DNA from: Victivallaceae bacterium
GTDB lineage: Bacteria; Verrucomicrobiota; Lentisphaeria; Victivallales; Victivallaceae
Assembly (NCBI GenBank): GCA_021647315.1
Contig: JAKIUY010000009.1
Location: forward strand, 1 to 64,000
Direction: 5' to 3'
Length of the DNA: 64,000 nucleotides
Below, piece after piece: positions 1-64,000 of this stretch. Each line of letters starts with the position of its first letter. Position 1 is the stretch's first letter. The notes beneath the pieces were generated by a model. It worked only from the letters and a program-made list of their open reading frames with translations. It did no database searches and was not told the DNA's origin. A program made the position numbers and the translations under genes.

Positions 1-1
1 G

Positions 2-35
2 CATCTCCTACGGAGATTTTTATGCGCTTTTTTTA
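2..35 (+). terminator. possible terminator hairpin at window edge
   Basis: The hairpin ATCTCC-tac-GGAGAT at 3-17 is followed by a T run and, after ATGCGC, a second T run at 28-34. It could end a gene lying left of the window. The stem is only six pairs, and a similar CTCCTACCGGAG hairpin occurs at about 37635, so it may instead be a dispersed palindrome. Confidence 0.35.
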
Positions 36-121
36 AGAGTTGAAGCTGGCGCTTCAAAAATACAATGCTAAATTAAATTTATCATATCATAGGAAAAAAT
101 CATTTACACAAAATTATGGAC

Positions 122-546
122 TCACCCTCTATAAATTTCCGCTTTGTAGTCCGGCTTGGGAATGGGATTCTTTTTATCTGCAAGTTCTGTCTCAAATACT
201 TCAAGCAATCCTTCAGTCAGTGCTATGTCTGGCTCATGTTCACTTGGAATGATAACGAGTTGCCCATCATGACAAGTAACAATACTTAAATTATCTAATA
301 CCTCAGAACGAAACGCCATTTCAGCTTTTTCCCATTCCTTATAAAGTCTATCATAAGATATAGTTGGTTCAATAAGCAGCAGTATTGCCCGTTCACAAAG
401 CCTTGCCGGAACAGCTTAAGCAAAGCATCTCTTAGAAGCCGTAGGGCTGTTGGACGAGTTTTTACTTCAACTCAAATACCATCAGTTGCCCAATCAGGCT
501 GATAGGATATTCGTCTTTCTTTGAATTCTTTTTTTATAAACTTCAT
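122..546 (-). pseudogene. decayed ORF, possible PD-(D/E)XK-like protein
   Basis: Reading the minus strand from an ATG at 546 gives an N-terminal stretch (MKFIKKEFKERRISYQPDWA) interrupted by an in-frame TGA at codon 25. After the TGA the reading frame continues as VEVKTRPTALRLLRDALL, and a frameshift near 400 then leads into a frame that stays open to 122 and ends in KAEIYRG. The D followed by VEVK resembles the D...(D/E)XK core of small nuclease-like or Uma2-like proteins, but this is only pattern resemblance. With one stop and one frameshift the gene is very probably dead. I do not recognise the family with certainty. Confidence 0.45.
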
Positions 547-606
547 ATCTTATTATAATGCAGATTTATTGTAAAGCCAAGTTAACATTGCAAAACCAAG
601 TTAACA

Positions 607-1105
607 TCAGAGATCCTTACTCAGTCGCGAGATTTAAGCTCAACCGGACAGTAGATTCTGAACACATGACCTGCGACTAAGAAAAATCATTTTACTCTGA
701 TTTTCTCATGAGGCAAATTTTATGTTGTGGTTAGCTGCGCTCTTTGCAAGGTCAGCACTGGTTATCATGGGGGGGCGAGTCCTAGGGTTTTACCCTAGGC
801 TGTTGAGTTTTGTGTTAGCTGCGCTCTTTGCAAGGTCAGCACAGAAAAAGGGCAAAGCCCTGAAAATCAACAGCCCCAGGTGTAACCTGGGGTATTCTTT
901 CCCATAAAAAAATAGCTCTACCTTGAAAAGACCGCAGGTAACGAGCGACAAAAAGTTAGCACAAAGCAGTCTTTTGATGGAATTTTGTCTCATGAAAAAA
1001 TCCTCTAGATCATGCGCTCTGAGATTGCGGAAATGGCAAATGAGACCTTTCCACTATTGGCCGTCCCATTGAGCTCAAATATCGCAACTGAGTAAGGATG
1101 TCTGA
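607..1105. repeat. 499-bp element with 37-bp terminal inverted repeats (family R1)
   Basis: The ends 607-643 and 1069-1105 are inverted repeats matching at 33 of 37 positions, each starting TCAGANATCCTTACTCAGT. No transposase-like ORF lies between them. The interior holds two identical 29-bp direct copies (730-758 and 814-842), the palindrome CCTAGGG-tttta-CCCTAGG (781-799) and the palindrome CCCCAGGT-gta-ACCTGGGG (874-892), both REP-like. A segment near 1028-1051 (GCGGAAATGGCAAATGAGAC) recurs at 5620-5645. The element abuts the stop codon of the glycosyltransferase gene at 1108. Shorter relatives are at 5563-5710 and 59168-59340. Confidence 0.7.
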
Positions 1106-1107
1106 AA

Positions 1108-1845
1108 TTACAGTCTCAGACTGTTTTTGATTAGCTTGAGGATGAATATTGGGATGGCGATAAATGGCGACTGACCATAACGCAGTTTAACCGTTAATTC
1201 ATCACGCAAACAGGCAACAATATTACTATCGGCCAGTCCGCCTTCACGGAAAAAAGCGATCACTTCCGGCACATAGAGCGCTTTTATGCCGTATTTGTGG
1301 ATAGCGCGATACATAAAATCATAATCGCCCAGCAGCCTGAATGAAGTATCATACATGCCGATGCGGTTGTAGATGCATTTCGGACAGAACATTGAAGGGT
1401 GTGGTGCGAAAGCACCGCGTTTCAGGTTTTTCGGACGCCAGCCCTTGACGTGTCCGAGCAGTTCGTATTCAACATCCCCCCAGAAGATATATTCATCCAG
1501 CCCTTTGTCGTTAAATGCCTCGGCAACAGTTTTAAGTGCACCTGGCAGATAGTAGTCGTCAGAATTTATCATGCCGACAATATCGCCACTTGCTTTGCTT
1601 ATGCCTTTATTCATCGCGTCATAAATGCCACTGTCAGGTTCGCTGACCCAGTATGCCAATTTATCCGCATATTTTTTAATAATCTCGACAGTGCCATCTG
1701 TCGAACCGCCATCAATAATAATATACTCGAAGTTGGCGTAATTTTGCGCCAATACACTCTGAATCGCAGTTTCGATAAAATCGACACTGTTATAACTGAC
1801 AGTCACAATTGATATTTTGAAGTTATTCATAGCTTGTTTAGTCAT
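1108..1845 (-). CDS. family 2 glycosyltransferase
   Basis: A 245-residue GT-A fold glycosyltransferase that transfers a sugar from a nucleotide-sugar donor, probably in surface polysaccharide synthesis. The N-terminus has the typical ISIVTVSYN strand, the DGGSTDGT nucleotide-binding motif at residues 45-52 and NSDDYY near residue 95 as the metal-binding DXD equivalent. A C-terminal amphipathic or hydrophobic helix (SPFIAIPIFILKLIKN) may attach it to the membrane. Length and motif order match WcaA-like GT2 enzymes of colanic acid type clusters. The first ATG is preceded by AGGA at a suitable distance. It stands alone, with no polysaccharide cluster around it, so the substrate cannot be told. 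Confidence 0.85.
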   Translation of the reverse strand: MTKQAMNNFKISIVTVSYNSVDFIETAIQSVLAQNYANFEYIIIDGGSTDGTVEIIKKYADKLAYWVSEPDSGIYDAMNKGISKASGDIVGMINSDDYYLPGALKTVAEAFNDKGLDEYIFWGDVEYELLGHVKGWRPKNLKRGAFAPHPSMFCPKCIYNRIGMYDTSFRLLGDYDFMYRAIHKYGIKALYVPEVIAFFREGGLADSNIVACLRDELTVKLRYGQSPFIAIPIFILKLIKNSLRL

Positions 1846-1889
1846 ACCTAATCCTGCTGATAATTATTTTTAGCTAGACGGTGGCGCAC

Positions 1890-1958
1890 TGTCGGAGTTC
1901 ACAGCTTTAGCGTTTTTTGGAGCGTATTGATTGCACGCTAAAGCTGTGAACTCCGACA
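1890..1958. repeat. perfect 24-bp inverted repeat
   Basis: Positions 1890-1913 and 1935-1958 are perfectly complementary (24 bp, arm begins TGTCGGAGTTCACAGC) around a 21-nt loop. It lies between the M16 gene and the downstream glycosyltransferase gene, both on the minus strand. There is no T run on the minus-strand side, so it is not a standard intrinsic terminator. It could still stop transcription, or be a palindromic mobile unit. Confidence 0.7.
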
Positions 1959-1993
1959 AAAAACTTTTCCTGCTGACCTTTTTCGTAGATGGT

Positions 1994-4564
1994 CTAGCCA
2001 TTCTCAGTTGGCAATGCTGTTACGGTTACTGATGGTTGTTTCAGGAATTTGGCTATTGTCCGGTTTACCTCTTCCAGCTGCAGGGCAGCATATTTATCTG
2101 CCAGTTCCCACGGCAATCTGAAACTGTTACCATAGTACTCTTCCAGGCAACTTTTGCCTAACATTCCACCTGGATTCTGCGCGGCCTTGGCCATGGAGAA
2201 AAATTGATTTTCCCGTGCCGCGGCAAATTCTTCTTCAGTTAAACCGGTGGTCAATAGACGTTGTTGTTCGGCATTCAACAATTCAATTACCTGAGCGGTA
2301 TTTTTCGGAGCTGTTCCGGCATAGAAAGCGAGGAAGCCTCTGTGCAGTCCGAAACTGCCGGTCATACCGGTATAATATGCCAAACCTGCCTCTTCCCTGA
2401 TGGTTTTGAATAGTGCTGATGCCTGATGATTTTCCGCGGTAAAAAGCAGTGAAATCGCCAGGTTTTCTTCACCGAGGTTATCACAGCCCGGGAATGCGTG
2501 AATTACTACGGCCTGTTCACGTGGGGCAAAAACTTCATAGGAAGCTTCTGCAGTGGGGAATATTGGTGGAGTTACGCTATAATCATTTGGTTGCGCCCAG
2601 GGAATTGCCGCGGTCAGTTGAGAGACCAGTTTTAACGCTTCATCAGCTTCAATATCACCACATACCCCGAAAACTGCTTTTTCACGCTTCAGGCACTGTT
2701 CAAGATAAAATTTGCGTACGGTTTCAATAGAAAGTTGTTCAACAGTAGAGCTGATGCCGGTGCCAGGGCACCCGTAGGGATGGTCGCCATAGAGTTCAGC
2801 GATCATTTTGTCCATTGCGGCAGCTTGTGGATTGAGTTTGCGGCTGTTAATCATTTCCACCATATTCTGTTGTTCACGCATAAAAGCTTTTTCATTGAAT
2901 GCCGGTTCGCTTAACATGGATTCAAGCAACGCGAAGGCTTTGTCAACCTTATCACGTCGGCAATTAAGTTTAATGATGAATGAATTTATATGACTGGAAA
3001 CTTCCAGATCAATGCCATTGTCATCAAGTTGACGCAAAAATTCTGTTTCACTCCAACGTGCGGTTCCAGTGGGAAGTATTGTACTGAGCAGGCGTGAAAT
3101 TCCTGACTGTTCAGCATGTTCGAAAAAGCTCCCGCCGGGCAGACATATAGAAATATCAACCAGTGGCAGTTTATGTTCCGGAAAGTAGATCAGCCGTTCG
3201 CCGCCGGACAAACAGGTTCGCGTTGCCGGAATAGGCTTTTTTGCTGATTTTTTTGCCGATTTATCAGTTTCAGGCGTGGATTGTTCCGGCAGCAGCCGAA
3301 TTGTGGTTGAACTTTTCCAGCCGAAATAGCGCTTGGCAACCCGTTTGATATCATCACTGGTGACGGTAGTAATTTCTTTGATGTAGTGATCGGCATATTC
3401 CGGGGTTTCGTAGTCAATAACTGAGCCGCCGACTAACGATGCAATTCCACTGTTCCGGCGTAGATTGCGCAAGTATGCGGTTGAATTTTGAATGACTTCG
3501 CGTTCAAGTTCCGCATCGGTGACCCCATCTGCAATAATTTTGTCGAGCTCTTCCCTGATGCCAGTTTCGAGTTCGTCCAGCTTATCAACGGTTGCCAATG
3601 CATAAATGCCACCGATACCGCAGAAAGGTGAAGTATAATTAGAGGCACTGATGCCGATAGCCAGTTCATCTTCAGTAACAAAACGTTGAACCAGCCTGGA
3701 ACTGTCAGTGCGTCCGAGCAGGCTGACCATAATATCCAATGCCGGAATATCATGATGGCATGCCTCCGGCAATTTGTAGCCAATAGCGAGCCGAGCCAGT
3801 GGGTCATTGAAATGGTAGGTGAATTTTCGCGGGTAAACCTGTCTGGGTTCATTCGGCAGTATCGGGTCTGTCAGGCAACCGCATGGCCATTGACCGAGCA
3901 CCTGTTCCAGCTGGGTGACAACTGCGGTTGCATCAACGTCACCGATCACAACAAAGAAACAGCGTTCCGGTGAATAGCGTTGCCGGTAATACTCTATCAT
4001 CATATCACGGGTAACGGCACTGATTTTGTCCGGGTAGCCGATTATCGGATGTCTGACTGGATGTTTGACAAAACTATGCGACCAGAGTTTTTCACTGAGG
4101 ACGCGCATCGGATCATCATAAATCATTGCACTTTCATGAATGATAACCTGTTTTTCTGAAACAAATTTTTCTTCGGGGAATTCCGGTGAGCTGACCATTG
4201 CCCCCAGCATATCAACCGCTTCGCCGGTATGCTGGGATGGTAGATCAATATAATAGACGGTGCGCCCGAATGAAGTATAGGCATTGGAACTGCCGCCCAG
4301 ACGGCTGACGTTCTCCGCCATGCTGTTACCCGGATAACCCTTACAGCCCTGGAACAACATGTGTTCGAGAAAGTGAGAGAGTCCGGCACCAAGAAATTTA
4401 TCTTCATGAATACTGCCGGTTTTGATCCAGGCCTGAACAGAAACCGTCGGGGTATTATTGTTTTCCAGAATATAGACTTGCAGCCCGTTTGAAAGAATTT
4501 CTGATTTAACACCGGCAAAATAGTTTTCCGGCAACAGCATCGTAGGGTTATTCATATCAGTCAA
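1994..4564 (-). CDS. M16 family zinc peptidase, two fused modules
   Basis: An 856-residue protein of the pitrilysin/processing-peptidase (M16) class. The N-terminal module carries the inverted zinc motif H64-F-L-E67-H68 and a glutamate at 144, the right distance for the third zinc ligand. The C-terminal half (from about residue 450) has the M16 fold pattern (LPLVDISICLPGGSFFE) but lacks HXXEH, so it should be the inactive closing half of the peptidase clamp. Two-in-one proteins of 800-950 residues are common in this family. No signal peptide is evident. Its start overlaps the preceding Minf_1886 gene by 8 bp, so the two are probably co-translated. The physiological substrate is unknown. Confidence 0.9.
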   Translation of the reverse strand: MTDMNNPTMLLPENYFAGVKSEILSNGLQVYILENNNTPTVSVQAWIKTGSIHEDKFLGAGLSHFLEHMLFQGCKGYPGNSMAENVSRLGGSSNAYTSFGRTVYYIDLPSQHTGEAVDMLGAMVSSPEFPEEKFVSEKQVIIHESAMIYDDPMRVLSEKLWSHSFVKHPVRHPIIGYPDKISAVTRDMMIEYYRQRYSPERCFFVVIGDVDATAVVTQLEQVLGQWPCGCLTDPILPNEPRQVYPRKFTYHFNDPLARLAIGYKLPEACHHDIPALDIMVSLLGRTDSSRLVQRFVTEDELAIGISASNYTSPFCGIGGIYALATVDKLDELETGIREELDKIIADGVTDAELEREVIQNSTAYLRNLRRNSGIASLVGGSVIDYETPEYADHYIKEITTVTSDDIKRVAKRYFGWKSSTTIRLLPEQSTPETDKSAKKSAKKPIPATRTCLSGGERLIYFPEHKLPLVDISICLPGGSFFEHAEQSGISRLLSTILPTGTARWSETEFLRQLDDNGIDLEVSSHINSFIIKLNCRRDKVDKAFALLESMLSEPAFNEKAFMREQQNMVEMINSRKLNPQAAAMDKMIAELYGDHPYGCPGTGISSTVEQLSIETVRKFYLEQCLKREKAVFGVCGDIEADEALKLVSQLTAAIPWAQPNDYSVTPPIFPTAEASYEVFAPREQAVVIHAFPGCDNLGEENLAISLLFTAENHQASALFKTIREEAGLAYYTGMTGSFGLHRGFLAFYAGTAPKNTAQVIELLNAEQQRLLTTGLTEEEFAAARENQFFSMAKAAQNPGGMLGKSCLEEYYGNSFRLPWELADKYAALQLEEVNRTIAKFLKQPSVTVTALPTENG

Positions 4565-4964
4565 TTATCGGTACCTCAATTTGGCTGAGGTCGGCAACGG
4601 GTTCAACATCCATGCCGAGCCCATCAAGCAAGTCAAATTCAACTGCAAAATCTTCCGGGGAATCTTCATCACTGGAACTAAGTGCTTTGACTTTAACCAA
4701 ATTAAAGACGATTGCGCCGACATCACCCGGTAACTTAACACTCCATTCAATCAGCACCTGCGCCGCGAACGGACCGAAAGTTTCCCGGGCGACAATTTTT
4801 ATCCCTTTAAGCAGTTCAAATGCAGTTATGTGCTGCTTTTCCTTTGAGCAGCGTGATGCAACAACGGTTACTGCATGACTGATAAAGCTATAAGCATCAG
4901 CTGGGTAACGCTGATCATTTTTCCTGATCGCAGCTATTTTTTCCTGTAAATCATTTTTTTTCAT
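4557..4964 (-). CDS. Minf_1886 family conserved protein
   Basis: A 135-residue soluble protein matching the conserved hypothetical family found almost only in Planctomycetes, Verrucomicrobia and relatives (Minf_1886, TIGR04138). Recognisable stretches are YPADAYSFISHAV, HITAFELLKGIK, FGPFAAQVLIEW, VGAIVFNLV and DSPEDFAVEFD, in the expected order and over the expected full length. Its function is not known. It forms a two-gene unit with the M16 peptidase, overlapping its start by 8 bp. This gene is the best single taxonomic marker in the window for the PVC superphylum. Recognition is from memory of the family, not a search. Confidence 0.8.
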   Translation of the reverse strand: MKKNDLQEKIAAIRKNDQRYPADAYSFISHAVTVVASRCSKEKQHITAFELLKGIKIVARETFGPFAAQVLIEWSVKLPGDVGAIVFNLVKVKALSSSDEDSPEDFAVEFDLLDGLGMDVEPVADLSQIEVPIID

Positions 4965-5197
4965 AATTTTATATTTTTAAATGGCAGAATCATTAGTGGC
5001 AGAATCATTTTTTTTAAATAATTTTGTCATACTCTATAAGTGATAGAGACCATGAAAAAGCTATTTTGTTCAATGTTATCATTAATTTGTCTCTATTTGC
5101 AGTAACTCATTATTCTGCAAACATAACCAGCTGAAAAGATAATACCTGAAGTGAATAATTCAACCGTAATACAAACTTAGCCGTTTGAAAAAGCAGT

Positions 5198-5569
5198 TCA
5201 GCCGCGGTAACTGATGCCGGAATAGCTTATAGTAAAATTAGCATCCGCTGAATCATATCTTTCATAATTACTTTTTTGTGAGTATAATTTACAGAATAAA
5301 TATTCAATTGCCAAGCCAATTACAACTCCCTTTATTCTCGCATCAGCCCGCAGCTTTTCATAAAGCAATGCCGCATTCTCGTTATCAGGTACCGCCGGAT
5401 AGTAATCATCCAATTCAGCCAATGTTGCCGGATAACCGGCGGCACGAATTTCTGCTAATTTGGCATTGAGTTGTGAATTCAATGACATGCGGAACATCAT
5501 CAAGCTAAAAGCCGCAAGCAATACAGTACCGCAGGCAATATAAAATAACGGCATTCCAATATCAGACAT
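5198..5569 (-). CDS. hypothetical membrane protein, probably a truncated family member
   Basis: A 123-residue ORF with one N-terminal membrane helix (FYIACGTVLLAAFSLMMF), followed by LAEIRAAGYPATLAELDDYY and PAVPDNENAALLYEK. That block resembles the start of much longer PVC hypothetical proteins. Past about residue 75 the resemblance fades, suggesting a 3' truncation or rearrangement. The start codon and first two codons (Met-Ser-Asp) lie inside the end of an R1 repeat (TCAGACAT read in reverse), so the present start may have been created by insertion of that repeat. It could be a pseudogene. No function can be assigned. Confidence 0.45.
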   Translation of the reverse strand: MSDIGMPLFYIACGTVLLAAFSLMMFRMSLNSQLNAKLAEIRAAGYPATLAELDDYYPAVPDNENAALLYEKLRADARIKGVVIGLAIEYLFCKLYSQKSNYERYDSADANFTISYSGISYRG

Positions 5570-5710
5570 CCCTACTCATAGTGAAATTTGAGCTCAACTT
5601 GACGGGAGGTAGCGGAACTGGCAAATGAGACCTTTATTCGCGACCAGGAAGTCGACTCCCACCTTAAAAATATAGAAATCATCTCTAATTCCTACGGGTC
5701 AGGTATTCTG
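5563..5710 (+). repeat. R1 family repeat, short copy
   Basis: This 148-bp segment starts TCAGACATCCCTACTC and ends GGTATTCTGA. Its first 35 bp match the terminal repeats of the 607-1105 element, and its 3' part (CCTTTATTCGCGACC, then CTCCCACCTTAAA, then ATCTCTAATTCCTACGG) matches the copy at 59168-59340. The two ends are themselves roughly inverted repeats. It carries no gene and fills most of the gap between the ABC-F gene and the 5198-5569 ORF. The remainder of that gap, 5711-5873, shows nothing recognisable. Confidence 0.65.
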
Positions 5711-5873
5711 AATATGCCGTTTTTTATGAAATTCTTTTTTATTCACTGTTTTGATGTTCCTTTAAGTTGTTTTGTTGTAATTCAAGGTCCGCACATTGTA
5801 CAGCTTGCAAAGCAGACAAGGCTGTGAAAGTGCCTTATTCCCCGATTCTCCACCTCCGCCATTCGTCCGTTAT

Positions 5874-7847
5874 TTATCCGTCGTTATGAATGGCGCGGTT
5901 TTGTTCGGCAAGCTCCTCGGCTATTTCGGCAGCCTCTTCCCAACGGTCGGTGATATCAGTAATGCTTTTCTGAATATCGGCCAATTGACGGGTGACTTTG
6001 GCAAAATCAGTCTCCGGTTTGTTGGCGGAAAGTTGTTCAAGCAGGGTGCTGTTTTCCGCTTCCAGTGTTTCCAGTTCATTTTCAAGTTTGGCGACGAGTT
6101 GATCTGCTTTTCGTTTCTCTTTTTGCAGTAAAGAACGTCGTCTGGCTCGTTCCTGACGACGCTCTTTTGATGATAGATTATTAGATTCGTCCGTAACCGG
6201 TTCGCCGAGTTCAGCCCCGGCTTCACCATAAGCATTACGTGATTTTTCACGATAATATTCATAATTGCCGAAATATTTTTTTATTCCCGGTGATTCCATG
6301 GCAATAATCGAAGTGGCAACCTGGCGGACAAATTCAATATCATGGCTGACGAGACACAATGTGCCTTGATAATCATTGAGAGCTTTTTGCAGGCCTTCAC
6401 GGGCGGCAATATCCAGATGAGTTGTCGGTTCATCAAGAATCAGCAGATTTGGCGGATTAACAAAAATCCGAGCAAAACAGAGCCGGATTTTTTCACCACC
6501 ACTGAGTACTTTACAGGTTTTATCAGCATCGTCACCGGAAAACCCGAAACCGCCGAGAATAGATTGCACCGAATTAATTGAAGCTCCGGCAGGCAGTGCG
6601 GCCCGGACAACATCGAACGCACTCTGTCCGTCCGGCAGAATATCGGCAAACTCCTGCGCCTGATAACCGAGTACCACATTATGTCCAAGTACCCGTTTGC
6701 CTGTATTAAGCTTCAACTGTTCAGCAATAACTTTCAGCAAGGTAGTTTTACCGGTACCATTATAACCGACAATGGCGATTTTATCCCCGCGCTGAACTTC
6801 CAGATCAATCCCATCGAGAATGAAATTCTGTTCATCATAGGCGAATTTGATCTGTTCCAGGCGAATAATTTCGTTACCGCACTTAGGTGGCGGCGGCAGT
6901 CGCAGTGAACCGGAATAGTTGAGTTTTTCCGGCAGGTCAATTATCGGCATCTTATCCAGTTCCTTAATCCAGCTCTGAACCTGTGATGCCTTGGTGCTTT
7001 TTGAACGGAAACGGGCGATTGAACGTTCCAGCTGATCGCGGCGTTTCTGCTGATTGCCCTGCGCGGCATAGAGGGTTTTAAAACGGTTATCGCGTTCACG
7101 CAGATAATAATCATAGTTACCGGAGTAACGGGTAACAATACCATTATTTATTTCAATCGTGATGCCGACCAGAGTATTGAGCAGATAACGGTCATGCGAA
7201 ATCAGCATTAGCGTACCGCGAAATGCACGGAGAAAACGGTCAAGCCATTCAATTGCGGGGATATCCAAATAATTTGACGGTTCATCGAGCAGTAGTATAT
7301 CAGGGTTGGCAATCAGCGTTCTTGCCAGTGCGGCCCGCATCTGCCAGCCACCGCTGAATGAACTGATAGGGCGGGTAAAATCATCAACATGAAAACCAAG
7401 ACCGGACAGTGCGGTCGCGGCATCACTGCGAATCCGGTAACCGCCGAGATGTTCAAACTCACTCTGTAAACGCCCCTGGCGATCAAGCAGTTTTGTTTGA
7501 CGCGCACTATCAACGGCACCTTCGCTGAGTTCGTGTTCAATCTCCTGAAGCTGCTGCGAAATATTGCTGAGTTCAGGAATAGCATCCGCGGTGAACTGCA
7601 AGAGCTCTTTGCCTGATTTACCAGCATCAATATGCTGGTGCAGGTAACCAATCCGCATTCCGCCTGGAATTGAGATATCACCTTTATCCGGCAGCATGGC
7701 ACCGGAAATTATGCCGAAAATAGTACTTTTGCCAGCACCATTGGGACCGACCAGACCGACCCGTTCATTAGTGTTAATCCGGAAGCTGACATTTTTCAGG
7801 ATATCCTGACCACCGAAACTTTTATTTACTGTATTAAAATCAATCAT
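5874..7847 (-). CDS. ABC-F family ATPase
   Basis: A 657-residue duplicated ABC ATPase without membrane segments. Module 1 has Walker A GPNGAGKST, signature FSGGW and Walker B LLLDEPSNYLD. Module 2 has GYNGTGKTT, LSGGE and LLILDEPTTHLD. The linker between modules is charged and helical as in ABC-F proteins, and a C-terminal coiled coil (about residues 555-650, rich in K, E and L) follows, as in Uup/YheS-like members. ABC-F proteins act on the ribosome as translation factors or, in some lineages, as antibiotic-resistance factors. Which applies cannot be told here. It is transcribed divergently from ispE, with 179 bp between the starts. Confidence 0.9.
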   Translation of the reverse strand: MIDFNTVNKSFGGQDILKNVSFRINTNERVGLVGPNGAGKSTIFGIISGAMLPDKGDISIPGGMRIGYLHQHIDAGKSGKELLQFTADAIPELSNISQQLQEIEHELSEGAVDSARQTKLLDRQGRLQSEFEHLGGYRIRSDAATALSGLGFHVDDFTRPISSFSGGWQMRAALARTLIANPDILLLDEPSNYLDIPAIEWLDRFLRAFRGTLMLISHDRYLLNTLVGITIEINNGIVTRYSGNYDYYLRERDNRFKTLYAAQGNQQKRRDQLERSIARFRSKSTKASQVQSWIKELDKMPIIDLPEKLNYSGSLRLPPPPKCGNEIIRLEQIKFAYDEQNFILDGIDLEVQRGDKIAIVGYNGTGKTTLLKVIAEQLKLNTGKRVLGHNVVLGYQAQEFADILPDGQSAFDVVRAALPAGASINSVQSILGGFGFSGDDADKTCKVLSGGEKIRLCFARIFVNPPNLLILDEPTTHLDIAAREGLQKALNDYQGTLCLVSHDIEFVRQVATSIIAMESPGIKKYFGNYEYYREKSRNAYGEAGAELGEPVTDESNNLSSKERRQERARRRSLLQKEKRKADQLVAKLENELETLEAENSTLLEQLSANKPETDFAKVTRQLADIQKSITDITDRWEEAAEIAEELAEQNRAIHNDG

Positions 7848-8026
7848 CGCATAAAATGGCTGTTAAGCAGGAGTTTTACAAACTAATATAAAAAAAAGTA
7901 ACACTTTTTATCCATCCACTTGCAGGTTATTACTTTAAACTGTAAGTTAAAAAAGCAGACTGAAGTCCGTACTCCAACATGATGTTAGGATCCACAAAAA
8001 AATAACAGGAGATCAGGTGCAGTAGC

Positions 8027-8887
8027 ATGAATATCAAAATGACAACACCCGGTAAACTTAATCTTTATCTGAAGGTTACCCAATGCCGACCGGACGACTA
8101 TCATGAACTTGATACATTGTTCATGCCAATTCCGGGTGTGGCTGATATTGTAACCTTGACCGTTGCTGATCAACTGTCCGTTACATCTGACAATAATACT
8201 TTGCCAGCGGGCGAAGCGAATATCTGTTACCGGGCAGCTCAAGCCTACGCGTTTGCAGCAGGTATTGCTGATGAATGGCATATTCATCTTGAAAAACATA
8301 TTCCAATTGCGGCCGGCATGGGTGGTGGCAGCAGTAATGCCGCGGCAGTACTTCGCCTGTTGCAACAACACTATCAGGCATTGAATGATGATGAACTTAA
8401 AACCATCGCTCTCATGCTTGGCGCAGATGTTCCGTTTTTTCTGGAACCGGAGCTAGCTAGAGGTAATGGTGTTGGTGAACAATTAACTGCGATTCCCGGT
8501 GAATTTCCGTCGCTCCCGCTATTGATTATTTACCCGCGTTTTCCGGTCAGTGCTGCCTGGGCCTATCAAAATCTAGCGCCGGAAAATATTTCACCATCAC
8601 CTCCAGCTGCAGTTGATAATTTACTGAATGCCTGGCGACGCAGTGAATGGGATAAAATGGGTAAACTTTTCCATAATGATCTGGGTATTGCCCTGTTCGA
8701 TAAATTTCCTATCCTGCAAGTATTGCGTGATAAATTATTCAGCAATGGAGCCTGTGGGGTTGAAGTCAGCGGCAGTGGTTCAACTATCTTCGCTCTATTC
8801 AACAGTCACGAAACGTTATCAGTAGCAACCGCAACCTTGAAAACAACATATCCGGGAATAGATTTTTTTGAGGGAAATCAGCCATAA
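8027..8887 (+). CDS. ispE: 4-diphosphocytidyl-2-C-methyl-D-erythritol kinase
   Basis: A 286-residue GHMP kinase of the MEP isoprenoid pathway, phosphorylating the 2-hydroxyl of CDP-methylerythritol. The N-terminus PGKLNLYLKV and RPDDYHELDTLF is typical of IspE. The ATP-binding GHMP motif PIAAGMGGGSSNAA lies near residue 95 and the C-terminal GVEVSGSGSTIFALF motif is present. Length is normal. The start has an AGGAG about 15 nt upstream, rather far, but the N-terminal sequence fits the family at this ATG. It is a single-gene unit ending at a bidirectional terminator shared with the transketolase gene. Confidence 0.93.
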   Translation: MNIKMTTPGKLNLYLKVTQCRPDDYHELDTLFMPIPGVADIVTLTVADQLSVTSDNNTLPAGEANICYRAAQAYAFAAGIADEWHIHLEKHIPIAAGMGGGSSNAAAVLRLLQQHYQALNDDELKTIALMLGADVPFFLEPELARGNGVGEQLTAIPGEFPSLPLLIIYPRFPVSAAWAYQNLAPENISPSPPAAVDNLLNAWRRSEWDKMGKLFHNDLGIALFDKFPILQVLRDKLFSNGACGVEVSGSGSTIFALFNSHETLSVATATLKTTYPGIDFFEGNQP

Positions 8888-9013
8888 TTGGTATAGTTTT
8901 CATTACTTCGGGCATGACCTATCATAGACATAGCAGTTCTCCTTGATGAAATTGATTACTTTTCGGCGGTGTAGCCACCACATTGGGCTCATTATCCCCA
9001 TAAATCCCATAAA

Positions 9014-9046
9014 AAAAGGTGCAGCCTTGTTCGAGCTGCACCTTTT
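9014..9046. terminator. bidirectional terminator between ispE and tkt
   Basis: AAAAGGTGCAG (9014-9024) pairs with CTGCACCTTTT (9036-9046) in a strong 11-bp stem with A and T tracts on both sides. It can therefore serve ispE on the plus strand and transketolase on the minus strand. Confidence 0.85.
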
Positions 9047-9066
9047 GCTTTCATACTGATACTTTA

Positions 9067-11124
9067 TCAGCAACCGCATTTTTTCTGGTTGCAGTCGCAA
9101 TCACACTCACAGCTATCATCCTTACTGTCACCTTTGAAATGGGCGATAATCTGTTCGATTATGCCATCCGGGGTGAAGCCGAATTTTTCTGCAAGAACAG
9201 AGAATGGAGCTGATGCACCGAAATGATCAATGCCGATTGCCAAACCTTCACTGCCGATGAAACGATCCCAGCCATAAGTTGTGCCGGCTTCAATTGAAAC
9301 CCGCATTTTGCACGCGGCAGGCAGGACTGATTCGCGATAGGCTGCATCCTGCTGCATGAACAATTCCTGTGACGGCATTGAAACCACACGAATCTTGCAA
9401 TCTTTCTCTCTGCGCAGTTTATTAGCGGTTTCCAGTGCCAGATTTACTTCTGAACCGGTGGCAATCATGATAACTTTGAAATTTTTATCTTCACTGAGCA
9501 CATAGGCTCCTTTATTGATGTCAATATTGTTTTCAAGTTCTGCCGGAATAGGCTCAAGATTCTGCCTGGTCAGCAACAGTGCGACCGGACCGTCAGCTTT
9601 CAGTGCCGCTGCCCAGGCGTGAGCTGTCTCTTTCGCTTCCGCAGGACGAAGCACGGTAACACCCGGGATTGTGCGTAGCATTGCGATCTGTTCAATTGGC
9701 TCATGAGTTGGGCCATCTTCACCGACATAGAATGAATCATGAGTGAAAACATAAATCTGGTGCAGCTTCTGAATCGCCGCCAGCCTGATAGCCGGTTTCA
9801 TGTAATCAGAGAAGACAAAGAATGTCGCGGTATAAGGAATCAAGCCGCTATTGATCGCCATACCGTTACCGGCCATACCCATTGCCAGTTCACGCACACC
9901 GAAATGGAAGTTGCAGCCACCACGGTTTTCAGGTGAGAAACTTGAACCATTCTTAATATCAGTCTTAGTTGAAGGTGACAAGTCTGCCGCTCCGCCAACC
10001 AGTGATGGAATCAGTTCAGCCGCTTTCTGGAGGATTGTTCCGCCTGAAGCACGGGTTGCAACTGCTTTATCAGTCGGTGCCGCCGCTAATAACTCTTCCA
10101 GAATATTTTCAGGAACCTGTTTGTTCAGCATTTTATTCAGTAAGGCTGCTGAGTCAGGATTACTGTCAACGAATGCCTGGAACTTTTTATTCCATTGCGC
10201 CGCTTCCGCTACCAGTTCTTCAACTCTGGCTGAAATTCCGGCATAAACATCATCGGTGATGCTGAACGGTTCACCTACAAGATTAAGGTTTTTACGGGTC
10301 GCGATTACTTCATCTTCGCCGAGCGGTTCGCCGTGTGCAGAGGCCGTACCGGCTTTTGCCGGTGAACCGAAACCGATTTTAGTTTTACCGACAATCAAGG
10401 TAGGACGGCCGTCGGATTGCTGAGCTTCAGCCAGTGCTTTGTCAATTTTTTCGACATCATTGGCGTCGTCAACGTTAATCACCCGCCAGTTGTAGGCGGT
10501 AAAACGGGCCGCGACTTCTTCAGAGAAAGCCAATTCAGTTGAACCTTCAATGGTAATTGAGTTGTCATCATAAAAGCAGATAATATTATCCAGTTTCTGA
10601 TGACCGGCAATTGAGGCGGCTTCCGAAGTTGTGCCTTCCATCATACAGCCATCACCACTGATAATATAATATTTATTGTCCAGCAGTCCAGTGTCTTCGA
10701 GCCCGATTTTTGCCGCCAGATATTTATTAGCCATTGCCATGCCAACTGCGGTTGCAAATCCACTGCCCAACGGACCAGTGGTCACTTCAACGCCATCAGT
10801 ATGACCGAGTTCAGGATGTCCCGGGGTCAGACTGCCCCATTGGCGGAACTGCTTCAGTTCTTCCATCGGCAAGCCGTATTCAAATAGATGTAACAGCGAA
10901 TAGAGTAACATTGAACCGTGCCCGGCAGAGAGGACAAAACGGTCACGTCCGAGCCATTCAGGGTTTTTCGGGTTGTGTTTCAGATATTTATTCCACAGCA
11001 CAAAGGCGAAATCCGCACAGCCCATCGGCATGCCTGGATGACCTGATTTTGCTTTCTGAATCGCTTCAGCTGACAAAATTCTGATAGTATCAGCCGCTTT
11101 CTTTGAAAATTCTACATTTGACAT
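9067..11124 (-). CDS. tkt: transketolase with Cys-rich C-terminal tail
   Basis: A full-length 685-residue transketolase, a thiamine diphosphate enzyme moving two-carbon ketol units in the pentose phosphate pathway. It shows the N-terminal GHPGMPMG motif, GDGCMMEG (ThDP/metal binding) and, in the pyrimidine-binding domain, EDGPTHEPIEQ and the downstream GLAIGIDHFGASAP. The unusual part is the last 17 residues, which contain six cysteines among Asp, Glu and Lys (CECDCDC then KKCGC). Transketolases normally end soon after the helix ending here in AHFKG. The tail is in frame, ends at a normal stop just before the terminator, and looks like a metal-binding or tethering appendage. Confidence 0.93.
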   Translation of the reverse strand: MSNVEFSKKAADTIRILSAEAIQKAKSGHPGMPMGCADFAFVLWNKYLKHNPKNPEWLGRDRFVLSAGHGSMLLYSLLHLFEYGLPMEELKQFRQWGSLTPGHPELGHTDGVEVTTGPLGSGFATAVGMAMANKYLAAKIGLEDTGLLDNKYYIISGDGCMMEGTTSEAASIAGHQKLDNIICFYDDNSITIEGSTELAFSEEVAARFTAYNWRVINVDDANDVEKIDKALAEAQQSDGRPTLIVGKTKIGFGSPAKAGTASAHGEPLGEDEVIATRKNLNLVGEPFSITDDVYAGISARVEELVAEAAQWNKKFQAFVDSNPDSAALLNKMLNKQVPENILEELLAAAPTDKAVATRASGGTILQKAAELIPSLVGGAADLSPSTKTDIKNGSSFSPENRGGCNFHFGVRELAMGMAGNGMAINSGLIPYTATFFVFSDYMKPAIRLAAIQKLHQIYVFTHDSFYVGEDGPTHEPIEQIAMLRTIPGVTVLRPAEAKETAHAWAAALKADGPVALLLTRQNLEPIPAELENNIDINKGAYVLSEDKNFKVIMIATGSEVNLALETANKLRREKDCKIRVVSMPSQELFMQQDAAYRESVLPAACKMRVSIEAGTTYGWDRFIGSEGLAIGIDHFGASAPFSVLAEKFGFTPDGIIEQIIAHFKGDSKDDSCECDCDCNQKKCGC

Positions 11125-11228
11125 GTTCTATTTTTCCTTTATATTGTTAGTTTCAAACTGGAATTTATGCTTTGATAAGATAATTTCTTTATAGTGTTTT
11201 ACAAATTGAATTTACAAGGAAATTAATT

Positions 11229-11280
11229 TATACCCATTATGGGTAGCTTTTAGTTCATTTATCCGGATATTTATGCTCAA
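11229..11280 (+). repeat. TACCCAT-ATGGGTA palindromic repeat, copy 1
   Basis: A TATACCCAT-tATGGGTAG palindrome followed by a conserved tail (TTTTAGTT then ATTTATGCT). A second copy with the same order and only scattered differences is at 40544-40594. This one lies in the divergent gap between transketolase and ruvB, about 40 bp before the ruvB start, so it may be in the ruvB leader. Confidence 0.5.
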
Positions 11281-11319
11281 GGGTAAAAAACTAAAACTTT
11301 AACTTAAACAAGTATAATT

Positions 11320-12366
11320 ATGACAGCAGAACGGTTTATTACATCAACGATCAACAAACGCGACGAAGAACAGGATGAAACTTTACGCCCGACTTGTTTT
11401 GGTAAATTTCCCGGACAACCGAAAGTAAAAGAGCGACTGGAGCTTTACGTGGCCGCCGCCAAAGCACGTCAGGAACCTTTGGGACACCTATTATTAAGCG
11501 GACCGCCTGGACTAGGCAAAACCACTCTGGCTTATATAATCGCCAACGAGAAGGGGGCGAATATCAAATCATCCAGCGGACCGGTCATTGATAAGCCGGG
11601 TGATCTGGCTGGATTGCTTACTTCTCTGCAAGACGGCGATATTCTTTTTATTGATGAAATTCATCGTCTCAACACTAATGTCGAAGAGTATCTTTACAGT
11701 GCCATGGAAGATTTTTTTATTGATATTATGATTGATCAGGGCCCGGGGGCACGCGCTGTAAGATTGAATATCCCCAAATTTACCCTGATCGGCGCAACGA
11801 CCCGGCAAGGTATGTTATCCGCTCCGCTCCGTTCGCGCTTTATGCTTTCATGTCGGCTTGATTACTATGAAAAAAATGACTTGGAAAAAATTATAACCCG
11901 CTCCGCCGGTATCCTTAATATTGATATTGAGACTGATGGGGCTACGGAAATTGCCGGACGTTGCCGTGGCACCCCGCGTATCGCCAACAACCTGTTGGCC
12001 TGGAGTCGGGATTATGCTCAGGTACGGGCAGATAATCTGATAACCGGCACGGTCGCATCCAAGGCGCTGGCGATGCTGGATATTGATGATGATGGTCTGG
12101 ATGAAATGGATAATCGGATTCTCGAAGTCATTCTGCAAAACTACAATGGCGGTCCGGTCGGGATTAAAACGGTCGCAGTCGCAGTAGGTGAAGAAGAGGG
12201 TACATTAGAAGATGTTTATGAACCATTCCTGATTCAGACAGGATTTCTGATGCGAACTCCGAAAGGCCGTGTAGCGACCGATAAAGCCTGGAAGCGAGCC
12301 GGATTAGAACCAGTGCATCATATCCACAAAAAAAAGGTTGGCGCAAACCATCCCGACCTTTTTTAA
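11320..12366 (+). CDS. ruvB: Holliday junction branch migration ATPase RuvB
   Basis: A 348-residue AAA+ motor that drives branch migration with RuvA at Holliday junctions. Visible are Walker [10 protein letters not shown] near residue 61, Walker [10 protein letters not shown], sensor 1 GATTR, the arginine-finger region APLRSRF, and the C-terminal winged helix ([19 protein letters not shown], then TPKGRVAT). Length and motif order are standard. It is a lone gene here, with no ruvA or ruvC nearby. Its last codons form a terminator hairpin, and a truncated thpR is read toward it on the other strand, overlapping the 3' end. Confidence 0.95.
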
Positions 12367-12625
12367 AATGGAGAAAATCGGTTCCGGTGATTTTTAAATC
12401 AAAAGAGCTGAACTCAATGTTTGCCAGAACTTCAGATAATCGAGCCAGTTTTTCTTCGTCTGTATCCCCGATAAATCTCAAAGTCAAATGCAGTTGTCCG
12501 CGCTTCGTCCAGCACCCCCAAGGCTGTTCAATGCTAATACCGTCGTAGATCCGGTAGATATTCTTTTTGACCACACCGGGCAAGTCAACCGCACCCCAAA
12601 GACGTCTTTTATTCATATGCATCAT
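12164..12625 (-). pseudogene. thpR: truncated RNA 2',3'-cyclic phosphodiesterase (ThpR/LigT)
   Basis: Residues 1-84 of this minus-strand frame match the N-terminal half of ThpR, a 2H phosphoesterase: RLWGAVDLP at the start and HLTLRFIGDT, the first HXTXXF motif. From about residue 85 the frame simply runs antisense through the end of ruvB and carries no second HXTXX motif. The catalytic site needs both motifs, so this copy should be inactive. The simplest reading is a deletion that joined the 5' half of thpR to the ruvB 3' end. The nominal stop at 12164 lies deep inside ruvB. Confidence 0.7.
12330..12366 (+). terminator. terminator embedded in the ruvB 3' end
   Basis: AAAAAAGGTTGG pairs with CCCGACCTTTTTT (one mismatch) across a 10-nt loop. 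The T run is the last two codons and the stop of ruvB (TTT TTT TAA). A terminator built into the end of the reading frame is unusual but plausible. Confidence 0.6.
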
Positions 12626-12700
12626 GAGTATATTGGTTATTTATCTGCTAAAAGCGGTGAAAAATCACCGCACTCCACATTTATCATGCATATCCAAGTT

Positions 12701-13135
12701 TTAGTAAAGGTATTGGCCGGTTAATGCCCAGCTAGAATCTTTACTGCCATTTTTGGTGTATGAATCATAAATGTTACCATAGTTGAATAGAAACCCATCT
12801 TCATGATTTCTGCTTTTGAAGCCTTTTACATGCATACCTTGAAAGAGGATATTAGCGTACTTCCCATACTTGCTATTTTTAGGATACCTATTATGATTAC
12901 AAGTTCCACGCTTAGATAATACACCAGTCATATCAGCGACGAGCGCAGAGGAGTTCCCATAAATATCAGATGCGCCAGTCTTTAAGCCAGGGGCATAAGC
13001 ATAACTACAAGTTCTTTCAGTTTTCAATGTGGTGATGGTATTGCCAGTTTTTGCAGCTTTATCTGTATATGTTGTAGTATCTGTCAAATATTTGTACTCA
13101 ATCAGCAGGTTAAGGCCTTTAACGTTTGAATTCAT
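12701..13135 (-). pseudogene. C-terminal fragment of a prepilin-like protein
   Basis: A 144-residue ORF resembling the C-terminal globular part of type II/IV pseudopilins that are multiplied in Lentisphaerota genomes (motifs YAYAPGLKTGASDIYGNSS, SKRGTCNHNRYPKN, FKSRNHEDGFLFNYGN, SWALTGQYLY). The N-terminal prepilin peptidase site and hydrophobic helix are absent, and no continuation is visible upstream in any frame, where AT-rich sequence follows. It is best read as a 5'-truncated gene remnant. A short secreted protein is unlikely, since there is no signal peptide. Confidence 0.55.
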
Positions 13136-13546
13136 CCCTTTTATAAGCCATAATTTAGATTGCAGAATAAAGTAAATATAACCTTAAAATTCAAAATATT
13201 AGTTTGGTTATAAAATTAGCATCAAATAGTCCTAGGGCTCTGGTATATTTGCTTATAAATAGGCTCTGCTTAGCAAAGGAAATGTTTTTCCAAATATCAA
13301 AAAAAATCATTCTGTAAAAAAAGTTCTATCACAAAATTATTCTGTTAATATAAGCGGTTTTGTCGGAACTAATAAAAGCAAAAAGCGTTAGCCACTAAAA
13401 CTACGTCTCTTGAAATCCTTTGCTTCACAAAGGCATTCGGGGACTCACTATTTACGCACTAATAAAATGATTGCCATCCGCAAGTTCAGGCACCTTTACA
13501 GGTCTGATGATTTTTTCGTGACTTTCCTACTTTTCGTGGTTAAAAT
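13136..13546. repeat. gene-free stretch with dispersed repeat fragments
   Basis: No ORF. It holds one instance of the recurring AATCATTCTG motif (13308-13317) with TTATTCTG downstream. At 13351-13398 it holds an inverted copy of the GTGGCTAACG...TTTTATTAGTTCCG segment found at 37843-37878. It also marks the 3' side of the cusA gene. No clear terminator is seen. Confidence 0.45.
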
Positions 13547-16500
13547 TTATTTTTTCCATTTAAAGCGGAGCTCTGCCAGCGAACAGTAGAGCAGCGGCAC
13601 AATAAAGGCTGAAACTAGCACCACCAGCATGCCGCCGAATGATGGAATCGCCATCGGCACCATAATGTCGGAACCACGCCCGGCAGAGGTGAGAATTGGC
13701 AATAGAGCCAGAATTGTTGTTGCTGAAGTAGTCAGGCATGGCCTGATCCGGCGTTCTGCTCCCAGAATAGTTGTTTCGCGGATTTTCTCAATACTGGAGA
13801 TGTCATGAGTGGCGAAACTCTGATCTAGGTAGGTGGAGATAATTACCCCGTTATCGGAGGCAATACCGAATAGGGCGAGAAAGCCGACCCAGATGGCGAT
13901 ACTGAGGTTAATTTCATGCACCTGAAAGAGGTCGCGCATATTGGCACCGAAGAGGCTGAAATCCATAAACCATGGTTGACCATACATCCAGATGAGGACA
14001 AATCCCCCCGCCCAGGCGATGGCAATTGAAGAGAATACCAGCATGGTTGTCGGAATGGATTTAAACTGAAAATATAGAATCATAAAGATCAGAAACAGTG
14101 CAACCGGTAATACTACCATCATAGTTTTTTTAGCTCTGATTTGATTCTCATAATTACCGGCAAAAGTGTAACTGACTCCAGCGGGTAGTTCAAATTCACC
14201 GTCATCTATTTTTTGTTGCAGATAGGCCTGAGCCTGTTCAACAACATCGACCTCGGCATAACCGGGTTTCTTATCTAGCAGGACATAGCCGATCAGGGCG
14301 GTATCTTCACTTTTAATCACCTGTGGTCCGCGGATATATTTGGTTTTAGTTAATTGACTGAGCGGAATTTGCTGTCCGCTTGAAGAGGCGACGAGAATTT
14401 TATCAAGTGCTTCGATGGAATCTCTGAGTTCTCTGAAATATCTGACCCGAACCGGATAGCGTTCACGCCCTTCAACCGTGGTGGTAATTTGTCGACCACC
14501 GATGGCGACTTCAATAACATCCTGAACGGCTCTGATGCTCATGCCGTAACGGGCAATGGCATCGCGGTCAATGTCAATTTCCAAGTAGGGTTTACCGACA
14601 ATTCTGTCAGCAAAGACGGCGTCCGATTCGACGCTCGGAATCTCTTTGAGGTATTTTTCGATCTGCAAACCAACTTTTTCGATAGTTGCCAGGTCTGGGC
14701 CTTTGACCTTCACCCCCATCGGGGCCCGCATACCGCTTTGCAACATCACAATTCGCGCCGCAATCGGTTGAAGTTTGGGTGCGGAGGTTACGCCGGGAAC
14801 CTGACCGGCTTTGACAATTTCACCCCAGATGTCATCAGGCTTAACAATACCTTTCCATGCTTTGCGTCCGGGGTTTAGTTTAGGATCAAGAGCTGGACGC
14901 CAGAGCCTGAACGGCATCCCATCGGCATCAGCAATTAATTTGCCATCACTGTCGCGCAGGTATTTACCCTGAACTTTGTAGGGTTTACCATCTAGTGCCG
15001 GCAATACTTTGCCATGTTCATCTTTAAAGAGCTCCTGCTGATTAAAGTCAAACTTATACTGTATGCGATTGCCAGCTTTATCAATCAGATACTCCGGGTA
15101 ATAGTTAATTACGGTTTCAATCATGGAAATTGGTGCTGGATCCAATGGCGTTTCAGCCCGTCCCAGTTTACCTACCGCAGATTTTATCTCCGGCACTTGC
15201 GCAAATGCCATATCCTGCATACGCAAGACATCCATCACCTCGCCGATGGAGGCATGAGACATGGTTGTCGGCATATAAAGATAGGATCCTTCGTCCAGGG
15301 CTGGCATAAACTCTTTGCCCAGTCCGGGAAAGGTATCCGCCAGCGAGGTATAAACGCTACTTGATTTAATGGGAGCAGGTACCCAGCTGAAAATGGTATT
15401 AAAACCTAACCATACTGCGCCCCCCATGGCCATAACGACAACTGGCACACACAGGGTAATCAATTTATGGCGGAGCATTATGCGCAGCAGAGGAGCGTAA
15501 GCCTTCATGAAGAGCCAGAAGAAAAGTAACAATCCGGCAATGGGGAATGCCACGACCATAAAATTTTTGATAAATCCGGCACCTGGTCCCAGCGGCAGCC
15601 AATCCTTGGTCAGGAAAACCCCCACCACCAGTACCATGGCAAAATTGAAGGCGATAAACAGCCATTTTTTATAACGTTCACCGATTCGATTTTGGGTAAG
15701 GTGATAAAGCGCAACTGCCACCGCGACGCCGCCGAGTAGCCAAAAGCCGTAAACTGCTAATACGACACCGACAATAATCAGGGCAAACAGGGTTGCCTTT
15801 TTCAGTTTTTTAGAGGTGATATTAAAGCCGAACAGCGTATGAGCCATGGCCGGAACAATGGTCAGAGCCACAATTACGGATGCCAGCAGCGCAAAAGTTT
15901 TGGTAAAGGCCAATGGTTTAAACAGTTTGCCTTCCGCCCCAATCATGACAAAGACTGGCAGAAAACTGATAATTGTGGTTAAAATTGCGGTCAGCACCGC
16001 ACTTGCCACTTCACTGGTGGCATGATAGACAATATGCAACCGGTTCTGTTTCGGATCTGCCGTCTCCAAATGTTTCAAGATATTTTCACAGACAATAACC
16101 CCCATATCTACAATGGCGCCGATGGCGATGGCAATACCGGACAATGCGACAATATTGGCATCGACTTTGAATACTTTCATGGCGATAAAGCAGAGTAAGA
16201 CTGCCAGTGGCAGGGTGACAGAGACCACAAATGAGCTCCGCATGTGCATTAACATCACGATCACGACAATAATCGTAATCAGAATTTCTTCAACTAGAGC
16301 GGTATTCAGAGTACCAAGTGTTTCATAGATAAGTCCGGTGCGGTCATAGAATGGAACAATTTTCACCTGGCTTAGTTTTACCCATTTCGGGCGCTGGTTG
16401 AAATTAGTTTTTCGCAGAAAGGTCAGCCATTCATTCTGATTGAGCTTGTCATTGACAAATGCCTTAAAGCCATGTTCTAGCGCAAACGCATTGACCTCTT

Positions 16501-17578
16501 TGAGCGAGACCTGGGTATAGTCAATAACTGCTTTAGTGGGTAACCCGGGCGCGACTTCGCTGATTTTCTTTTTGAGATTTTTTATGGAAGATAATGGATT
16601 TTCACCGTAACGGACGACCACCACGCCACCGACGGCCTCAACCCCGCCTTTATCCAGTGCCCCGCGTCGCAGTGCCGGCCCCAGCGAGACATGACCGATG
16701 TTTTTAATTAAAATTGGGACATTATCTTTGACTTTAACCACGGCCTTCTCAATATCCTGCACTTTTTGCACAAAACCCAGACCGCGAATTATATATTCAA
16801 CCTTGTTAACCTCTATAGTTTTAGCACCAACATCTATATTTGACATCTTTACAGCCATAAAAACATCTTTTAAGGTTACGCCATAAGCTCGCATTGCGTC
16901 AGGATCGACATCCACCTGATATTCTTTAACAAATCCCCCGATTGAGGCCACGTCACTGATACCTTCAGCAGACAACAGACTGTAGCGGACATACCAGTCC
17001 TGAATAGTGCGTAGTTCACTCAAATCCCAACCGCCGGTAGGGTTGCCCTGTTCATCCATACCTTCAAGGGTATACCAGTAGACCTGCCCCAAGGCGGTGG
17101 CATCAGGTCCCAGTGATGGTCGGACCCCTTTCGGCAATGTATCGGCCGGTAGGCTATTCATCTTCTCCAGTACCCTTGAGCGTGACCAGTAGAACTCAAC
17201 GTCATCTTTGAAGATAATAAAAATCATTGAGAATCCGAAATTAGAGTAACTGCGGACGGTTTTAACGCCGGGAATACCCAGCATCGCAACGGTTAGCGGA
17301 TAGGTTACCTGATCCTCCATATCCTGCGGCGAGCGTCCCATCCAGGCAGTAAAAACAATCTGCTGATTTTCACCGATGTCTGGAATGGCGTCAACGGGTA
17401 TGGGGCTACGCGGAATGCCGCCGATATCCCAGTCGAACGGTGCAACCATAATCCCCCACAGGATAATGGCAGCTACGATCATTGATACAACCAGCTTGTT
17501 TTCCAGGCAAAACAGAATTATCTTGTCGAGAATTGATTTGGGCACTAATTCTTGAGATTCTATATTTTTATCATTCAT
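13547..17578 (-). CDS. cusA: heavy-metal efflux RND permease, CusA/CzcA type
   Basis: A 1343-residue inner-membrane proton-driven pump of the heavy-metal RND (HAE-1/CusA) class. It exports Cu(I)/Ag(I) or divalent metals from the periplasm through an outer-membrane channel. Features include the N-terminal helix and GIMVAPFDWD, the porter domain starting VDAIPDIGENQ, and the TM4 segment with IAIAIGAIVDMGVI, the acidic proton-relay region. There are methionines in the pore region (for instance MRAPMGVKVKG). Typical CusA proteins are about 1040 residues. Here about 300 extra residues lie in two places: extra hydrophobic segments after the sixth TM region (about 600-720), and a hydrophilic periplasmic insert (about 850-950). 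Such long forms are known in other phyla. It overlaps cusB by 4 bp (ATGA). Confidence 0.92.
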   Translation of the reverse strand: MNDKNIESQELVPKSILDKIILFCLENKLVVSMIVAAIILWGIMVAPFDWDIGGIPRSPIPVDAIPDIGENQQIVFTAWMGRSPQDMEDQVTYPLTVAMLGIPGVKTVRSYSNFGFSMIFIIFKDDVEFYWSRSRVLEKMNSLPADTLPKGVRPSLGPDATALGQVYWYTLEGMDEQGNPTGGWDLSELRTIQDWYVRYSLLSAEGISDVASIGGFVKEYQVDVDPDAMRAYGVTLKDVFMAVKMSNIDVGAKTIEVNKVEYIIRGLGFVQKVQDIEKAVVKVKDNVPILIKNIGHVSLGPALRRGALDKGGVEAVGGVVVVRYGENPLSSIKNLKKKISEVAPGLPTKAVIDYTQVSLKEVNAFALEHGFKAFVNDKLNQNEWLTFLRKTNFNQRPKWVKLSQVKIVPFYDRTGLIYETLGTLNTALVEEILITIIVVIVMLMHMRSSFVVSVTLPLAVLLCFIAMKVFKVDANIVALSGIAIAIGAIVDMGVIVCENILKHLETADPKQNRLHIVYHATSEVASAVLTAILTTIISFLPVFVMIGAEGKLFKPLAFTKTFALLASVIVALTIVPAMAHTLFGFNITSKKLKKATLFALIIVGVVLAVYGFWLLGGVAVAVALYHLTQNRIGERYKKWLFIAFNFAMVLVVGVFLTKDWLPLGPGAGFIKNFMVVAFPIAGLLLFFWLFMKAYAPLLRIMLRHKLITLCVPVVVMAMGGAVWLGFNTIFSWVPAPIKSSSVYTSLADTFPGLGKEFMPALDEGSYLYMPTTMSHASIGEVMDVLRMQDMAFAQVPEIKSAVGKLGRAETPLDPAPISMIETVINYYPEYLIDKAGNRIQYKFDFNQQELFKDEHGKVLPALDGKPYKVQGKYLRDSDGKLIADADGMPFRLWRPALDPKLNPGRKAWKGIVKPDDIWGEIVKAGQVPGVTSAPKLQPIAARIVMLQSGMRAPMGVKVKGPDLATIEKVGLQIEKYLKEIPSVESDAVFADRIVGKPYLEIDIDRDAIARYGMSIRAVQDVIEVAIGGRQITTTVEGRERYPVRVRYFRELRDSIEALDKILVASSSGQQIPLSQLTKTKYIRGPQVIKSEDTALIGYVLLDKKPGYAEVDVVEQAQAYLQQKIDDGEFELPAGVSYTFAGNYENQIRAKKTMMVVLPVALFLIFMILYFQFKSIPTTMLVFSSIAIAWAGGFVLIWMYGQPWFMDFSLFGANMRDLFQVHEINLSIAIWVGFLALFGIASDNGVIISTYLDQSFATHDISSIEKIRETTILGAERRIRPCLTTSATTILALLPILTSAGRGSDIMVPMAIPSFGGMLVVLVSAFIVPLLYCSLAELRFKWKK

Positions 17579-19536
17579 TTTATAACATCTTCCTCTTTTT
17601 CGCCGCAGCCGGGCATATTTTTACCTAAATATGGATTAGCAATCTTTTCATTCTGCTGAAGCCATTCAGCACCTTTGTTATCAAAAGCCATCGGGCACTT
17701 AAATTTTATAATAGTGATAGATTTATCGGCTCCGAATGTAGCGGCCAGTTCGTAAACGACCGCTGACAGGTTGGAGAAATCTTCACGAAGCTTGTTGATG
17801 TCTTTCGATTCATTGGCCTGTTTGACGATGGCTTTGATTTCACTGGCTATTTTGTGCCAGGCCTTCAAACTAGCCCCATTTAAGCTGTCAGAGTTGATAT
17901 GTCCCAACATCATGCCGAGATTTTTCATCTCGGCTACGCTTTGTTTAAATTTATCTACCGCCAAGGCTTGCTGAAGCGCAAAATAGCTGTTGTAAATCAT
18001 TGACAACTGTTTTTTGAATTGTGCCTCAATCTTGAATTCAGTTTTCTGTGGTTGCTCTGAATCAGGCGTGGAATCAGCGGACATCATGCTTGGTCTGGCC
18101 TGGATCTGCAATGAACTGTCAATTTTAAAATTACCGCTAATCACTACCAGGTCACCCTCTTTCAAGCCACTTTCGACGATATAATAATTACCCGCCCGCG
18201 GCCCCAGGATAACCTCTTTACCATAAAAAGTTCCAGACGTTTTGCTTGATCTGATATAGACAATCGCCCGTTTGCCGGTAATCAGCGGTGCGGTGGCAGG
18301 AATAACCAATGGCAGGTTGTTTACAGAATCTTTAGTATCGCTATAGCCCAATGATGCTGCCTTAACCAATTTCATCCCGCAAATCGGGCATTTACCAGGT
18401 TTAGATTTAACAATTTCCGGGTGCATTGGTCCGATCCATTTACCAGCATAGGTTGTATCAATAACTTTACCTGCCTGGGAGATTTTAGCCTTGACAACCG
18501 CATTGACAAACATGCCGGGTTTTAATTTACCATCCCTGTTGGTGGCATTGACTCTAACTTTCACGGTTCTGGTTTGGGAATCAAGAACGGGGTCAATGAA
18601 TGAGATTCTGCCGGTAAAAACTTTCCCGGGGTAGGCGACACTGGAAAACTCAACCAATTGTCCGTAGCGCAGCCACATCAAATCCAATTCGTAGGCATCG
18701 AGCATAATCCAGACCTGTGACAGATCGGCGACGGTAAACAGGCGGTCTCCAGTCTTGAAATATTTACCTTCAAGTGCCTTTTTCTCAATCACAATCCCGG
18801 CGATCGGGGAGTAAAGTACCACATGATCAGCAACCTTGCCATTTTCAATAATATCACTGATGTTTTTTTTCGTCAAGTTCCACAGCTCCAATTTTTTCTT
18901 CACAGTTTGCAACAAAGATTCATCCGACATCCCGTAATTACGTAGAGAACTACCAGCCCGCTCTTTGTTTTTAATATTATTAACCGCCAGCAGTAATTCA
19001 CGCTGTGCGACTAGAAGTTCCGGGCTGTAGTATTCAGCCATGTGATCCCCTTTGCGGACTGATATTCCGGTAAAATTGACAAAAAGTGTATCAATACGCC
19101 CTGGCATTCTTGCCGTTATATAGGCCAGCAACGTCTCATTATAGGTGACTTTCCCCACCATATTTATTTCAGTTTCCACCAAAGCCCGTTTAACGGGGAC
19201 AGTTTCTATGCCGGCTAATTTGATGGCATAAGGGGATAGTTTAAGTGTTGCTCCAACTGCGCTGTCATCAGAAGAATCTTGCTTCAAAGGAATTAAAGTC
19301 ATAGAACAAATCGGACATTTCCCCGGTTTCGGCTGCCTGATCTGTGGGTGCATTGAACATGTCCAGACCGTTTTTGACTTTGTAGGTGAAGTTTCTTCTG
19401 CGGCTGATTGTATCTGCTTCGGCTTACCGTTATTGGTTGCAGAGCGGCCTATAAAAAAACCGATACCAAGTGCGAGCACGGTAAGAACCACTACCACCGT
19501 GACTGCAGAGCGGGATTTTTTAGTTTTAATATTCAT
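17575..19536 (-). CDS. cusB: RND periplasmic adaptor, CusB type, with two metal-binding domains
   Basis: A 653-residue HlyD/membrane-fusion protein linking the RND pump to the TolC channel. An N-terminal membrane anchor (about residues 11-28) is followed by a heavy-metal-binding domain (CSMHP...KPGKCPIC). The barrel-sandwich and beta-barrel adaptor core comes next (VKRALVETEINMVGKVTYNE, then GIVIEKKALEGKYFKTGD). A second metal-binding domain is inserted at about residues 370-395 (MHPEI...KPGKCPICGMKL). The last about 150 residues are a helical region of DUF3347 type ending in CPMAFDNKGAEW and PGCGE. Two copies of the metal domain plus DUF3347 suggest strong Cu/Ag loading. It has the best ribosome binding site of the operon (AAGGAGATAGTA before ATG). 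Confidence 0.9.
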   Translation of the reverse strand: MNIKTKKSRSAVTVVVVLTVLALGIGFFIGRSATNNGKPKQIQSAAEETSPTKSKTVWTCSMHPQIRQPKPGKCPICSMTLIPLKQDSSDDSAVGATLKLSPYAIKLAGIETVPVKRALVETEINMVGKVTYNETLLAYITARMPGRIDTLFVNFTGISVRKGDHMAEYYSPELLVAQRELLLAVNNIKNKERAGSSLRNYGMSDESLLQTVKKKLELWNLTKKNISDIIENGKVADHVVLYSPIAGIVIEKKALEGKYFKTGDRLFTVADLSQVWIMLDAYELDLMWLRYGQLVEFSSVAYPGKVFTGRISFIDPVLDSQTRTVKVRVNATNRDGKLKPGMFVNAVVKAKISQAGKVIDTTYAGKWIGPMHPEIVKSKPGKCPICGMKLVKAASLGYSDTKDSVNNLPLVIPATAPLITGKRAIVYIRSSKTSGTFYGKEVILGPRAGNYYIVESGLKEGDLVVISGNFKIDSSLQIQARPSMMSADSTPDSEQPQKTEFKIEAQFKKQLSMIYNSYFALQQALAVDKFKQSVAEMKNLGMMLGHINSDSLNGASLKAWHKIASEIKAIVKQANESKDINKLREDFSNLSAVVYELAATFGADKSITIIKFKCPMAFDNKGAEWLQQNEKIANPYLGKNMPGCGEKEEDVIK

Positions 19537-19569
19537 TACTATCTCCTTGTTTATTGTATTAAAAATCGT

Positions 19570-20943
19570 TTAATTCGGTGACGCAATTTCCTTCGCTGTC
19601 AGTGCTTCAATTCGGGCAATCGCTTTAGCGTAGTTCATTAAATTTTCTTCATAAACCAGCTGAAACTTCAACAATGTCTGTTGAGCATCGATAAAATCCA
19701 GATAGCTGGTCTTGCCGGTGACGTATGAACGCTGAATTGCTCGCAATGAATCTTCAGCTTTGGGGATCAGGTTATCATTGTAAACGCGCATCTTACGCTT
19801 GGCATCTTTCATTTTAAACAGATATTGTTCAAGGTCTGACAATAATAATTTCTCCAGGTCAACCCGCTTGCCTTTGAATGCCATTTTCCGGGCAATCGCC
19901 TCACGCCTTTCCGCTTCGTATTTGGTGAAGTAGATCGGTAAATTCAGCCCAATTCGAGCAATTATCGGATCTTTGCCATTATCCTTCACCTTCATCGATG
20001 ATTTATCGGTTTGGATATAATCAATGCCCAAAGTGACATCGGGGATATAGCGCCGCCAAGCGATTTTGCGTTTCTTTTCTTCACGGGCAATATAACTGTC
20101 AAGTACTTTCAACTTTGGATTACGCTTAACCTGTTCACGCAATGTCTTAAACATTGCGGGTTTTATATCAACGACATTCAATTTCTTGGGGAAAGGGAAC
20201 GCCGGGATTGAGGCAGTTTTATTCAAGTTCAATACATGTCGGAGTTTTGCCAGTACCGGCTGCCGAAAATCATTTAATGAATCAACTCTTTCAGCAAACT
20301 TGATCGTCTCAATTTGGATTCTGATCAAATTAGCATAGGTGAATTCGGCAGTGCCATATTTTTCAGAGGAGACCTGCTCCAGCTCTTTAAATAAAGCCAA
20401 GTTCTTTTTTATAATATCAAGTGCTCGCCCTAAATAATAATATTCGTAATAGACCTCTTTGACCCGATTAAATATTTTTAACTTTTCAGCCTCATAGCGT
20501 TGCTTCTGCGCCTCTGCATTTGCCAAGGCGACGCCCCCCTTAAGTAATAGAGTTCCATACCACGGGAAAGTCTGTGCAATGCCAAAGCTGTTTTTCTGAG
20601 CCCCGACTCTAGTTTCCACCTCCTGAATATAGTATCCATAATTAAATCTGGGGTCTGGCAGAGTTCTCACCTGGGTTATTTTTTCCAAAGCGGCTTTCCA
20701 GGTGTTGAATTCAGCTTCTAAACTGGCATTCTGCAATAAAGCATAGGCCAAGAAATCATTAAGGGTGTGTTGTTCAGCCAGATTCGGCAACAACTGTTCG
20801 CGCGCTGCACTGCTCATGCGATATTTTTCGCCAACAGCTTTAACCTCTTTCCATGATTGTTTTTCCAAATCAGAATAGCAACCAGCAGTGATAAAAATTA
20901 AACTAAGCAAACCAATCGACCGCAGGCCGATAAATAAATTCAT
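19570..20943 (-). CDS. TolC/CusC-like outer membrane efflux lipoprotein
   Basis: A 457-residue outer membrane factor that should complete the tripartite metal pump with the CusB- and CusA-like proteins encoded 33 bp downstream. The N-terminus is a lipoprotein signal (LLSLIFITAGC lipobox). The body has the repeated helical hairpin pattern of the family, with NASLEAEFNTWKAALEKITQ and LPDPRFNYGYYIQ in repeat 1. The second of two possible ATGs (20943) is chosen because AGAGGA then lies 7 nt upstream; the first ATG at 20949 is too close to it. No distinct promoter is visible in the 71 bp upstream, so it is likely read from the YHS gene promoter. Confidence 0.88.
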   Translation of the reverse strand: MNLFIGLRSIGLLSLIFITAGCYSDLEKQSWKEVKAVGEKYRMSSAAREQLLPNLAEQHTLNDFLAYALLQNASLEAEFNTWKAALEKITQVRTLPDPRFNYGYYIQEVETRVGAQKNSFGIAQTFPWYGTLLLKGGVALANAEAQKQRYEAEKLKIFNRVKEVYYEYYYLGRALDIIKKNLALFKELEQVSSEKYGTAEFTYANLIRIQIETIKFAERVDSLNDFRQPVLAKLRHVLNLNKTASIPAFPFPKKLNVVDIKPAMFKTLREQVKRNPKLKVLDSYIAREEKKRKIAWRRYIPDVTLGIDYIQTDKSSMKVKDNGKDPIIARIGLNLPIYFTKYEAERREAIARKMAFKGKRVDLEKLLLSDLEQYLFKMKDAKRKMRVYNDNLIPKAEDSLRAIQRSYVTGKTSYLDFIDAQQTLLKFQLVYEENLMNYAKAIARIEALTAKEIASPN

Positions 20944-21020
20944 CTTCATTCCTCTTGTTATATGGGGGATGTGGGAGATAGGGGGATATGTGGTATCCCC
21001 CCATTCAGCATAATGGCTAT

Positions 21021-21527
21021 TTATGGTTTGGGCGTGGCTGCAACAGCTATACCCTGCGCTTTAAGCTTTTTGATATATTTTGCCGGATTGCGTTTTACCA
21101 TTGGCAGGCAACCTTTGCAGCAAACATAGATGCGTTTGCCGTCGGCATCGACATAAAGCTTTTTGTTGATTTTATTCCGCGTCATTACCGGGCAATTGGT
21201 TTGAAGTTTAAGTTCTAAACTTTTTACCTGTTGACCAGCATCTTTCAGCTGTTTGATATATTTTTTCGGGTTGGCCTTAACTTTGCTAATACACCCTTTG
21301 CAACAAACATAGATGCGTTTGCCGTCGGCATCGACATAAAGCTTTTTGTTGATTTTATTCTGCGTCATTACCGGACAGTTGGTCTGCTGCTTTACAATTG
21401 CAGTTTTGCTATCATGTTTCATCCCCTTCATCCCCTTCATTCCCTCATTATGTCCTTCATTGGCCAAGAGTGAATTGCCAGACAAAACTGCCCCTATCAT
21501 CAATACTGTAATAATTGAAGTTTTCAT
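21021..21527 (-). CDS. secreted tandem YHS-type metal-binding protein
   Basis: A 168-residue protein with an N-terminal signal peptide (TVLMIGAVLSGNSLLA), then a His/Met linker (HNEGMKGMKGMKHDSK) and two nearly identical YHS/TRASH-like domains of about 60 residues. Each domain reads NCPVM...NKINKKLYVDADGKRIYV followed by CCKGC and a C-terminal NP-KY helix. The cysteines of CPVM and CCKGC are the likely metal ligands. The DNA of the two domains is almost identical over about 75 bp (21113-21190 and 21296-21370), pointing to recent duplication or conversion. It opens the tolC-cusBA operon. A periplasmic copper/silver chaperone or buffer is inferred. Confidence 0.82.
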   Translation of the reverse strand: MKTSIITVLMIGAVLSGNSLLANEGHNEGMKGMKGMKHDSKTAIVKQQTNCPVMTQNKINKKLYVDADGKRIYVCCKGCISKVKANPKKYIKQLKDAGQQVKSLELKLQTNCPVMTRNKINKKLYVDADGKRIYVCCKGCLPMVKRNPAKYIKKLKAQGIAVAATPKP

Positions 21528-21570
21528 TTTCTTGTTCCTTTGTTTTTATTTGTAACCGGCAAAAATGAGC

Positions 21571-21591
21571 GTTGCAAAACAATTTTGCAAC
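21571..21591. promoter_or_regulatory. palindrome GTTGCAAAA-caa-TTTTGCAAC in the YHS leader
   Basis: A perfect 9-bp inverted repeat with a 3-nt centre between the predicted ECF promoter and the YHS gene start. It would form a hairpin in the leader RNA, or could be a repressor site. No matching site was found in front of other genes. Confidence 0.4.
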
Positions 21592-21605
21592 AACTGCCGT
21601 TATTT

Positions 21606-21637
21606 GTAAAGACGCAGCACAGTTGAAAGTGTTACGC
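21606..21637 (-). promoter_or_regulatory. predicted ECF promoter of the YHS-tolC-cusBA operon
   Basis: On the minus strand GCGTAAC (21631-21637, -35) is followed after exactly 16 nt by CGTCTTTAC (21606-21614, -10). Both elements and the spacing are identical to the sites before the ECF sigma gene and the Cys-repeat gene. The start codon lies about 80 bp downstream. Confidence 0.72.
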
Positions 21638-22004
21638 ATAATCACCATAAAAACATATTTCTTTATCAAGTTACTATAGAATATAATCACCGATTAGGTT
21701 ATATTTGAACTAAACAGTATATGTGGATAATATAATAGCAACAACTGATATGTCAACTAAATCAGTTATCACCACGCAAATGAAGTAGCCTGCGTTCTCC
21801 GAACGCATTGGGCAAAATAGATGTTAACCGCGCAATTAACTATTAAAACTTAAACCGCTGCATTTACCGCATAACCCATATAAAAGCAATCAAATAACTT
21901 GAATAATGAGTTAATTTGTCATATACTTACGGAACACTCAAAAATAAATTGTTGAGTCTTGTATACGCGAGGCTGCAAGCAGATAAATTCAAAATGGAGC
22001 AATA
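21638..22004. other. divergent intergenic region before the cyclase gene
   Basis: No gene is seen. A perfect hairpin TGCGTTC-tcc-GAACGCA is at 21791-21807. CACTCAAAAATAAATTG, present here near 21936, recurs identically near 29850 upstream of the permease gene. The cyclase start at 22005 has a good GGAG 6 nt upstream. No ECF-type promoter is present on the plus strand. Confidence 0.4.
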
Positions 22005-24155
22005 ATGATACATCGTAAATTCAGAGTTGATATTATTTTGATTTTCACCCTGTTGATGCTGTCAACTGCGATTGGCATTGTTTATGTTGTCTATTCCCAT
22101 AATGAAACGATGGCGATTGATAATGCCAGTCGTCGTTTAACATATGAGTCAAAAATATTTACCGAAAAGGTAAATTATTACATGATTACAGCACAATCGG
22201 CAACAGATAATTTAGCTAAACAGTTTTCGCCCAGCAATCGTCATGAACAAAACCAGCGTAGCCGTAACGCTGAACAGTCAACGTCAGATACTCAACCTCG
22301 AACAGATAGGCAACAGGCTTCACTAGCGGCTCAAGACAGCCTTTCGACAATTTCAATGGCACTCCTCAAGACATTAGTCGCTTATAAACAGTTCGGTTCA
22401 ATTGCATTCGGGAACAGTCGAGCTGTTTTGGCGACAGTATCATATCAAGGTCAAGCGGGATATGAGCTGAAAACAATTAGAACGGCTGGGGGTTATACTT
22501 TAACTACCGATATTTATGACGCTAAATCACGCCTCCAAAAGCAGTCAACGACAACTGGTGACATTGTTAATGATAGGTGGCAGGCATGGTATAAACAAGT
22601 TCAGCAGACTGGTAAAATATTTTGGAGCAAGCCTTACCGTCTGTCGGATAGCAATAAATTTGGCGTGACGGTAAATGCTCCAGTTTTTGACTCATCTGCT
22701 AAGCTTACAGGTATGGTGGCAACCACTATTCCCTTAAATAAAATATCAGAGTTTTTACTTGTTGTCAAGCTCAGCCGGAATGGTATTGCCTTTGTCAGTG
22801 ACGGTGCAGGTAAGCTATTGGCATTTTTCAGTTCTCAACAAAATATCAGTTATGAAGCAGGGCAAGATATTGCAGACCTGCAATTGCCGCAGATAATTGC
22901 CGCAGCGAAAACTTATAGTGGATCAACGGATAATTTATGCCGTTCATTCTCCGTCGCCAATAAAAAATTTCTTACAACTTGCCAGCCCCTAGCTGTAGCG
23001 CATGGGCAGCAATGGATGTTGACCATTATCGCCCCGCAAAATGATTTTACCGGGGCACTGGCGACAACACTGAAACGTATTCTCTACCTCTCCGCCGTGG
23101 CACTTGTTGCCGGGATTCTCATTTCTTTGCTCTTGGCACGTCGTATCTCAAAACCGATAGAATTGTTGGCCAAAGATATTCTTGAGATCAGAAATTTTAA
23201 TTTTGATTCAGAATTGAGCATAACATCTCCAGTTCAAGAAATTCAGACGATGCATAATGCGATCAAAGCGATGAAAAATAATTTGCAGGCATTTAGTCTT
23301 TATCTGCCGGCATTATTGGTAAAACAGCTAATTAAATCGGGTGAAACTATTGCCATCGGCGGTAAAGAGCAAGAGTTAACGATATTTTTTTCGGATATTG
23401 AACAATTTACCTCCATTTCAGAAAATCATCCGCCACACGAGCTCTTAGTTCAGCTTTCTGATTATTTTGATGCTACAACTGCAATTATTGATAATGAATA
23501 TGGCACGGTTGATAAATTTATTGGCGATGCCGTAATGGCATTTTGGGGCGCACCTCTGCCCAATCAGCAGCATGCGGTAAATGCCTGTCGAGCTGCACTG
23601 CGTTGTCAGCAAAAAATCAAAGAACTGAACAGACAATGGATTGCCAACGGGCAAGAACCATTTAATACTAGAATCGGTATTCATTCAAGTCAGGTAATTG
23701 TTGGTAATATTGGAGCCAAACAGCGGATGAATTATACAGTCCTCGGTGATGGAGTTAATCTCGCCAGTCGACTTGAAGGGGTTAATAAAATATACCGAAC
23801 AGAAATTATTATTAGTCAGGCTACTTATGACCGCGTACAGGAGCATTTTATCTGTAGGATTTTAGATGAAATTACTGTAAAAGGGCAAGAGCAAAGTATC
23901 GTAATATACGAACTCCTGGCGGAAATTAATGCTATGGAAGCACCAGCAAAACAGGAGTTGGCAGTGAGATTCAATGCTATTTATCAACTATATCGTACTC
24001 GCCAATGGCGAGAAGCATTACAACTATTATACGAATTGCTGGAAATTTATCCTGGTGATAATGTTTGTAGCTTGTATGTACGACGTTGTAAAAAATATTT
24101 AAAGACACCGCCAGCCAGCAATTGGGCTGGCGTGAGTCGGTTACAGATAAAATAG
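22005..24155 (+). CDS. membrane-bound class III adenylate cyclase
   Basis: A 716-residue receptor-type cyclase making cAMP. TM1 (about residues 8-30) is followed by a long periplasmic sensor region (about 31-350, Cache-like: SKPYRLSDSNKFGVTVNAPV). TM2 is at about 355-378, then a HAMP segment (LARRISKPIELLAKDI) and the catalytic domain. The metal-binding aspartates are in FFSDIEQF and FIGDAVMAFWG. The lysine in VDKFIGD and the aspartate in YTVLGDGVN favour ATP over GTP, and NLASRLE carries the transition-state Asn and Arg. A C-terminal TPR-like helix pair follows. It sits between metal genes but faces the other way, and no regulatory site links it to them. A hairpin near its stop has no T run. 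Confidence 0.88.
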   Translation: MIHRKFRVDIILIFTLLMLSTAIGIVYVVYSHNETMAIDNASRRLTYESKIFTEKVNYYMITAQSATDNLAKQFSPSNRHEQNQRSRNAEQSTSDTQPRTDRQQASLAAQDSLSTISMALLKTLVAYKQFGSIAFGNSRAVLATVSYQGQAGYELKTIRTAGGYTLTTDIYDAKSRLQKQSTTTGDIVNDRWQAWYKQVQQTGKIFWSKPYRLSDSNKFGVTVNAPVFDSSAKLTGMVATTIPLNKISEFLLVVKLSRNGIAFVSDGAGKLLAFFSSQQNISYEAGQDIADLQLPQIIAAAKTYSGSTDNLCRSFSVANKKFLTTCQPLAVAHGQQWMLTIIAPQNDFTGALATTLKRILYLSAVALVAGILISLLLARRISKPIELLAKDILEIRNFNFDSELSITSPVQEIQTMHNAIKAMKNNLQAFSLYLPALLVKQLIKSGETIAIGGKEQELTIFFSDIEQFTSISENHPPHELLVQLSDYFDATTAIIDNEYGTVDKFIGDAVMAFWGAPLPNQQHAVNACRAALRCQQKIKELNRQWIANGQEPFNTRIGIHSSQVIVGNIGAKQRMNYTVLGDGVNLASRLEGVNKIYRTEIIISQATYDRVQEHFICRILDEITVKGQEQSIVIYELLAEINAMEAPAKQELAVRFNAIYQLYRTRQWREALQLLYELLEIYPGDNVCSLYVRRCKKYLKTPPASNWAGVSRLQIK

Positions 24156-24217
24156 CTCAAAATCACAGCGGCTCGTAAAATACCAAAGCAACCGTGAAAA
24201 AAGTTGAATTGCCGCTA

Positions 24218-24784
24218 TTATTTATTATTTTTACAGGCGTCATCGTGGCTGCCGAACCACCGTTTATACCATGGGCAGTTATCGACGGTAGAAGCAGTTT
24301 TTTCAGCAGCTTGCGCTTTAGGGCATTTTGTCGGCATGTCATTCCCGGCAACAGCAGTTTTTTTCTGCAAACTTGGACACTGCTGCATCTTTTTTAGTTT
24401 TTCTGCACCGGACATTCCTTTCAGCTTGGGACAGTCTTTAATCATTTTTTGACATTTTTCGAGCATAACTTTTTTCTCAGCAGCAGACATATTTTTCAAC
24501 TTTGGACAGTTTTTCATTGCTTGCTGCATCTCAGCTTTATTCATTCCTTTCAGCTTGGGACAGCTCTGAATCATCTTTTGGCATTTTGCCATCATCGCCT
24601 TCTTTTCAGTCGCAGTCATTCCTTTTAGCTTAGGACAGCTTACTGCAGCCTTTTTTACTGTCGGTGTAGAGGTTGCAGTCTTATTCTGCTGTATAGAACA
24701 ACAGCCTGGTGCCGCAAAAGTAGTACTGATATTAAGCATAAAACCCATCGCGACAGCAACAAACATTGTTATTGACTTTTTCAT
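24218..24784 (-). CDS. secreted Cys-Pro-Lys-Leu repeat protein, probable metal binder
   Basis: A 188-residue secreted protein I do not recognise. The start at 24784 is chosen over the longer frame to 24880 because it has AAGGAAA upstream and begins a clear signal peptide (SITMFVAVAMGFMLN, cleavage near AFA-AP). The ATG at 24880 lies upstream of the likely transcription start. The mature part has five units beginning CP(K/S)L, with cysteines at 50, 68, 75, 93, 111, 118 and 136, i.e. spacings 18, 7, 18, 18, 7, 18 (a 43-residue super-repeat). In helical units these fall on one face. Methionines and lysines are abundant, and CPKAQ, NCPW and a final Cys follow, 12 Cys in all. Its own ECF-type promoter and its neighbours suggest periplasmic Cu/Ag sequestration. 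Confidence 0.75.
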   Translation of the reverse strand: MKKSITMFVAVAMGFMLNISTTFAAPGCCSIQQNKTATSTPTVKKAAVSCPKLKGMTATEKKAMMAKCQKMIQSCPKLKGMNKAEMQQAMKNCPKLKNMSAAEKKVMLEKCQKMIKDCPKLKGMSGAEKLKKMQQCPSLQKKTAVAGNDMPTKCPKAQAAEKTASTVDNCPWYKRWFGSHDDACKNNK

Positions 24785-24882
24785 AATCCATTTTCCTTGT
24801 TTTATTTTGAGCTGACAAATTGTCCACTCATTATTATTCAATAGTGCTTGAACGGGAAACCCCGATTCGATTAGACACATAA

Positions 24883-24914
24883 GTAAAGACGGTTAAAAAC
24901 AGTAAACGTTACGC
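24883..24914 (-). promoter_or_regulatory. predicted ECF promoter of the Cys-repeat protein gene
   Basis: GCGTAAC (24908-24914) and CGTCTTTAC (24883-24891) on the minus strand, 16 nt apart, identical in both boxes to the sites at 21606 and 27686. It lies after the stop codon of the RnfD-like gene (24926) and gives a leader of about 90 nt. Confidence 0.72.
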
Positions 24915-24925
24915 TGAAAAAAAAA

Positions 24926-25687
24926 TTATTGTGTGGAGCTCTTTATTTTTTGGTAGAGCAGCGGTCGGAGCAGATTCATTATCAACAGAGCAATTAGATC
25001 ACCGTCAAATGCCGGCAACAGGGTAAATAACAGCGACGCCAGCAGACCGACACCGGCACCAAATTGCCATTGTGCAACTCGTTTTGCCGGTGATGTTTTT
25101 GGTTCAATTAACATAATAAAGGCAAAAAACAGATTGGGTAACAGCAGCATATCAACATCAATTGCCAAGCCATTCAGTAGCCAAAGTCCGATTGCTCGAA
25201 AAATAAGGTAGGAAAAAACTAGTGAGAGCCGTTTCAGGCGATAGCTGATAATGCCGCCTAGGATGATTACCAGATATGGGCTGGAAAAGCCCCACCAGTT
25301 AATCCGATTGCCCCAGAAGAGCATAATCATCAACAGACCAGCAGCAGCCGGATTGAAAATGTGTGCGCCACGCGGAAAACGGCAGAGTAATTTTACCGCA
25401 ATCGCAACCGTTACCGCCAGCCAGACAAGTTTCAATTCGGTGCCCGGCATCAGGAGCAGAGCAATTATAATTCCGCTGATTACCGCACTTTGAATTGAAT
25501 TGCTTTTCACTGCGCCGAAAAAAGCCAGTTCAGCTAACAGGGCAGTTAAAACCGCGAACCCGAGCTGCCCCAACAGTAAAGGATAGGTTGCCGGAGTTTG
25601 TTTGACTAATGCGACAATAAACAGTACTAACAGCAGGCATATCAGCTGAAGCTTCATGTTTTTGATGTGTTTAAGTAGTTTCTTCAT
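24926..25687 (-). CDS. RnfD/NqrB-like membrane protein
   Basis: A 253-residue polytopic inner-membrane protein (about 8-9 hydrophobic segments) of the NqrB/RnfD family, whose members carry flavin and move electrons across the membrane. Family marks are PRGAHIFNPAAAGLLM and, near the C-terminus, FFAFIMLIEPKTSPA. It is shorter than RnfD (about 350). I do not see the S(G/A)AT-like threonine to which FMN is covalently attached in RnfD and NqrB, so a flavin, if present, may be non-covalent. No other rnf or nqr genes are nearby. It starts 11 bp after the CuA cupredoxin gene, so an electron link between the two proteins is a reasonable inference. Confidence 0.75.
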   Translation of the reverse strand: MKKLLKHIKNMKLQLICLLLVLFIVALVKQTPATYPLLLGQLGFAVLTALLAELAFFGAVKSNSIQSAVISGIIIALLLMPGTELKLVWLAVTVAIAVKLLCRFPRGAHIFNPAAAGLLMIMLFWGNRINWWGFSSPYLVIILGGIISYRLKRLSLVFSYLIFRAIGLWLLNGLAIDVDMLLLPNLFFAFIMLIEPKTSPAKRVAQWQFGAGVGLLASLLFTLLPAFDGDLIALLIMNLLRPLLYQKIKSSTQ

Positions 25688-25698
25688 AGTCGGAGTTC

Positions 25699-26223
25699 CT
25701 ACTGTTCTGCTGGCAGTACCAGTAGTACGCCCTGCATGTTGCCATGATCGGAACCGCAGTAGATACTGCAGAAAATAGGGTACTTGCCTGGTTTAGTCGG
25801 AGCCTTGAAGCTTGCTGTCGCTTCACCCTTGGCGGGGAAAGTGGTAGTGAAATCTATTTCAGGGATCAGCATACCATGGGTAACGTCACGGCTTTTCAGT
25901 GTCAGAACCACCGTTTCATTACTCCTGACAATCAATGGATCCGGCGCGAAGCCAAATTTAAACGCCTCGTAAGTGACCCGGCGTTGCCCGGCAATAAATT
26001 TACCGCTTGGCTTCAACTCTCTATCACTGTGTTCAAGTTTTTTCCCTTTCACCTCGCCGTGGCTTGCCGGTTCGGCATGATCATGCTCTTTGCTCTGGGG
26101 TGCCGACGCCACGGTGTTTTCGTCTGGCTTACGGTTACGCCCCCAGGCAATCACTAATAATAGTAGCAGTAACCCGACAATTCCAGCTATTCTAAAAAAG
26201 CCATCTCGATTTTTAGTACTCAT
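25699..26223 (-). CDS. membrane-anchored CuA-type cupredoxin
   Basis: A 174-residue protein with one N-terminal membrane anchor (residues 12-26), a His-rich linker (HDHAEPASH and further His to residue 64) and a cupredoxin domain (about 85-172). The copper ligands match a CuA centre: H115 in DVTHGM, then C152-x3-C156-x3-H160-x2-M163 in CSIYCGSDHGNM, the same spacing as in cytochrome c oxidase subunit II and nitrous-oxide reductase. No oxidase or nosZ gene is in the window. It is followed 11 bp later by the RnfD-like gene. A periplasmic electron carrier or copper sensor/carrier is inferred. A 6+6 palindrome ATGTTG-ca-CAACAT (26244-26257) lies just upstream. Confidence 0.82.
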   Translation of the reverse strand: MSTKNRDGFFRIAGIVGLLLLLLVIAWGRNRKPDENTVASAPQSKEHDHAEPASHGEVKGKKLEHSDRELKPSGKFIAGQRRVTYEAFKFGFAPDPLIVRSNETVVLTLKSRDVTHGMLIPEIDFTTTFPAKGEATASFKAPTKPGKYPIFCSIYCGSDHGNMQGVLLVLPAEQ

Positions 26224-26325
26224 AAACGTTTCCTTATAATTTTATGTTGCACAACATGATAGCTTACTGACTCCTTTATTAAAAAGTAAGAGCGGCAAGT
26301 TTTATGCCATCCGATAAATTTAACT

Positions 26326-27135
26326 TCACTGCTTCATCATCGGACAGTTCTGCATCATCTCCTGCTGTTTGGGTGACATATTTGAGTCCGTTGGTTCATT
26401 ACTGCTTTTCATCATACAATACTGCATCAGCTCACCACAGCGGCTGATTGATTTTTCGAGTATTTTTTTATCGTACGGATTCGCCATTTGCTGTAATTTT
26501 TTTAATTCATTGCTCTGGAGATGAGACATATTACTAATCCGTTTCATCAGTAGCGGCTTGGTGGTTGTCGTCAGTTTCTGCCCATCATCAAGTGCAGCAC
26601 GTGCCTCGTCAAGCATCACTCGCAGCAGATTACGATCTAAGCCACCGCCGCTATGATATTTGGAGACTAACTCTTTCAGGCGTTCGGTTGAGTAGGTAAT
26701 TTTCAGTTCAACCTTTTTCTCGCGATTAATGCTGAGCATAAACCGCACTTTTTCGGTCAACAGTTTTATGGGATAGAACCAGTCACCCGGCACGGTATTA
26801 GTGGCGGCATTCACGGTTCCCCAGCTTAATACAGCGATAATAGCGAAAGAGGCGGCAATCCGCAATACTTTTTCCCGTGATTTAAAGTTAACGATTCTGG
26901 GGTTTAGAAACGCTGTTTCATTGGCCATTTTGGCAATAATCCTGATCAGTGGCTGAATTGATGATTTAGTTTCAGGTGCAGGAGCCTGACGGAGGCGTAC
27001 CACACTTTCCAGCATTGGGCGCAACTCTTCCGCAGCTTCGGGATAATCTGCCAATATCACCTGAATATTCGCTCCATCGATCAATTTATCGATGGCAATG
27101 TCGAGAATCTCTTCAATTGAATATGCTTTATTCAT
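26326..27135 (-). CDS. DUF5667-like membrane protein, putative anti-sigma factor
   Basis: A 269-residue single-pass protein encoded immediately after the ECF sigma gene, with no gap between stop and start. The cytoplasmic N-terminal part (1-90: YSIEEILDIAIDKLIDG, ILADYPEAAEELRPMLE) has the pattern of proteins paired with ECF factors. One TM segment (91-110) is followed by the DUF5667 signature PGDWFYPIKLLTEKVRFML. The C-terminus after about residue 225 carries Cys and clustered Met (RCGELMQYCMMK, then MMQNCPMMKQ), a plausible Cu/Ag-sensing tail on the periplasmic side. Position and topology make it the likely anti-sigma factor; no zinc-anti-sigma motif is seen. Confidence 0.7.
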   Translation of the reverse strand: MNKAYSIEEILDIAIDKLIDGANIQVILADYPEAAEELRPMLESVVRLRQAPAPETKSSIQPLIRIIAKMANETAFLNPRIVNFKSREKVLRIAASFAIIAVLSWGTVNAATNTVPGDWFYPIKLLTEKVRFMLSINREKKVELKITYSTERLKELVSKYHSGGGLDRNLLRVMLDEARAALDDGQKLTTTTKPLLMKRISNMSHLQSNELKKLQQMANPYDKKILEKSISRCGELMQYCMMKSSNEPTDSNMSPKQQEMMQNCPMMKQ

Positions 27136-27657
27136 TTATGATAGTGCTCCATTTAATGCTTTCAGTGCTCTGAATTGAATTGCGCGTAATGCACCGATAC
27201 TTTTATCTGTAATCATGGCGATCTCTTTATTATTCAGTCCTTGGATAAATTTAAAAATTAAAAATTCACGTTGTTCATCATTGACCTGTGATAGCGCATG
27301 GTGAATATCTAGCTTTGCGTCAATTGAGGCATGAACTCTGGTGGTATCTTCAATCTGTTCCGCAAACTCACCATTCAGTTCTGTTTCGGGTCTGGAATTC
27401 ATATATCTGCCTTTGTCGATAATAACATTACGGGCTATTCTGTAGAGCCACGCTTCAAAATTTCCACGCTGATTTTTTATTGATCGTATTACCTTTAAAA
27501 ACACCTCCCCAGCCAAATCTTCCGCATCATTCGGTCGGGCTCGGTAATAGATGAATTTAACTATCTTGGGATAGTAAAACTGATAGAGCTCGGTCATCGC
27601 CTCATCATCAAGTGTTCTAGCGCGTTCAAGCACATTATCTAAATCAAACTCATTCAA
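27136..27657 (-). CDS. ECF RNA polymerase sigma factor
   Basis: A 173-residue group IV sigma-70 factor with region 2 (residues about 20-85: LYQFYYPKIVKFIYYR, DAEDLAGEVFLKVIRSI, FEAWLYRIARNVIID) and region 4 (about 115-170: ALSQVNDEQREFLIFKF, LNNKEIAMITDKSIGALRAI). No extra C-terminal domain. The gene is followed directly by a DUF5667-like gene and preceded by a site that matches the promoters of other metal genes in the window, implying that it activates its own transcription. An AGAGGA lies about 12 nt before the ATG. The stimulus is inferred to be copper/silver from the regulated genes, not from the protein itself. Confidence 0.9.
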   Translation of the reverse strand: MNEFDLDNVLERARTLDDEAMTELYQFYYPKIVKFIYYRARPNDAEDLAGEVFLKVIRSIKNQRGNFEAWLYRIARNVIIDKGRYMNSRPETELNGEFAEQIEDTTRVHASIDAKLDIHHALSQVNDEQREFLIFKFIQGLNNKEIAMITDKSIGALRAIQFRALKALNGALS

Positions 27658-27685
27658 TTTTCTATCCTCTTATGTTGTACATTAG

Positions 27686-27717
27686 GTAAAGACGTAAGAA
27701 ATTACAAAACGTTACGC
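27686..27717 (-). promoter_or_regulatory. predicted autoregulatory ECF promoter
   Basis: GCGTAAC (27711-27717) and CGTCTTTAC (27686-27694) on the minus strand with a 16-nt spacer, about 29 bp before the sigma start. The -35 box and the following GTTT are the mirror image of the divergent promoter at 27737, producing a 12-bp inverted repeat between them. Confidence 0.72.
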
Positions 27718-27736
27718 AAACATATTTTTTGCAACA

Positions 27737-27769
27737 GCGTAACGTTTTTCTTTTACTGTTCGTCTTAAT
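27737..27769 (+). promoter_or_regulatory. predicted divergent ECF promoter
   Basis: GCGTAAC (27737-27743) and CGTCTTAAT (27761-27769) on the plus strand with a 17-nt spacer. It differs from the other three sites by one nt in spacing and at the end of the -10 box. It faces the HAMP-like gene at 27835. A 9-bp inverted repeat (GTTCGTCTT...AAGACGAAC) overlaps its -10. Confidence 0.6.
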
Positions 27770-27834
27770 AATTAACAAGACGAACATTTTCTGAAAAAAA
27801 TAATCACCAAAGCTTAAATAATGGGGCAAGTATC

Positions 27835-28212
27835 ATGAAAACTAAAAACAAATTATCTCTGGCAACCGCAATGGCACTATTGATGGCTTTAATAACAGCT
27901 GTAGCCATGGGTGTTTACGCAATTATTCAGTATAGTCTCATGCCCGATCAAAGTATCTTAAATTTGATGTTTCGTCACAGTTGGCATGTTCTGGTACTAG
28001 GGCTGTTTTCATATTGTGTCCTATATTTTGTTCTCTATCATCAGGTAGTTAAACCTTTTATTAAAATTTATCAGAAATGCTATGCTATAACCAAAGGCGA
28101 TTTTTCAAAACTTGACCTGGAATCACCTATCAAAGAGATTCAACTTATCATTGACGGCATCAATATGATGGAATCACAAATTGAAATGACGAAAACACAA
28201 ATTGAAAAATAA
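27835..28212 (+). CDS. small two-helix membrane protein with HAMP-like segment
   Basis: A 125-residue protein with two hydrophobic helices (about residues 12-34 and 48-68) and a cytoplasmic C-terminal part resembling a HAMP linker (VVKPFIKIYQKCYAITKGDF, then IKEIQLIIDGINMMESQIE) that ends as a coiled coil. It has no kinase or cyclase domain. It is divergent from the sigma gene and has its own ECF-type promoter, so it is probably part of the response. It may modulate another membrane protein. Function unknown. Confidence 0.65.
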   Translation: MKTKNKLSLATAMALLMALITAVAMGVYAIIQYSLMPDQSILNLMFRHSWHVLVLGLFSYCVLYFVLYHQVVKPFIKIYQKCYAITKGDFSKLDLESPIKEIQLIIDGINMMESQIEMTKTQIEK

Positions 28213-28229
28213 TAATTAACAATCCTCAA

Positions 28230-28475
28230 TCTCTCTACTGCTTTGGTTGGCTTTGCCTTTTTAATTGTTACCCCGGCTTTTTCCAGCTTGCTGATATATT
28301 TTACCGGAGCTTTTTTATGGTTGCGATGCATCCGAGACAACGCAACTGACATAAATGCGTTTACCTTTTACAACAATATAAAGTTTTTTATTGATTTTTC
28401 CACCCATTACCGGGCAGGTCGTCTGTAATTTAACTTTTTTAACCGATGGCTTATACTTCAAACGGTTGAAATTTC
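28230..28475 (-). pseudogene. decayed YHS-type metal-binding domain
   Basis: On the minus strand the sequence reads VKLQTTCPVMGGKINKKLYI then VVKGKRIYVSC, which is the first half of the YHS domain found in the 21021-21527 protein. A one-base frameshift at the second cysteine cluster moves the rest (CLGCIATIKKAPVKYISKLE) into another frame. Upstream, toward 28600, only a degenerate N-terminal region is left, with stops. It lies about 130 bp after the Cu/Zn permease gene, so a permease-chaperone pair was probably present and the chaperone has been lost. Confidence 0.72.
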
Positions 28476-28598
28476 AGCTTTTTACATGCCCTGATAACGC
28501 TGTTTATGCCCTTTGCAAGTTACAGGTTACTTACAAAAAGCAGTCCAGCATTACCATCTTCATGAAAAAAGTTAAGGTTCTTCCCGCTCGAAGTATAA

Positions 28599-29828
28599 TC
28601 AATCAGTTACCGGCGTAAAACCACATTTGACGATTTCAGCTGATATAATCTTATCATTCAATGAATCCCCGCTGACCGTAACTATACCGGATTCAATATT
28701 AATTTCAGTTGCTGCAATGCCACTTAAGGCATTAAGTGCTGTTTTTAGTTTGCCTGCACAGCCCTGACAGGTGATGCCAGTAACATGAAACTCTCTGCTG
28801 GTCAGACGATCGCTAGTGCTTTTACTATGACTGTTAAACCAATCTTTGAATTCCATAATTGCGAAACGTAGCATCAGGCCGCCCAGTATAATGGTAGCTA
28901 CAATAGGAATAATACCGGCTTCGTGATGCTGCATTGCGGTCTGCACTGTGTGCGGGGCAATAACTGAACTGAACAACCAACCGCAAAACAGACTGCCGGT
29001 AATAATTGTACCAAGGTAAATAAATAGATTTTTAATGCCAAAAGCACGATAAACAGTGCCGATAGTTGCAACATTTGATGCCGGTCCTGCCATTAGGAAT
29101 ACCAACGCCGCACCGATGGGCATACCATTCGCGACTAGTGCCGCCGCGATTGGGACTGAAGCAGTTGCACAAACATACATTGGCAGTGAAATCAATAACA
29201 CCAACAGCATCGCCAGTAAAATGTTATCGGTCAGATAGTTCTGGAAAAAATCTTTTGGCAACCAAGTTGTGATGGCTGCCGAGATAATAATCCCGGCAAA
29301 CAACCAGCGCCAGATCATTTTCAAGAGGTCATCAACGGCAAAATTTAACAGTTCCCGACAGGTTTTTGGTGGAGCATTATCCGAGGATAGATCTTCTGCG
29401 ATACTGTTTTCGGCAGCTGTATCTGAAAAATATGACAAGAGACCGCCGATAATGCCGAGAATAAACGCACTGACCAATTTGAATAGGGCAAACGGTAAAC
29501 CTAGCAACGAAGCACTGACCATAATAGAATCAACGCCGGTCTGCGGAGTGCTGATCAAAAATCCCATTGCCGCGCCATTGCCAGCCCCTTGTTTTTTTAT
29601 CCCGAGCGCAGCAGGAATAACCCCGCATGAACACAATGGCATTGGAACCCCGAAGATTACCGCTTTGAAAATAGCAGAAATCCGTCCATGTCCTAAATGG
29701 CGTTTGATAAAATTATCTGGTATCCAGATATGTAATGCGCCGGCAATGCCTAGTCCAAGCAATAACCAGGGCGCAAGTTCAGTAGTCGTTAACCAACAAT
29801 TTACAAAAAATTCAATTATTTTATCCAT
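28599..29828 (-). CDS. SO_0444-type Cu/Zn efflux permease with HMA domain
   Basis: A 409-residue protein joining a permease of the YraQ/ArsP type to a C-terminal heavy-metal-associated domain. The N-terminal part has about 8 TM helices with the conserved motifs VPMPLCSCGVIPAALG and ISTPQTGVDSI, and later ISLPMYVCATASVPIAAAL and FLMAGPASNVATIG. The HMA domain (about residues 345-405) carries the metal-binding GITCQGCAGK loop. This layout and length match the SO_0444 family of copper/zinc exporters. No ECF-type site is found before it. A decayed YHS gene follows on the same strand. Confidence 0.87.
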   Translation of the reverse strand: MDKIIEFFVNCWLTTTELAPWLLLGLGIAGALHIWIPDNFIKRHLGHGRISAIFKAVIFGVPMPLCSCGVIPAALGIKKQGAGNGAAMGFLISTPQTGVDSIMVSASLLGLPFALFKLVSAFILGIIGGLLSYFSDTAAENSIAEDLSSDNAPPKTCRELLNFAVDDLLKMIWRWLFAGIIISAAITTWLPKDFFQNYLTDNILLAMLLVLLISLPMYVCATASVPIAAALVANGMPIGAALVFLMAGPASNVATIGTVYRAFGIKNLFIYLGTIITGSLFCGWLFSSVIAPHTVQTAMQHHEAGIIPIVATIILGGLMLRFAIMEFKDWFNSHSKSTSDRLTSREFHVTGITCQGCAGKLKTALNALSGIAATEINIESGIVTVSGDSLNDKIISAEIVKCGFTPVTD

Positions 29829-30250
29829 TTTATAATGTATTTAGGGCTCACTCAAAAATAAATTGGATAATTTCGCGTCGGATGCGGACAACTTATTAAG
29901 GCACAAAAGTGTTTACATAGTAGAACTATATAAATATTTTCGTAACGCGGAGCAACTGTTTGCAAACAAACGAAAAATCCAACCTGTTTTTTTGCGAGTC
30001 CTTACCTATTTTTTTTAGTTATTGTCTGAAAACTGTTCTTTCAGAGCCCATTTCTACTGCTATAGACTGCGATGCTAAATGAAAGTTCCTCGATTTTTGA
30101 TAAAACTATCACTTCCTTATAAACTTAGTATACTATAAGGTCATAATAAAATCAATAAAAAAGGATTGATTTAAGGCTAAATAATGATAATGTAATAGTT
30201 TATTACTTATACGAGCATAATGAAATATAATAAAACAATTAAGGAGCATC
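29829..30250. other. gene-free region between permease and UxaE-like gene
   Basis: AT-rich, no ORF or clear terminator. Near 29850 it shares CACTCAAAAATAAATTG with the region before the cyclase gene. It must hold the divergent promoters of both flanking genes, but no convincing boxes stand out. A strong AAGGAG precedes the gene at 30251. Confidence 0.35.
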
Positions 30251-31774
30251 ATGGAAAAAATTCTTGAAAACGCCGCAACTTTACTAGCATCTTCCGAGAA
30301 TAACATTCGTCAAAACATTGATCATCCGGGAAGTGCATTTTCCTTTTACAGTGACTCTATAAATAAAATTGGCGACTCGATTGTCGCTATGGCACGCGAC
30401 AGCAAATCACGCTTTCTTGTTGTTATTTCAAGCTGTGATGACGAAACTATCGTAGAATTCACCGGTGATAGAATCGGCACTGATGAAATTGCCGCCAAAA
30501 TATGTCCTTTGAATGCTGCTAACGCCAAAGCACTGCGCAAAGTGTTCCCATGGACCGCGCCTATTTCATTGCGTGACCGTAAAACAACTGTCGGTTGCGG
30601 TGACCGTCTTGGCTGTGCCACCGTCGGCCATATTGCCGCGGCTAAAGAGTTCCAGGTTACACCGGTGTTGGCTCAACAGTCTATCCGTGAACTTGCCCTG
30701 ACCGGCAGAACCTATCGCGATGTCGTCGATGATACCTGTTTCATGGTCTTTCAGGCTGGCTACAAAGATGGTTATGGTGCGGATGGTGATCACCTGAAAA
30801 CCATTGATGATATTGATGTTGCTCTCGCAGCTGATATGTTAATGATTACCCTTGATCTGTCAGACATCATGAATGCCGCCGCTGGTGACTGGCCGCGGTC
30901 CGAAATTGATGCCGCATTTGACAAACTGCCGGAGGGCACCAAACAACATATTATTGACACTTATGCTGATAAAACATTCACAGTAAAAAGCAGTAAAGTT
31001 AATATTGATGCCGCAACTGCTAAACGTTGTGCCGTTATGTATCTCGGTGCATTAGATTACGCTGCAACGGTTCATGAACACCTGGCTGAGCGTCGTGGCA
31101 ACAAATTTGATCTTGAAGTTTCAATTGATGAAACAACTTCTCCGACCCTGCCATCTCATCACCTGTTTATTGCGAAAGAGTTATTGTTGCGTAACGTTGA
31201 ATTTACTTCACTCGCACCGCGTTTTATCGGTGAATTCCAGAAAGGAATTGACTACATCGGCGATAAAGCTGAGTTTGACCGTCAATTCCGGGTTCACGCT
31301 GATATTGCTCAGGCTAATGGTGATTATAAAGTATCAATCCACTCCGGCAGTGACAAATTTATGGTTTATCCGACCATCGGTGAAATGACCGATATGCGTC
31401 TGCATCTGAAAACCGCCGGCACCAGCTGGCTTGAAGCGGTCAGAGTTATCGCTCAACACGATCCGGTGCTTTATCGTTCGATGCACAAATGTTCACTCGA
31501 TAATTTTGCCGCCATGCAGGAGCTATATCATATCACCGCTGATATTAATAAAATCGCTGACGTTGACAGCCTTAAAGACGAAGAATTACCAGCATTGATG
31601 GAACAGTTAGAGGCCCGTCAACTGCTACACATCACCTACGGTCCAATTCTTAATGACAAAGTAATTCGTCCGCTCTTCTTTGCCGCAATGCACAAATTTG
31701 AAAAAGAGTACCATCAGGGAATTTATAAGCATTTTTATAAACACCTGAACCTGCTCGGTGTACCGAAGAGATAA
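30251..31774 (+). CDS. tagaturonate epimerase-like protein (UxaE family)
   Basis: A 507-residue soluble protein resembling the tagaturonate/fructuronate epimerase family (UxaE), which connects galacturonate and glucuronate catabolism. Recognisable stretches are TVGCGDRLGCATVGHI, the metal-site-like FMVFQAGYKDGYGADGDHLK and VSIHSGSDKFMVYPTIGEMT, consistent with a TIM-barrel-like sugar acid enzyme. Length fits the family. It appears to be a single gene with a perfect AAGGAG. The low-complexity array starting 4 bp past its stop is described separately. Assignment is from memory of the family and should be checked. Confidence 0.7.
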   Translation: MEKILENAATLLASSENNIRQNIDHPGSAFSFYSDSINKIGDSIVAMARDSKSRFLVVISSCDDETIVEFTGDRIGTDEIAAKICPLNAANAKALRKVFPWTAPISLRDRKTTVGCGDRLGCATVGHIAAAKEFQVTPVLAQQSIRELALTGRTYRDVVDDTCFMVFQAGYKDGYGADGDHLKTIDDIDVALAADMLMITLDLSDIMNAAAGDWPRSEIDAAFDKLPEGTKQHIIDTYADKTFTVKSSKVNIDAATAKRCAVMYLGALDYAATVHEHLAERRGNKFDLEVSIDETTSPTLPSHHLFIAKELLLRNVEFTSLAPRFIGEFQKGIDYIGDKAEFDRQFRVHADIAQANGDYKVSIHSGSDKFMVYPTIGEMTDMRLHLKTAGTSWLEAVRVIAQHDPVLYRSMHKCSLDNFAAMQELYHITADINKIADVDSLKDEELPALMEQLEARQLLHITYGPILNDKVIRPLFFAAMHKFEKEYHQGIYKHFYKHLNLLGVPKR

Positions 31775-31777
31775 AAA

Positions 31778-31824
31778 CTTGATACTTGATACTTGATACT
31801 TGGGGCTTGGGGCTGGGGGCTGGG
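31778..31824. repeat. low-complexity array at the UxaE 3' end
   Basis: Three copies of CTTGATA followed by runs of CTTGGGG/CTGGGGG. It starts 4 bp after the stop codon. The same kind of array (AAGCCCC/AAGCCCCTAG) is found at the queD 3' end and a pure heptamer array at the ribF 3' end. Confidence 0.6.
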
Positions 31825-31884
31825 ATAATATATCTTGCAGGTTTACGCTCCCATAAGTCCCATAAGTCATGAAAAAAGGATAAC

Positions 31885-32289
31885 GTGATAGAAAAAGAAC
31901 AGTCATTAAAAAAAATCCTCAATAGATTCAGGAATAACTGGACTGGGCATATCGCCGAGTATCGTGTTTTACTTATTGTTACTTTACTTGCTGCTATTGC
32001 TGATATGGTTTCGACTTGTCACTTTATGCTGGTTGAAGGGGCAGAAACCGAAGCCCATCCTGGAGTTCGTCTAGTCTGTATGGTTCTTGGTCCCATTGCT
32101 GGTCCACTGGCAGGGAAAATATGCCAGTTGGCAGCCCTCTTAGCCCTGACGGTCTATTTCCGACGACATGCCATTTATCTATTCATTCCGGTAATAATAC
32201 TCTATAGTTGGGCGGCATGGTATAATATATGGGGACGTCAGCTTTATTATCCACGACTACTGTGGTTACTGGAATATATTGGAGGATAA
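31885..32289 (+). CDS. hypothetical four-helix membrane protein
   Basis: A 134-residue protein starting with GTG, with AAAGGA 4 nt upstream. About four hydrophobic segments: VLLIVTLLAAIADMVS, CMVLGPIAGPLAGKICQLAA, and two more near residues 95-130. The motif ADMVSTCHFM...GAETEAHPG resembles DUF5658-like small membrane proteins. No function can be given. Its end lies only 7 bp before the following oxidoreductase start, so they may be co-transcribed. Confidence 0.6.
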   Translation: MIEKEQSLKKILNRFRNNWTGHIAEYRVLLIVTLLAAIADMVSTCHFMLVEGAETEAHPGVRLVCMVLGPIAGPLAGKICQLAALLALTVYFRRHAIYLFIPVIILYSWAAWYNIWGRQLYYPRLLWLLEYIGG

Positions 32290-32296
32290 GGTATCT

Positions 32297-33304
32297 ATGA
32301 AAATAACTAAATGCGTTATTATCGGCAGTTGCGGGCATATCAATTATGCTCTGCAGGATATTCGTCAATATCCAGAATTGACAGTTTGCGGTATCGCTAC
32401 TGCAGATCCAGTCGATGTTTGCTCGGATCTGAATGTTCAGATCACGGAAGAGTTTAATTGTCGTTGGTTCGATGACTTTCGAGTTATGCTCGATCAACTC
32501 AAACCTGATGTGGCAATTATAGCCACCCGTTTTGATCTTAACGGCCCCGTTTCACTTGAATGTCTCAAGCGCGGCATCAACTGTTTTACCGAAAAATCTA
32601 TTGCACATAACTTCGAGATACTGGAAGAACTTCGTAATACCGCTGAACAAAATGATGCATTAATTATCGGCATGCACGGCATGCGTTATGAACCAGAATT
32701 TTATGCCGCCTATCAAGCAGTAAAGAATGGTTTAATCGGCAAACCAATGCTGTTCACTGGGCAGAAATCATATAAGTTTGGCAATGATCGCCCTGATTTC
32801 TATCGTCAACGGTCAACCTACGGTGGCACTATTCTCTGGGTTGCGGTTCATGCCATCGACTGGGCCTGCTGGATTATGGGAGAAATCAACGACATTAGTG
32901 CCCACCACAGCAACGCCCATAATTTCGACTATGGCGACTGTGAAGCGACTGCGGTAATGTCGTTTTCATTTGCCAATGGCGCAATGGGTACGATCAATGC
33001 CGATTTCTACCAACCGCAACAATCAAAACTACACGGCGGCGACCAGTTGCGTATTGCTGGAAATAAAGGAATTATTGAGGTCGGCAACAAACAGGCCTTC
33101 ATAACCACGCATGAACAGCCTCTCACAGAATTACCACTGGAACCGGGCGAATTCTTCGCTGACTTCTGCCGTAAAATCAACAATGAAGGTAAATGTCGCC
33201 TTTCAATGCAGGAAACTTTCAGAGTAAATGAAATAGCCCTCCAGGCCAGAGCCTCAGCCGACAGCCATTCGCCTGTTAATACACAAGTGCATTCTTTTAG
33301 CTAG
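32297..33304 (+). CDS. Gfo/Idh/MocA family oxidoreductase
   Basis: A 335-residue NAD(P)-dependent sugar or cyclitol dehydrogenase. An N-terminal Rossmann fold (KCVIIGSCGHINYAL, IIATRFDLNG, CLKRGINCFTEKSIA with the catalytic EK) precedes the C-terminal sheet domain (GGTILWVAVHAIDWACWIMG, with the His-Asp pair). ATG at 32297 is chosen over one at 32279 because it leaves the Rossmann start at a normal place and avoids overlapping the upstream gene. The last residues (about TQVHSFS) and the stop codon are read from an R2 repeat (33279-33304), so the original C-terminus may have been altered. Substrate unknown. Confidence 0.82.
   Translation: MKITKCVIIGSCGHINYALQDIRQYPELTVCGIATADPVDVCSDLNVQITEEFNCRWFDDFRVMLDQLKPDVAIIATRFDLNGPVSLECLKRGINCFTEKSIAHNFEILEELRNTAEQNDALIIGMHGMRYEPEFYAAYQAVKNGLIGKPMLFTGQKSYKFGNDRPDFYRQRSTYGGTILWVAVHAIDWACWIMGEINDISAHHSNAHNFDYGDCEATAVMSFSFANGAMGTINADFYQPQQSKLHGGDQLRIAGNKGIIEVGNKQAFITTHEQPLTELPLEPGEFFADFCRKINNEGKCRLSMQETFRVNEIALQARASADSHSPVNTQVHSFS
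33279..33304 (+). repeat. R2 repeat, partial copy that supplies a stop codon
   Basis: This 26-bp segment (ATACACAAGTGCATTC then TTTTAGCTAG) is identical to the start of the full R2 copy at 33438. Read in frame it encodes the last residues of the oxidoreductase, and its TAG is the stop codon. Confidence 0.65.
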
Positions 33305-33314
33305 ACGGGACTCA

Positions 33315-33358
33315 AAAAGCCTTTTGAATTTTCCGCATCGCGGAAATTAAAGGCTTTT
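33315..33358 (+). terminator. terminator after the oxidoreductase gene
   Basis: AAAAGCCTTT (33315-33324) pairs with AAAGGCTTTT (33349-33358), and the inner TTTCCGC/GCGGAAA extends the stem. The T run after it is short. It lies 11 bp past the stop codon. Confidence 0.65.
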
Positions 33359-33380
33359 CTCCGTTCTCCGCTCCATATTT

Positions 33381-33429
33381 CTGAACACATGACCTAAGTG
33401 ATTTTTCTTAGTCACGGGCATGTGTTCAG
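33381..33429. repeat. palindrome CTGAACACATG...CATGTGTTCAG
   Basis: Perfect 11-bp inverted repeat around a 27-nt centre that has its own GTGA...TCAC pairing. The left arm and the next bases (CTGAACACATGACCT) recur at 658-672 inside the R1 element. Confidence 0.55.
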
Positions 33430-33437
33430 TATCTGTT

Positions 33438-33524
33438 ATACACAAGTGCATTCTTTTAGCTAGTTTACTGCGCCTATTTAAGCTCAACTGCGCAGCTCTT
33501 TAATAGCTTTTAGATCGCAAAACG
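33438..33524 (+). repeat. R2 repeat, full copy
   Basis: About 87 bp reading ACACAAGTGCATTCTTTTAG, then GCGCAGCTCTTTAAT and TTTTAGATCGCAAAACGG. Other full copies are at 42488-42572 (plus) and 48895-48982 (minus). The rest of the gap to 33628 shows nothing else. Confidence 0.65.
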
Positions 33525-33628
33525 GTATTAATTTCAAAGAAAATTCTTTGAAATTGAGGTATTAAAATAAACAACCACGTCCAAAGGACAGGATATTTTA
33601 TACAGGAATAAAAATATTGCCCCTGCTC

Positions 33629-34633
33629 TTATAAATTATACTCTTCTTCGCTTATGGGGATAACTTTACCCGTTGCAATAGATTCATTTACCTTATAGCT
33701 GATACAGGCGGCCCGGGTCGCTTGTCTTATTCCGCTTGGCGGTTCCTTGTCATTTATAATCGCATCTGCCAGCTGTTCTATCTCTTTAATATGGCCTTTA
33801 TTCTGGGTTTTCGCTTCCAAAGTTGTTTTACAATTGGGTTCAAAACCGAATGTTTCCATTTTTATATAGTCAGAGATGCAGATAACTTTACCATTACAGT
33901 ATATTTCAATGGATTCTTTTGGGAAATCAGCACAGCCTTTGCTGTTTATCAGCACTGTAGCCACTGAATCATCGGCAAAAGAGATGGTAACTGATGCGCT
34001 ATCGGGAATTTTTACCACATCAGGGTCAAGAAATATTCCACCTGAAGCATAGATCGCCACCGGTGGGGCGGCAACGAGTTCGCAGAGCACATCAAAATTA
34101 TGACAACCTTCGCCAATGAAGCGTCCACCACCTACAGCAGGATTATGGGTCCAATGACTCGCCGGAAATGGCGCCTGCATTCTATAATAGATCATCCGTT
34201 TATCATTTTCAGGCGTCAATAAATCTACTGCCTTGCTGATAAATGGCGAGAGGCCACGATTGTAACCAACAGTATATTTTACATTATTAGCTCTTACCGC
34301 AGTGGCGATTTTGCGACATTCAGCCATATTCATGCCCATCGGCTTTTCGCATAGTATATGCTTCCCAGCTTCGGCGGCTTTGATGGTAAGTTCCGCATGA
34401 CTATCATGCCAGGTAGCAATGACAATAACCTCAATTTCAGGGTCATTAAAAATTTTATTAACATCTGTAGTGAAATAGGCTGCTTCAGCCGTTTCACTAA
34501 CCGCACGTGCAGCATCTTCGTCCAAATCGCAACATGCATGAATAGTATAGTATTCACTTGCGATCATATTTGGCACATGCATGCCACGAGCAAAACTACC
34601 ACAGCCAATTAAACCAGTTTTTAAAGGGAGCAT
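33629..34633 (-). CDS. Gfo/Idh/MocA family oxidoreductase
   Basis: A 334-residue sugar dehydrogenase-like protein, a paralogue of the 32297-33304 gene but only distantly similar. The Rossmann start is KTGLIGCGSFARGMHVPN. The catalytic EKP is in HILCEKPMGMNMAECR, and the C-terminal domain has GGGRFIGEGCHNFDVLCEL with the His-Asp motif. An ideal AGGAGGA lies 5 nt before the ATG. It is followed on the same strand by nothing of known pathway, and the gene upstream of it (CapA-like) is on the same strand, 51 bp away. Substrate unknown. Confidence 0.86.
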   Translation of the reverse strand: MLPLKTGLIGCGSFARGMHVPNMIASEYYTIHACCDLDEDAARAVSETAEAAYFTTDVNKIFNDPEIEVIVIATWHDSHAELTIKAAEAGKHILCEKPMGMNMAECRKIATAVRANNVKYTVGYNRGLSPFISKAVDLLTPENDKRMIYYRMQAPFPASHWTHNPAVGGGRFIGEGCHNFDVLCELVAAPPVAIYASGGIFLDPDVVKIPDSASVTISFADDSVATVLINSKGCADFPKESIEIYCNGKVICISDYIKMETFGFEPNCKTTLEAKTQNKGHIKEIEQLADAIINDKEPPSGIRQATRAACISYKVNESIATGKVIPISEEEYNL

Positions 34634-34684
34634 TTGAGTCCTCCTGTAATAATATTTGTATTATGAGGCGATTGCAAATGACCG

Positions 34685-35908
34685 CTATATACTACATGAA
34701 TTTCTGTAAGTCAATCTTGAAATATCTTTGAAACATTTAAGATATGGATCTTTCTTCAATTGTTTCGCCAGGAAGTAATCAAGAAATTCTGTATCATTAC
34801 GGGTGCCAGCGTCATAGATTGCAGTCATAATGACATCAAAAACATGCGCCTTGACAAACTCACTGTTTTCCAGATCGATATCAGTTGAATTGAGCAGGTT
34901 TGAGCGATATTTAAGCAGTTCAAGAATTTCCAAGCGTTCAGCATCTGCTGCCCGGTGGACAAACAGGTTTTCATCCATTACAATAGGAATAATCTCAAGT
35001 TTTGCCAATTTATCACCACGAAAAGTCAATTTCGGAACAAAAGATCTTTCAGTCCAATGCCCGAATGGCCCAGAATGCGCTTTGGGCATATTGAAGTAAA
35101 AATTACCCAGGCTGTAAAATATCGGTTTGCCATTATATAGTTCAAAACCGTGTGGCACATGTGGGTGATTCCCGATAATCAGATCAGCACCGGCATCAAT
35201 TAACTGGCGGCACAAGACAAACATCTCCAGTCGCGGCACACTTGAATATTCATAGCCGTCATGAATTGTCACCACTATAAAATCTATTTCACTGTCGCTC
35301 TTCAGTGCGGCCACCTCGCGCAGCATCCGTATTGGCTCAATGATATTAGCTCCAGCTTCATCAGTTCCGGCAGCAATAGCTTCATTTTGTGCATAGCCAC
35401 CAATAGCGATGGAAAAATCACCAATATCTATCATACTGAATGTAGCCGCCTCGGTGTTATTCTTACCTGCCCCGCACCATGGTATACCAAAATCATCCAG
35501 ATGTTTAATCGTCTCTTCCACGCCATCAGCAATAAAGTCTTTGATATGGTTATTAGCCAGGTTAAAAAAGTTAATTCCCATCTGTTGGGCATTATCAAGT
35601 ATTTCCGGGGGGATTGAGATCAAAGTACTATGCATTTTTTCAGGAATAATCGCTTTGACTTTTGCCACCAGCTTATCATCGCCAATAACCGGCAATTCAA
35701 GATTGCTGAGCGCAATATCTGCCTCCAGTATCTGTTTAGTTTCATTATAGGGAAATTTCCCAGTCTGCAAGACTGCGAGCTGATCAGGCTGTATCCGAAA
35801 ATCACCGGTAGCTGAGATTGTCCACTCCTGCCCATCGCCGGCATCAGCAAATTCCAACAGACCTGTTTCAAATATTTCTGTTTCAAGTAAATTAATATCT
35901 GTAGACAT
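34685..35908 (-). CDS. CapA/PgsA-like metallophosphoesterase-fold protein
   Basis: A 407-residue protein of the CapA family, named for the poly-gamma-glutamate synthesis protein but widespread with other or unknown roles. The family motifs are in order: SATGDFRIQ at the metal site, NLELPVIGD, INFFNLANNHIKDF, TIHDGYEYSS, IIGNHPHVPHGFELYNGK and PIFYSLGNFYFN. No signal peptide or membrane anchor is seen, so it may be cytoplasmic, unlike Bacillus CapA. It lies upstream of and on the same strand as a sugar oxidoreductase. No capsule genes are near. Confidence 0.85.
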   Translation of the reverse strand: MSTDINLLETEIFETGLLEFADAGDGQEWTISATGDFRIQPDQLAVLQTGKFPYNETKQILEADIALSNLELPVIGDDKLVAKVKAIIPEKMHSTLISIPPEILDNAQQMGINFFNLANNHIKDFIADGVEETIKHLDDFGIPWCGAGKNNTEAATFSMIDIGDFSIAIGGYAQNEAIAAGTDEAGANIIEPIRMLREVAALKSDSEIDFIVVTIHDGYEYSSVPRLEMFVLCRQLIDAGADLIIGNHPHVPHGFELYNGKPIFYSLGNFYFNMPKAHSGPFGHWTERSFVPKLTFRGDKLAKLEIIPIVMDENLFVHRAADAERLEILELLKYRSNLLNSTDIDLENSEFVKAHVFDVIMTAIYDAGTRNDTEFLDYFLAKQLKKDPYLKCFKDISRLTYRNSCSI

Positions 35909-36022
35909 AATTCATTCCTTATTTTATTCTGTCAACACTGTGAGTCATGTTCTACGTGAAAACGTGGTCACTAAACGGCTTTACTGCCCTGCGGTCTTCA
36001 GATCATAAAAGTAGATAATGCA

Positions 36023-36211
36023 TCAACTGTTATTATCCTCTGAGACCATGGATGGGATGAGGAAAATATCAATTATCCAGCCAATGCCGCATAATCCACC
36101 AGTCAAGAACCAAATGATACCGCTAATATACTTCCCACAGTAAAACCGATGAATCCCCAGCAGCCCCAAAAAAAACCATAACAGGTAAGCTATAACTATA
36201 CTTCGTTGCAT
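36023..36211 (-). CDS. TM2 domain protein
   Basis: A 62-residue protein with two membrane helices and the TM2 pattern: AYLLWFFLGLLGIHRFYCG, a second helix IIWFLTGGLCGIGWIIDIFL, and the characteristic G-hRFY and D-hhhIP residues. Function of TM2 proteins in bacteria is unknown. Its start overlaps the end of the preceding gene by 16 bp, so the two form an operon. Confidence 0.8.
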   Translation of the reverse strand: MQRSIVIAYLLWFFLGLLGIHRFYCGKYISGIIWFLTGGLCGIGWIIDIFLIPSMVSEDNNS

Positions 36212-36555
36212 GTTTTCGTCTCCTTATCTGATGGATTTTCATCTTTGAACCAATTATCCGGTTTTAACATACCGAGCAGCCCCATAATGCCGCCTGTACC
36301 AGTAATTACGGCGGGTAATGGAGTTGGAATAGCAGTCAAAACTCCAACTACAATGCCCTTTGCAATGGCAGTTCCCCATCTGTCTTTATAGGAAAAATGC
36401 TGAATAAGGATAGCAGGAAACATTAGAGCGGTTGCAACGAGGCAGGATATTATCCAACCAACAACTATAATATCAGCACTGAATAGCATAAAATCAACAG
36501 CCACCAACCCAACAGCAACTAGTGGATGAATGCCAAATTTACGCATTATGTCCAT
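36196..36555 (-). CDS. hypothetical membrane protein
   Basis: A 119-residue protein with three or four hydrophobic segments (PLVAVGLVAVDFMLFSADII, WIISCLVATALMFPAIL, and a Pro/Gly-rich stretch AIPTPLPAVITGTGGIMG). The start at 36555 is used because GGAGAAT lies 8 nt upstream; an in-frame ATG at 36585 lacks this. It is translationally coupled to the TM2 gene. I do not recognise a family. Confidence 0.6.
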   Translation of the reverse strand: MDIMRKFGIHPLVAVGLVAVDFMLFSADIIVVGWIISCLVATALMFPAILIQHFSYKDRWGTAIAKGIVVGVLTAIPTPLPAVITGTGGIMGLLGMLKPDNWFKDENPSDKETKTCNEV

Positions 36556-36683
36556 AATATATTCTCCGCACAAATGTGGGGTCAAACCTACACTTTGCTA
36601 CTTTCAAGTAAAATTACCCACAGGTTAAATTTAAAACAATACAGAACATAAAACCTGTTTTCAAATAAAAGATCAGTTATGAA

Positions 36684-37499
36684 TCATTTTTCTTCCAATT
36701 TAATATCATCCCAGAGCATCACCTCGCCAGCTTTAGCCTGATAGTTTATCAGCATCAGAATTTTGACGAATTCAGTTCCGGGCCAGAATTCATTATTAGG
36801 CATATTAATAACCGCAATGCCTTTGAGAGTGGCGGAATATTTTGTCCACTCAGTTGGAACTTTCTTACTTCCGGCAGCACAATACTGATATGATGAACCT
36901 GAACGATGCTGGCGGACCGGCGTTCCCTCCGGAAATGCTTTGCCACACGGATTCTTGAGTGTTACCGCCCAGATATCACCCTGCTGTTCAACACTGGTGA
37001 TTCCGAAAGGAGTAATGTTTTGGTTTGGAATATCACTATATTCGCCAGTCGGGTCTGTTTTGAAAGCAATAAGGCCGTAACGTAATACTTTCCATTTAGC
37101 ACCGTTTTTAATTTTTATTACTTTGTCTTCAGGTCTACAATCTTCGGCCAATACAGTATCGGTATTAGCTTCTACCATTACGGAAGGCGAACTGATGGCT
37201 CGATTCTTTTTATTTAATGGCATAAAACCGAAATAAAGCCTCCCAGGCTGCTTGCCGACTGACTTGAACCAGCCTGACAACACATAAGTTTTAGCTGGAT
37301 CAATTTTATATGATTTTTTGCTGACAATTTGTGAATATCCTGTAGTTTCAAAACATTTCTCACCTGAGTGCTGCCCGGCAGTTACCTCTTTAAACGTTCC
37401 TTTCCAAGCGGCTTTTTGACTGAGCTCATTATCGGCCGCGTTAGCAGTCAAAGCAGTGATTCCGGCAATTAAAACGGTAGTAAGTGATTTAGTGAACAT
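36684..37499 (-). CDS. secreted protein with carbohydrate-binding-like fold
   Basis: A 271-residue secreted protein with a signal peptide (LTTVLIAGITALTANA). The mature part reads like a CBM4_9-type beta-sandwich: SYKIDPAKTYVLSGWFKS near residue 65, and the closing EVMLWDDIKLEE typical of such modules. Cysteines at mid-chain (NPCGKAF, YQYCAAG) may form a disulfide. No catalytic domain is attached. Similar proteins occur in large numbers in polysaccharide-degrading PVC bacteria. Ligand unknown. GGAGAAT precedes the ATG. Confidence 0.6.
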   Translation of the reverse strand: MFTKSLTTVLIAGITALTANAADNELSQKAAWKGTFKEVTAGQHSGEKCFETTGYSQIVSKKSYKIDPAKTYVLSGWFKSVGKQPGRLYFGFMPLNKKNRAISSPSVMVEANTDTVLAEDCRPEDKVIKIKNGAKWKVLRYGLIAFKTDPTGEYSDIPNQNITPFGITSVEQQGDIWAVTLKNPCGKAFPEGTPVRQHRSGSSYQYCAAGSKKVPTEWTKYSATLKGIAVINMPNNEFWPGTEFVKILMLINYQAKAGEVMLWDDIKLEEK

Positions 37500-37991
37500 A
37501 GTTAATTCTCCTTAGTTGCACCCGTGTGAGTAGTTTTAAGTTAATGGTTTGATTATCAATAAAGATAACACTGTAGAGGAAAAACTCAAACTACTACCTT
37601 CAACTTAACAAAAAAATGCAAATCTTTTTGATTCGCTCCTACCGGAGCTTTTGGACATTTTTTGTATTTAATCCCAGAGCTAAAGTCATGTTGTGAACAA
37701 CATAACTAACACACTGGCTACGGTTTAGCCATCACTGTGTGATTATTTTAACCTAATAGAAAATTGTATTTTAGCCGCTAATGCACTAATTTATAAATTT
37801 GCGCATTAGCGGCTGAAAGTTCTGTTTTTTATTCGTGCATTCGTGGCTAACGTTTTTTGTTTTTATTAGTTCCGGCAAAGCCGGTTATGTTCTTGCTGCT
37901 CTCGCTTTTCTTTTACTTTGAAAGCTGATTTTTATTTTTCATAATAATTCTGTCAAAAATGATTCTACCAAAATCTTTCTTTTATCTGCAA
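37500..37991. repeat. gene-free region with palindromes
   Basis: No ORF. A GCTCC-tacc-GGAGC hairpin is near 37635. TTAGCCGCTAATGC and GCATTAGCGGCT form an inverted repeat at about 37773-37814. A GTGGCTAACG...TTTTATTAGTTCCG segment at 37843-37878 is an inverted copy of 13351-13398. The palindrome CCGGCAAAGCCGG (37876-37888) recurs near 63900. TTATTCTG and TGATTCT motifs lie near 37940-37995. Confidence 0.5.
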
Positions 37992-39785
37992 TTATTCTGT
38001 AACTTTTCCGGTAACCTTCAGTAATTGTGCTTTTTTGCGATACCATACCAGCCCAGCGATAATGGTTCCGGCTACGCTTAATGCCCAGCATAAGGCGATA
38101 AACAGATTACCGAAACGGGTATAAAAAGTCAGTTCCGGCTCTAATTCCAGCATGATCGTAAAAATGCCCGAAGCCCGGCCACGCACTTCAGGCGCAACTA
38201 CAGTTTTGCCGTTCGGCAACTTTTTATTCATCAGGGAGTCAGTGATTTCGCCATTTGGTCTTATCAAACAACTGGCACTGTTATTGCCGACCCGCAACAT
38301 CGGCAGCCCGGTCTCAATCGTGCGAAAAACGGCATTGGCCAGATGTTGAGCCGGTTCTGAACTGGTTGGATACCAGGCATCATTTGAGATAACTAACAAC
38401 AGGTTGGCACCGCGTCGCGCCTCTTCGCGGGCAATATAGTCAAAAACACTTTCAAAACAGATCGCCATTCCAGCTTTAACGCCCGGAGCCAGCTGCAATG
38501 GTGTAAACGATTTCCCCGGGGTCAGATCACGCCCCATATCAGCCATCTCGACTAACCATTCCGGAAGATATTGCCTGAAAGGAACATATTCGCCGAACGG
38601 AACTCGTTGTATTTTTTCATACTTCGCCACCGGTTCGCCAGATTTCCCCAGGAACAGAGCCGCATTGGTAACGCCTGGCGTCCGGGTTGTGCCTGCCGGC
38701 AGATCTTCAAAGTCAATAGTGCCAATCAGAAAAGGAATACCACTGTCACGAATCATTGAAAAAAGTTGAAAGCGATAATCGCGGCAGACGATGCCGGAAC
38801 CTCGGTATGGGTACGCTACTGCGGTTTCCGGCCAGATAATAATATCCGGCTTGCGGGGAATTACTGCTTTGGACATTTTAGTGTAAATATCAAGGGCTTC
38901 CTGGGCTTCAGCGTTGCTGGCTTGACGGCGCTGAGAAATATCCCCTTGAATCAGTGCTGGAGAAAATTGCACCTGCGCTTTTGCCGGAACTCTGCTACGA
39001 CGCAGTTTGTTGCTGCCGAACATAATAACTGCCATCATGACAAACATCATGATAATAAATGGCAGAGGGCGGCGAAACCGCGCATGCGGGATGGCTTTCG
39101 GGACGGGTTTAAGACCATTGATGAATGCCATGGCAAAAGTTATATTGACCATGACAATTAAAAAACTGACGCCATAAGTGCCGGTGTAACTGCAAATTTG
39201 AATCAGCGGCAGATTCTGCCATTGACTGGCGGAAAGAAAATTCCATGGCAGTAACCAGGCTTTAGCCCATTCGCTCAGGCACCATAGCGCGGCAAGTACC
39301 AGAGCCAGGATAAACTCTTTCCAGGGGGCAGGAAGATAGCTGTTGACGGCATCGAATCCCCTCAGTTGGGTAGCGGCAGGATAAAGCAAGTTACGATGCA
39401 GAAACGCTGCCAGCATACTCCAGCACGCCGGGAGCACCGCCAGAATCGGTGCAATCATAAATGGAATAGCCGGTTGAATTTCCCGTAACCAGAAAAAGCC
39501 GGTAAAAAGAGCGGCAAGCCCCCATATATAACCGCACAGCCAGGCTTTGAAAGGGGATTTAAAACGAATAATCCAGTAAAGGGGAATAATGCAAAACCAG
39601 ATTGCAACAGACCAGTTGAGGTCGGGAACAGCTATCGAAGTCAGAATTCCACCAAAGACCAAGGCAAGCAATTCAATCCCCCTGCGCCGCCAACTTATTC
39701 GGAACGCTTCATTGCCGGCACGTTCAGCCTTGCGTAAAGCATCACTGAACTTCAACTTCGTATCTTCTTTTCCCATCTCAATCAT
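37992..39785 (-). CDS. lnt: apolipoprotein N-acyltransferase
   Basis: A 597-residue inner-membrane enzyme that adds the third acyl chain to lipoproteins. The N-terminal half has about six to eight TM helices (FGGILTSIAVPDLNW, SVAIWFCIIPLYWIIRF and others). The C-terminal nitrilase-like domain holds the catalytic Glu in IIWPETAVAYPY, the Lys in KYEKIQRVPFGEYVPF and the Cys in GMAICFESVFDYI. A final TM segment follows. It is longer than E. coli Lnt (512), mostly in the N-terminal part. The ATG at 39776, three codons in, is an equally possible start. Its presence fits the lipoproteins in the window. Confidence 0.92.
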   Translation of the reverse strand: MIEMGKEDTKLKFSDALRKAERAGNEAFRISWRRRGIELLALVFGGILTSIAVPDLNWSVAIWFCIIPLYWIIRFKSPFKAWLCGYIWGLAALFTGFFWLREIQPAIPFMIAPILAVLPACWSMLAAFLHRNLLYPAATQLRGFDAVNSYLPAPWKEFILALVLAALWCLSEWAKAWLLPWNFLSASQWQNLPLIQICSYTGTYGVSFLIVMVNITFAMAFINGLKPVPKAIPHARFRRPLPFIIMMFVMMAVIMFGSNKLRRSRVPAKAQVQFSPALIQGDISQRRQASNAEAQEALDIYTKMSKAVIPRKPDIIIWPETAVAYPYRGSGIVCRDYRFQLFSMIRDSGIPFLIGTIDFEDLPAGTTRTPGVTNAALFLGKSGEPVAKYEKIQRVPFGEYVPFRQYLPEWLVEMADMGRDLTPGKSFTPLQLAPGVKAGMAICFESVFDYIAREEARRGANLLLVISNDAWYPTSSEPAQHLANAVFRTIETGLPMLRVGNNSASCLIRPNGEITDSLMNKKLPNGKTVVAPEVRGRASGIFTIMLELEPELTFYTRFGNLFIALCWALSVAGTIIAGLVWYRKKAQLLKVTGKVTE

Positions 39786-39822
39786 TCCGTTGTTTTGCCG
39801 TTATACTGCCGTTATACTGCCG

Positions 39823-40524
39823 TTAACGTTTATCTATATAGAGCATGTGAGAACAGTTTTCGCAGGTTACTACTGCACCTCTGTTCGCCACAGCCATAGT
39901 TTGCGGAATAAGTTTCAAATGACAATTGCCACAGTTGCTGTTGTGGATTTTCACAAATGGGATCCCTTTACTTTTAAGCATGCGATTATAAACATTCAGC
40001 ACATCTACAGTCAGTTTTGATTCAAATCCCCTGCGACCGCGAGTCTGCCGGATAATCTCTTCTTTCAACTCGCTTTCCATAGCGGTAAGTTCATTTATTT
40101 CATCTTCAATTGCTTTGGTTCTAGCGTGATGCTGTTTATGATACTCCTTAAATTCGCTTCTATCCTCTTCAAGTTCATCCATCAGCATAATTTCTTTAGT
40201 TTCACAATCGCTGATTTTCTCATTGCGCTGACCTATCTCGGACAACAACGCCCGATATTCATCATTCTTCTTAATCATAACCGATTGACTCTGAAGTTTA
40301 CTTATCTCATCATTCAGCTGACTGATTTCAGACTCAACCTGTTTTATCTCCAGCTCGCACTTTTTGCTTTTTTCACTCTTAGACTTCAGCTCTGCATCCG
40401 CATCCACCCGCTCTGCAGTTAATTTAACTTTTTCATTCGGCAGCAGTTTCATTCGCATCTGCATGCGCCGTATCCGCATATCAATATCCTGCAACGCAAT
40501 CAGATGTTCTATCCACTCTTTCAT
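39823..40524 (-). CDS. C4-type zinc ribbon coiled-coil protein (CdsZ-like)
   Basis: A 233-residue cytoplasmic protein: a long coiled coil (about residues 10-175, rich in K/E heptads) followed by a C-terminal zinc ribbon with CGNCH and CENCSH as the two CXXC halves. This matches the DUF164/zf-RING_7 family, which includes chlamydial CdsZ, proposed to act with type III secretion, though most members occur in bacteria without it. ATG at 40524 is preferred to a TTG two codons earlier because GAGGG lies 6 nt before it. It is encoded 37 bp upstream of lnt on the same strand. Confidence 0.8.
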   Translation of the reverse strand: MKEWIEHLIALQDIDMRIRRMQMRMKLLPNEKVKLTAERVDADAELKSKSEKSKKCELEIKQVESEISQLNDEISKLQSQSVMIKKNDEYRALLSEIGQRNEKISDCETKEIMLMDELEEDRSEFKEYHKQHHARTKAIEDEINELTAMESELKEEIIRQTRGRRGFESKLTVDVLNVYNRMLKSKGIPFVKIHNSNCGNCHLKLIPQTMAVANRGAVVTCENCSHMLYIDKR

Positions 40525-40543
40525 ATTCAACCCTCGTTTATGT

Positions 40544-40594
40544 TATACCCATTTATGGGTAGTTTTCAGTTAGTTTTTCTGGTTATTTATGCTA
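40544..40594 (+). repeat. TACCCAT-ATGGGTA palindromic repeat, copy 2
   Basis: TATACCCATTTATGGGTAG followed by TTTTCAGTTAG and TTATTTATGCT, closely matching 11229-11280 in order and sequence. It lies just upstream of the zinc ribbon gene. The following 40595-40796 is AT-rich without further signals. Confidence 0.5.
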
Positions 40595-40796
40595 AAATAT
40601 AAAATATGACTCTATCAGCAAAAGAACTGCCGGGTTAATATGCCGTATTCTGATGGAAAAGCAAGATAAATGAATGTAGGTTGACCCAGTTTCTGCATTA
40701 TTATAACTAAAAAAATGATTTTTCAGCAAAAACAACAGGCAAATTCACCATTTGGCAATAAGTTATTAATAAAAGCGGTTTCCTAAAAAAAAGAGC

Positions 40797-40872
<76 letters not shown>

Positions 40873-41050
40873 ATCTGAGACAGAACGCATACAATACGAT
40901 ATTTTTCTATAATTACAAATTAAAATAACAAAAAAATGATTTTTTTATACTGAAGTGATTGCAAAAGTCCAGCGCGAACATGATTTTTACTGTTTTGGCC
41001 GTGGAAACTTTTGTAATTGCACCTATTAACCAGTAACAAGGAAGATGCTG

Positions 41051-42391
41051 ATGAAAAAGACTTTCGTTCTCGACACAAATGTCCTGCTCCATAGTGCGCA
41101 GAGCCTTGAATCGTTTCAGGAAAATAACATTGTCCTGCCGATGGCGGTGATCGAAGAACTCGACAAATTTAAGAAGAATCAGGATGAACTCGGGCGTAAC
41201 GCGCGACAGGTTATCCGTAAACTCGATTCGTTAAGAGTCAAAGGACATCTTTACGAAGGGGTACTGCTTAACGGAGATCCTGAACATTCAGGAACCCTGC
41301 GCATTCTCACCGCACAGGGACAAGTCAAAACAGAAGACCTTAACCGGATTTCAGACAGCATACTTGACATGTCAATTGCTGATAACCGTATTCTTCAAGT
41401 TGCATATATGCTACATCAGCAACAGGAAAATGTCTTTTTTATCAGTAAAGATATCAATCTGCGACTCAAGGCGGATGCACTTGGCATCAATGTTATGGAC
41501 TTCGAAAATCAGAAGATTGATTTTGAACGGCTCTATTCCGGCAACCGAACAATCCAAGTCGCAACCGCGCAAATTGATGAACTTTATAATAATAGGCGAC
41601 TGGAAATAGAACTTGAACCGGAAATCTGTCCTAATGAATTTGTGCTCTTTCAGGATGAAAACAATCCAAAGCATTCAGCAATTGCCCGTTATAAAGGCGG
41701 ATACCTTAATCTGGTGTCAGCTAAACTGGAAAGAAGTATCTGGAATATTCAACCGCGCAATAAAGCACAACGTATGGCGCTGGATCTACTTATGGACCCA
41801 GATGTTAAACTGATTACGCTGGTGGGGCAGGCTGGAACGGGCAAAACCCTCTTGGCACTGGCAGCAGCACTTGAACTTGTTTTGCATGAACGAGAGTATG
41901 AAAAAATTCTGGTCTCACGGCCAATTGTTCCGATGGGCAATGATATCGGCTTCCTGCCCGGTGATAAAGATCAGAAACTGGCTCACTGGATGCAACCGAT
42001 CTTCGACAATCTTGACTATCTGATGCACAGTGGCAAACAGGAACAGGTTTCCAGCAAAAAAACCGACGATCTGATCGGTAACCATATTATCGAACTGGAA
42101 GCTCTTACCTATATCCGGGGGCGCAGTATTCCACGACAGTTGGTGATTATTGATGAAGCCCAGAACCTCACTCCGCATGAAGTTAAAACTATTGTCAGTC
42201 GCGCCGGGGAAGGAACAAAAATGGTCTTAACCGGTGATCCGTATCAAATTGACAATCCATATCTTGATTCTGCCAGCAACGGGCTCTCGTATGCCGTCGA
42301 ATCATTGCGCAAGCATAAAATATCAGGTCATATAACTCTGACCAAAAGTGAACGCAGTGAACTTGCCGGCGTCGCCGCCGAGTATCTGTAA
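41051..42391 (+). CDS. PIN-PhoH family ATPase
   Basis: A 446-residue two-domain protein. An N-terminal PIN nuclease domain (KTFVLDTNVLLHSAQSL with the first acidic residue, VIEELDKFKKN, FISKDINLRLKA) is followed by a PhoH P-loop ATPase (Walker A LVGQAGTGKTLLALAAA, Walker B LVIIDEAQNLTPHE, and GDPYQIDNPYLD). This PIN-PhoH (YlaK-like) form is thought to act on RNA as a helicase-nuclease. The second ATG (41051) is chosen because AAGGAAG lies 6 nt upstream of it; the alternative at 41045 sits directly against the AAGGAAG. It is a single gene downstream of, and opposite to, tRNA-Glu. Confidence 0.88.
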   Translation: MKKTFVLDTNVLLHSAQSLESFQENNIVLPMAVIEELDKFKKNQDELGRNARQVIRKLDSLRVKGHLYEGVLLNGDPEHSGTLRILTAQGQVKTEDLNRISDSILDMSIADNRILQVAYMLHQQQENVFFISKDINLRLKADALGINVMDFENQKIDFERLYSGNRTIQVATAQIDELYNNRRLEIELEPEICPNEFVLFQDENNPKHSAIARYKGGYLNLVSAKLERSIWNIQPRNKAQRMALDLLMDPDVKLITLVGQAGTGKTLLALAAALELVLHEREYEKILVSRPIVPMGNDIGFLPGDKDQKLAHWMQPIFDNLDYLMHSGKQEQVSSKKTDDLIGNHIIELEALTYIRGRSIPRQLVIIDEAQNLTPHEVKTIVSRAGEGTKMVLTGDPYQIDNPYLDSASNGLSYAVESLRKHKISGHITLTKSERSELAGVAAEYL

Positions 42392-42487
42392 CCTGGATCG
42401 TGCAAGTATAAGTGCCATAACTCACACCGCTAAAATAAAAAGTTCAAATTAAAGTTCCTGTGAAGTGAACTGTCGTGGATTCAAACA

Positions 42488-42572
42488 ACAAGTGCATTCT
42501 TTTAGCTAATTTACTGTGCCTGTTTAAGTTTAATTGCGCAGCTCTTTAATGGCTTTTAGATCGCAAGACGGG
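42488..42572 (+). repeat. R2 repeat, full copy
   Basis: ACAAGTGCATTCTTTTAGCT to TTTTAGATCGCAAGACGGG, closely matching 33438-33524. It lies 97 bp after the PhoH gene stop and 18 bp before the queE stop, between converging genes. Confidence 0.65.
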
Positions 42573-42590
42573 ATGAAATATCACCTTGCG

Positions 42591-43250
42591 TTACACCCCG
42601 CGCATGTCCGGTGGCCAGATATATTTATGCAGTTGAAGTTGCACTCTGACTTTTAGTTTGTCAGCGACCACCCAACGGGCCAGGGTTGCCGGAGTAATTC
42701 GATCCCAGACCGGACTGAACAGTATTTCCCGCTCAGCATCAGCCCCCAGCTGTTTTTCGATAATATGCTTCGCAAAATCATAATCCGTCCGGTTGGAAAT
42801 AACAAATTTAACCTCATCACGAGGATGAAGTGCACTGAAATTAGCATAAAGGATATTCTCACTTTCGCCACTGGAAGGCAGTTTAACATCCATAATCCTG
42901 ATGACCGCAACGGGTAGTTTATCAATCGGCAGTGAACCATTTGTTTCCACCAGAACAGTCAATCCTGCCGCCAGCAGGTTTTCGCATAGCTCCGCTGCAC
43001 CGGACTGTAATAGCGGTTCACCGCCGGTGACTTCCACAATTTCCACTTTTGACGCTACTGCCTTTTCAACCAATGCATCAATATTTATCAGCGAACCGTC
43101 CGCAAACTTTTTTGCGTATTCGGTATCGCAATATGAACAATTCAGATTACATCCGGCCAATCGAATAAACCAGCATAATTTACCAGCATAGCTCGACTCG
43201 CCCTGAACACTCAAAAACTGTTCAACAACATACAGTTCTGTTTTTGGCAT
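42591..43250 (-). CDS. queE: 7-carboxy-7-deazaguanine synthase
   Basis: A 219-residue radical SAM enzyme making 7-carboxy-7-deazaguanine, the second dedicated step to queuosine via preQ0. The cluster-binding C34-x3-C38-x2-C41 is in LAGCNLNCSYCDTEY. VEVTGGEPLLQ is the GGEP motif. The N-terminal VEQFLSVQGESSYAG is typical of QueE. Length and layout fit the short clade. It is near queD on the same strand but 397 bp apart, so the two are not a tight operon. queC and queF are not in the window. Confidence 0.92.
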   Translation of the reverse strand: MPKTELYVVEQFLSVQGESSYAGKLCWFIRLAGCNLNCSYCDTEYAKKFADGSLINIDALVEKAVASKVEIVEVTGGEPLLQSGAAELCENLLAAGLTVLVETNGSLPIDKLPVAVIRIMDVKLPSSGESENILYANFSALHPRDEVKFVISNRTDYDFAKHIIEKQLGADAEREILFSPVWDRITPATLARWVVADKLKVRVQLQLHKYIWPPDMRGV

Positions 43251-43646
43251 AAATATGACCTTTTTTTATTCACACAAGGCATGAAGGAAATGAAGATTAT
43301 TTTTTGAGGATTTATGAAAAAACTTCATGTCCTTCTTTTCTTATGTGATAGTTTTGGTTAAAATCTTTTTGGTTGTGGCTTTGCTGCTCTGTACTACTAA
43401 CCGTCATTTGCTGGTTTTTTATGCACGTTTTTGTTTTTGCGCAAATGTTACTTGTTGACAGACAAACTATTACATTTTATTTTTCAATAGTAGAATATTT
43501 ATAAAAAAATCATTCTGCATTCTAGCTTTTTTAAAAATGATTCTGTCACAAATGATTCTGTTAATTTTTTGGTTGCGGTTTTACTGCTTTGTGCTCCTTT
43601 GTGTAATAATACCCATCCCAAGCCCCAAGCCCCTAGCACCAAGCCC
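43251..43646. repeat. gene-free region, ATTCTG motifs and C-rich array
   Basis: Three AATCATTCTG-like motifs lie close together (43507-43557). At 43612-43653 is a C-rich low-complexity array (CCCATCCC, AAGCCCC, AAGCCCCTAG) that begins the queD 3' end. No gene and no clear terminator were found. Confidence 0.5.
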
Positions 43647-44018
43647 CTAGCCCTTAATATACGTCGCGCCTGACCCTGGAGATTCACAGACTCTAACTCT
43701 GGCAACGCTGATTCTGTCATCATCCATTTGGTCCGCAAGTTTTTCAAAAATAGTTTTTGCCAGGATTTCACTGGTCGGATTCTGATGTTGAAAATAGTCG
43801 AGATCTGACAAATTGGCGTGATCAAATTCATCAAGAATAGCGTCCAGTGATTTTTTCAGTTTTTTGAAATCAAGCGCAATCCCGATTTCATCAAGTTCAT
43901 CGGCCTGAACCACGGCCATTACAGTCCAGTTGTGACCGTGTAAATTCGAACAGTCACCTTGGTAGCCTTTTAAACGGTGAGCCGCCGAAAAATCTCTGGT
44001 TATATCAATTTCAAACAT
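43647..44018 (-). CDS. queD: 6-carboxy-5,6,7,8-tetrahydropterin synthase
   Basis: A 123-residue enzyme of queuosine synthesis, converting dihydroneopterin triphosphate to carboxytetrahydropterin. It has the zinc-binding HGH and catalytic Cys in DCSNLHGHNW, the first zinc His in SAAHRLKG, and the C-terminal glutamate in VRVCESPGSGATY. The ATG at 44018 is chosen over an upstream one because GAGGTAAA is 6-7 nt away and the start MFEIDI fits the family; the longer frame adds 32 unlike residues. Its last codons (Ile-Lys-Gly) and TAG stop lie in a low-complexity GGGCTAGGGGCTTGG array. Confidence 0.92.
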   Translation of the reverse strand: MFEIDITRDFSAAHRLKGYQGDCSNLHGHNWTVMAVVQADELDEIGIALDFKKLKKSLDAILDEFDHANLSDLDYFQHQNPTSEILAKTIFEKLADQMDDDRISVARVRVCESPGSGATYIKG

Positions 44019-44226
44019 AATTTTACCTCGTCTAGTTAGTGCCTGAACGAAAACGCCAATTATTTCATTTCGGCTCAAACCGCACACTAACGGCTTCAAA
44101 TCATCAAGCCACATACCGCAAGGGTATGCAACTTATGATTTAAAACCATTATTGCACAATTTGATCTCGAAATTAACTTAATTGAGAGTTTCCGTTCAGA
44201 CACTAGTTATAGTTTAAACCTAATCA

Positions 44227-45267
44227 TTATTTTATCGGCAATTCGCCGTTCTTTTTTATTGCTGCCGGTTTCGGGGTCGGATTATTAATCTCATCAGCTC
44301 GTCGCATGACTTCGTCAAGCGAAACCTGTTTGGCTGATAACCTAAGTTTCAGAATCTCAATTTTCTCCTGCTGCTTTTTCAGATCAACAGCCATCTGTTC
44401 AAGCTTCCGCAATTTTTCCAATTGCTGTTTAGCAAATGCGTCACGCTGCCTGGCCAATTCCGCGGCTTTTTCTTTTGCCGCGTCATCTCTGGCTTTATCC
44501 AGCATCGTTGCAAAATTCTCCCGTTGCTCTTTCAGACCGGCTTTGAGCTCAGCAACATTTTTTTTGTAATCAACCGCATTGCGATCAAGTTGGACTCCGA
44601 TACGGTTAAGTTCTGCTGTCTGCTTATTAATGGTCTGACGAGTACCCTGCAAGGTCTGCTTGTTCAGCTCCAGCCCGGCAACAACACTGCGATTCTGTTC
44701 TTTCGTGATTGTCTGATTATTAACCAGTTGATATTTCTGTTCATCAATAACCTGTTTAATTTTGACGACCGCAACCGCAAATGCGGCCATCAATAGAGCA
44801 AAAAGCACCATTGCCGTCAGATACCAACGGCCTATTTTTCTGGTAACCTGCCTGTTTTGCTGCTGAGCAGTGGAAATATATTGCGAGATCTCTTCAAGTC
44901 TCGTGCCGAATATCTTGGTAAGTTCTTCACTCTGAAGATTTACACTTGGCAACAAATTGTCTTCCTCTGCCTGCGATGCGGATGCGTTGCCGGATGATTT
45001 TTTACCCGGGACGGCCGCCACCTCAGCTTGAACCGGATGACGCCGGGCAAGTTCCTGTTCAATTTCATAAGATGATTTTTCTTTGACTCGCAACTCAGCA
45101 ATTTCCTGCAAAACCTTGAGTGAACTTTCAAAGAACATTTTCCGTTTGCCGCGTTTGGCAAATTCGATATATTGTTCATACCTCACTAACCAATCATTAA
45201 TCGTACTACGCGGTAGTTCCAGTTCATGAACCAACTCAGTTATGGTATAACTTTTTCTCTTTTCCAT
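44227..45267 (-). CDS. membrane-anchored MerR-like protein with coiled coil
   Basis: A 346-residue protein with an unusual order of parts. A MerR/helix-turn-helix domain (residues 1-72: YTITELVHELELPRSTINDW, FFESSLKVLQEIAELR) is followed by a low-complexity linker, one TM helix (about 150-171: WYLTAMVLFALLMAAFAVAV), then a long Gln/Lys/Glu-rich coiled coil (172-330). If the N-terminus is cytoplasmic, the coiled coil is periplasmic. The layout suggests a DNA-membrane tether or a membrane-linked regulator. I know no family with certainty. The gene has no close partner, with a gap of 228 bp to ribF filled mostly by a heptamer array. Confidence 0.65.
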   Translation of the reverse strand: MEKRKSYTITELVHELELPRSTINDWLVRYEQYIEFAKRGKRKMFFESSLKVLQEIAELRVKEKSSYEIEQELARRHPVQAEVAAVPGKKSSGNASASQAEEDNLLPSVNLQSEELTKIFGTRLEEISQYISTAQQQNRQVTRKIGRWYLTAMVLFALLMAAFAVAVVKIKQVIDEQKYQLVNNQTITKEQNRSVVAGLELNKQTLQGTRQTINKQTAELNRIGVQLDRNAVDYKKNVAELKAGLKEQRENFATMLDKARDDAAKEKAAELARQRDAFAKQQLEKLRKLEQMAVDLKKQQEKIEILKLRLSAKQVSLDEVMRRADEINNPTPKPAAIKKNGELPIK

Positions 45268-45362
45268 ACTCTGTCATCCTTTTTATATATGATCGGTTTG
45301 TGGCGTATCATCGTCCAGCCTGTTGTCACGGACAAAACGGACTACCCAAAATTAAACCTGCC

Positions 45363-45489
45363 CTAGCTTCTAGCTTCTAGCTTCTAGCTTCTAGCTTCTA
45401 GCTTCTAGCTTCTAGCTTCTAGCTTCTAGCTTCTAGCTTCTAGCTTCTAGCTTCTAGCTTCTAGCTTCTAGCTTCTAGCTTCTAGCTTC
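45363..45489. repeat. heptanucleotide tandem array (CTAGCTT)n at the ribF 3' end
   Basis: About 18 uninterrupted copies of CTAGCTT (127 bp), followed to 45519 by imperfect copies that run into the ribF reading frame. The last ribF codons (Lys-Leu-Glu-Ala-Arg-Asn) and its TAG stop belong to this degenerate part. Because the unit is 7 bp, copy-number change shifts the frame, but TAG occurs in every frame within three units. Confidence 0.9.
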
Positions 45490-45495
45490 CAATTT

Positions 45496-46464
45496 CTAGT
45501 TTCTAGCTTCCAGCTTCTGTCTAACCTCTCCTATATCCTTTGCAATCTGTTTTTTCAGTTCCATGTACGACGGGTAACTGCGCTCCTCACGTAGATAACT
45601 AACCAATTCAACTTCAAGCGGTTGACCATAAAGTTCCCCAGTAAAACCGATCAGATGCACTTCGACTCTTCGGTTGCGGTCAGACAGCCGGTTATAGGTC
45701 GGAGAAATACCTATATTAACTGCGGCATCATACTCTTTACCGGCAAAATATGCTCTGGCAACGTACACTCCGTCCGGGGGCATTATACCATGTTTAAGAT
45801 TAAGATTAGCGGTTGGGCAGGAGAGCTCGCCCGTTGCAACATTATGCCCTTTCTCAACTATTCCGGATAATGAGTAACGCCAGCCAAGCATTTGCTCTGC
45901 TTTGTCGAGCAAGCCGGTTGAAATTGCTCGGCGAATCAGCGTACTGCTGATCATTTCTCCACTGGGGGCAAGTTCATCAACTGCCGTAAAATCAAAATGC
46001 CCCTGCACGGCAAATGATTTCAAGTTTTCTACATTACCCATCCCGTCAGCTCCGAAACGCCAATTACTGCCGACACTGATTCCGCATAGCTCGATATTAT
46101 CTACTTTGAGGCAATTATGAATAAACTCATCCGGTGGCATAGCTGAAAATTCTCTGGTAAACGGAATTGTTACTACTGCATGTACACCGTAATGGTGCAG
46201 TAAGGCATTTTTTTTCTCCGGCGGGATCAGCAGCTTAGGCGCGGGGCGCGCACCGATAACTTCCCGGGGATGCGGATAAAAGGTCACTGCAATCGGTTCA
46301 GCCCGGTTTTGTTTTGCCATTTCGTTTAATTTGCGCAATAGCAGTTGGTGACCGCAATGCACGCCGTCAAACACCCCGATGGCAATCACAATCCGTTTGA
46401 TATTATACCCTGACAAATCTGTCAGGGATGATACATTTATAATTTTATTTACTCTGTTTTCCAT
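45496..46464 (-). CDS. ribF: bifunctional riboflavin kinase/FAD synthetase
   Basis: A 322-residue enzyme making FMN and FAD. The N-terminal nucleotidyltransferase (FMN adenylyltransferase) has GVFDGVHCGHQLLL and FYPHPREV. The C-terminal flavokinase has YSLSGIVEKGHNVATGEL, CPTANLNLK and EVHLIGFTGELYGQ. Length is normal. An 8-bp hairpin (CCCTGACA-aatc-TGTCAGGG) lies in the coding 5' part at 46407-46426. The 3' end of the gene runs into the heptanucleotide array described at 45363. Confidence 0.93.
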   Translation of the reverse strand: MENRVNKIINVSSLTDLSGYNIKRIVIAIGVFDGVHCGHQLLLRKLNEMAKQNRAEPIAVTFYPHPREVIGARPAPKLLIPPEKKNALLHHYGVHAVVTIPFTREFSAMPPDEFIHNCLKVDNIELCGISVGSNWRFGADGMGNVENLKSFAVQGHFDFTAVDELAPSGEMISSTLIRRAISTGLLDKAEQMLGWRYSLSGIVEKGHNVATGELSCPTANLNLKHGIMPPDGVYVARAYFAGKEYDAAVNIGISPTYNRLSDRNRRVEVHLIGFTGELYGQPLEVELVSYLREERSYPSYMELKKQIAKDIGEVRQKLEARN

Positions 46465-46548
46465 TCTATAAAAATAGCTTTCAAAGTGATAAAATCAACA
46501 GTTATCCGTTATTTATCCGTCATTTATCCGTCATTTCTGTAAGCATAA

Positions 46549-47220
46549 TCAAGCAAATTCAATTGCCTGATAACATTGTGGCAGATGGAAATTCAGTTCA
46601 GAAACCGGATTCCAGCTGGCCCAGTGCGGATTGGACGTCTGATCCCCGCATTTATAAAAGTTCGCTCGCCAGACCGTTCCGTTTTCCGGCACGCTGCAAC
46701 CGGTATATCGACTGAAAACAGTGAATGGAAGAAATGCGCCAAGTCGCCATTCGGTGTCTCCGACCATTTCTGGATTAACGATACTGGGCATGCTGTGGAA
46801 TATTTCTATTTCAGCCGCATCATCATGATTAAGATTCTGATAATCAGTAAATCCTTCAGCCGTTCTGGTACAATCTTTTACACATGATGCCAACATATTA
46901 CCGCCGCAATTGAATTCAAAATTGATATAACTACCATTACCGTCCGGTTCGACAAAAAACTCAACGCAGCTGTCACGGCAGACCGATTCGTTAAGTCTGG
47001 TTGTTGTGCTTCTGACATAACGATCTTTGACTGTAAACAGCATATAGATGCCACTGTTGTCATAAAGCACCCGGCATTTTGTTTCGGGCCGGTAGCTGCC
47101 AGCTGTCGGTGTCGCAAAAAAGTTACTAATTTCAACAGTATCAGCCTGTTCCCAGGTTTCACTGTCCCATGCTGCATTTAACGCAACCGGCATCGTGGTC
47201 TTTCTGATAAAATAATGCAT
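46549..47220 (-). CDS. CBM9-like carbohydrate-binding protein
   Basis: A 223-residue protein resembling carbohydrate-binding module family 9 (CBM9-like 1): ALNAAWDSETWEQADTVEIS, then CRVLYDNSGIYMLFTVKDRY, the central CVEFFVEPDGNGSYINFEF, and the closing WRLGAFLPF and FYKCGDQ...PHWASWNPV. No signal peptide is seen, so it may be cytoplasmic or exported by another route. The start at 47220 has AAGAGAT upstream; the longer frame from 47259 adds only 13 residues. Such stand-alone modules are common in PVC bacteria. Ligand unknown. Confidence 0.72.
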   Translation of the reverse strand: MHYFIRKTTMPVALNAAWDSETWEQADTVEISNFFATPTAGSYRPETKCRVLYDNSGIYMLFTVKDRYVRSTTTRLNESVCRDSCVEFFVEPDGNGSYINFEFNCGGNMLASCVKDCTRTAEGFTDYQNLNHDDAAEIEIFHSMPSIVNPEMVGDTEWRLGAFLPFTVFSRYTGCSVPENGTVWRANFYKCGDQTSNPHWASWNPVSELNFHLPQCYQAIEFA

Positions 47221-47375
47221 TACTATCTCTTTTTTATTATAATGTTTATAACATGGCATAGGCGTTTATAAGACGTACAAATTAACATCATCGCCTGTGT
47301 CTTTTCTCAGGGGGGATGCCCGAGCTACTTTTTCGATGCTTCGCATCTGACTCACCCAATGTGGGAGCCAACCTC

Positions 47376-47398
47376 TAAGACACGTTCACAGTCACGTG
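47376..47398 (+). repeat. 23-bp direct repeat, copy 1
   Basis: TAAGACACGTTCACAGTCAC then GTG. The copy at 48680-48702 differs at one position and has the same orientation. Together they bracket the LivJ-like gene. Confidence 0.5.
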
Positions 47399-47422
47399 CC
47401 GTGCGGCGAATGAACGCCCAAA

Positions 47423-48565
47423 TTACTTTGTTAAGGGTGGAATAATTCCAATCAGTTCTGTGACAAAACTGCCATTGGGTAACTTGTTCACTCGTTCGAC
47501 AAAAACCGTTTTCACTGCGTTGCCGTCGGATTTGATTGTAATATCACCGGTAACTCCCGGAAAATTTTTGACCTCAGTCAGTTGTTTCTCCAGGTTTTTC
47601 AACTCGCCATTGCGGATCAGTCCGGCAATTATAGCGATAGTGTCATAGCCCTGAGCAGCGCACAACCCTGGCTCGTCGCCATCGTTGCTCCGCTTATAGC
47701 CGGCAACAAAACTTTTTACCGGCGGGAAATTGTATGTGGCACTGAACATTGTCGAGAAAAAACAGCGATTAACATTTCTGCCTGATGAGGTCAGCAGTTC
47801 TGCTTCATCCCAGCCATCACCACCGAATACCTGACCGCTGAAACCCTGCTTGCGAGCCGCTTTAATGATTTTATTAGCTTCCGGCAGGTAAGTAGGAGCA
47901 AAAATTGCTTCAACTTCAGTATTAATAATTTGTTTGACAAGTACAGCAAAATTATTTGCATCCTGCCTGGAATAACCGACCTTAAGGGCGACCTCACCCC
48001 CAGCTTTTTTGTAGGCGGCTGAGAATGAACGGGCTAGTCCCTTGCTGTATTCACCGTCTTCATCAATATTAATCAGAATACCCAAACGTTTGATCTTCAG
48101 CCTGAGCTTGACAAAGTTGCCCAATGCTTCACCTTGATACGAGTCGGAAAAACATGTACGGAACATATAGGGATTGTTTTCAGTTACAATATCACTGGTC
48201 GAAGTAGGGGTGATTACCGGAAGCTTAAAACGGCTGGCAAACGGTTTCAGCACCGCGGTGTTGCTTGATGCATAGGCGCCGATGACAATCGGCACCCCTT
48301 CCTCTGCCAACTGGCGAAATGCAGTAATCGTTCCTGTTGGCGTACTTTGATTATCTTTAATCGACAGCTTAAGTTTTACCTTATGTTTCGCATTATAATG
48401 CTGGATGAAATATTCAATTCCGCTGATAACCCTGATGCCGTAAGGTGCAAACTCGCCGGTTTGCGGCATAATTACCCCTACCCTCACACTTGGTTCAGGA
48501 TCCACGCTCTGACAACCGCATAACAGCAATGACAGAGTTCCAATCATTATCAATAATTTTTTCAT
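47423..48565 (-). CDS. LivJ-like ABC transporter substrate-binding lipoprotein
   Basis: A 380-residue periplasmic binding protein of the branched-chain amino acid type (type I fold). The signal ends in a lipobox (LSLLLCGC). The mature part has VRVGVIMPQTGEFAPYG at the start, LSIKDNQSTPTGTITAFRQL, VIGAYASSNTAVLKPFASRF (ligand-binding region), VITPTSTSDIVTENNPYMFR and IFAPTYLPEANKIIKAARKQ. ATG at 48565 follows GGAG at a good distance; a TTG four codons earlier is less likely. No permease or ATPase genes are adjacent, so it may be an orphan or a receptor. It is flanked by 23-bp direct repeats. Confidence 0.85.
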   Translation of the reverse strand: MKKLLIMIGTLSLLLCGCQSVDPEPSVRVGVIMPQTGEFAPYGIRVISGIEYFIQHYNAKHKVKLKLSIKDNQSTPTGTITAFRQLAEEGVPIVIGAYASSNTAVLKPFASRFKLPVITPTSTSDIVTENNPYMFRTCFSDSYQGEALGNFVKLRLKIKRLGILINIDEDGEYSKGLARSFSAAYKKAGGEVALKVGYSRQDANNFAVLVKQIINTEVEAIFAPTYLPEANKIIKAARKQGFSGQVFGGDGWDEAELLTSSGRNVNRCFFSTMFSATYNFPPVKSFVAGYKRSNDGDEPGLCAAQGYDTIAIIAGLIRNGELKNLEKQLTEVKNFPGVTGDITIKSDGNAVKTVFVERVNKLPNGSFVTELIGIIPPLTK

Positions 48566-48679
48566 TGTCGTCTCCAATTTTATATCTGTTTAAACCTTAA
48601 CCGCATAGTCACAATTATGCAAGTCCATACAGTATTAAAGAGTCGCTAAATTTATAATTTTCGTAAGACAGATGCTCCC

Positions 48680-48702
48680 GTAAGACACGTTCAAAGTCAC
48701 GT
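48680..48702 (+). repeat. 23-bp direct repeat, copy 2
   Basis: TAAGACACGTTCAAAGTCAC then GTG, the partner of 47376-47398 with a single mismatch. It lies about 115 bp before the LivJ-like gene start. Confidence 0.5.
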
Positions 48703-48840
48703 GGCACTGTCATAAGCAACTAAAGACAGCCTAAAAGAACTGTCATACCGGGCAACTATGCATCCAATCACAACGCGTCAAAATTAGAGTGAGGTATTAC
48801 ATAACAGTGGTGAAAAATACAAAAAAAATCCTATTGGATA

Positions 48841-48885
48841 TTGACTTGGAAAAGATGACTGCTATAATAACGTGTAGTTACACGT
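48841..48885 (+). promoter_or_regulatory. sigma-70 promoter with overlapping operator before the GH116-LacI operon
   Basis: TTGACT (48841-48846) and TATAAT (48863-48868) with a 16-nt spacer form a near-consensus housekeeping promoter. The palindrome ACGTGTA-gt-TACACGT (48870-48885) covers the expected transcription start, a usual position for a LacI-family operator. The LacI-type gene is the second gene of the operon, so autoregulation is likely. Confidence 0.72.
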
Positions 48886-48894
48886 AAGTTTATA

Positions 48895-48982
48895 CTGTTT
48901 TGCGATCTAAAAGCTATTAAAGAGCTGCGCGGTTGAGTTTGATAACGCACGGAAAACTAGCTAAAAGAAGACACTTGTGTAT
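48895..48982 (-). repeat. R2 repeat, full copy, in the operon leader
   Basis: The reverse complement matches 33438-33524 and 42488-42572 (GATCTAAAAGCTATTAAAGA here equals TCTTTAATAGCTTTTAGATC there). It sits between the promoter at 48841 and the GH116-like start at 49008, so it should be transcribed as part of the leader. Confidence 0.65.
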
Positions 48983-49007
48983 CAATCAATTTTAATGGGG
49001 CTGTATA

Positions 49008-51476
49008 ATGAGTGACCAGAAAAGAGAATTTAATGGTGTTTATGAGGGTGAATGTTTAAATAAACCGGCGTTTCCTCTAGGGGGGCTTGGGGCTGGCATG
49101 ATTTGCCTGGAGGGCATGGGGGCGCTGTCACATGTCTCTCTAAGACATAAACCGGATGTATTGAATACTCCCTGTATGTTTTCAGCACTAAAAATAAAGG
49201 GTGAGAATGGCGTTGCCAAGTTGTTGGAAGGATCGATTGCCGATTGGAAAATTTTGTTTCCTTTTAAAGCCACGGCATCAGGCAATATGACCTCGACCGG
49301 AAATGGCCATAACGGTGATCATTTTGGTTTACCACGTTTCGCCACCGCTAAATTTTCGGCACAATTCCCATTCGGAACAGTTCAGCTATGCGACGAAGAA
49401 ATTCCACTGGCAGTCTCCATTGAAGGCTGGAGTCCGTTTATTCCTCAGGATTCAACTAACAGCAGTCTGCCGGTTGCCGGTTTGGAATACTGCTTTAAAA
49501 ACAATACCGGGTCAACGATTGAAGCGACCTATTCTTTTAATTCAGTAAATTTAATGAAATTTGGCACTGCAAACAGTCAAGTGGTTAGAAAAATTGCCAA
49601 TGGTTTTGTATTTGAACAGCAGGCGACTGAAGCAAACCCAGAATATGAAGGTTATTTTTCAGCCCAGGTGCTTGATGAAGCAACGGTAAACCCGGCCTGG
49701 TTCAGAGGTGGATGGTTTGATGCATTGTCAATTGTCTGGCAGGATATTGCGGCTGATAATTGTCAGGGAAAAGCTGAGATTACAACTGGAGATCCCAGCC
49801 CGGGAGCCAGTCTGTTTGTCCCGCTGTCAATTGCGCCGGGCGAAGAAAAAAGGGTTAAACTGCTATTGAGTTGGTATGTGCCGGTATCGGATGTTCGGAC
49901 TGGAGATGTCGTGCAATGTTGTATGACTGATAGTCTGAACAGTGACAAAGCAACCTATAAGCCATGGTATGCGGTTAAATTTGACTCAATCTCGAAAATT
50001 TCAGCGTACTGGAAAGAAAATTATTCTGATTTAAAAGAAAAATCGGCACTGTTCAGGCATACTTTTTACGATACAAGTCTGCCGAATGAGGTTATTGAGG
50101 CAGTGGCGGCGAATTTAACTATTCTAAAATCTCCGACTGTAATGCGTCAGCACGACGGGCGGCTTTGGTGCTGGGAAGGTTGTTGTGATTGTGCCGGATG
50201 CTGTGCCGGGTCATGTACTCATGTCTGGAATTATGCTCAGGCACTCCCGCATCTATTTCCTGAACTGGAACGTTCATTAAGGCAAACTGAATTTAATGAA
50301 AATCAGAACACCGCCGGTCATCAGGCATTTCGAGCTTCAATACCGATTCGTCCTGCTGAACATGATTTTCATGCCGCGTCAGACGGTCAACTTGGGGGAA
50401 TTATGAAATTGCACCGCGAATGGCGGATTAAAGGCGATAATGATTGGCTTATAGAATATTGGCCGAAAGCTAAACTTAGTATCGATTACTGTACCAAAAC
50501 CTGGGATCCGGACCGTAAAGGGGTGCTTGAAGAACCACATCACAATACCTATGATATTGAATTCTGGGGACCGGACGGCATGTGTTCGAGCTTTTACCTT
50601 GGAGCCTTGAAGGCTATGGTCTTAATGGGTAAAGCTCTGGCAGAAAATACCGCAGAATATCAAGAGCTGTTTGATAAAGGGCGCCAATATCTTGAAACTA
50701 AATTATACAATGGGGAATATTTTATTCAGGAGATCGAATGGCAGAACCTAAAGGCTGAAAATCCCGCGGAAGCGATTAAATTTACCGGGTTAACGAAATC
50801 ATATTCACCGGAAGTGCTTGAACTGCTTGAAAAAGAGGGTCCGAGATACCAGTACGGTAACGGTTGTCTCGCTGACGGCGTCCTCGGAGCCTGGATGGCG
50901 AAAACTTGTGGAATTGGTGAAATTCTTGATCCGGCAAAAGTTAAAAGCCACCTGCTGGCGGTGCATAAATATAATCTTAAAACTGATCTTTCCAATCATC
51001 CAAATCCCCAACGCCCAACCTATGCGCTCGGCAAAGAGGGTGGGCTGTTATTATGCAGTTGGCCGCATGGCGATGCATTGTCATTGCCATTTGTCTACAG
51101 CAATGAAGTATGGCCCGGAATTGAATATCAGGTTGCCAGCCATTTGATGATGATAGGCTGCGCTGAGAAAGGGCTTGAGATTGTCAGAGAGGTCAGAAAA
51201 CGTTACGATGGTCGGGCAAGAAATCCTTTCAATGAATATGAATGCGGCCATTGGTATGCCAGAGCAATGTCAAGTTATGCCCTGCTTCAAGGCTTAACCG
51301 GCATCAGTTATGATGCAGGAACTGCGACCTTAACCGTTAAGCCCGCAATGAAAGGTGATTGCACCGCCTTTTTATCCACCGCAACCGGCTATGGTACAGT
51401 TGAAGTTAAAGCAGGTAAAGTTGCTCTTGATGTTAAATCTGGAACTATTCCGGTGAAAACTATGGTTTTGCTATGA
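49008..51476 (+). CDS. GH116-like glycosidase
   Basis: An 822-residue protein resembling glycoside hydrolase family 116 (beta-glucosidase/glucosylceramidase-like). An N-terminal beta-sandwich (FPLGGLGAGMICLEGMGALS, GLEYCFKNNTGSTIEATYSF) precedes a C-terminal (alpha/alpha)6-like barrel (CTHVWNYAQALPHLFPELER, HNTYDIEFWGPDGMCSSFY, GIEYQVASHLMMIG, NEYECGHWYARAMSSYALLQ). The aspartate in HNTYDIE is in the place of the family's acid/base residue. No signal peptide is visible, so it probably acts on imported oligosaccharides. The stop overlaps the LacI start (ATGA). A cysteine cluster (CCDCAGCCAGSC) just before the barrel is notable. Confidence 0.82.
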   Translation: MSDQKREFNGVYEGECLNKPAFPLGGLGAGMICLEGMGALSHVSLRHKPDVLNTPCMFSALKIKGENGVAKLLEGSIADWKILFPFKATASGNMTSTGNGHNGDHFGLPRFATAKFSAQFPFGTVQLCDEEIPLAVSIEGWSPFIPQDSTNSSLPVAGLEYCFKNNTGSTIEATYSFNSVNLMKFGTANSQVVRKIANGFVFEQQATEANPEYEGYFSAQVLDEATVNPAWFRGGWFDALSIVWQDIAADNCQGKAEITTGDPSPGASLFVPLSIAPGEEKRVKLLLSWYVPVSDVRTGDVVQCCMTDSLNSDKATYKPWYAVKFDSISKISAYWKENYSDLKEKSALFRHTFYDTSLPNEVIEAVAANLTILKSPTVMRQHDGRLWCWEGCCDCAGCCAGSCTHVWNYAQALPHLFPELERSLRQTEFNENQNTAGHQAFRASIPIRPAEHDFHAASDGQLGGIMKLHREWRIKGDNDWLIEYWPKAKLSIDYCTKTWDPDRKGVLEEPHHNTYDIEFWGPDGMCSSFYLGALKAMVLMGKALAENTAEYQELFDKGRQYLETKLYNGEYFIQEIEWQNLKAENPAEAIKFTGLTKSYSPEVLELLEKEGPRYQYGNGCLADGVLGAWMAKTCGIGEILDPAKVKSHLLAVHKYNLKTDLSNHPNPQRPTYALGKEGGLLLCSWPHGDALSLPFVYSNEVWPGIEYQVASHLMMIGCAEKGLEIVREVRKRYDGRARNPFNEYECGHWYARAMSSYALLQGLTGISYDAGTATLTVKPAMKGDCTAFLSTATGYGTVEVKAGKVALDVKSGTIPVKTMVLL

Positions 51477-52408
51477 TTTCATCATTAGAATTGGCAAAAT
51501 TATGTAAGGTTTCACAGGGCACTGTAGATCGTGCCCTGCATAACCGCAAAGGGATTAGCAAAAAGACGCGCGAAAAAATCCTCGAAATTGCGAAAACCCA
51601 TGGTTATGCACCAAATCCCGCAGCGCGTGAACTTATCACGGGCAAAAGCAGCATTGTCGGTGCGGCGATCCCGCAGATGAACAGTATCTTTTTTATGGAT
51701 CTGTTTACGGAAATAAAAGAACATCTGCGGGCCATCGGGTATCGTTTTGTGCTGGCCCCATTTGCGGATGAAGCTGAATTGTTGGAGATTCTAGCTGATT
51801 TCTCCGCACGCCGCTATTGCGCCGCGGTGGTGGTTCCGACCCAGGACAATATGTCTATTCCAGATCAACTTGCGGCAAATATGAAGATATTATCTGTAAT
51901 TGCCCCCGTTCAGGGAAAAAACAGCCAATTTATTACGCCGGATGAAGTAGCGACCGGTAGTTTGGCCGCTGAATTTATGGCAAAACAGGGCCATCATAAT
52001 ATTATTCATTTAACTTACACCCGTAACTCCCATGCAATTCTTGCCAGAACCAAAGGTTTTACTGACAAGGCAGCAGAACTGAAGCTCCACGTCTCAGTTT
52101 TAAAGGAGCTTGATGCCGAGAAACTGCTGTCACTTATCAAACAGCATAAGGCAAGCGCTATTTTTTGTCATAACGATTGGCTGGCATTGGAGACGCTAAG
52201 AATTATTGAACGGGAAGGCATCAAAGTTCCTGATGAAATATCTATTCTCGGTGTTGATAACAGCCCTACATTTAACAGCCTGAATTCGGATATCACAACC
52301 ATTCAATATCCTCATCAATGGGTCGGCAAACAAATAGCCGCCATTATTAACGGAAAAAAAACAGCCCTAAAAACTCCAATATTGAAAGTAATAAAAAAGC
52401 GCAGTTAA
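51473..52408 (+). CDS. LacI family transcriptional regulator
   Basis: A 311-residue repressor. The N-terminal HTH starts almost at once (SSLELAKLCKVSQGTVDRALHNRKGISKKT in family register), with the hinge helix NPAARELITGKS, then a periplasmic-binding-protein-like effector domain (VGAAIPQMNSIFFMDLF, AEFMAKQGHHNIIHLT, ISILGVDNSP, the last a hallmark of the family). It overlaps the glycosidase stop by 4 bp and should control the operon from the palindrome at 48870. It is somewhat short (usual 330-345) because the HTH begins at residue 3. Confidence 0.9.
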   Translation: MISSLELAKLCKVSQGTVDRALHNRKGISKKTREKILEIAKTHGYAPNPAARELITGKSSIVGAAIPQMNSIFFMDLFTEIKEHLRAIGYRFVLAPFADEAELLEILADFSARRYCAAVVVPTQDNMSIPDQLAANMKILSVIAPVQGKNSQFITPDEVATGSLAAEFMAKQGHHNIIHLTYTRNSHAILARTKGFTDKAAELKLHVSVLKELDAEKLLSLIKQHKASAIFCHNDWLALETLRIIEREGIKVPDEISILGVDNSPTFNSLNSDITTIQYPHQWVGKQIAAIINGKKTALKTPILKVIKKRS

Positions 52409-52571
52409 AACAGATCAAAATCCCACCGAACAGCCGTTAGCCTGACTTTTACTCCAGAGCCGCAGGCTGCCACGTGTCGCGTTCCGCAACGTGGTCATGC
52501 GAAAAGTCTGCAATCAAAACAAGCTAAACGATTAAAAATATTAGCAGATTATTAGATATAAGATTATTTTC

Positions 52572-53077
52572 GGTTCTTCACGATAATCCGTATTGCTTAT
52601 ATCTTGGTACATCAGAACCTTAAATTTGTCCAGTAAAAATCCGGCATAAACCGTTCGCAAACTCACTATTTATTCCGTTTTTCACTGGACAAATTAAAAT
52701 TAATGTTTGACGAATTAGGAACTGCTTGCTTTCTAAAAGAGGCTTTGAGGAAAGTTTATTCAATCGCAGAGTCGGAGTACGAGGCTGAATTAGCGTTGAA
52801 CTACTGGTGTGAACTTGCAATTGAATCTGAAATTGCTTCGATGAAAACAATGGCAAAAACAATACAAAAAAATATGGAAGGCATTAAGGGATATTGGAAG
52901 CATGATAAGTTAACGAGTGCAGGGATGGAAGGTTTTAACAATAAAATTGGTTGGTTAAATAGACAAGCATATGGATATAGGGATCAGGACTACTTTAAGC
53001 TCAAAATCTTTGACTTGCCTACACTCACACTTGATAAGGTGATTTGAGGGTACAATACGGATAACCGTGATGAGCCC
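52572..53077. mobile_element. deletion derivative of an ISL3-family insertion sequence
   Basis: Inverted ends: GGTTCTTCACGATAATCCG from 52572 and, reversed, GGGCTCATCACGGTTATCCG from 53077, sharing about 16 of 18 positions over the inner part (to TATTG). Only the transposase C-terminus is left between them. A second inverted pair (AATTTGTCCAGT at 52623-52634 and ACTGGACAAATT at 52683-52694) lies near the left end. No clear target duplication is seen. The short left flank 52409-52571 holds nothing recognisable. Confidence 0.6.
52703..53047 (+). pseudogene. ISL3 transposase, C-terminal remnant
   Basis: A 114-residue remnant matching the C-terminal end of ISL3-family DDE transposases, with the family's closing motif: AGMEGFNNKIGWLNRQAYGY followed by RDQDYFKLKI. 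The zinc-binding and HTH N-terminal parts and the first catalytic aspartates are missing; the glutamate in MEGFNN is the retained third acidic residue. It is inside the inverted ends at 52572 and 53077. It cannot be active alone. Confidence 0.75.
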
Positions 53078-53134
53078 AAAAAATCATTCTGCAAAAAATG
53101 ACTTTTGTGGCGATTATGCACCTTGCTATTAGTA

Positions 53135-54028
53135 TTATCCACGGGGATGGAACTGTTTATGTACTTTAATCAGGCGTTGTTGATCGACGTGGGTATATAT
53201 CTGGGTGGTACTGATGTCGGCGTGACCTAACATCTCCTGAATCACTCTGAGGTCGGCACCATTGCCTAAAAGATGGCTGGCGAATGAATGACGCAAAGTA
53301 TGCGGATAAATATTCTTGCGAATACCTGCCAGGCGCGCGGCCTGTTTGATAATACCCCAGACCCGTTCGCGGTCAAGTTTGCGCCCATTATTTGAGATAA
53401 AAAGGGCAGCTTCGTGATCATCCTGCACCAGTCGCGGTCTGATTTCATCCAGATAACGACGCAATAACCTTAAGGCGGTCTTGCCGATTGGAATAATCCG
53501 TTCTTTATTGCCCTTCCCGATAACCCGGACAATTTTATCATCGAAGCTGACCGAATTTTTCTGCAGTCCGGTTGCTTCGGAAACCCGCAGGCCGCAGGCA
53601 TAAATTATTTCAAGAATCAGCCGGTTTCTGAAGGTCAGTGGATCTTTGCCGGTAGCAGGATAGGCTTTCAATAATTTGTCAACTTCGGCCGTAGAAAGAA
53701 AATCTGGCAACAATTTCCACAGTTTTGGCGAGTCAAGCACTTCAGTAATATCAGCCGGAATCAATCGTTCCTGGAACAGGTAACGGAAAAGTACTTTTAT
53801 CGACACCAGGCGCCGGGCCAGCGTTGCCGGTTCGTAACCTTCATCTTTGGCATGTCCCAGATAATCCATAATATCATGGCGGCTGGCGGTACTGAAATCA
53901 TTGATCGCATTGCCTTTCAGGAATGTAATAAAATCAATTAGGTCACTCCGGTAGGCCATGACACTGTTGCGGCTCAAACCTTTTTCCAACGTCAAGTACC
54001 CGGTGAAATGTTCCAATATCTGTTCCAT
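53135..54028 (-). CDS. tyrosine site-specific recombinase, XerC/XerD type
   Basis: A 297-residue recombinase likely involved in chromosome dimer resolution at dif. The N-terminal SAM-like domain (EHFTGYLTLEKGLSRNSVMA) precedes a catalytic domain with Arg in ACGLRVSEATGL, the Lys in VRVIGKGNKERIIP, HTLRHSFASHLL (His-x-x-Arg), the second His in EMLGHADISTTQ, and the nucleophile Tyr in IYTHV. All catalytic residues are present and the length is normal. Start is set at ATG 54028; a TTG nine codons earlier has an equally good AGGA, so the true N-terminus may be longer. XerC versus XerD cannot be told by eye. Confidence 0.9.
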   Translation of the reverse strand: MEQILEHFTGYLTLEKGLSRNSVMAYRSDLIDFITFLKGNAINDFSTASRHDIMDYLGHAKDEGYEPATLARRLVSIKVLFRYLFQERLIPADITEVLDSPKLWKLLPDFLSTAEVDKLLKAYPATGKDPLTFRNRLILEIIYACGLRVSEATGLQKNSVSFDDKIVRVIGKGNKERIIPIGKTALRLLRRYLDEIRPRLVQDDHEAALFISNNGRKLDRERVWGIIKQAARLAGIRKNIYPHTLRHSFASHLLGNGADLRVIQEMLGHADISTTQIYTHVDQQRLIKVHKQFHPRG

Positions 54029-54055
54029 GCCTGAATTTTTCCTGTTTTTAAACAA

Positions 54056-54439
54056 TGTTTTCCTGTATAATAAAATCTAGCACGGACAACTGTACTTGCA
54101 AATCAGCATAATTGTTTTTATATTAATTGAGGTAATTACTTCGTCCGTCACTGCATTCGGAGATAGGTGCTTGGTGCCTGACATGTATAAAACTTTCGAC
54201 ATAATATATTTGTGTTAAAAAGTAAGTCAGATGTCTGTCTGCACTTCTTAGCTTTACGCGTAGTAGGATGCTGACATTCGCCCCCTCAGGGGCTACCCAT
54301 GCTTTATGCATGGTAAAAGACGGTGCAGGAGCAGCCGCCATACTGGTTGCGTCCGAAGGATACCATTTTTTCGGGCGTAGTCCCGAGGAAAACATAGAAC
54401 CTTACAGCAGATTTTTTATTAAAATAAGGTATATTTATC
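54056..54439. other. gene-free region before the esterase gene
   Basis: The segment 54235-54400 is more GC-rich than its surroundings and contains CCCCCTCAGGGGC and CCATGC-ttta-TGCATGG palindromes. It may be a decayed insertion. No protein similarity could be recognised in any frame. The esterase start at 54440 has AAGG about 10 nt upstream. Confidence 0.3.
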
Positions 54440-56503
54440 ATGAATATCAAACTATTTTTTATCGCGATTGTAGTGGGAACAAACCTCCTGTTTTCTGGGT
54501 GTAGCTCAACGCCGGACAAGGCACAAAACAGAGAGACAATTGCCCCGGCCGAAAATATTACTCTGAATCCACTGTTTACCAATCACATGGTATTGCAGCG
54601 CAATAGACCGATTAAGATATATGGCAAGTCTGAGCCCGGGCAGTTGATAAAAGTTACATTGGGCGAGAATAGTGTGAAAACCGTTTCTAATTTAACTGGG
54701 AAATGGACGGCAGAGCTTCCGGCACTCAAGGCAGGCGGGCCTTACAGTTTAATAGTGCAGGGCAAAGAAAATATTGTTTTAAACGATATTTTAATTGGCG
54801 ATATCTGGGTTTGTTCCGGGCAGTCGAATATGGAATTTCCAGTTAAACGAGTTAGTAATGCGGTTAATGAAATTAAAGTTGCTGATTACCCAAAACTGCG
54901 GCTTTTTACTGCGGTACGTAATACCAGTCCGCAACCACTTGAACAGTTGACGAAATCCAGCGGCTGGCAGTTATGCACCCCGAATACCGTACCTAATTTT
55001 TCTGCCGCAGCCTATTTTTTCGGCCGTAAATTACATCAGAAACTGAATATTCCAATTGGTCTGCTTCATTCATCTTGGGGTGGAACGCCCGCTGAAGCGT
55101 GGACTAGCATGGAGATGTTACAGACCTTAGCCTCACTACAAATGCGCATCAATAGAATTCCCAAGGTCTCAAAAAAGAAACAGCAGCTAATAGCAGAATA
55201 CCGGCGAATTATGGCTTTACGTAAAATCGGGTTCAATGCAGTAGAAAAAATTGAAGCGAATGTGGAATATGGGAAAAAAATGGCTGATCCTAAGCTGAAT
55301 GACAGTAAATGGTTGACGATGCAGTTACCAACAATATGGGAAAAGGCAGGTTTACCCAAATATGACGGCGTTGTCTGGTTTAGAAAAAGTGTTGATATAC
55401 CTGCTGATTGGGCTGGGAAAACTTTAACCTTGAAACTGGGTGCAATTGATGAAGTGGATATTACATATTTCAACGGCATCAAAGTTGGCGGCATGGGCAG
55501 TATGAAAAATCGGATTAGTGACTACTGGCAGACGCCACGGAACTACACGGTTCCCGGGCACTTGGTCAAACCGGGTAAAAATGTGCTTACTTCGATGGTG
55601 ATAGATGTTCTGGGCGCCGGAGGTCTCTGGGGCGGAAAACATCCTGAAATGTCACTGCAACCAGCTGAATTTGAGAGTAATAAAATTGATTTAAGTGGCA
55701 GTTGGCAATATTTTGCTGAACCGGCAGTTAATATTCCACCGCAACCGCGCAATCCCAGCAGACTGCAAGGTAATCCTGGTTTTTTGTTTAATGCAATGAT
55801 TAATCCATTAGTAAAGTTCCCGATTACCGGCGCAATCTGGTATCAGGGTGAAAGTAATGCCTCCCGGGCACATCAGTATCAACGACTTTTTCCCGCGATG
55901 ATCCAGGATTGGCGAATTCGCTGGCAACAGGGAGATTTCCCGTTCTATTTTGTGCAACTCGCCAATTTTCACGCTAGAAAACCTGATCCTGGTAACAGCA
56001 CCTGGGCTGAACTGCGTGAAGCGCAACTGATAACCCTCAGGCTACCGAATACCGGTATGGCGGTGATTATTGATATCGGCGAGGCAAAAAATATTCACCC
56101 GAAAAACAAACAGGATGTCGGCAAGCGTCTAGCACTAAATGCTCTCGCTTCACACTATCAACAACCACTGGAGCCCTGTGGCCCGATATTTGCCAAAATG
56201 GTGATTAATAATGAACATGCCCTGCTGAGTTTTAGCCATACCGGTTCTGGACTTATGGCAAAAGGCAGTAATGGTAAGCTTAAAGGTTTTACCATTGCCG
56301 GCAAAGATAAAAAGTTTTTTAACGCTAATGCTGAAATCGAAAATGGTAAAGTTGTTGTCTGGAGTAATAAGGTTAAACAGCCAGTCGCAGTGCGTTATGG
56401 CTGGGCTGATAACCCTGAATGTAATCTTTATAATAAAGCGCGACTTCCCGCAACTCCATTCAGAACAGATAACTGGCCGGGAGTTACCGTTGGGAGCAGA
56501 TAA
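54440..56503 (+). CDS. sialate O-acetylesterase-like lipoprotein
   Basis: A 687-residue SGNH-fold esterase (PF03629-type) that should remove acetyl groups from sialic acid or other sugars outside the inner membrane. A lipoprotein signal (VGTNLLFSGC) is followed by the N-terminal beta domain (NPLFTNHMVLQRNRPIKIYG), the active-site block VCSGQSNMEFPV with the serine, GTPAEAWTS, the block AIWYQGESNASRAHQYQRLF and the C-terminal WAELREAQ. The His/Asp dyad is probably in IDIGEAKNIHPKNKQDVG (D-x-x-x-...IHP). An inserted beta domain at about 290-400 is typical of large members. It stands alone before a MITE-like repeat. Confidence 0.87.
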   Translation: MNIKLFFIAIVVGTNLLFSGCSSTPDKAQNRETIAPAENITLNPLFTNHMVLQRNRPIKIYGKSEPGQLIKVTLGENSVKTVSNLTGKWTAELPALKAGGPYSLIVQGKENIVLNDILIGDIWVCSGQSNMEFPVKRVSNAVNEIKVADYPKLRLFTAVRNTSPQPLEQLTKSSGWQLCTPNTVPNFSAAAYFFGRKLHQKLNIPIGLLHSSWGGTPAEAWTSMEMLQTLASLQMRINRIPKVSKKKQQLIAEYRRIMALRKIGFNAVEKIEANVEYGKKMADPKLNDSKWLTMQLPTIWEKAGLPKYDGVVWFRKSVDIPADWAGKTLTLKLGAIDEVDITYFNGIKVGGMGSMKNRISDYWQTPRNYTVPGHLVKPGKNVLTSMVIDVLGAGGLWGGKHPEMSLQPAEFESNKIDLSGSWQYFAEPAVNIPPQPRNPSRLQGNPGFLFNAMINPLVKFPITGAIWYQGESNASRAHQYQRLFPAMIQDWRIRWQQGDFPFYFVQLANFHARKPDPGNSTWAELREAQLITLRLPNTGMAVIIDIGEAKNIHPKNKQDVGKRLALNALASHYQQPLEPCGPIFAKMVINNEHALLSFSHTGSGLMAKGSNGKLKGFTIAGKDKKFFNANAEIENGKVVVWSNKVKQPVAVRYGWADNPECNLYNKARLPATPFRTDNWPGVTVGSR

Positions 56504-56597
56504 AATTTTTAGTTGGCTAGAAAAAGCACGTGGACTAGTATAAAAATAAAGCATTCTTAATCTGACATTTTTACTGTTTTCGGCTCTTCTCCAGAAA

Positions 56598-56717
56598 CTG
56601 TGGGTTAAAGCTCCGCTCTAAGATCCAATTAAACGCCCCTTTTTATGTCGCCACCTAACGGGGCTTGTCCACTTTTTTGAAGAAAATAACCGGCTCCGCC
56701 GGAACTTTAACCCACAG
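56598..56717. repeat. 120-bp element with 13-bp perfect inverted ends
   Basis: CTGTGGGTTAAAG (56598-56610) and its inverse CTTTAACCCACAG (56705-56717). Past one mismatch the pairing goes on to TCCG/CGGA. The interior includes ACCGGCTCCGCCGGAAC, related to the palindrome near 63900. It carries no gene and lies between the converging esterase and AraC genes. AATCATTCTG and TTATTCTG motifs follow (56738-56760). Confidence 0.6.
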
Positions 56718-56752
56718 ATTTGGGAAAGGAAGCAAAATCATTCTGCTGTCAA

Positions 56753-57631
56753 TTATTCTGCCGGGCAATTGTTCATCCGGTATTGTCGTGGGGATTCGCC
56801 GATAATTTGCCGGAAGCTACGGGAAAAATAGTTACTGTCTTCGAAACCGGTGGTGGTGGCGATTTCTGAAACACTTAACTCCGTATTCAGGAGCAGGATA
56901 ATTGCTTTATGAATACGGAGCTGATTGCAGTAATTGATCGGGGACTCTTTAACTGCCAGATGAAACATACGATTGAGCGAACTCTCCGACATATTAGCAA
57001 AAGAGGCCAACTCTTTTAGCGTAATTTTCTTGCGATAGTTGCGATTGATATAACCTAGTACCGCCGCCAATCCTGTGACTTGGCTGTTTTGTTCACTCTG
57101 TGGTTGATGTTCGTAACAGCGGATCAGTAAAGTTGCGAGTTGCATAAATTGTGCGGTCAACATCATTCGGTAGCCTACTGGTTTGTCAAGCAGCTCTGTT
57201 TCCATTGCATCAACCACTGCCATTACAGTTTCAATTTGAGCATCGTTAAGTCGGAGCCCGACGCGCGGCGATGAGGTCGGTTTTAACTTGCCACTCAGTG
57301 AAAAAAGCAGATGGAATGATGGAAATAGCGGCAGGTCAGACAATGGAGATTCCAGGTTCTTAAGGTCAAAAATAATATTAACTAGTTTGAGCCCCGCTGT
57401 ATCACGATATCCATGACTCATCATGCAATCAACCACAAAAACATCACCACAACTGACTTCATAATCGCCATCAGCAGTAATCTGAACCCCATGGCCTGCA
57501 TAGACAATCACCAATTCAGAAAATTCATGTGAATGCAACGGATAGTCCGGCTGGGGGGACCGCCTCAATAAATTAACCGGCAGGTCTGAGTTGCTTATAT
57601 ATTCATAATTAGTTAAAAACAGTTTTTTCAT
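56753..57631 (-). CDS. AraC family regulator, probable rhamnose regulator
   Basis: A 292-residue activator with an N-terminal cupin ligand domain (PDYPLHSHEFSELVIVYAG, GDVFVVDCMMSHGY) and C-terminal double HTH (LKELASFANMSESSLNRMFH; LSVSEIATTTGFEDSNYFSR, SFRQIIGESPRQYR). Start at 57631 is used because the cupin begins at a normal distance; the ORF extends 18 codons upstream with no family resemblance. It is divergent from rhaA with 198 bp between starts, the layout of a local activator such as RhaS. The inducer is inferred to be L-rhamnose from context only. Confidence 0.87.
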   Translation of the reverse strand: MKKLFLTNYEYISNSDLPVNLLRRSPQPDYPLHSHEFSELVIVYAGHGVQITADGDYEVSCGDVFVVDCMMSHGYRDTAGLKLVNIIFDLKNLESPLSDLPLFPSFHLLFSLSGKLKPTSSPRVGLRLNDAQIETVMAVVDAMETELLDKPVGYRMMLTAQFMQLATLLIRCYEHQPQSEQNSQVTGLAAVLGYINRNYRKKITLKELASFANMSESSLNRMFHLAVKESPINYCNQLRIHKAIILLLNTELSVSEIATTTGFEDSNYFSRSFRQIIGESPRQYRMNNCPAE

Positions 57632-57741
57632 ATAAAATCTTTGTGGCTTGGGGTCTCCGTGGTTTTCTTTTCCCTCAAAATACAATTCCCTATTAAGTTA
57701 AAAATATGCATTTTATTCTTCTGACAATATAATGCTACTTA

Positions 57742-57757
57742 TTGATTAAATAATCAA
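57742..57757. promoter_or_regulatory. candidate operator TTGATTA-aa-TAATCAA
   Basis: A perfect 7-bp inverted repeat in the araC-rhaA divergent gap, about 73 bp before the rhaA start. AraC-type activators more often bind direct repeats, so the link to the neighbouring regulator is uncertain. Confidence 0.35.
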
Positions 57758-57829
57758 GGTTTTTTCTAAAAAATTATGCTATTTTATTTATATAAATTAA
57801 ATTATACTCAAAAAAAGGAAAAACAGACT

Positions 57830-59086
57830 ATGAATACAATCGAAAAAAGTTATAAACTGGCTCGAGAGCGTTATGCGGCAATGCGGGTTGATTGTGATGT
57901 GGCAATGGATAAACTTGAACAGATCGCTATCTCTATTCATTGTTGGCAAGGTGACGATGTTGCTGGATTTGAAAATCCGGATATTGGGTTAAGTGGTGGT
58001 ATTCAGGCCACTGGTAATTATCCCGGCAAGGCGCATACCGCAGATCAACTTCGTCAGGATCTGGATAAAGCATTAAGTTTTATTCCCGGCACTCATCGGC
58101 TTAATCTTCATGCTATTTATGCAGAAACTAATGGTGCCACAGTTGAACGCGATCAGCTTGAAACTAAATATTTTCAGAATTGGATTGACTGGGCGAAGCA
58201 AAATAACATGGGGCTTGATTTTAATCCGACCATGTTTTCACATCCAAATGCGGATGACGGGTTTACTCTGAGTCATGCCGATAAAGGTATTCGTGACTAC
58301 TGGATTGCCCATTCTATCGCTTGTCGCAAAATTGCCACTGATATGGGGCAGGCATTAGGTTCGCCGTGCGTTAATAATATCTGGATTCCGGACGGCAGCA
58401 AAGATACACCGGTGGATCGTAAAAATCCGCGCTTAAGACTTCAGGATTCTCTGAATAAAATATTCGCATCTGCCAATAATCCTGAATACCTGCTCGATGC
58501 GGTCGAATGTAAGCTGTTCGGTATCGGATCCGAAAGTTATGTTGTCGGCTCGCATGAGTTTTATATGGGCTATGCGACAGCCAATAACAAATTGCTCTGC
58601 CTTGACGCGGGACATTTTCATCCGACTGAAGTTATTTCTGATAAAATTTCATCTGTTATGACTTTTGTCGATGAAATCCTGCTCCATGTCAGTCGCGGCG
58701 TACGCTGGGACAGTGACCATGTGGTGACATTATCAGATGAACTCTATGCCATTGCCCAGGAAATTGTGCGGGGTGATTTTATTGAACGGGTTCATGTCGG
58801 CCTGGACTTCTTCGATGCCAGTATCAACCGCATCGCAGCTTGGGTTATTGGAACCAGAGCCATGCAGAAAGCATTATTGGCCGCGTTGCTTGAACCGACA
58901 GCCCAGCTTAGAGGTTTTGAAGCTGAAGGAGATAACAGCAGTCGCCTCGCCATGCTTGAAGAGCTCAAAACGATGCCGTTCGGTGCCGTCTGGGACTATT
59001 TCTGTGCAAAACATGAAACCGGAGTCGGCTTTGAATGGATGGCTGGCGTCAAACAGTATGAAAAAGATGTCTTGGCATTGCGTTAG
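57830..59086 (+). CDS. rhaA: L-rhamnose isomerase
   Basis: A 418-residue enzyme converting L-rhamnose to L-rhamnulose, the first step of rhamnose catabolism. Typical stretches are [17 protein letters not shown] near the start, [40 protein letters not shown], and the metal-binding [33 protein letters not shown]. Length matches the family. ATG 57830 is preceded by AAAGGAAAAA; the frame extends 18 codons upstream but those residues ([13 protein letters not shown]) are unlike any RhaA. rhaB and rhaD are not in the window, so the rest of the pathway must be elsewhere. Confidence 0.93.
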
Positions 59087-59167
59087 CATTGACAAATAAG
59101 CCCGGTACTTAAACAGAAAACTTTATCCAAGTGCATGGCTCTTTTCTAGCTGTAAAGTCAAGAAAAT

Positions 59168-59340
59168 CAGAAATCCTTACCCCAGTGTAAAGTTTGAGCT
59201 TAATTGAAGTGTTATCAGAGGAAACTGTTAATGACACCTTTATTCGCAGCCGGGAGGCTGCTCCCACCTTAAATGTGGAAGCGACGTCCTCGCGAATTGT
59301 TTTGGTGTCATCTCTATTTCCTACAGATCAAGATTTCTGA
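59168..59340 (+). repeat. R1 family repeat, medium copy
   Basis: 173 bp beginning CAGAAATCCTTACCCCAGTG and ending AAGATTTCTGA. The outer 9 bp (TCAGAAATC/GATTTCTGA) are perfect inverted repeats. It shares TTGAGCT, CCTTTATTCGC, GGGAGG, CTCCCACCTTAAA and CTCTATTTCCTAC with the copy at 5563-5710. It occupies half of the gap between rhaA and the histidine kinase gene; the remaining 59341-59432 is featureless. Confidence 0.65.
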
Positions 59341-59432
59341 CCTCAAAATTAAAATTTTGCGGTTGGTTTTTAAAGAAATGTTTTAGTTTACCAAGAGACC
59401 CCCTGTGGTTTACGGCAGTGGATTATTATTAA

Positions 59433-62400
59433 TCAGGATGGTCTGTTTTCCGGCAGAGCGAAGAAAAAAGTTGATCCGTGTCCCGGTTTTGACTCAAGCC
59501 ATATTCTTCCCCCCATCAAATTGACCAATTGCCGACAGATTGAAAGGCCAAGACCGGTTCCACCATATTGTTTGGTAATAGTATTGTCCGCCTGGGCGAA
59601 TTCCTCGAAGATTAATTCATGTTTTTCAGCTGGAATCCCGGTTCCGGTATCCTTGACATAGAAGAGTATTTCCGGTGCGCAAAGCTGGTAACCGAATTCA
59701 ATATAGCCGTCGGCAGTAAATTTCATAGCATTCCCAAGTAGATTGGTAAATACCTGAATAAGCCGGGATTCATCGGCAAATATTACAGTCTGCGATAAAA
59801 CAGGAGGCATGACCAGACGCAATTCAACCTTATCGCCATGTTCATGTGCTGCTCTGGCGGCAAAGATATGATAGATACTGTGTAGCACTTCATCCAGCTT
59901 AAGCGGTGCATTATTAAGTTCCAGTTGTCGATTTTCTATTTTGGACAAGTCAAGAATATCAGAAATTATTTTAAGTAACTGCTCGGAACTTTTACATATC
60001 AACTGGGTGTACTCTTCTAATTTATCATCTGACAATGTCTTATCATTTACCAGATTGGCAAAACCGCTGATGGCATTTAACGGGGTTCTGATTTCATGAG
60101 ACATGTTGGCCAGGAATGATGATTTGAGCCGGTCGCTTTCTTCAGCCCGTTCTTTAGCCCGCCGTAGCTCGTCCTCAAAGTTCTTGCGTTCAGTAATATC
60201 CTGAACAAAGCCGATCATCCGTTCAGGCTTGCCTCTTCTATCACTTTTTACAACCTTACCGATTAACTGTAGCCAGATCCATTTGCGATAGTTGCGGTTA
60301 ATACGAAATTCCACTTCATAAAGCCCCGCCCCGCCATTAAGGTGAGCTGAGAGTGCCTGTTTCACTACTGGCAGGTCTTCATGATGGATGAAATTTTTAA
60401 TAAAGCCGTATTCGTTTGAAAACTCTTCCCGAGTAACGCCGAGAATATCCAGCATTGTGTCATTGACCTGAGTCATATTGGTATTGAGGAACCAGTCCCA
60501 CATCCCAAGCCGACTGCTATTTAATGCCAGTTCCAGACGGTCTTTCCATTGAACTAACTCATTTTCAATCTTCTGCCGTTCTGTTACATCGACAAAAAAT
60601 GCGACCATGCACTTTTGTCCGTCCAGCATTATTGTTCCAGCAGTTATGTCGGCAAAAATCAACATGCCGTCTTTACGCAGCACAGGCAGAGCGGTAAAAT
60701 GTTTTGTCACTGCTGAACTGTTTCGCAGTTGGTTCGTTGCGTTACCGATAATTCCATGCAGTTCAAGCGGGTAAAAATCTTTAATGCCGAGTTTAATTAT
60801 TTCATCATGATGATAACCGAGCATTTTGCAGAATGCCGGGTTCGCGTGAACAGCCTGCATATTTTCCAGATTGGCGAAAAGAATACCGCCTTCACTATTT
60901 TCGAAAATATTTCTGTAGAGTTCTTCATTCTGGCGCCGTTCCTGTTCTGATTCCCGCAATGCGGTATTATCAACAACACACAGCAGAACTGCCGCACGGT
61001 TATTTCCGAAAGGAAATGGACTTCTGGTCAGAGAATATTCATACAACATGCCACTGGTCTCGTCCCTGATTGCCATATTTGGCATCAAGCATGGTTCATC
61101 CTGTTCAAACGTACCATGATTGTCTCGAAGCAGTTTTGCCAACCCAGGCGGTCCGTAAATTTGACGAAGATTGCTGCCGGCGATATTTTTCAAATCGATA
61201 TTGAACACCTCAGCCGCAGTTCGGTTTGCCAGCAGAATGTTGTCATTAATGTCAACTGCCATGATTACATGCGGTACTAGATCCAGAGCCTTGCGAAGCC
61301 GCTGTTCACTTTCCTGTAATTCACGGCGGAGACGGTTGCGGTGGTAAATATTAATAAAAAGCAGGATAATAACCAGTGCCTGGATGAGTAATGCTCCACT
61401 GGATAGCAAGATATATGGTCTGTATTTATCATAAAAAGAGTGTGGCTTATTGATAATTTTAGCACCGGCAGGCAAATTATCCTGAGATATTTTCCAGTAT
61501 TGCAGCTGTTTCCAGTTAAATACAAACTGCCGGTTATCACGACTGTCGATCCGAATCTGTGAGATCGGGGTTCCTGAAACAAGTTCAAGAATAATATATG
61601 CGGCTTCATTACCGATATTATAGTTTGAGTTTATCCGGCAAGAGACAAAATCATCACCGTTTGAACGCTCGCCAAAACCATAAAGCGGGACTTTTGCCGA
61701 CGCACTCAACTGCTGATAGACCTTGCGGTTGAACGGATTCTGAACCCCCTGAAAGTTTTTTGTCCATGGTCCGACTATGGCAATGCCTCTGGATGAGCAG
61801 CTCCGCATCTTTTTAATCAGCTCACGGGTCGAAATATTTTGTCCCAGCAGATAGTTTACTTTCAATTTAGGATATTCAGCTTTGACAACATTCAGAGCAT
61901 GGGCAATTGATTGTAACACGGATTGACCGGCAGGCGTACTGTCACAAATTATCCACAAATCTTCAGCCCACGGATTTTGCCGCAATGCGAGTTGGAGCAA
62001 CGGCAGGCTGTCGGTGCGTTGAATTATACCGGTTATATTATTGATCCCACGCACTTGATTGCGTGAAAAATTATTGACCCCACAGAAAACAACAGGGGTC
62101 TGATACAGAAATTTACGGTGATTTTTCAGAAAAAACTGATACGAGATATCATCGGTAACAACAGCAAAATCAAAAAACTTGCCCGGATATTTCAGTTTTA
62201 AATATTTAAGTAGCAACGCTTCCAGTTCAGGCGTCTTGCTGAAGCTGGCACTGTCCAGAAATTCTGTATAGCACACGATATTTGGCGATGCCTTGCCCAA
62301 TATATCAATAATTCCCTGAACAATCTGATTTGATGCAGGAGTTTGCGAATTAGATGAATTTAGAATCAATACCCGGTAAGTTTTTTGCGGTTCGGCAGTG

Positions 62401-62489
62401 ACAGTAATAGCGGCAACTGTTAACAGTAGCATAAGAACCAGTTTCAGGCTACTAAACACTCCAAATAGTTTCTGCTGTTTTTTATCCAT
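59433..62489 (-). CDS. histidine kinase with periplasmic ABC-type binding domain and PAS repeats
   Basis: A 1018-residue membrane sensor kinase. A signal/TM segment (about 14-32) is followed by a periplasmic domain of the ABC substrate-binding type (35-345: YRVLILNSSNSQTPASNQIV, FDFAVVTDDISYQFFLKN, TPVVFCGVNNFSRNQV). A second TM (about 357-378) leads into three PAS/PAC modules (about 390-770). The kinase core carries the phospho-acceptor His in SFLANMSHEIRTPLNAISGF, the N box NLLGNAMKFT, DTGTGIP and GGTGLGLSIC. There is no receiver domain, and no response regulator gene is adjacent. It ends within 3 kb of a pseudo-protease gene. A small molecule, possibly a sugar or amino acid derivative, is probably sensed. 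Confidence 0.9.
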   Translation of the reverse strand: MDKKQQKLFGVFSSLKLVLMLLLTVAAITVTAEPQKTYRVLILNSSNSQTPASNQIVQGIIDILGKASPNIVCYTEFLDSASFSKTPELEALLLKYLKLKYPGKFFDFAVVTDDISYQFFLKNHRKFLYQTPVVFCGVNNFSRNQVRGINNITGIIQRTDSLPLLQLALRQNPWAEDLWIICDSTPAGQSVLQSIAHALNVVKAEYPKLKVNYLLGQNISTRELIKKMRSCSSRGIAIVGPWTKNFQGVQNPFNRKVYQQLSASAKVPLYGFGERSNGDDFVSCRINSNYNIGNEAAYIILELVSGTPISQIRIDSRDNRQFVFNWKQLQYWKISQDNLPAGAKIINKPHSFYDKYRPYILLSSGALLIQALVIILLFINIYHRNRLRRELQESEQRLRKALDLVPHVIMAVDINDNILLANRTAAEVFNIDLKNIAGSNLRQIYGPPGLAKLLRDNHGTFEQDEPCLMPNMAIRDETSGMLYEYSLTRSPFPFGNNRAAVLLCVVDNTALRESEQERRQNEELYRNIFENSEGGILFANLENMQAVHANPAFCKMLGYHHDEIIKLGIKDFYPLELHGIIGNATNQLRNSSAVTKHFTALPVLRKDGMLIFADITAGTIMLDGQKCMVAFFVDVTERQKIENELVQWKDRLELALNSSRLGMWDWFLNTNMTQVNDTMLDILGVTREEFSNEYGFIKNFIHHEDLPVVKQALSAHLNGGAGLYEVEFRINRNYRKWIWLQLIGKVVKSDRRGKPERMIGFVQDITERKNFEDELRRAKERAEESDRLKSSFLANMSHEIRTPLNAISGFANLVNDKTLSDDKLEEYTQLICKSSEQLLKIISDILDLSKIENRQLELNNAPLKLDEVLHSIYHIFAARAAHEHGDKVELRLVMPPVLSQTVIFADESRLIQVFTNLLGNAMKFTADGYIEFGYQLCAPEILFYVKDTGTGIPAEKHELIFEEFAQADNTITKQYGGTGLGLSICRQLVNLMGGRIWLESKPGHGSTFFFALPENRPS

Positions 62490-62650
62490 AGTTGATTCCA
62501 GATTTTCCGATAAAGCAATCTAAATGCAGTTTCATATTTTTACAAGCAATTATACCCGTTCGGATAGGCTTTAATTTACTTTTCAGCCTGCTCTGCCAAA
62601 AATTAGAAAATAAAAGTTAAAATTTCAAACTGAATCATTATACTAGAAGA

Positions 62651-63823
62651 TTAACGCCTGTCATAGGAAGCTTTAATGCGTTTTATTTTTCCTAGCTTGC
62701 TTACCCTCGGCTTGCCCTTTCGTTTCAACATATCGTTATGAGCTATAATACTTTGAATTACTTTAATTTTTTTGCATAGCATATCATTATGAGCCAGCAA
62801 CGCCCTGCTGGCCTGTTCGATAACATAGTAGTCTGAATTTCTCTTACGGAGGCTGCTGGCAGAAAATGATATGTATTTTTTAGTTATGTCAAGCAGGTAG
62901 ATTGAGTTAATTGTCGGGGTATAGTTTCCAGCATTATCACTATTATAACCATCCTTGTATCGTGTACTCTCCAGCTGTTTGACTATATCATTCATTATTT
63001 TATACCTGAGAGGAATATTTAAACTTTTTATGCCGTTCCGGTTTTTCCAGACCAGATTTTTCGGTAACTTTTTACTTATATCAATTCCTCCAAGATATTT
63101 ATCTGAAAGAGCCTGCATCACTACATCACCCCATTCATTGATATCTCTGAGTTTTTGATAATGTCTCAAGTCTCTGCCGTAACTTGAACTACCTCTCCTA
63201 ATCAACTGTTTTTTGCTTATATTATCCAGTCTGGCAATACATTTACCGATTGGGGTTAAAGAAATTTTGTCTTTTGCCATATCCGAGTCATCTGTCATAC
63301 GGACAACGACGCCGATAACATTACCGGTCTCTTCAGAGATAACCGGGGTGCCGAATGCAACTTTTTCTATCGAATTTGAAAGCACAATGGAAGTTTTATC
63401 AAGCGTTTTAATCTGCTGCTCCCCGAGCTTGCCGAATGTTTTGACTTTTCCATCAGTCTTCAGCTCAGATGCATTTCCCTCCAAGGGCAGAAACGGCAGG
63501 GTTTTAATGCTCCTCCCCTTTATATAAAGTATCGCTAGATCACGATCTTTAGCAAAGTAATATACTTTGGTTTTAAGCCTACGTTTATTGCTGTCAGTAA
63601 CCGTTATATCTTCATTATCAAATACAGCCAAAGCACTAGTAACAATGACGCGCCGTTTACCGTACTGAGTTATAAAACCGATAGCTTTTCCGTTGCGACT
63701 ACTTATCGAAACCATTGCTGTCGCTGGATCAATTTCCTTCTTTTTTGATTTACCATGAGCGGCCAGCGAAACAATAGACAGTACAATAGATATAAAACAT
63801 GCAGTTTTGCGAATGTCAAACAT
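62651..63823 (-). CDS. secreted trypsin-fold protein, catalytically degenerate
   Basis: A 390-residue secreted protein (signal ISIVLSIVSLAA). Residues about 35-200 have the trypsin/S1C beta-barrel pattern: SSRNGKAIGFIT at the GSGFI position, VIVTSALAVFDN where active proteases have TNAHV, AKDRDLAILYIKG with the Asp retained, and VAFGTPVISEETGNVIGVVV at the GNSGSP position. The catalytic His and Ser are therefore missing, so it should not cleave peptides. The C-terminal 190 residues are basic and helical (KYISFSASSLRKRNSDYY, IKVIQSIIAHNDMLKRKGK), of unknown role. The start at 63823 has AGAGGAAA before it. Confidence 0.72.
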   Translation of the reverse strand: MFDIRKTACFISIVLSIVSLAAHGKSKKKEIDPATAMVSISSRNGKAIGFITQYGKRRVIVTSALAVFDNEDITVTDSNKRRLKTKVYYFAKDRDLAILYIKGRSIKTLPFLPLEGNASELKTDGKVKTFGKLGEQQIKTLDKTSIVLSNSIEKVAFGTPVISEETGNVIGVVVRMTDDSDMAKDKISLTPIGKCIARLDNISKKQLIRRGSSSYGRDLRHYQKLRDINEWGDVVMQALSDKYLGGIDISKKLPKNLVWKNRNGIKSLNIPLRYKIMNDIVKQLESTRYKDGYNSDNAGNYTPTINSIYLLDITKKYISFSASSLRKRNSDYYVIEQASRALLAHNDMLCKKIKVIQSIIAHNDMLKRKGKPRVSKLGKIKRIKASYDRR

Positions 63824-63892
63824 AAAAGATTTCCTCTTATTAGATTTCCCTACTTTAAAATATACAATGATCAGCACTTAACTTTCTTAAAT

Positions 63893-63920
63893 AAAACCGG
63901 CTTTGCCGGAACTAAAATCA
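63893..63920. repeat. CCGG palindrome near window end
   Basis: AACCGGCTTTGCCGGAACTA, the inverse of TAGTTCCGGCAAAGCCGGTT at 37870-37891. It lies upstream of the pseudo-protease gene. The final 80 bases show no further feature. Confidence 0.5.
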
Positions 63921-64000
63921 ACTTTAAAACACAAAGCGAAAAGAGAGTTCCGTACCGTTTTTCACTTGGCGATTGATATTTTTCAAATAACATCAAACCT

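Follow-up and report, generated by a model that had tools for sequence, protein, structure and literature searches.

A predicted self-activating ECF sigma factor regulon for metal stress, with a DUF5667 protein as candidate anti-sigma factor, in a Victivallaceae bacterium

Four copies of a two-box element resembling an ECF-type promoter lie upstream of metal-related genes and of an ECF sigma gene in a 64,000-nucleotide stretch of DNA from a Victivallaceae bacterium (contig JAKIUY010000009.1, positions 1 to 64,000; hereafter the window). This arrangement raises the question of whether the copies are promoters read by one sigma factor, by what this factor is restrained, and to which metal the genes respond. 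The reading that we favour, and to which we assign a probability of roughly 0.8, is that of a self-activating and conserved ECF metal-stress regulon of four units, in which the sigma factor would be held by a DUF5667 anti-sigma factor. The features concerned are collected in Table 1.

Table 1. Predicted promoter sites and regulon genes in the window. Bit scores are from a weight matrix built from relatives' sites only.
Feature	Coordinates	Strand	Remarks
Sigma operon promoter (autoregulation site)	27686..27717	-	GCGTAAC-N16-CGTCTTTAC; 27.9 bits, top score
Cys-repeat protein gene promoter	24883..24914	-	GCGTAAC-N16-CGTCTTTAC; 27.4 bits
Small two-TM protein gene promoter	27737..27769	+	GCGTAAC-N17-CGTCTTAAT; 27.2 bits
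YHS-TolC-CusB-CusA operon promoter	21606..21637	-	GCGTAAC-N16-CGTCTTTAC; 24.4 bits
ECF sigma factor, 173 aa, TTG start, no Cys	27136..27657	-	Pfam Sigma70_r2/r4; nearest BldN family
DUF5667 membrane protein, 269 aa, one TM, Met/Cys-rich tail	26326..27135	-	Pfam PF18915
Membrane-anchored cupredoxin, CuA motif C-x3-C-x3-H-x2-M	25699..26223	-	CoxB/NosZ models, Cox2 structures
RnfD/NqrB-like membrane protein, 253 aa	24926..25687	-	Pfam PF03116
Secreted Cys/Met-rich repeat protein (CPKLKGM repeats, 12 Cys, 17 Met)	24218..24784	-	
Secreted protein with YHS metal-binding motifs	21021..21527	-	Pfam YHS
TolC-like outer membrane protein	19570..20949	-	Pfam OEP
CusB-like adaptor, heavy-metal-binding domains	17575..19536	-	Pfam HlyD_D23, HMBD; CusB = best NCBIfam model
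CusA-like RND pump, 1343 aa	13547..17578	-	TIGR00914 above cut-off
Small two-TM protein, conserved in cus operons of two relatives	27835..28212	+	

The four sites described in the initial annotation were recovered at the positions it gave; GCGTAAC and CGTCTT are invariant among them, and the spacers are N16, N16, N16 and N17. All four are intergenic and point towards a gene start, those of the two-TM gene and the sigma gene standing back to back. In the whole 4.86-Mb genome the pattern GCGTAAC-N15..18-CGTCTT matched four times, every time inside the window, while its reversed control matched twice genome-wide and 100 dinucleotide shuffles of the window gave no match. The chance that four random genome sites fall within 6.2 kb is about 1e-8. 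A looser pattern, GTAAC-N16/17-CGTCTT, added one genome match (15 for its reversed control), located in an open coding frame resembling IF-3 and having a GC-rich spacer. An equal frequency of the motif inside coding regions had been named beforehand as a refutation; the strict motif was found only at the four intergenic sites, and this comparison favours the finding. When the weight matrix, built from 11 sites of relatives only, was then applied to the window, the four reported sites ranked first with 24.4-27.9 bits, the next hit scoring 14.7 bits. In 30 shuffled windows the maxima obtained with the same matrix averaged 14.1 bits, the highest being 19.0. With regard to the predicted 5' leaders, no RNA hairpin structure was common to them, and only the YHS leader reached a z of about -2.

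The sigma factor encoded at this locus consists of regions 2 and 4 only (Pfam Sigma70_r2 and r4_2). Upstream of its own gene lies an AAC-type -35 box combined with a CGTC-type -10 box at a spacing of N16-17, and this is kept in relatives. Its best curated family is BldN (TIGR02952), with a score of 111.3 bits where the cut-off is 206; among solved structures the best relative is 6dxo, which we take to be the sigma-BldN/RsbN complex. The -35 box and the N16 spacer are the same as those of the sequence recognised by BldN of Streptomyces, CGTAAC-N16-CGTTGA (PMC2375139), whereas the -10 box is CGTCTT here and CGTTGA there, and the family cut-off is missed. The two systems also differ in what they govern, namely aerial mycelium formation in the case of BldN and, as judged by gene content, metal defence in the case of the window.

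Directly 3' of the sigma gene lies the gene for the only DUF5667 protein of the genome. Searches with this partner led to six further genomes, half of them from the same order and half from other families of the phylum, and in each of the six an ECF sigma gene adjoins a DUF5667 gene, so that the pair is present in seven genomes in all, the source genome included. The relatives belong to the Lentisphaerae/Lentisphaeria, and the identities to the window proteins are low (38-51% for the aligned sigma factors, 27-35% for the partners), which makes them old relatives. A genome-contig search with the sigma factor alone returned no loci, and a two-row alignment search returned four, none of which was counted as an extra genome because three are the G060, G062 and G063 contigs and the fourth is from the L040 assembly.

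GTAAC-N16/17-CGTC stands before the sigma gene or shortly upstream of the pair in all six further genomes. Directly ahead of the sigma gene it occurs on four contigs in three relatives, each time with N16: in L039, in L040, in L042 (from the genome that also contains L040; the sigma gene here is a second one, truncated by the contig) and in L045. Further N16 sites precede the YHS operon of L040, a YHS gene in L065, a receiver-domain gene in L045 and the YHS-cus operon of L046. The sites of L074, L075 and L076 lie upstream of the sigma pair and have N17 spacers; between site and sigma gene, L075 and L076 encode a small secreted protein rich in Cys, and the corresponding stretch of L074 encodes a similar Cys-rich sequence. 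The proposed check for such sites in related genomes with this sigma factor thus found them in six, and the conserved site beside the orthologous sigma gene likewise agrees with the autoregulation that had been proposed.

The motif and the pair also go together on a larger scale. GCGTAACGTT-N13/14-CGTCTT was present in 5 of 388 genomes of the phylum, four of the five being among the six relatives with the DUF5667 pair (hypergeometric P = 8e-8). Within the order, GTAACNYTTN12/13CGTCTT was found at 20 sites across 137 genomes. Three of the four genomes with the pair account for nine of these sites; two of the other 11 adjoin a different ECF system, so that this sigma factor does not have the motif class to itself. 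Taken together, the genome-wide uniqueness, the blind matrix scan and the co-occurrence among 388 genomes uphold the view that one ECF-type promoter defines one regulon. That the sigma factor is cognate to the sites and activates its own gene is strongly supported by these sequence comparisons, as are the pair, the sites and the gene set themselves.

The relatives' sites have a further feature, in that TGAA follows CGTC by 6-10 nt at all 11 of them and at none of the four window sites; this tetranucleotide played no part in site selection. It could be a third element of the promoter, or else mark where the transcript starts. The sigma genes of L039, L040 and L042 have the TGAA as part of the start codon (ATGAA), and the mRNA may therefore be leaderless in these cases.

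As for the genes behind the sites, those for the cupredoxin and the RnfD-like protein follow the sigma/DUF5667 pair across a 102-bp gap and are presumably co-transcribed with sigma; these two genes had been missed in the initial annotation. On plasmids, the RnfD-like protein had three weak matches to RnfD-type proteins. No Pfam family was found for the CPKLKGM-repeat protein. The divergent gene, earlier called HAMP-like, gave no match to Pfam HAMP even at E=1; its product is a two-TM protein that is HAMP-like only by eye. A YHS-(2TM)-TolC-CusB-CusA operon lies behind a site in two of the six relatives. In L046 a single site precedes genes for a YHS protein, a two-TM protein, a 100-aa protein, a cupredoxin, an RnfD-like protein, a second YHS protein, TolC, CusB and CusA, and the L040 operon comprises three YHS proteins, a two-TM protein, TolC, CusB and CusA (the last judged from frames at the contig end). 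With like genes behind a like site in these two relatives, the proposed membership of the RND pump, the YHS protein and the small membrane protein is supported, but L040 and L046 are from one genus, so that for operon content they amount to a single independent case. The window two-TM protein is 42-43% identical to the L046 and L040 members, the window cupredoxin is 48% identical to the L046 regulon member, and the RnfD-like protein is 48% identical to the neighbour of that cupredoxin. By this comparison, the two-TM protein, the cupredoxin and the RnfD-like protein are predicted to belong to the regulon in more than one genome.

The structural model of the DUF5667 partner shows three short N-terminal helices ahead of the TM helix, predicted with low confidence, and a periplasmic helical bundle, predicted with confidence. 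This order of three helices, TM segment and bundle fits a class III anti-sigma factor without proving it. An RsbN-type factor of this class would have a three-helix anti-sigma domain in the cytoplasm, carried on a TM anchor. RsbN itself, which defines that class, is a membrane-anchored anti-sigma factor (PMC8103513), and the candidate here has one TM segment. Profile searches found no recognisable homologue of the partner's presumed anti-sigma domain, Foldseek gave no significant match to the model, a search for the partner on plasmids found none, and no paper in the literature searched joined DUF5667 with anti-sigma function. Cys and Met are present in all seven DUF5667 tails, and a C-P lies near the very end in four of the seven. 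From its position and make-up, we consider the DUF5667 protein, a candidate that had gone unnamed in the initial annotation, to be a probable anti-sigma factor and metal sensor.

A mechanism can be proposed on this basis. The one-TM DUF5667 protein would hold the sigma factor at the inner membrane until excess periplasmic Cu(I) or Ag(I) frees it; the metal would probably be captured by the Met/Cys-rich tail that follows the DUF5667 domain. Both the anti-sigma activity and the release of sigma by metal are inferred. The free sigma factor would then steer RNA polymerase to the GCGTAAC-N16/17-CGTCTT promoters and thereby switch on the first unit (sigma, anti-sigma, CuA-type cupredoxin and RnfD-like protein) together with units 2-4, that is the secreted Cys/Met-rich protein, YHS-TolC-CusB-CusA and the small two-TM protein. 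A broader version is more tentative, and we put it somewhat below even odds: a BldN-like sigma factor held by a DUF5667 protein that is anti-sigma factor and sensor in one, binding periplasmic metal with its Met/Cys tail, might operate phylum-wide and for various metals, with a TGAA box and leaderless sigma mRNAs in the relatives. No description of such a class of sigma switch was found in the literature searched.

Two alternatives concern how the element is read. Activators can bind repeated two-box elements with strict spacing ahead of metal genes, and the element might be the target of, for example, a CusR-like regulator instead of being a promoter. It is, however, directional and has the form and spacing of ECF -35 and -10 boxes; moreover, in relatives the CGTC ends 5-8 nt ahead of the sigma start codon, which leaves no space for a promoter downstream, and on the strength of this gap the activator-site reading, to our minds hardly credible, was rejected. 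It is also very improbable that another ECF factor is the main reader of the sites, with the sigma gene in Table 1 as one of its targets. The source genome does encode at least three further ECF-like proteins, and in L067 and L068 a different ECF system adjoins a similar motif (TGTAACCTTT-N-CGTCT), so that the motif class is shared; against this, the motif tracks the sigma/DUF5667 pair across families and occurs nowhere else in the source genome.

The third alternative accepts the regulon and disputes its signal, which could be another metal (Zn, Cd, Co) or a general envelope or thiol stress within which the copper genes respond. In L074-L076 the pair adjoins, as read from the sequences, CDF exporters and RND pumps that do not clearly belong to the Cu/Ag type, with a P-type ATPase as a further neighbour in L076; the partner's periplasmic domain could, besides, sense something other than metal. 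These neighbours in other families indicate that copper is not the universal signal, and the relatives' systems probably answer to other metals. The window and L046, in contrast, have a pump, a CuA cupredoxin and YHS proteins of the Cu/Ag type. Among HME-RND pumps, the A-I-G-x-x-D motif and the methionines of the transport path mark those for Cu/Ag. The CusA-like pump carries the motif (AIGAIVD), has E. coli CusA as its best match and keeps Met at LYMP, PISMIE and RIVML in the alignment, which are the three Met-bearing places of the E. coli transport path; the cupredoxin has a CuA motif as in Cox2 and NosZ. A different signal therefore seems unlikely to us for the window, and its regulon most likely serves Cu/Ag. 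Metal sensing as such, copper or silver as the signal and sensing by the tail are likewise inferred. Of the metal-stress regulon named in the initial annotation, the regulon stands, and the metal label derives from gene content. The L045 cluster includes, by eye, a multicopper-oxidase-type protein.

The regulon that we favour resembles several known systems in part. CnrYXH of Cupriavidus metallidurans combines an ECF sigma factor with a membrane anti-sigma factor to control an HME-RND pump. That system serves Ni/Co and uses the short anti-sigma CnrY, of class II (PMC7406223), with a separate sensor, CnrX, whereas here there is a single 269-aa DUF5667 protein with its own periplasmic domain, and neither a CnrX-type sensor nor a short CnrY was found in the sigma operon. 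CorE and CorE2 of Myxococcus xanthus (ECF44/ECF238) are likewise ECF sigma factors linked to metal-defence genes, controlling those for copper or for Cd/Zn (PMC3107203, PMC8999054). CorE senses the metal via its own Cys-rich C-terminal domain, without an anti-sigma factor, whereas the present sigma factor, which contains no Cys at all, lacks such a domain and a CxC linker and is paired with a membrane protein. SigAb-AabA-AabB of Acinetobacter baumannii is a copper-responsive, self-activating ECF system with anti-sigma partners in the operon (PMC12153292). These partners are unlike ours in size and domain, and SigAb directly controls very few genes and copper genes indirectly, whereas the pump operon here has its own site. 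With CusCFBA/CusRS of E. coli the CusA, CusB and TolC-like parts are in common; E. coli uses a two-component system in place of the candidate ECF sigma factor, and the YHS, CuA-cupredoxin, RnfD-like and two-TM proteins are extra here.

A metal-alarm system of this make-up was not found described in the literature searched, and we regard it as a variant of the ECF metal-stress regulon, not as a new type of system. In the known copper-responsive ECF factors the metal is sensed inside the sigma factor (CorE), or small and poorly understood partners are involved (SigAb). Here, the sequence by itself suffices to read a Cu/Ag efflux regulon with four predicted promoters, whose switch is conserved over several families. 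DUF5667, a domain of unknown function, is thereby named as a candidate sensor with a possible metal-binding tail, and the CuA-cupredoxin/RnfD-like pair and the small two-TM protein, which are of unstudied kinds, would now have a place in a metal-defence programme.

In the relatives' loci, all eleven GTAAC-N16/17-CGTC sites (L039, L040, L042, L045, L046, L065, L074, L075 and L076) are followed by the sequence TGAA, situated 6-10 nt 3' of CGTC, and this may constitute a third promoter box. None of the window's own four sites has TGAA at that spacing. It is also possible that the sigma mRNAs are leaderless in some relatives. At the divergent site in the window, which precedes the gene of a small two-TM protein, the -10 box shares positions with a 9-bp inverted repeat whose two arms match perfectly (GTTCGTCTT...AAGACGAAC), and the -35 boxes of the two divergent sites also form an 11-bp inverted repeat.

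Features in and around the regulon cluster
Feature	Location	Strand
Adenylate/guanylate cyclase with Cache sensor domain	window 22005-24155	plus
CuA-type cupredoxin and RnfD/NqrB-like pair	window 24926-26223	minus
The same pair in a relative	L046 1544-2856	
Inverted repeat, 9 bp	window 27757-27783	
Decayed YHS-protein gene	window 28214-28440	minus
SO_0444-family Cu/Zn efflux permease	window 28599-29828	minus

The cupredoxin adjoins the RnfD/NqrB-like membrane protein in both genomes where it was seen, with 48% identity between window and L046 for each of the two proteins, which possibly make up a periplasmic copper electron-transfer pair. The decayed YHS-protein gene borders that of the small two-TM protein; its YHS sequence is still recognisable but broken across two frames. 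In relatives, the YHS genes in the corresponding neighbourhood are intact.

The SO_0444-family permease scored above the NCBIfam cut-off and carries a C-terminal metal-binding (HMA-like) domain. Its gene has no regulon site, and control therefore seems to be by means other than the regulon's. Nor was a regulon site found for the cyclase gene, which lies within the cluster on the opposite strand.

At L067 (G052:C8) and L068 (G061:C509) a distinct ECF/anti-sigma system is encoded, and a short protein of secreted type comes after it. Since TGTAACCTTT-N-CGTCT sites lie upstream of this system's sigma gene and of neighbouring genes at both loci, the promoter class is common to more than one ECF group.
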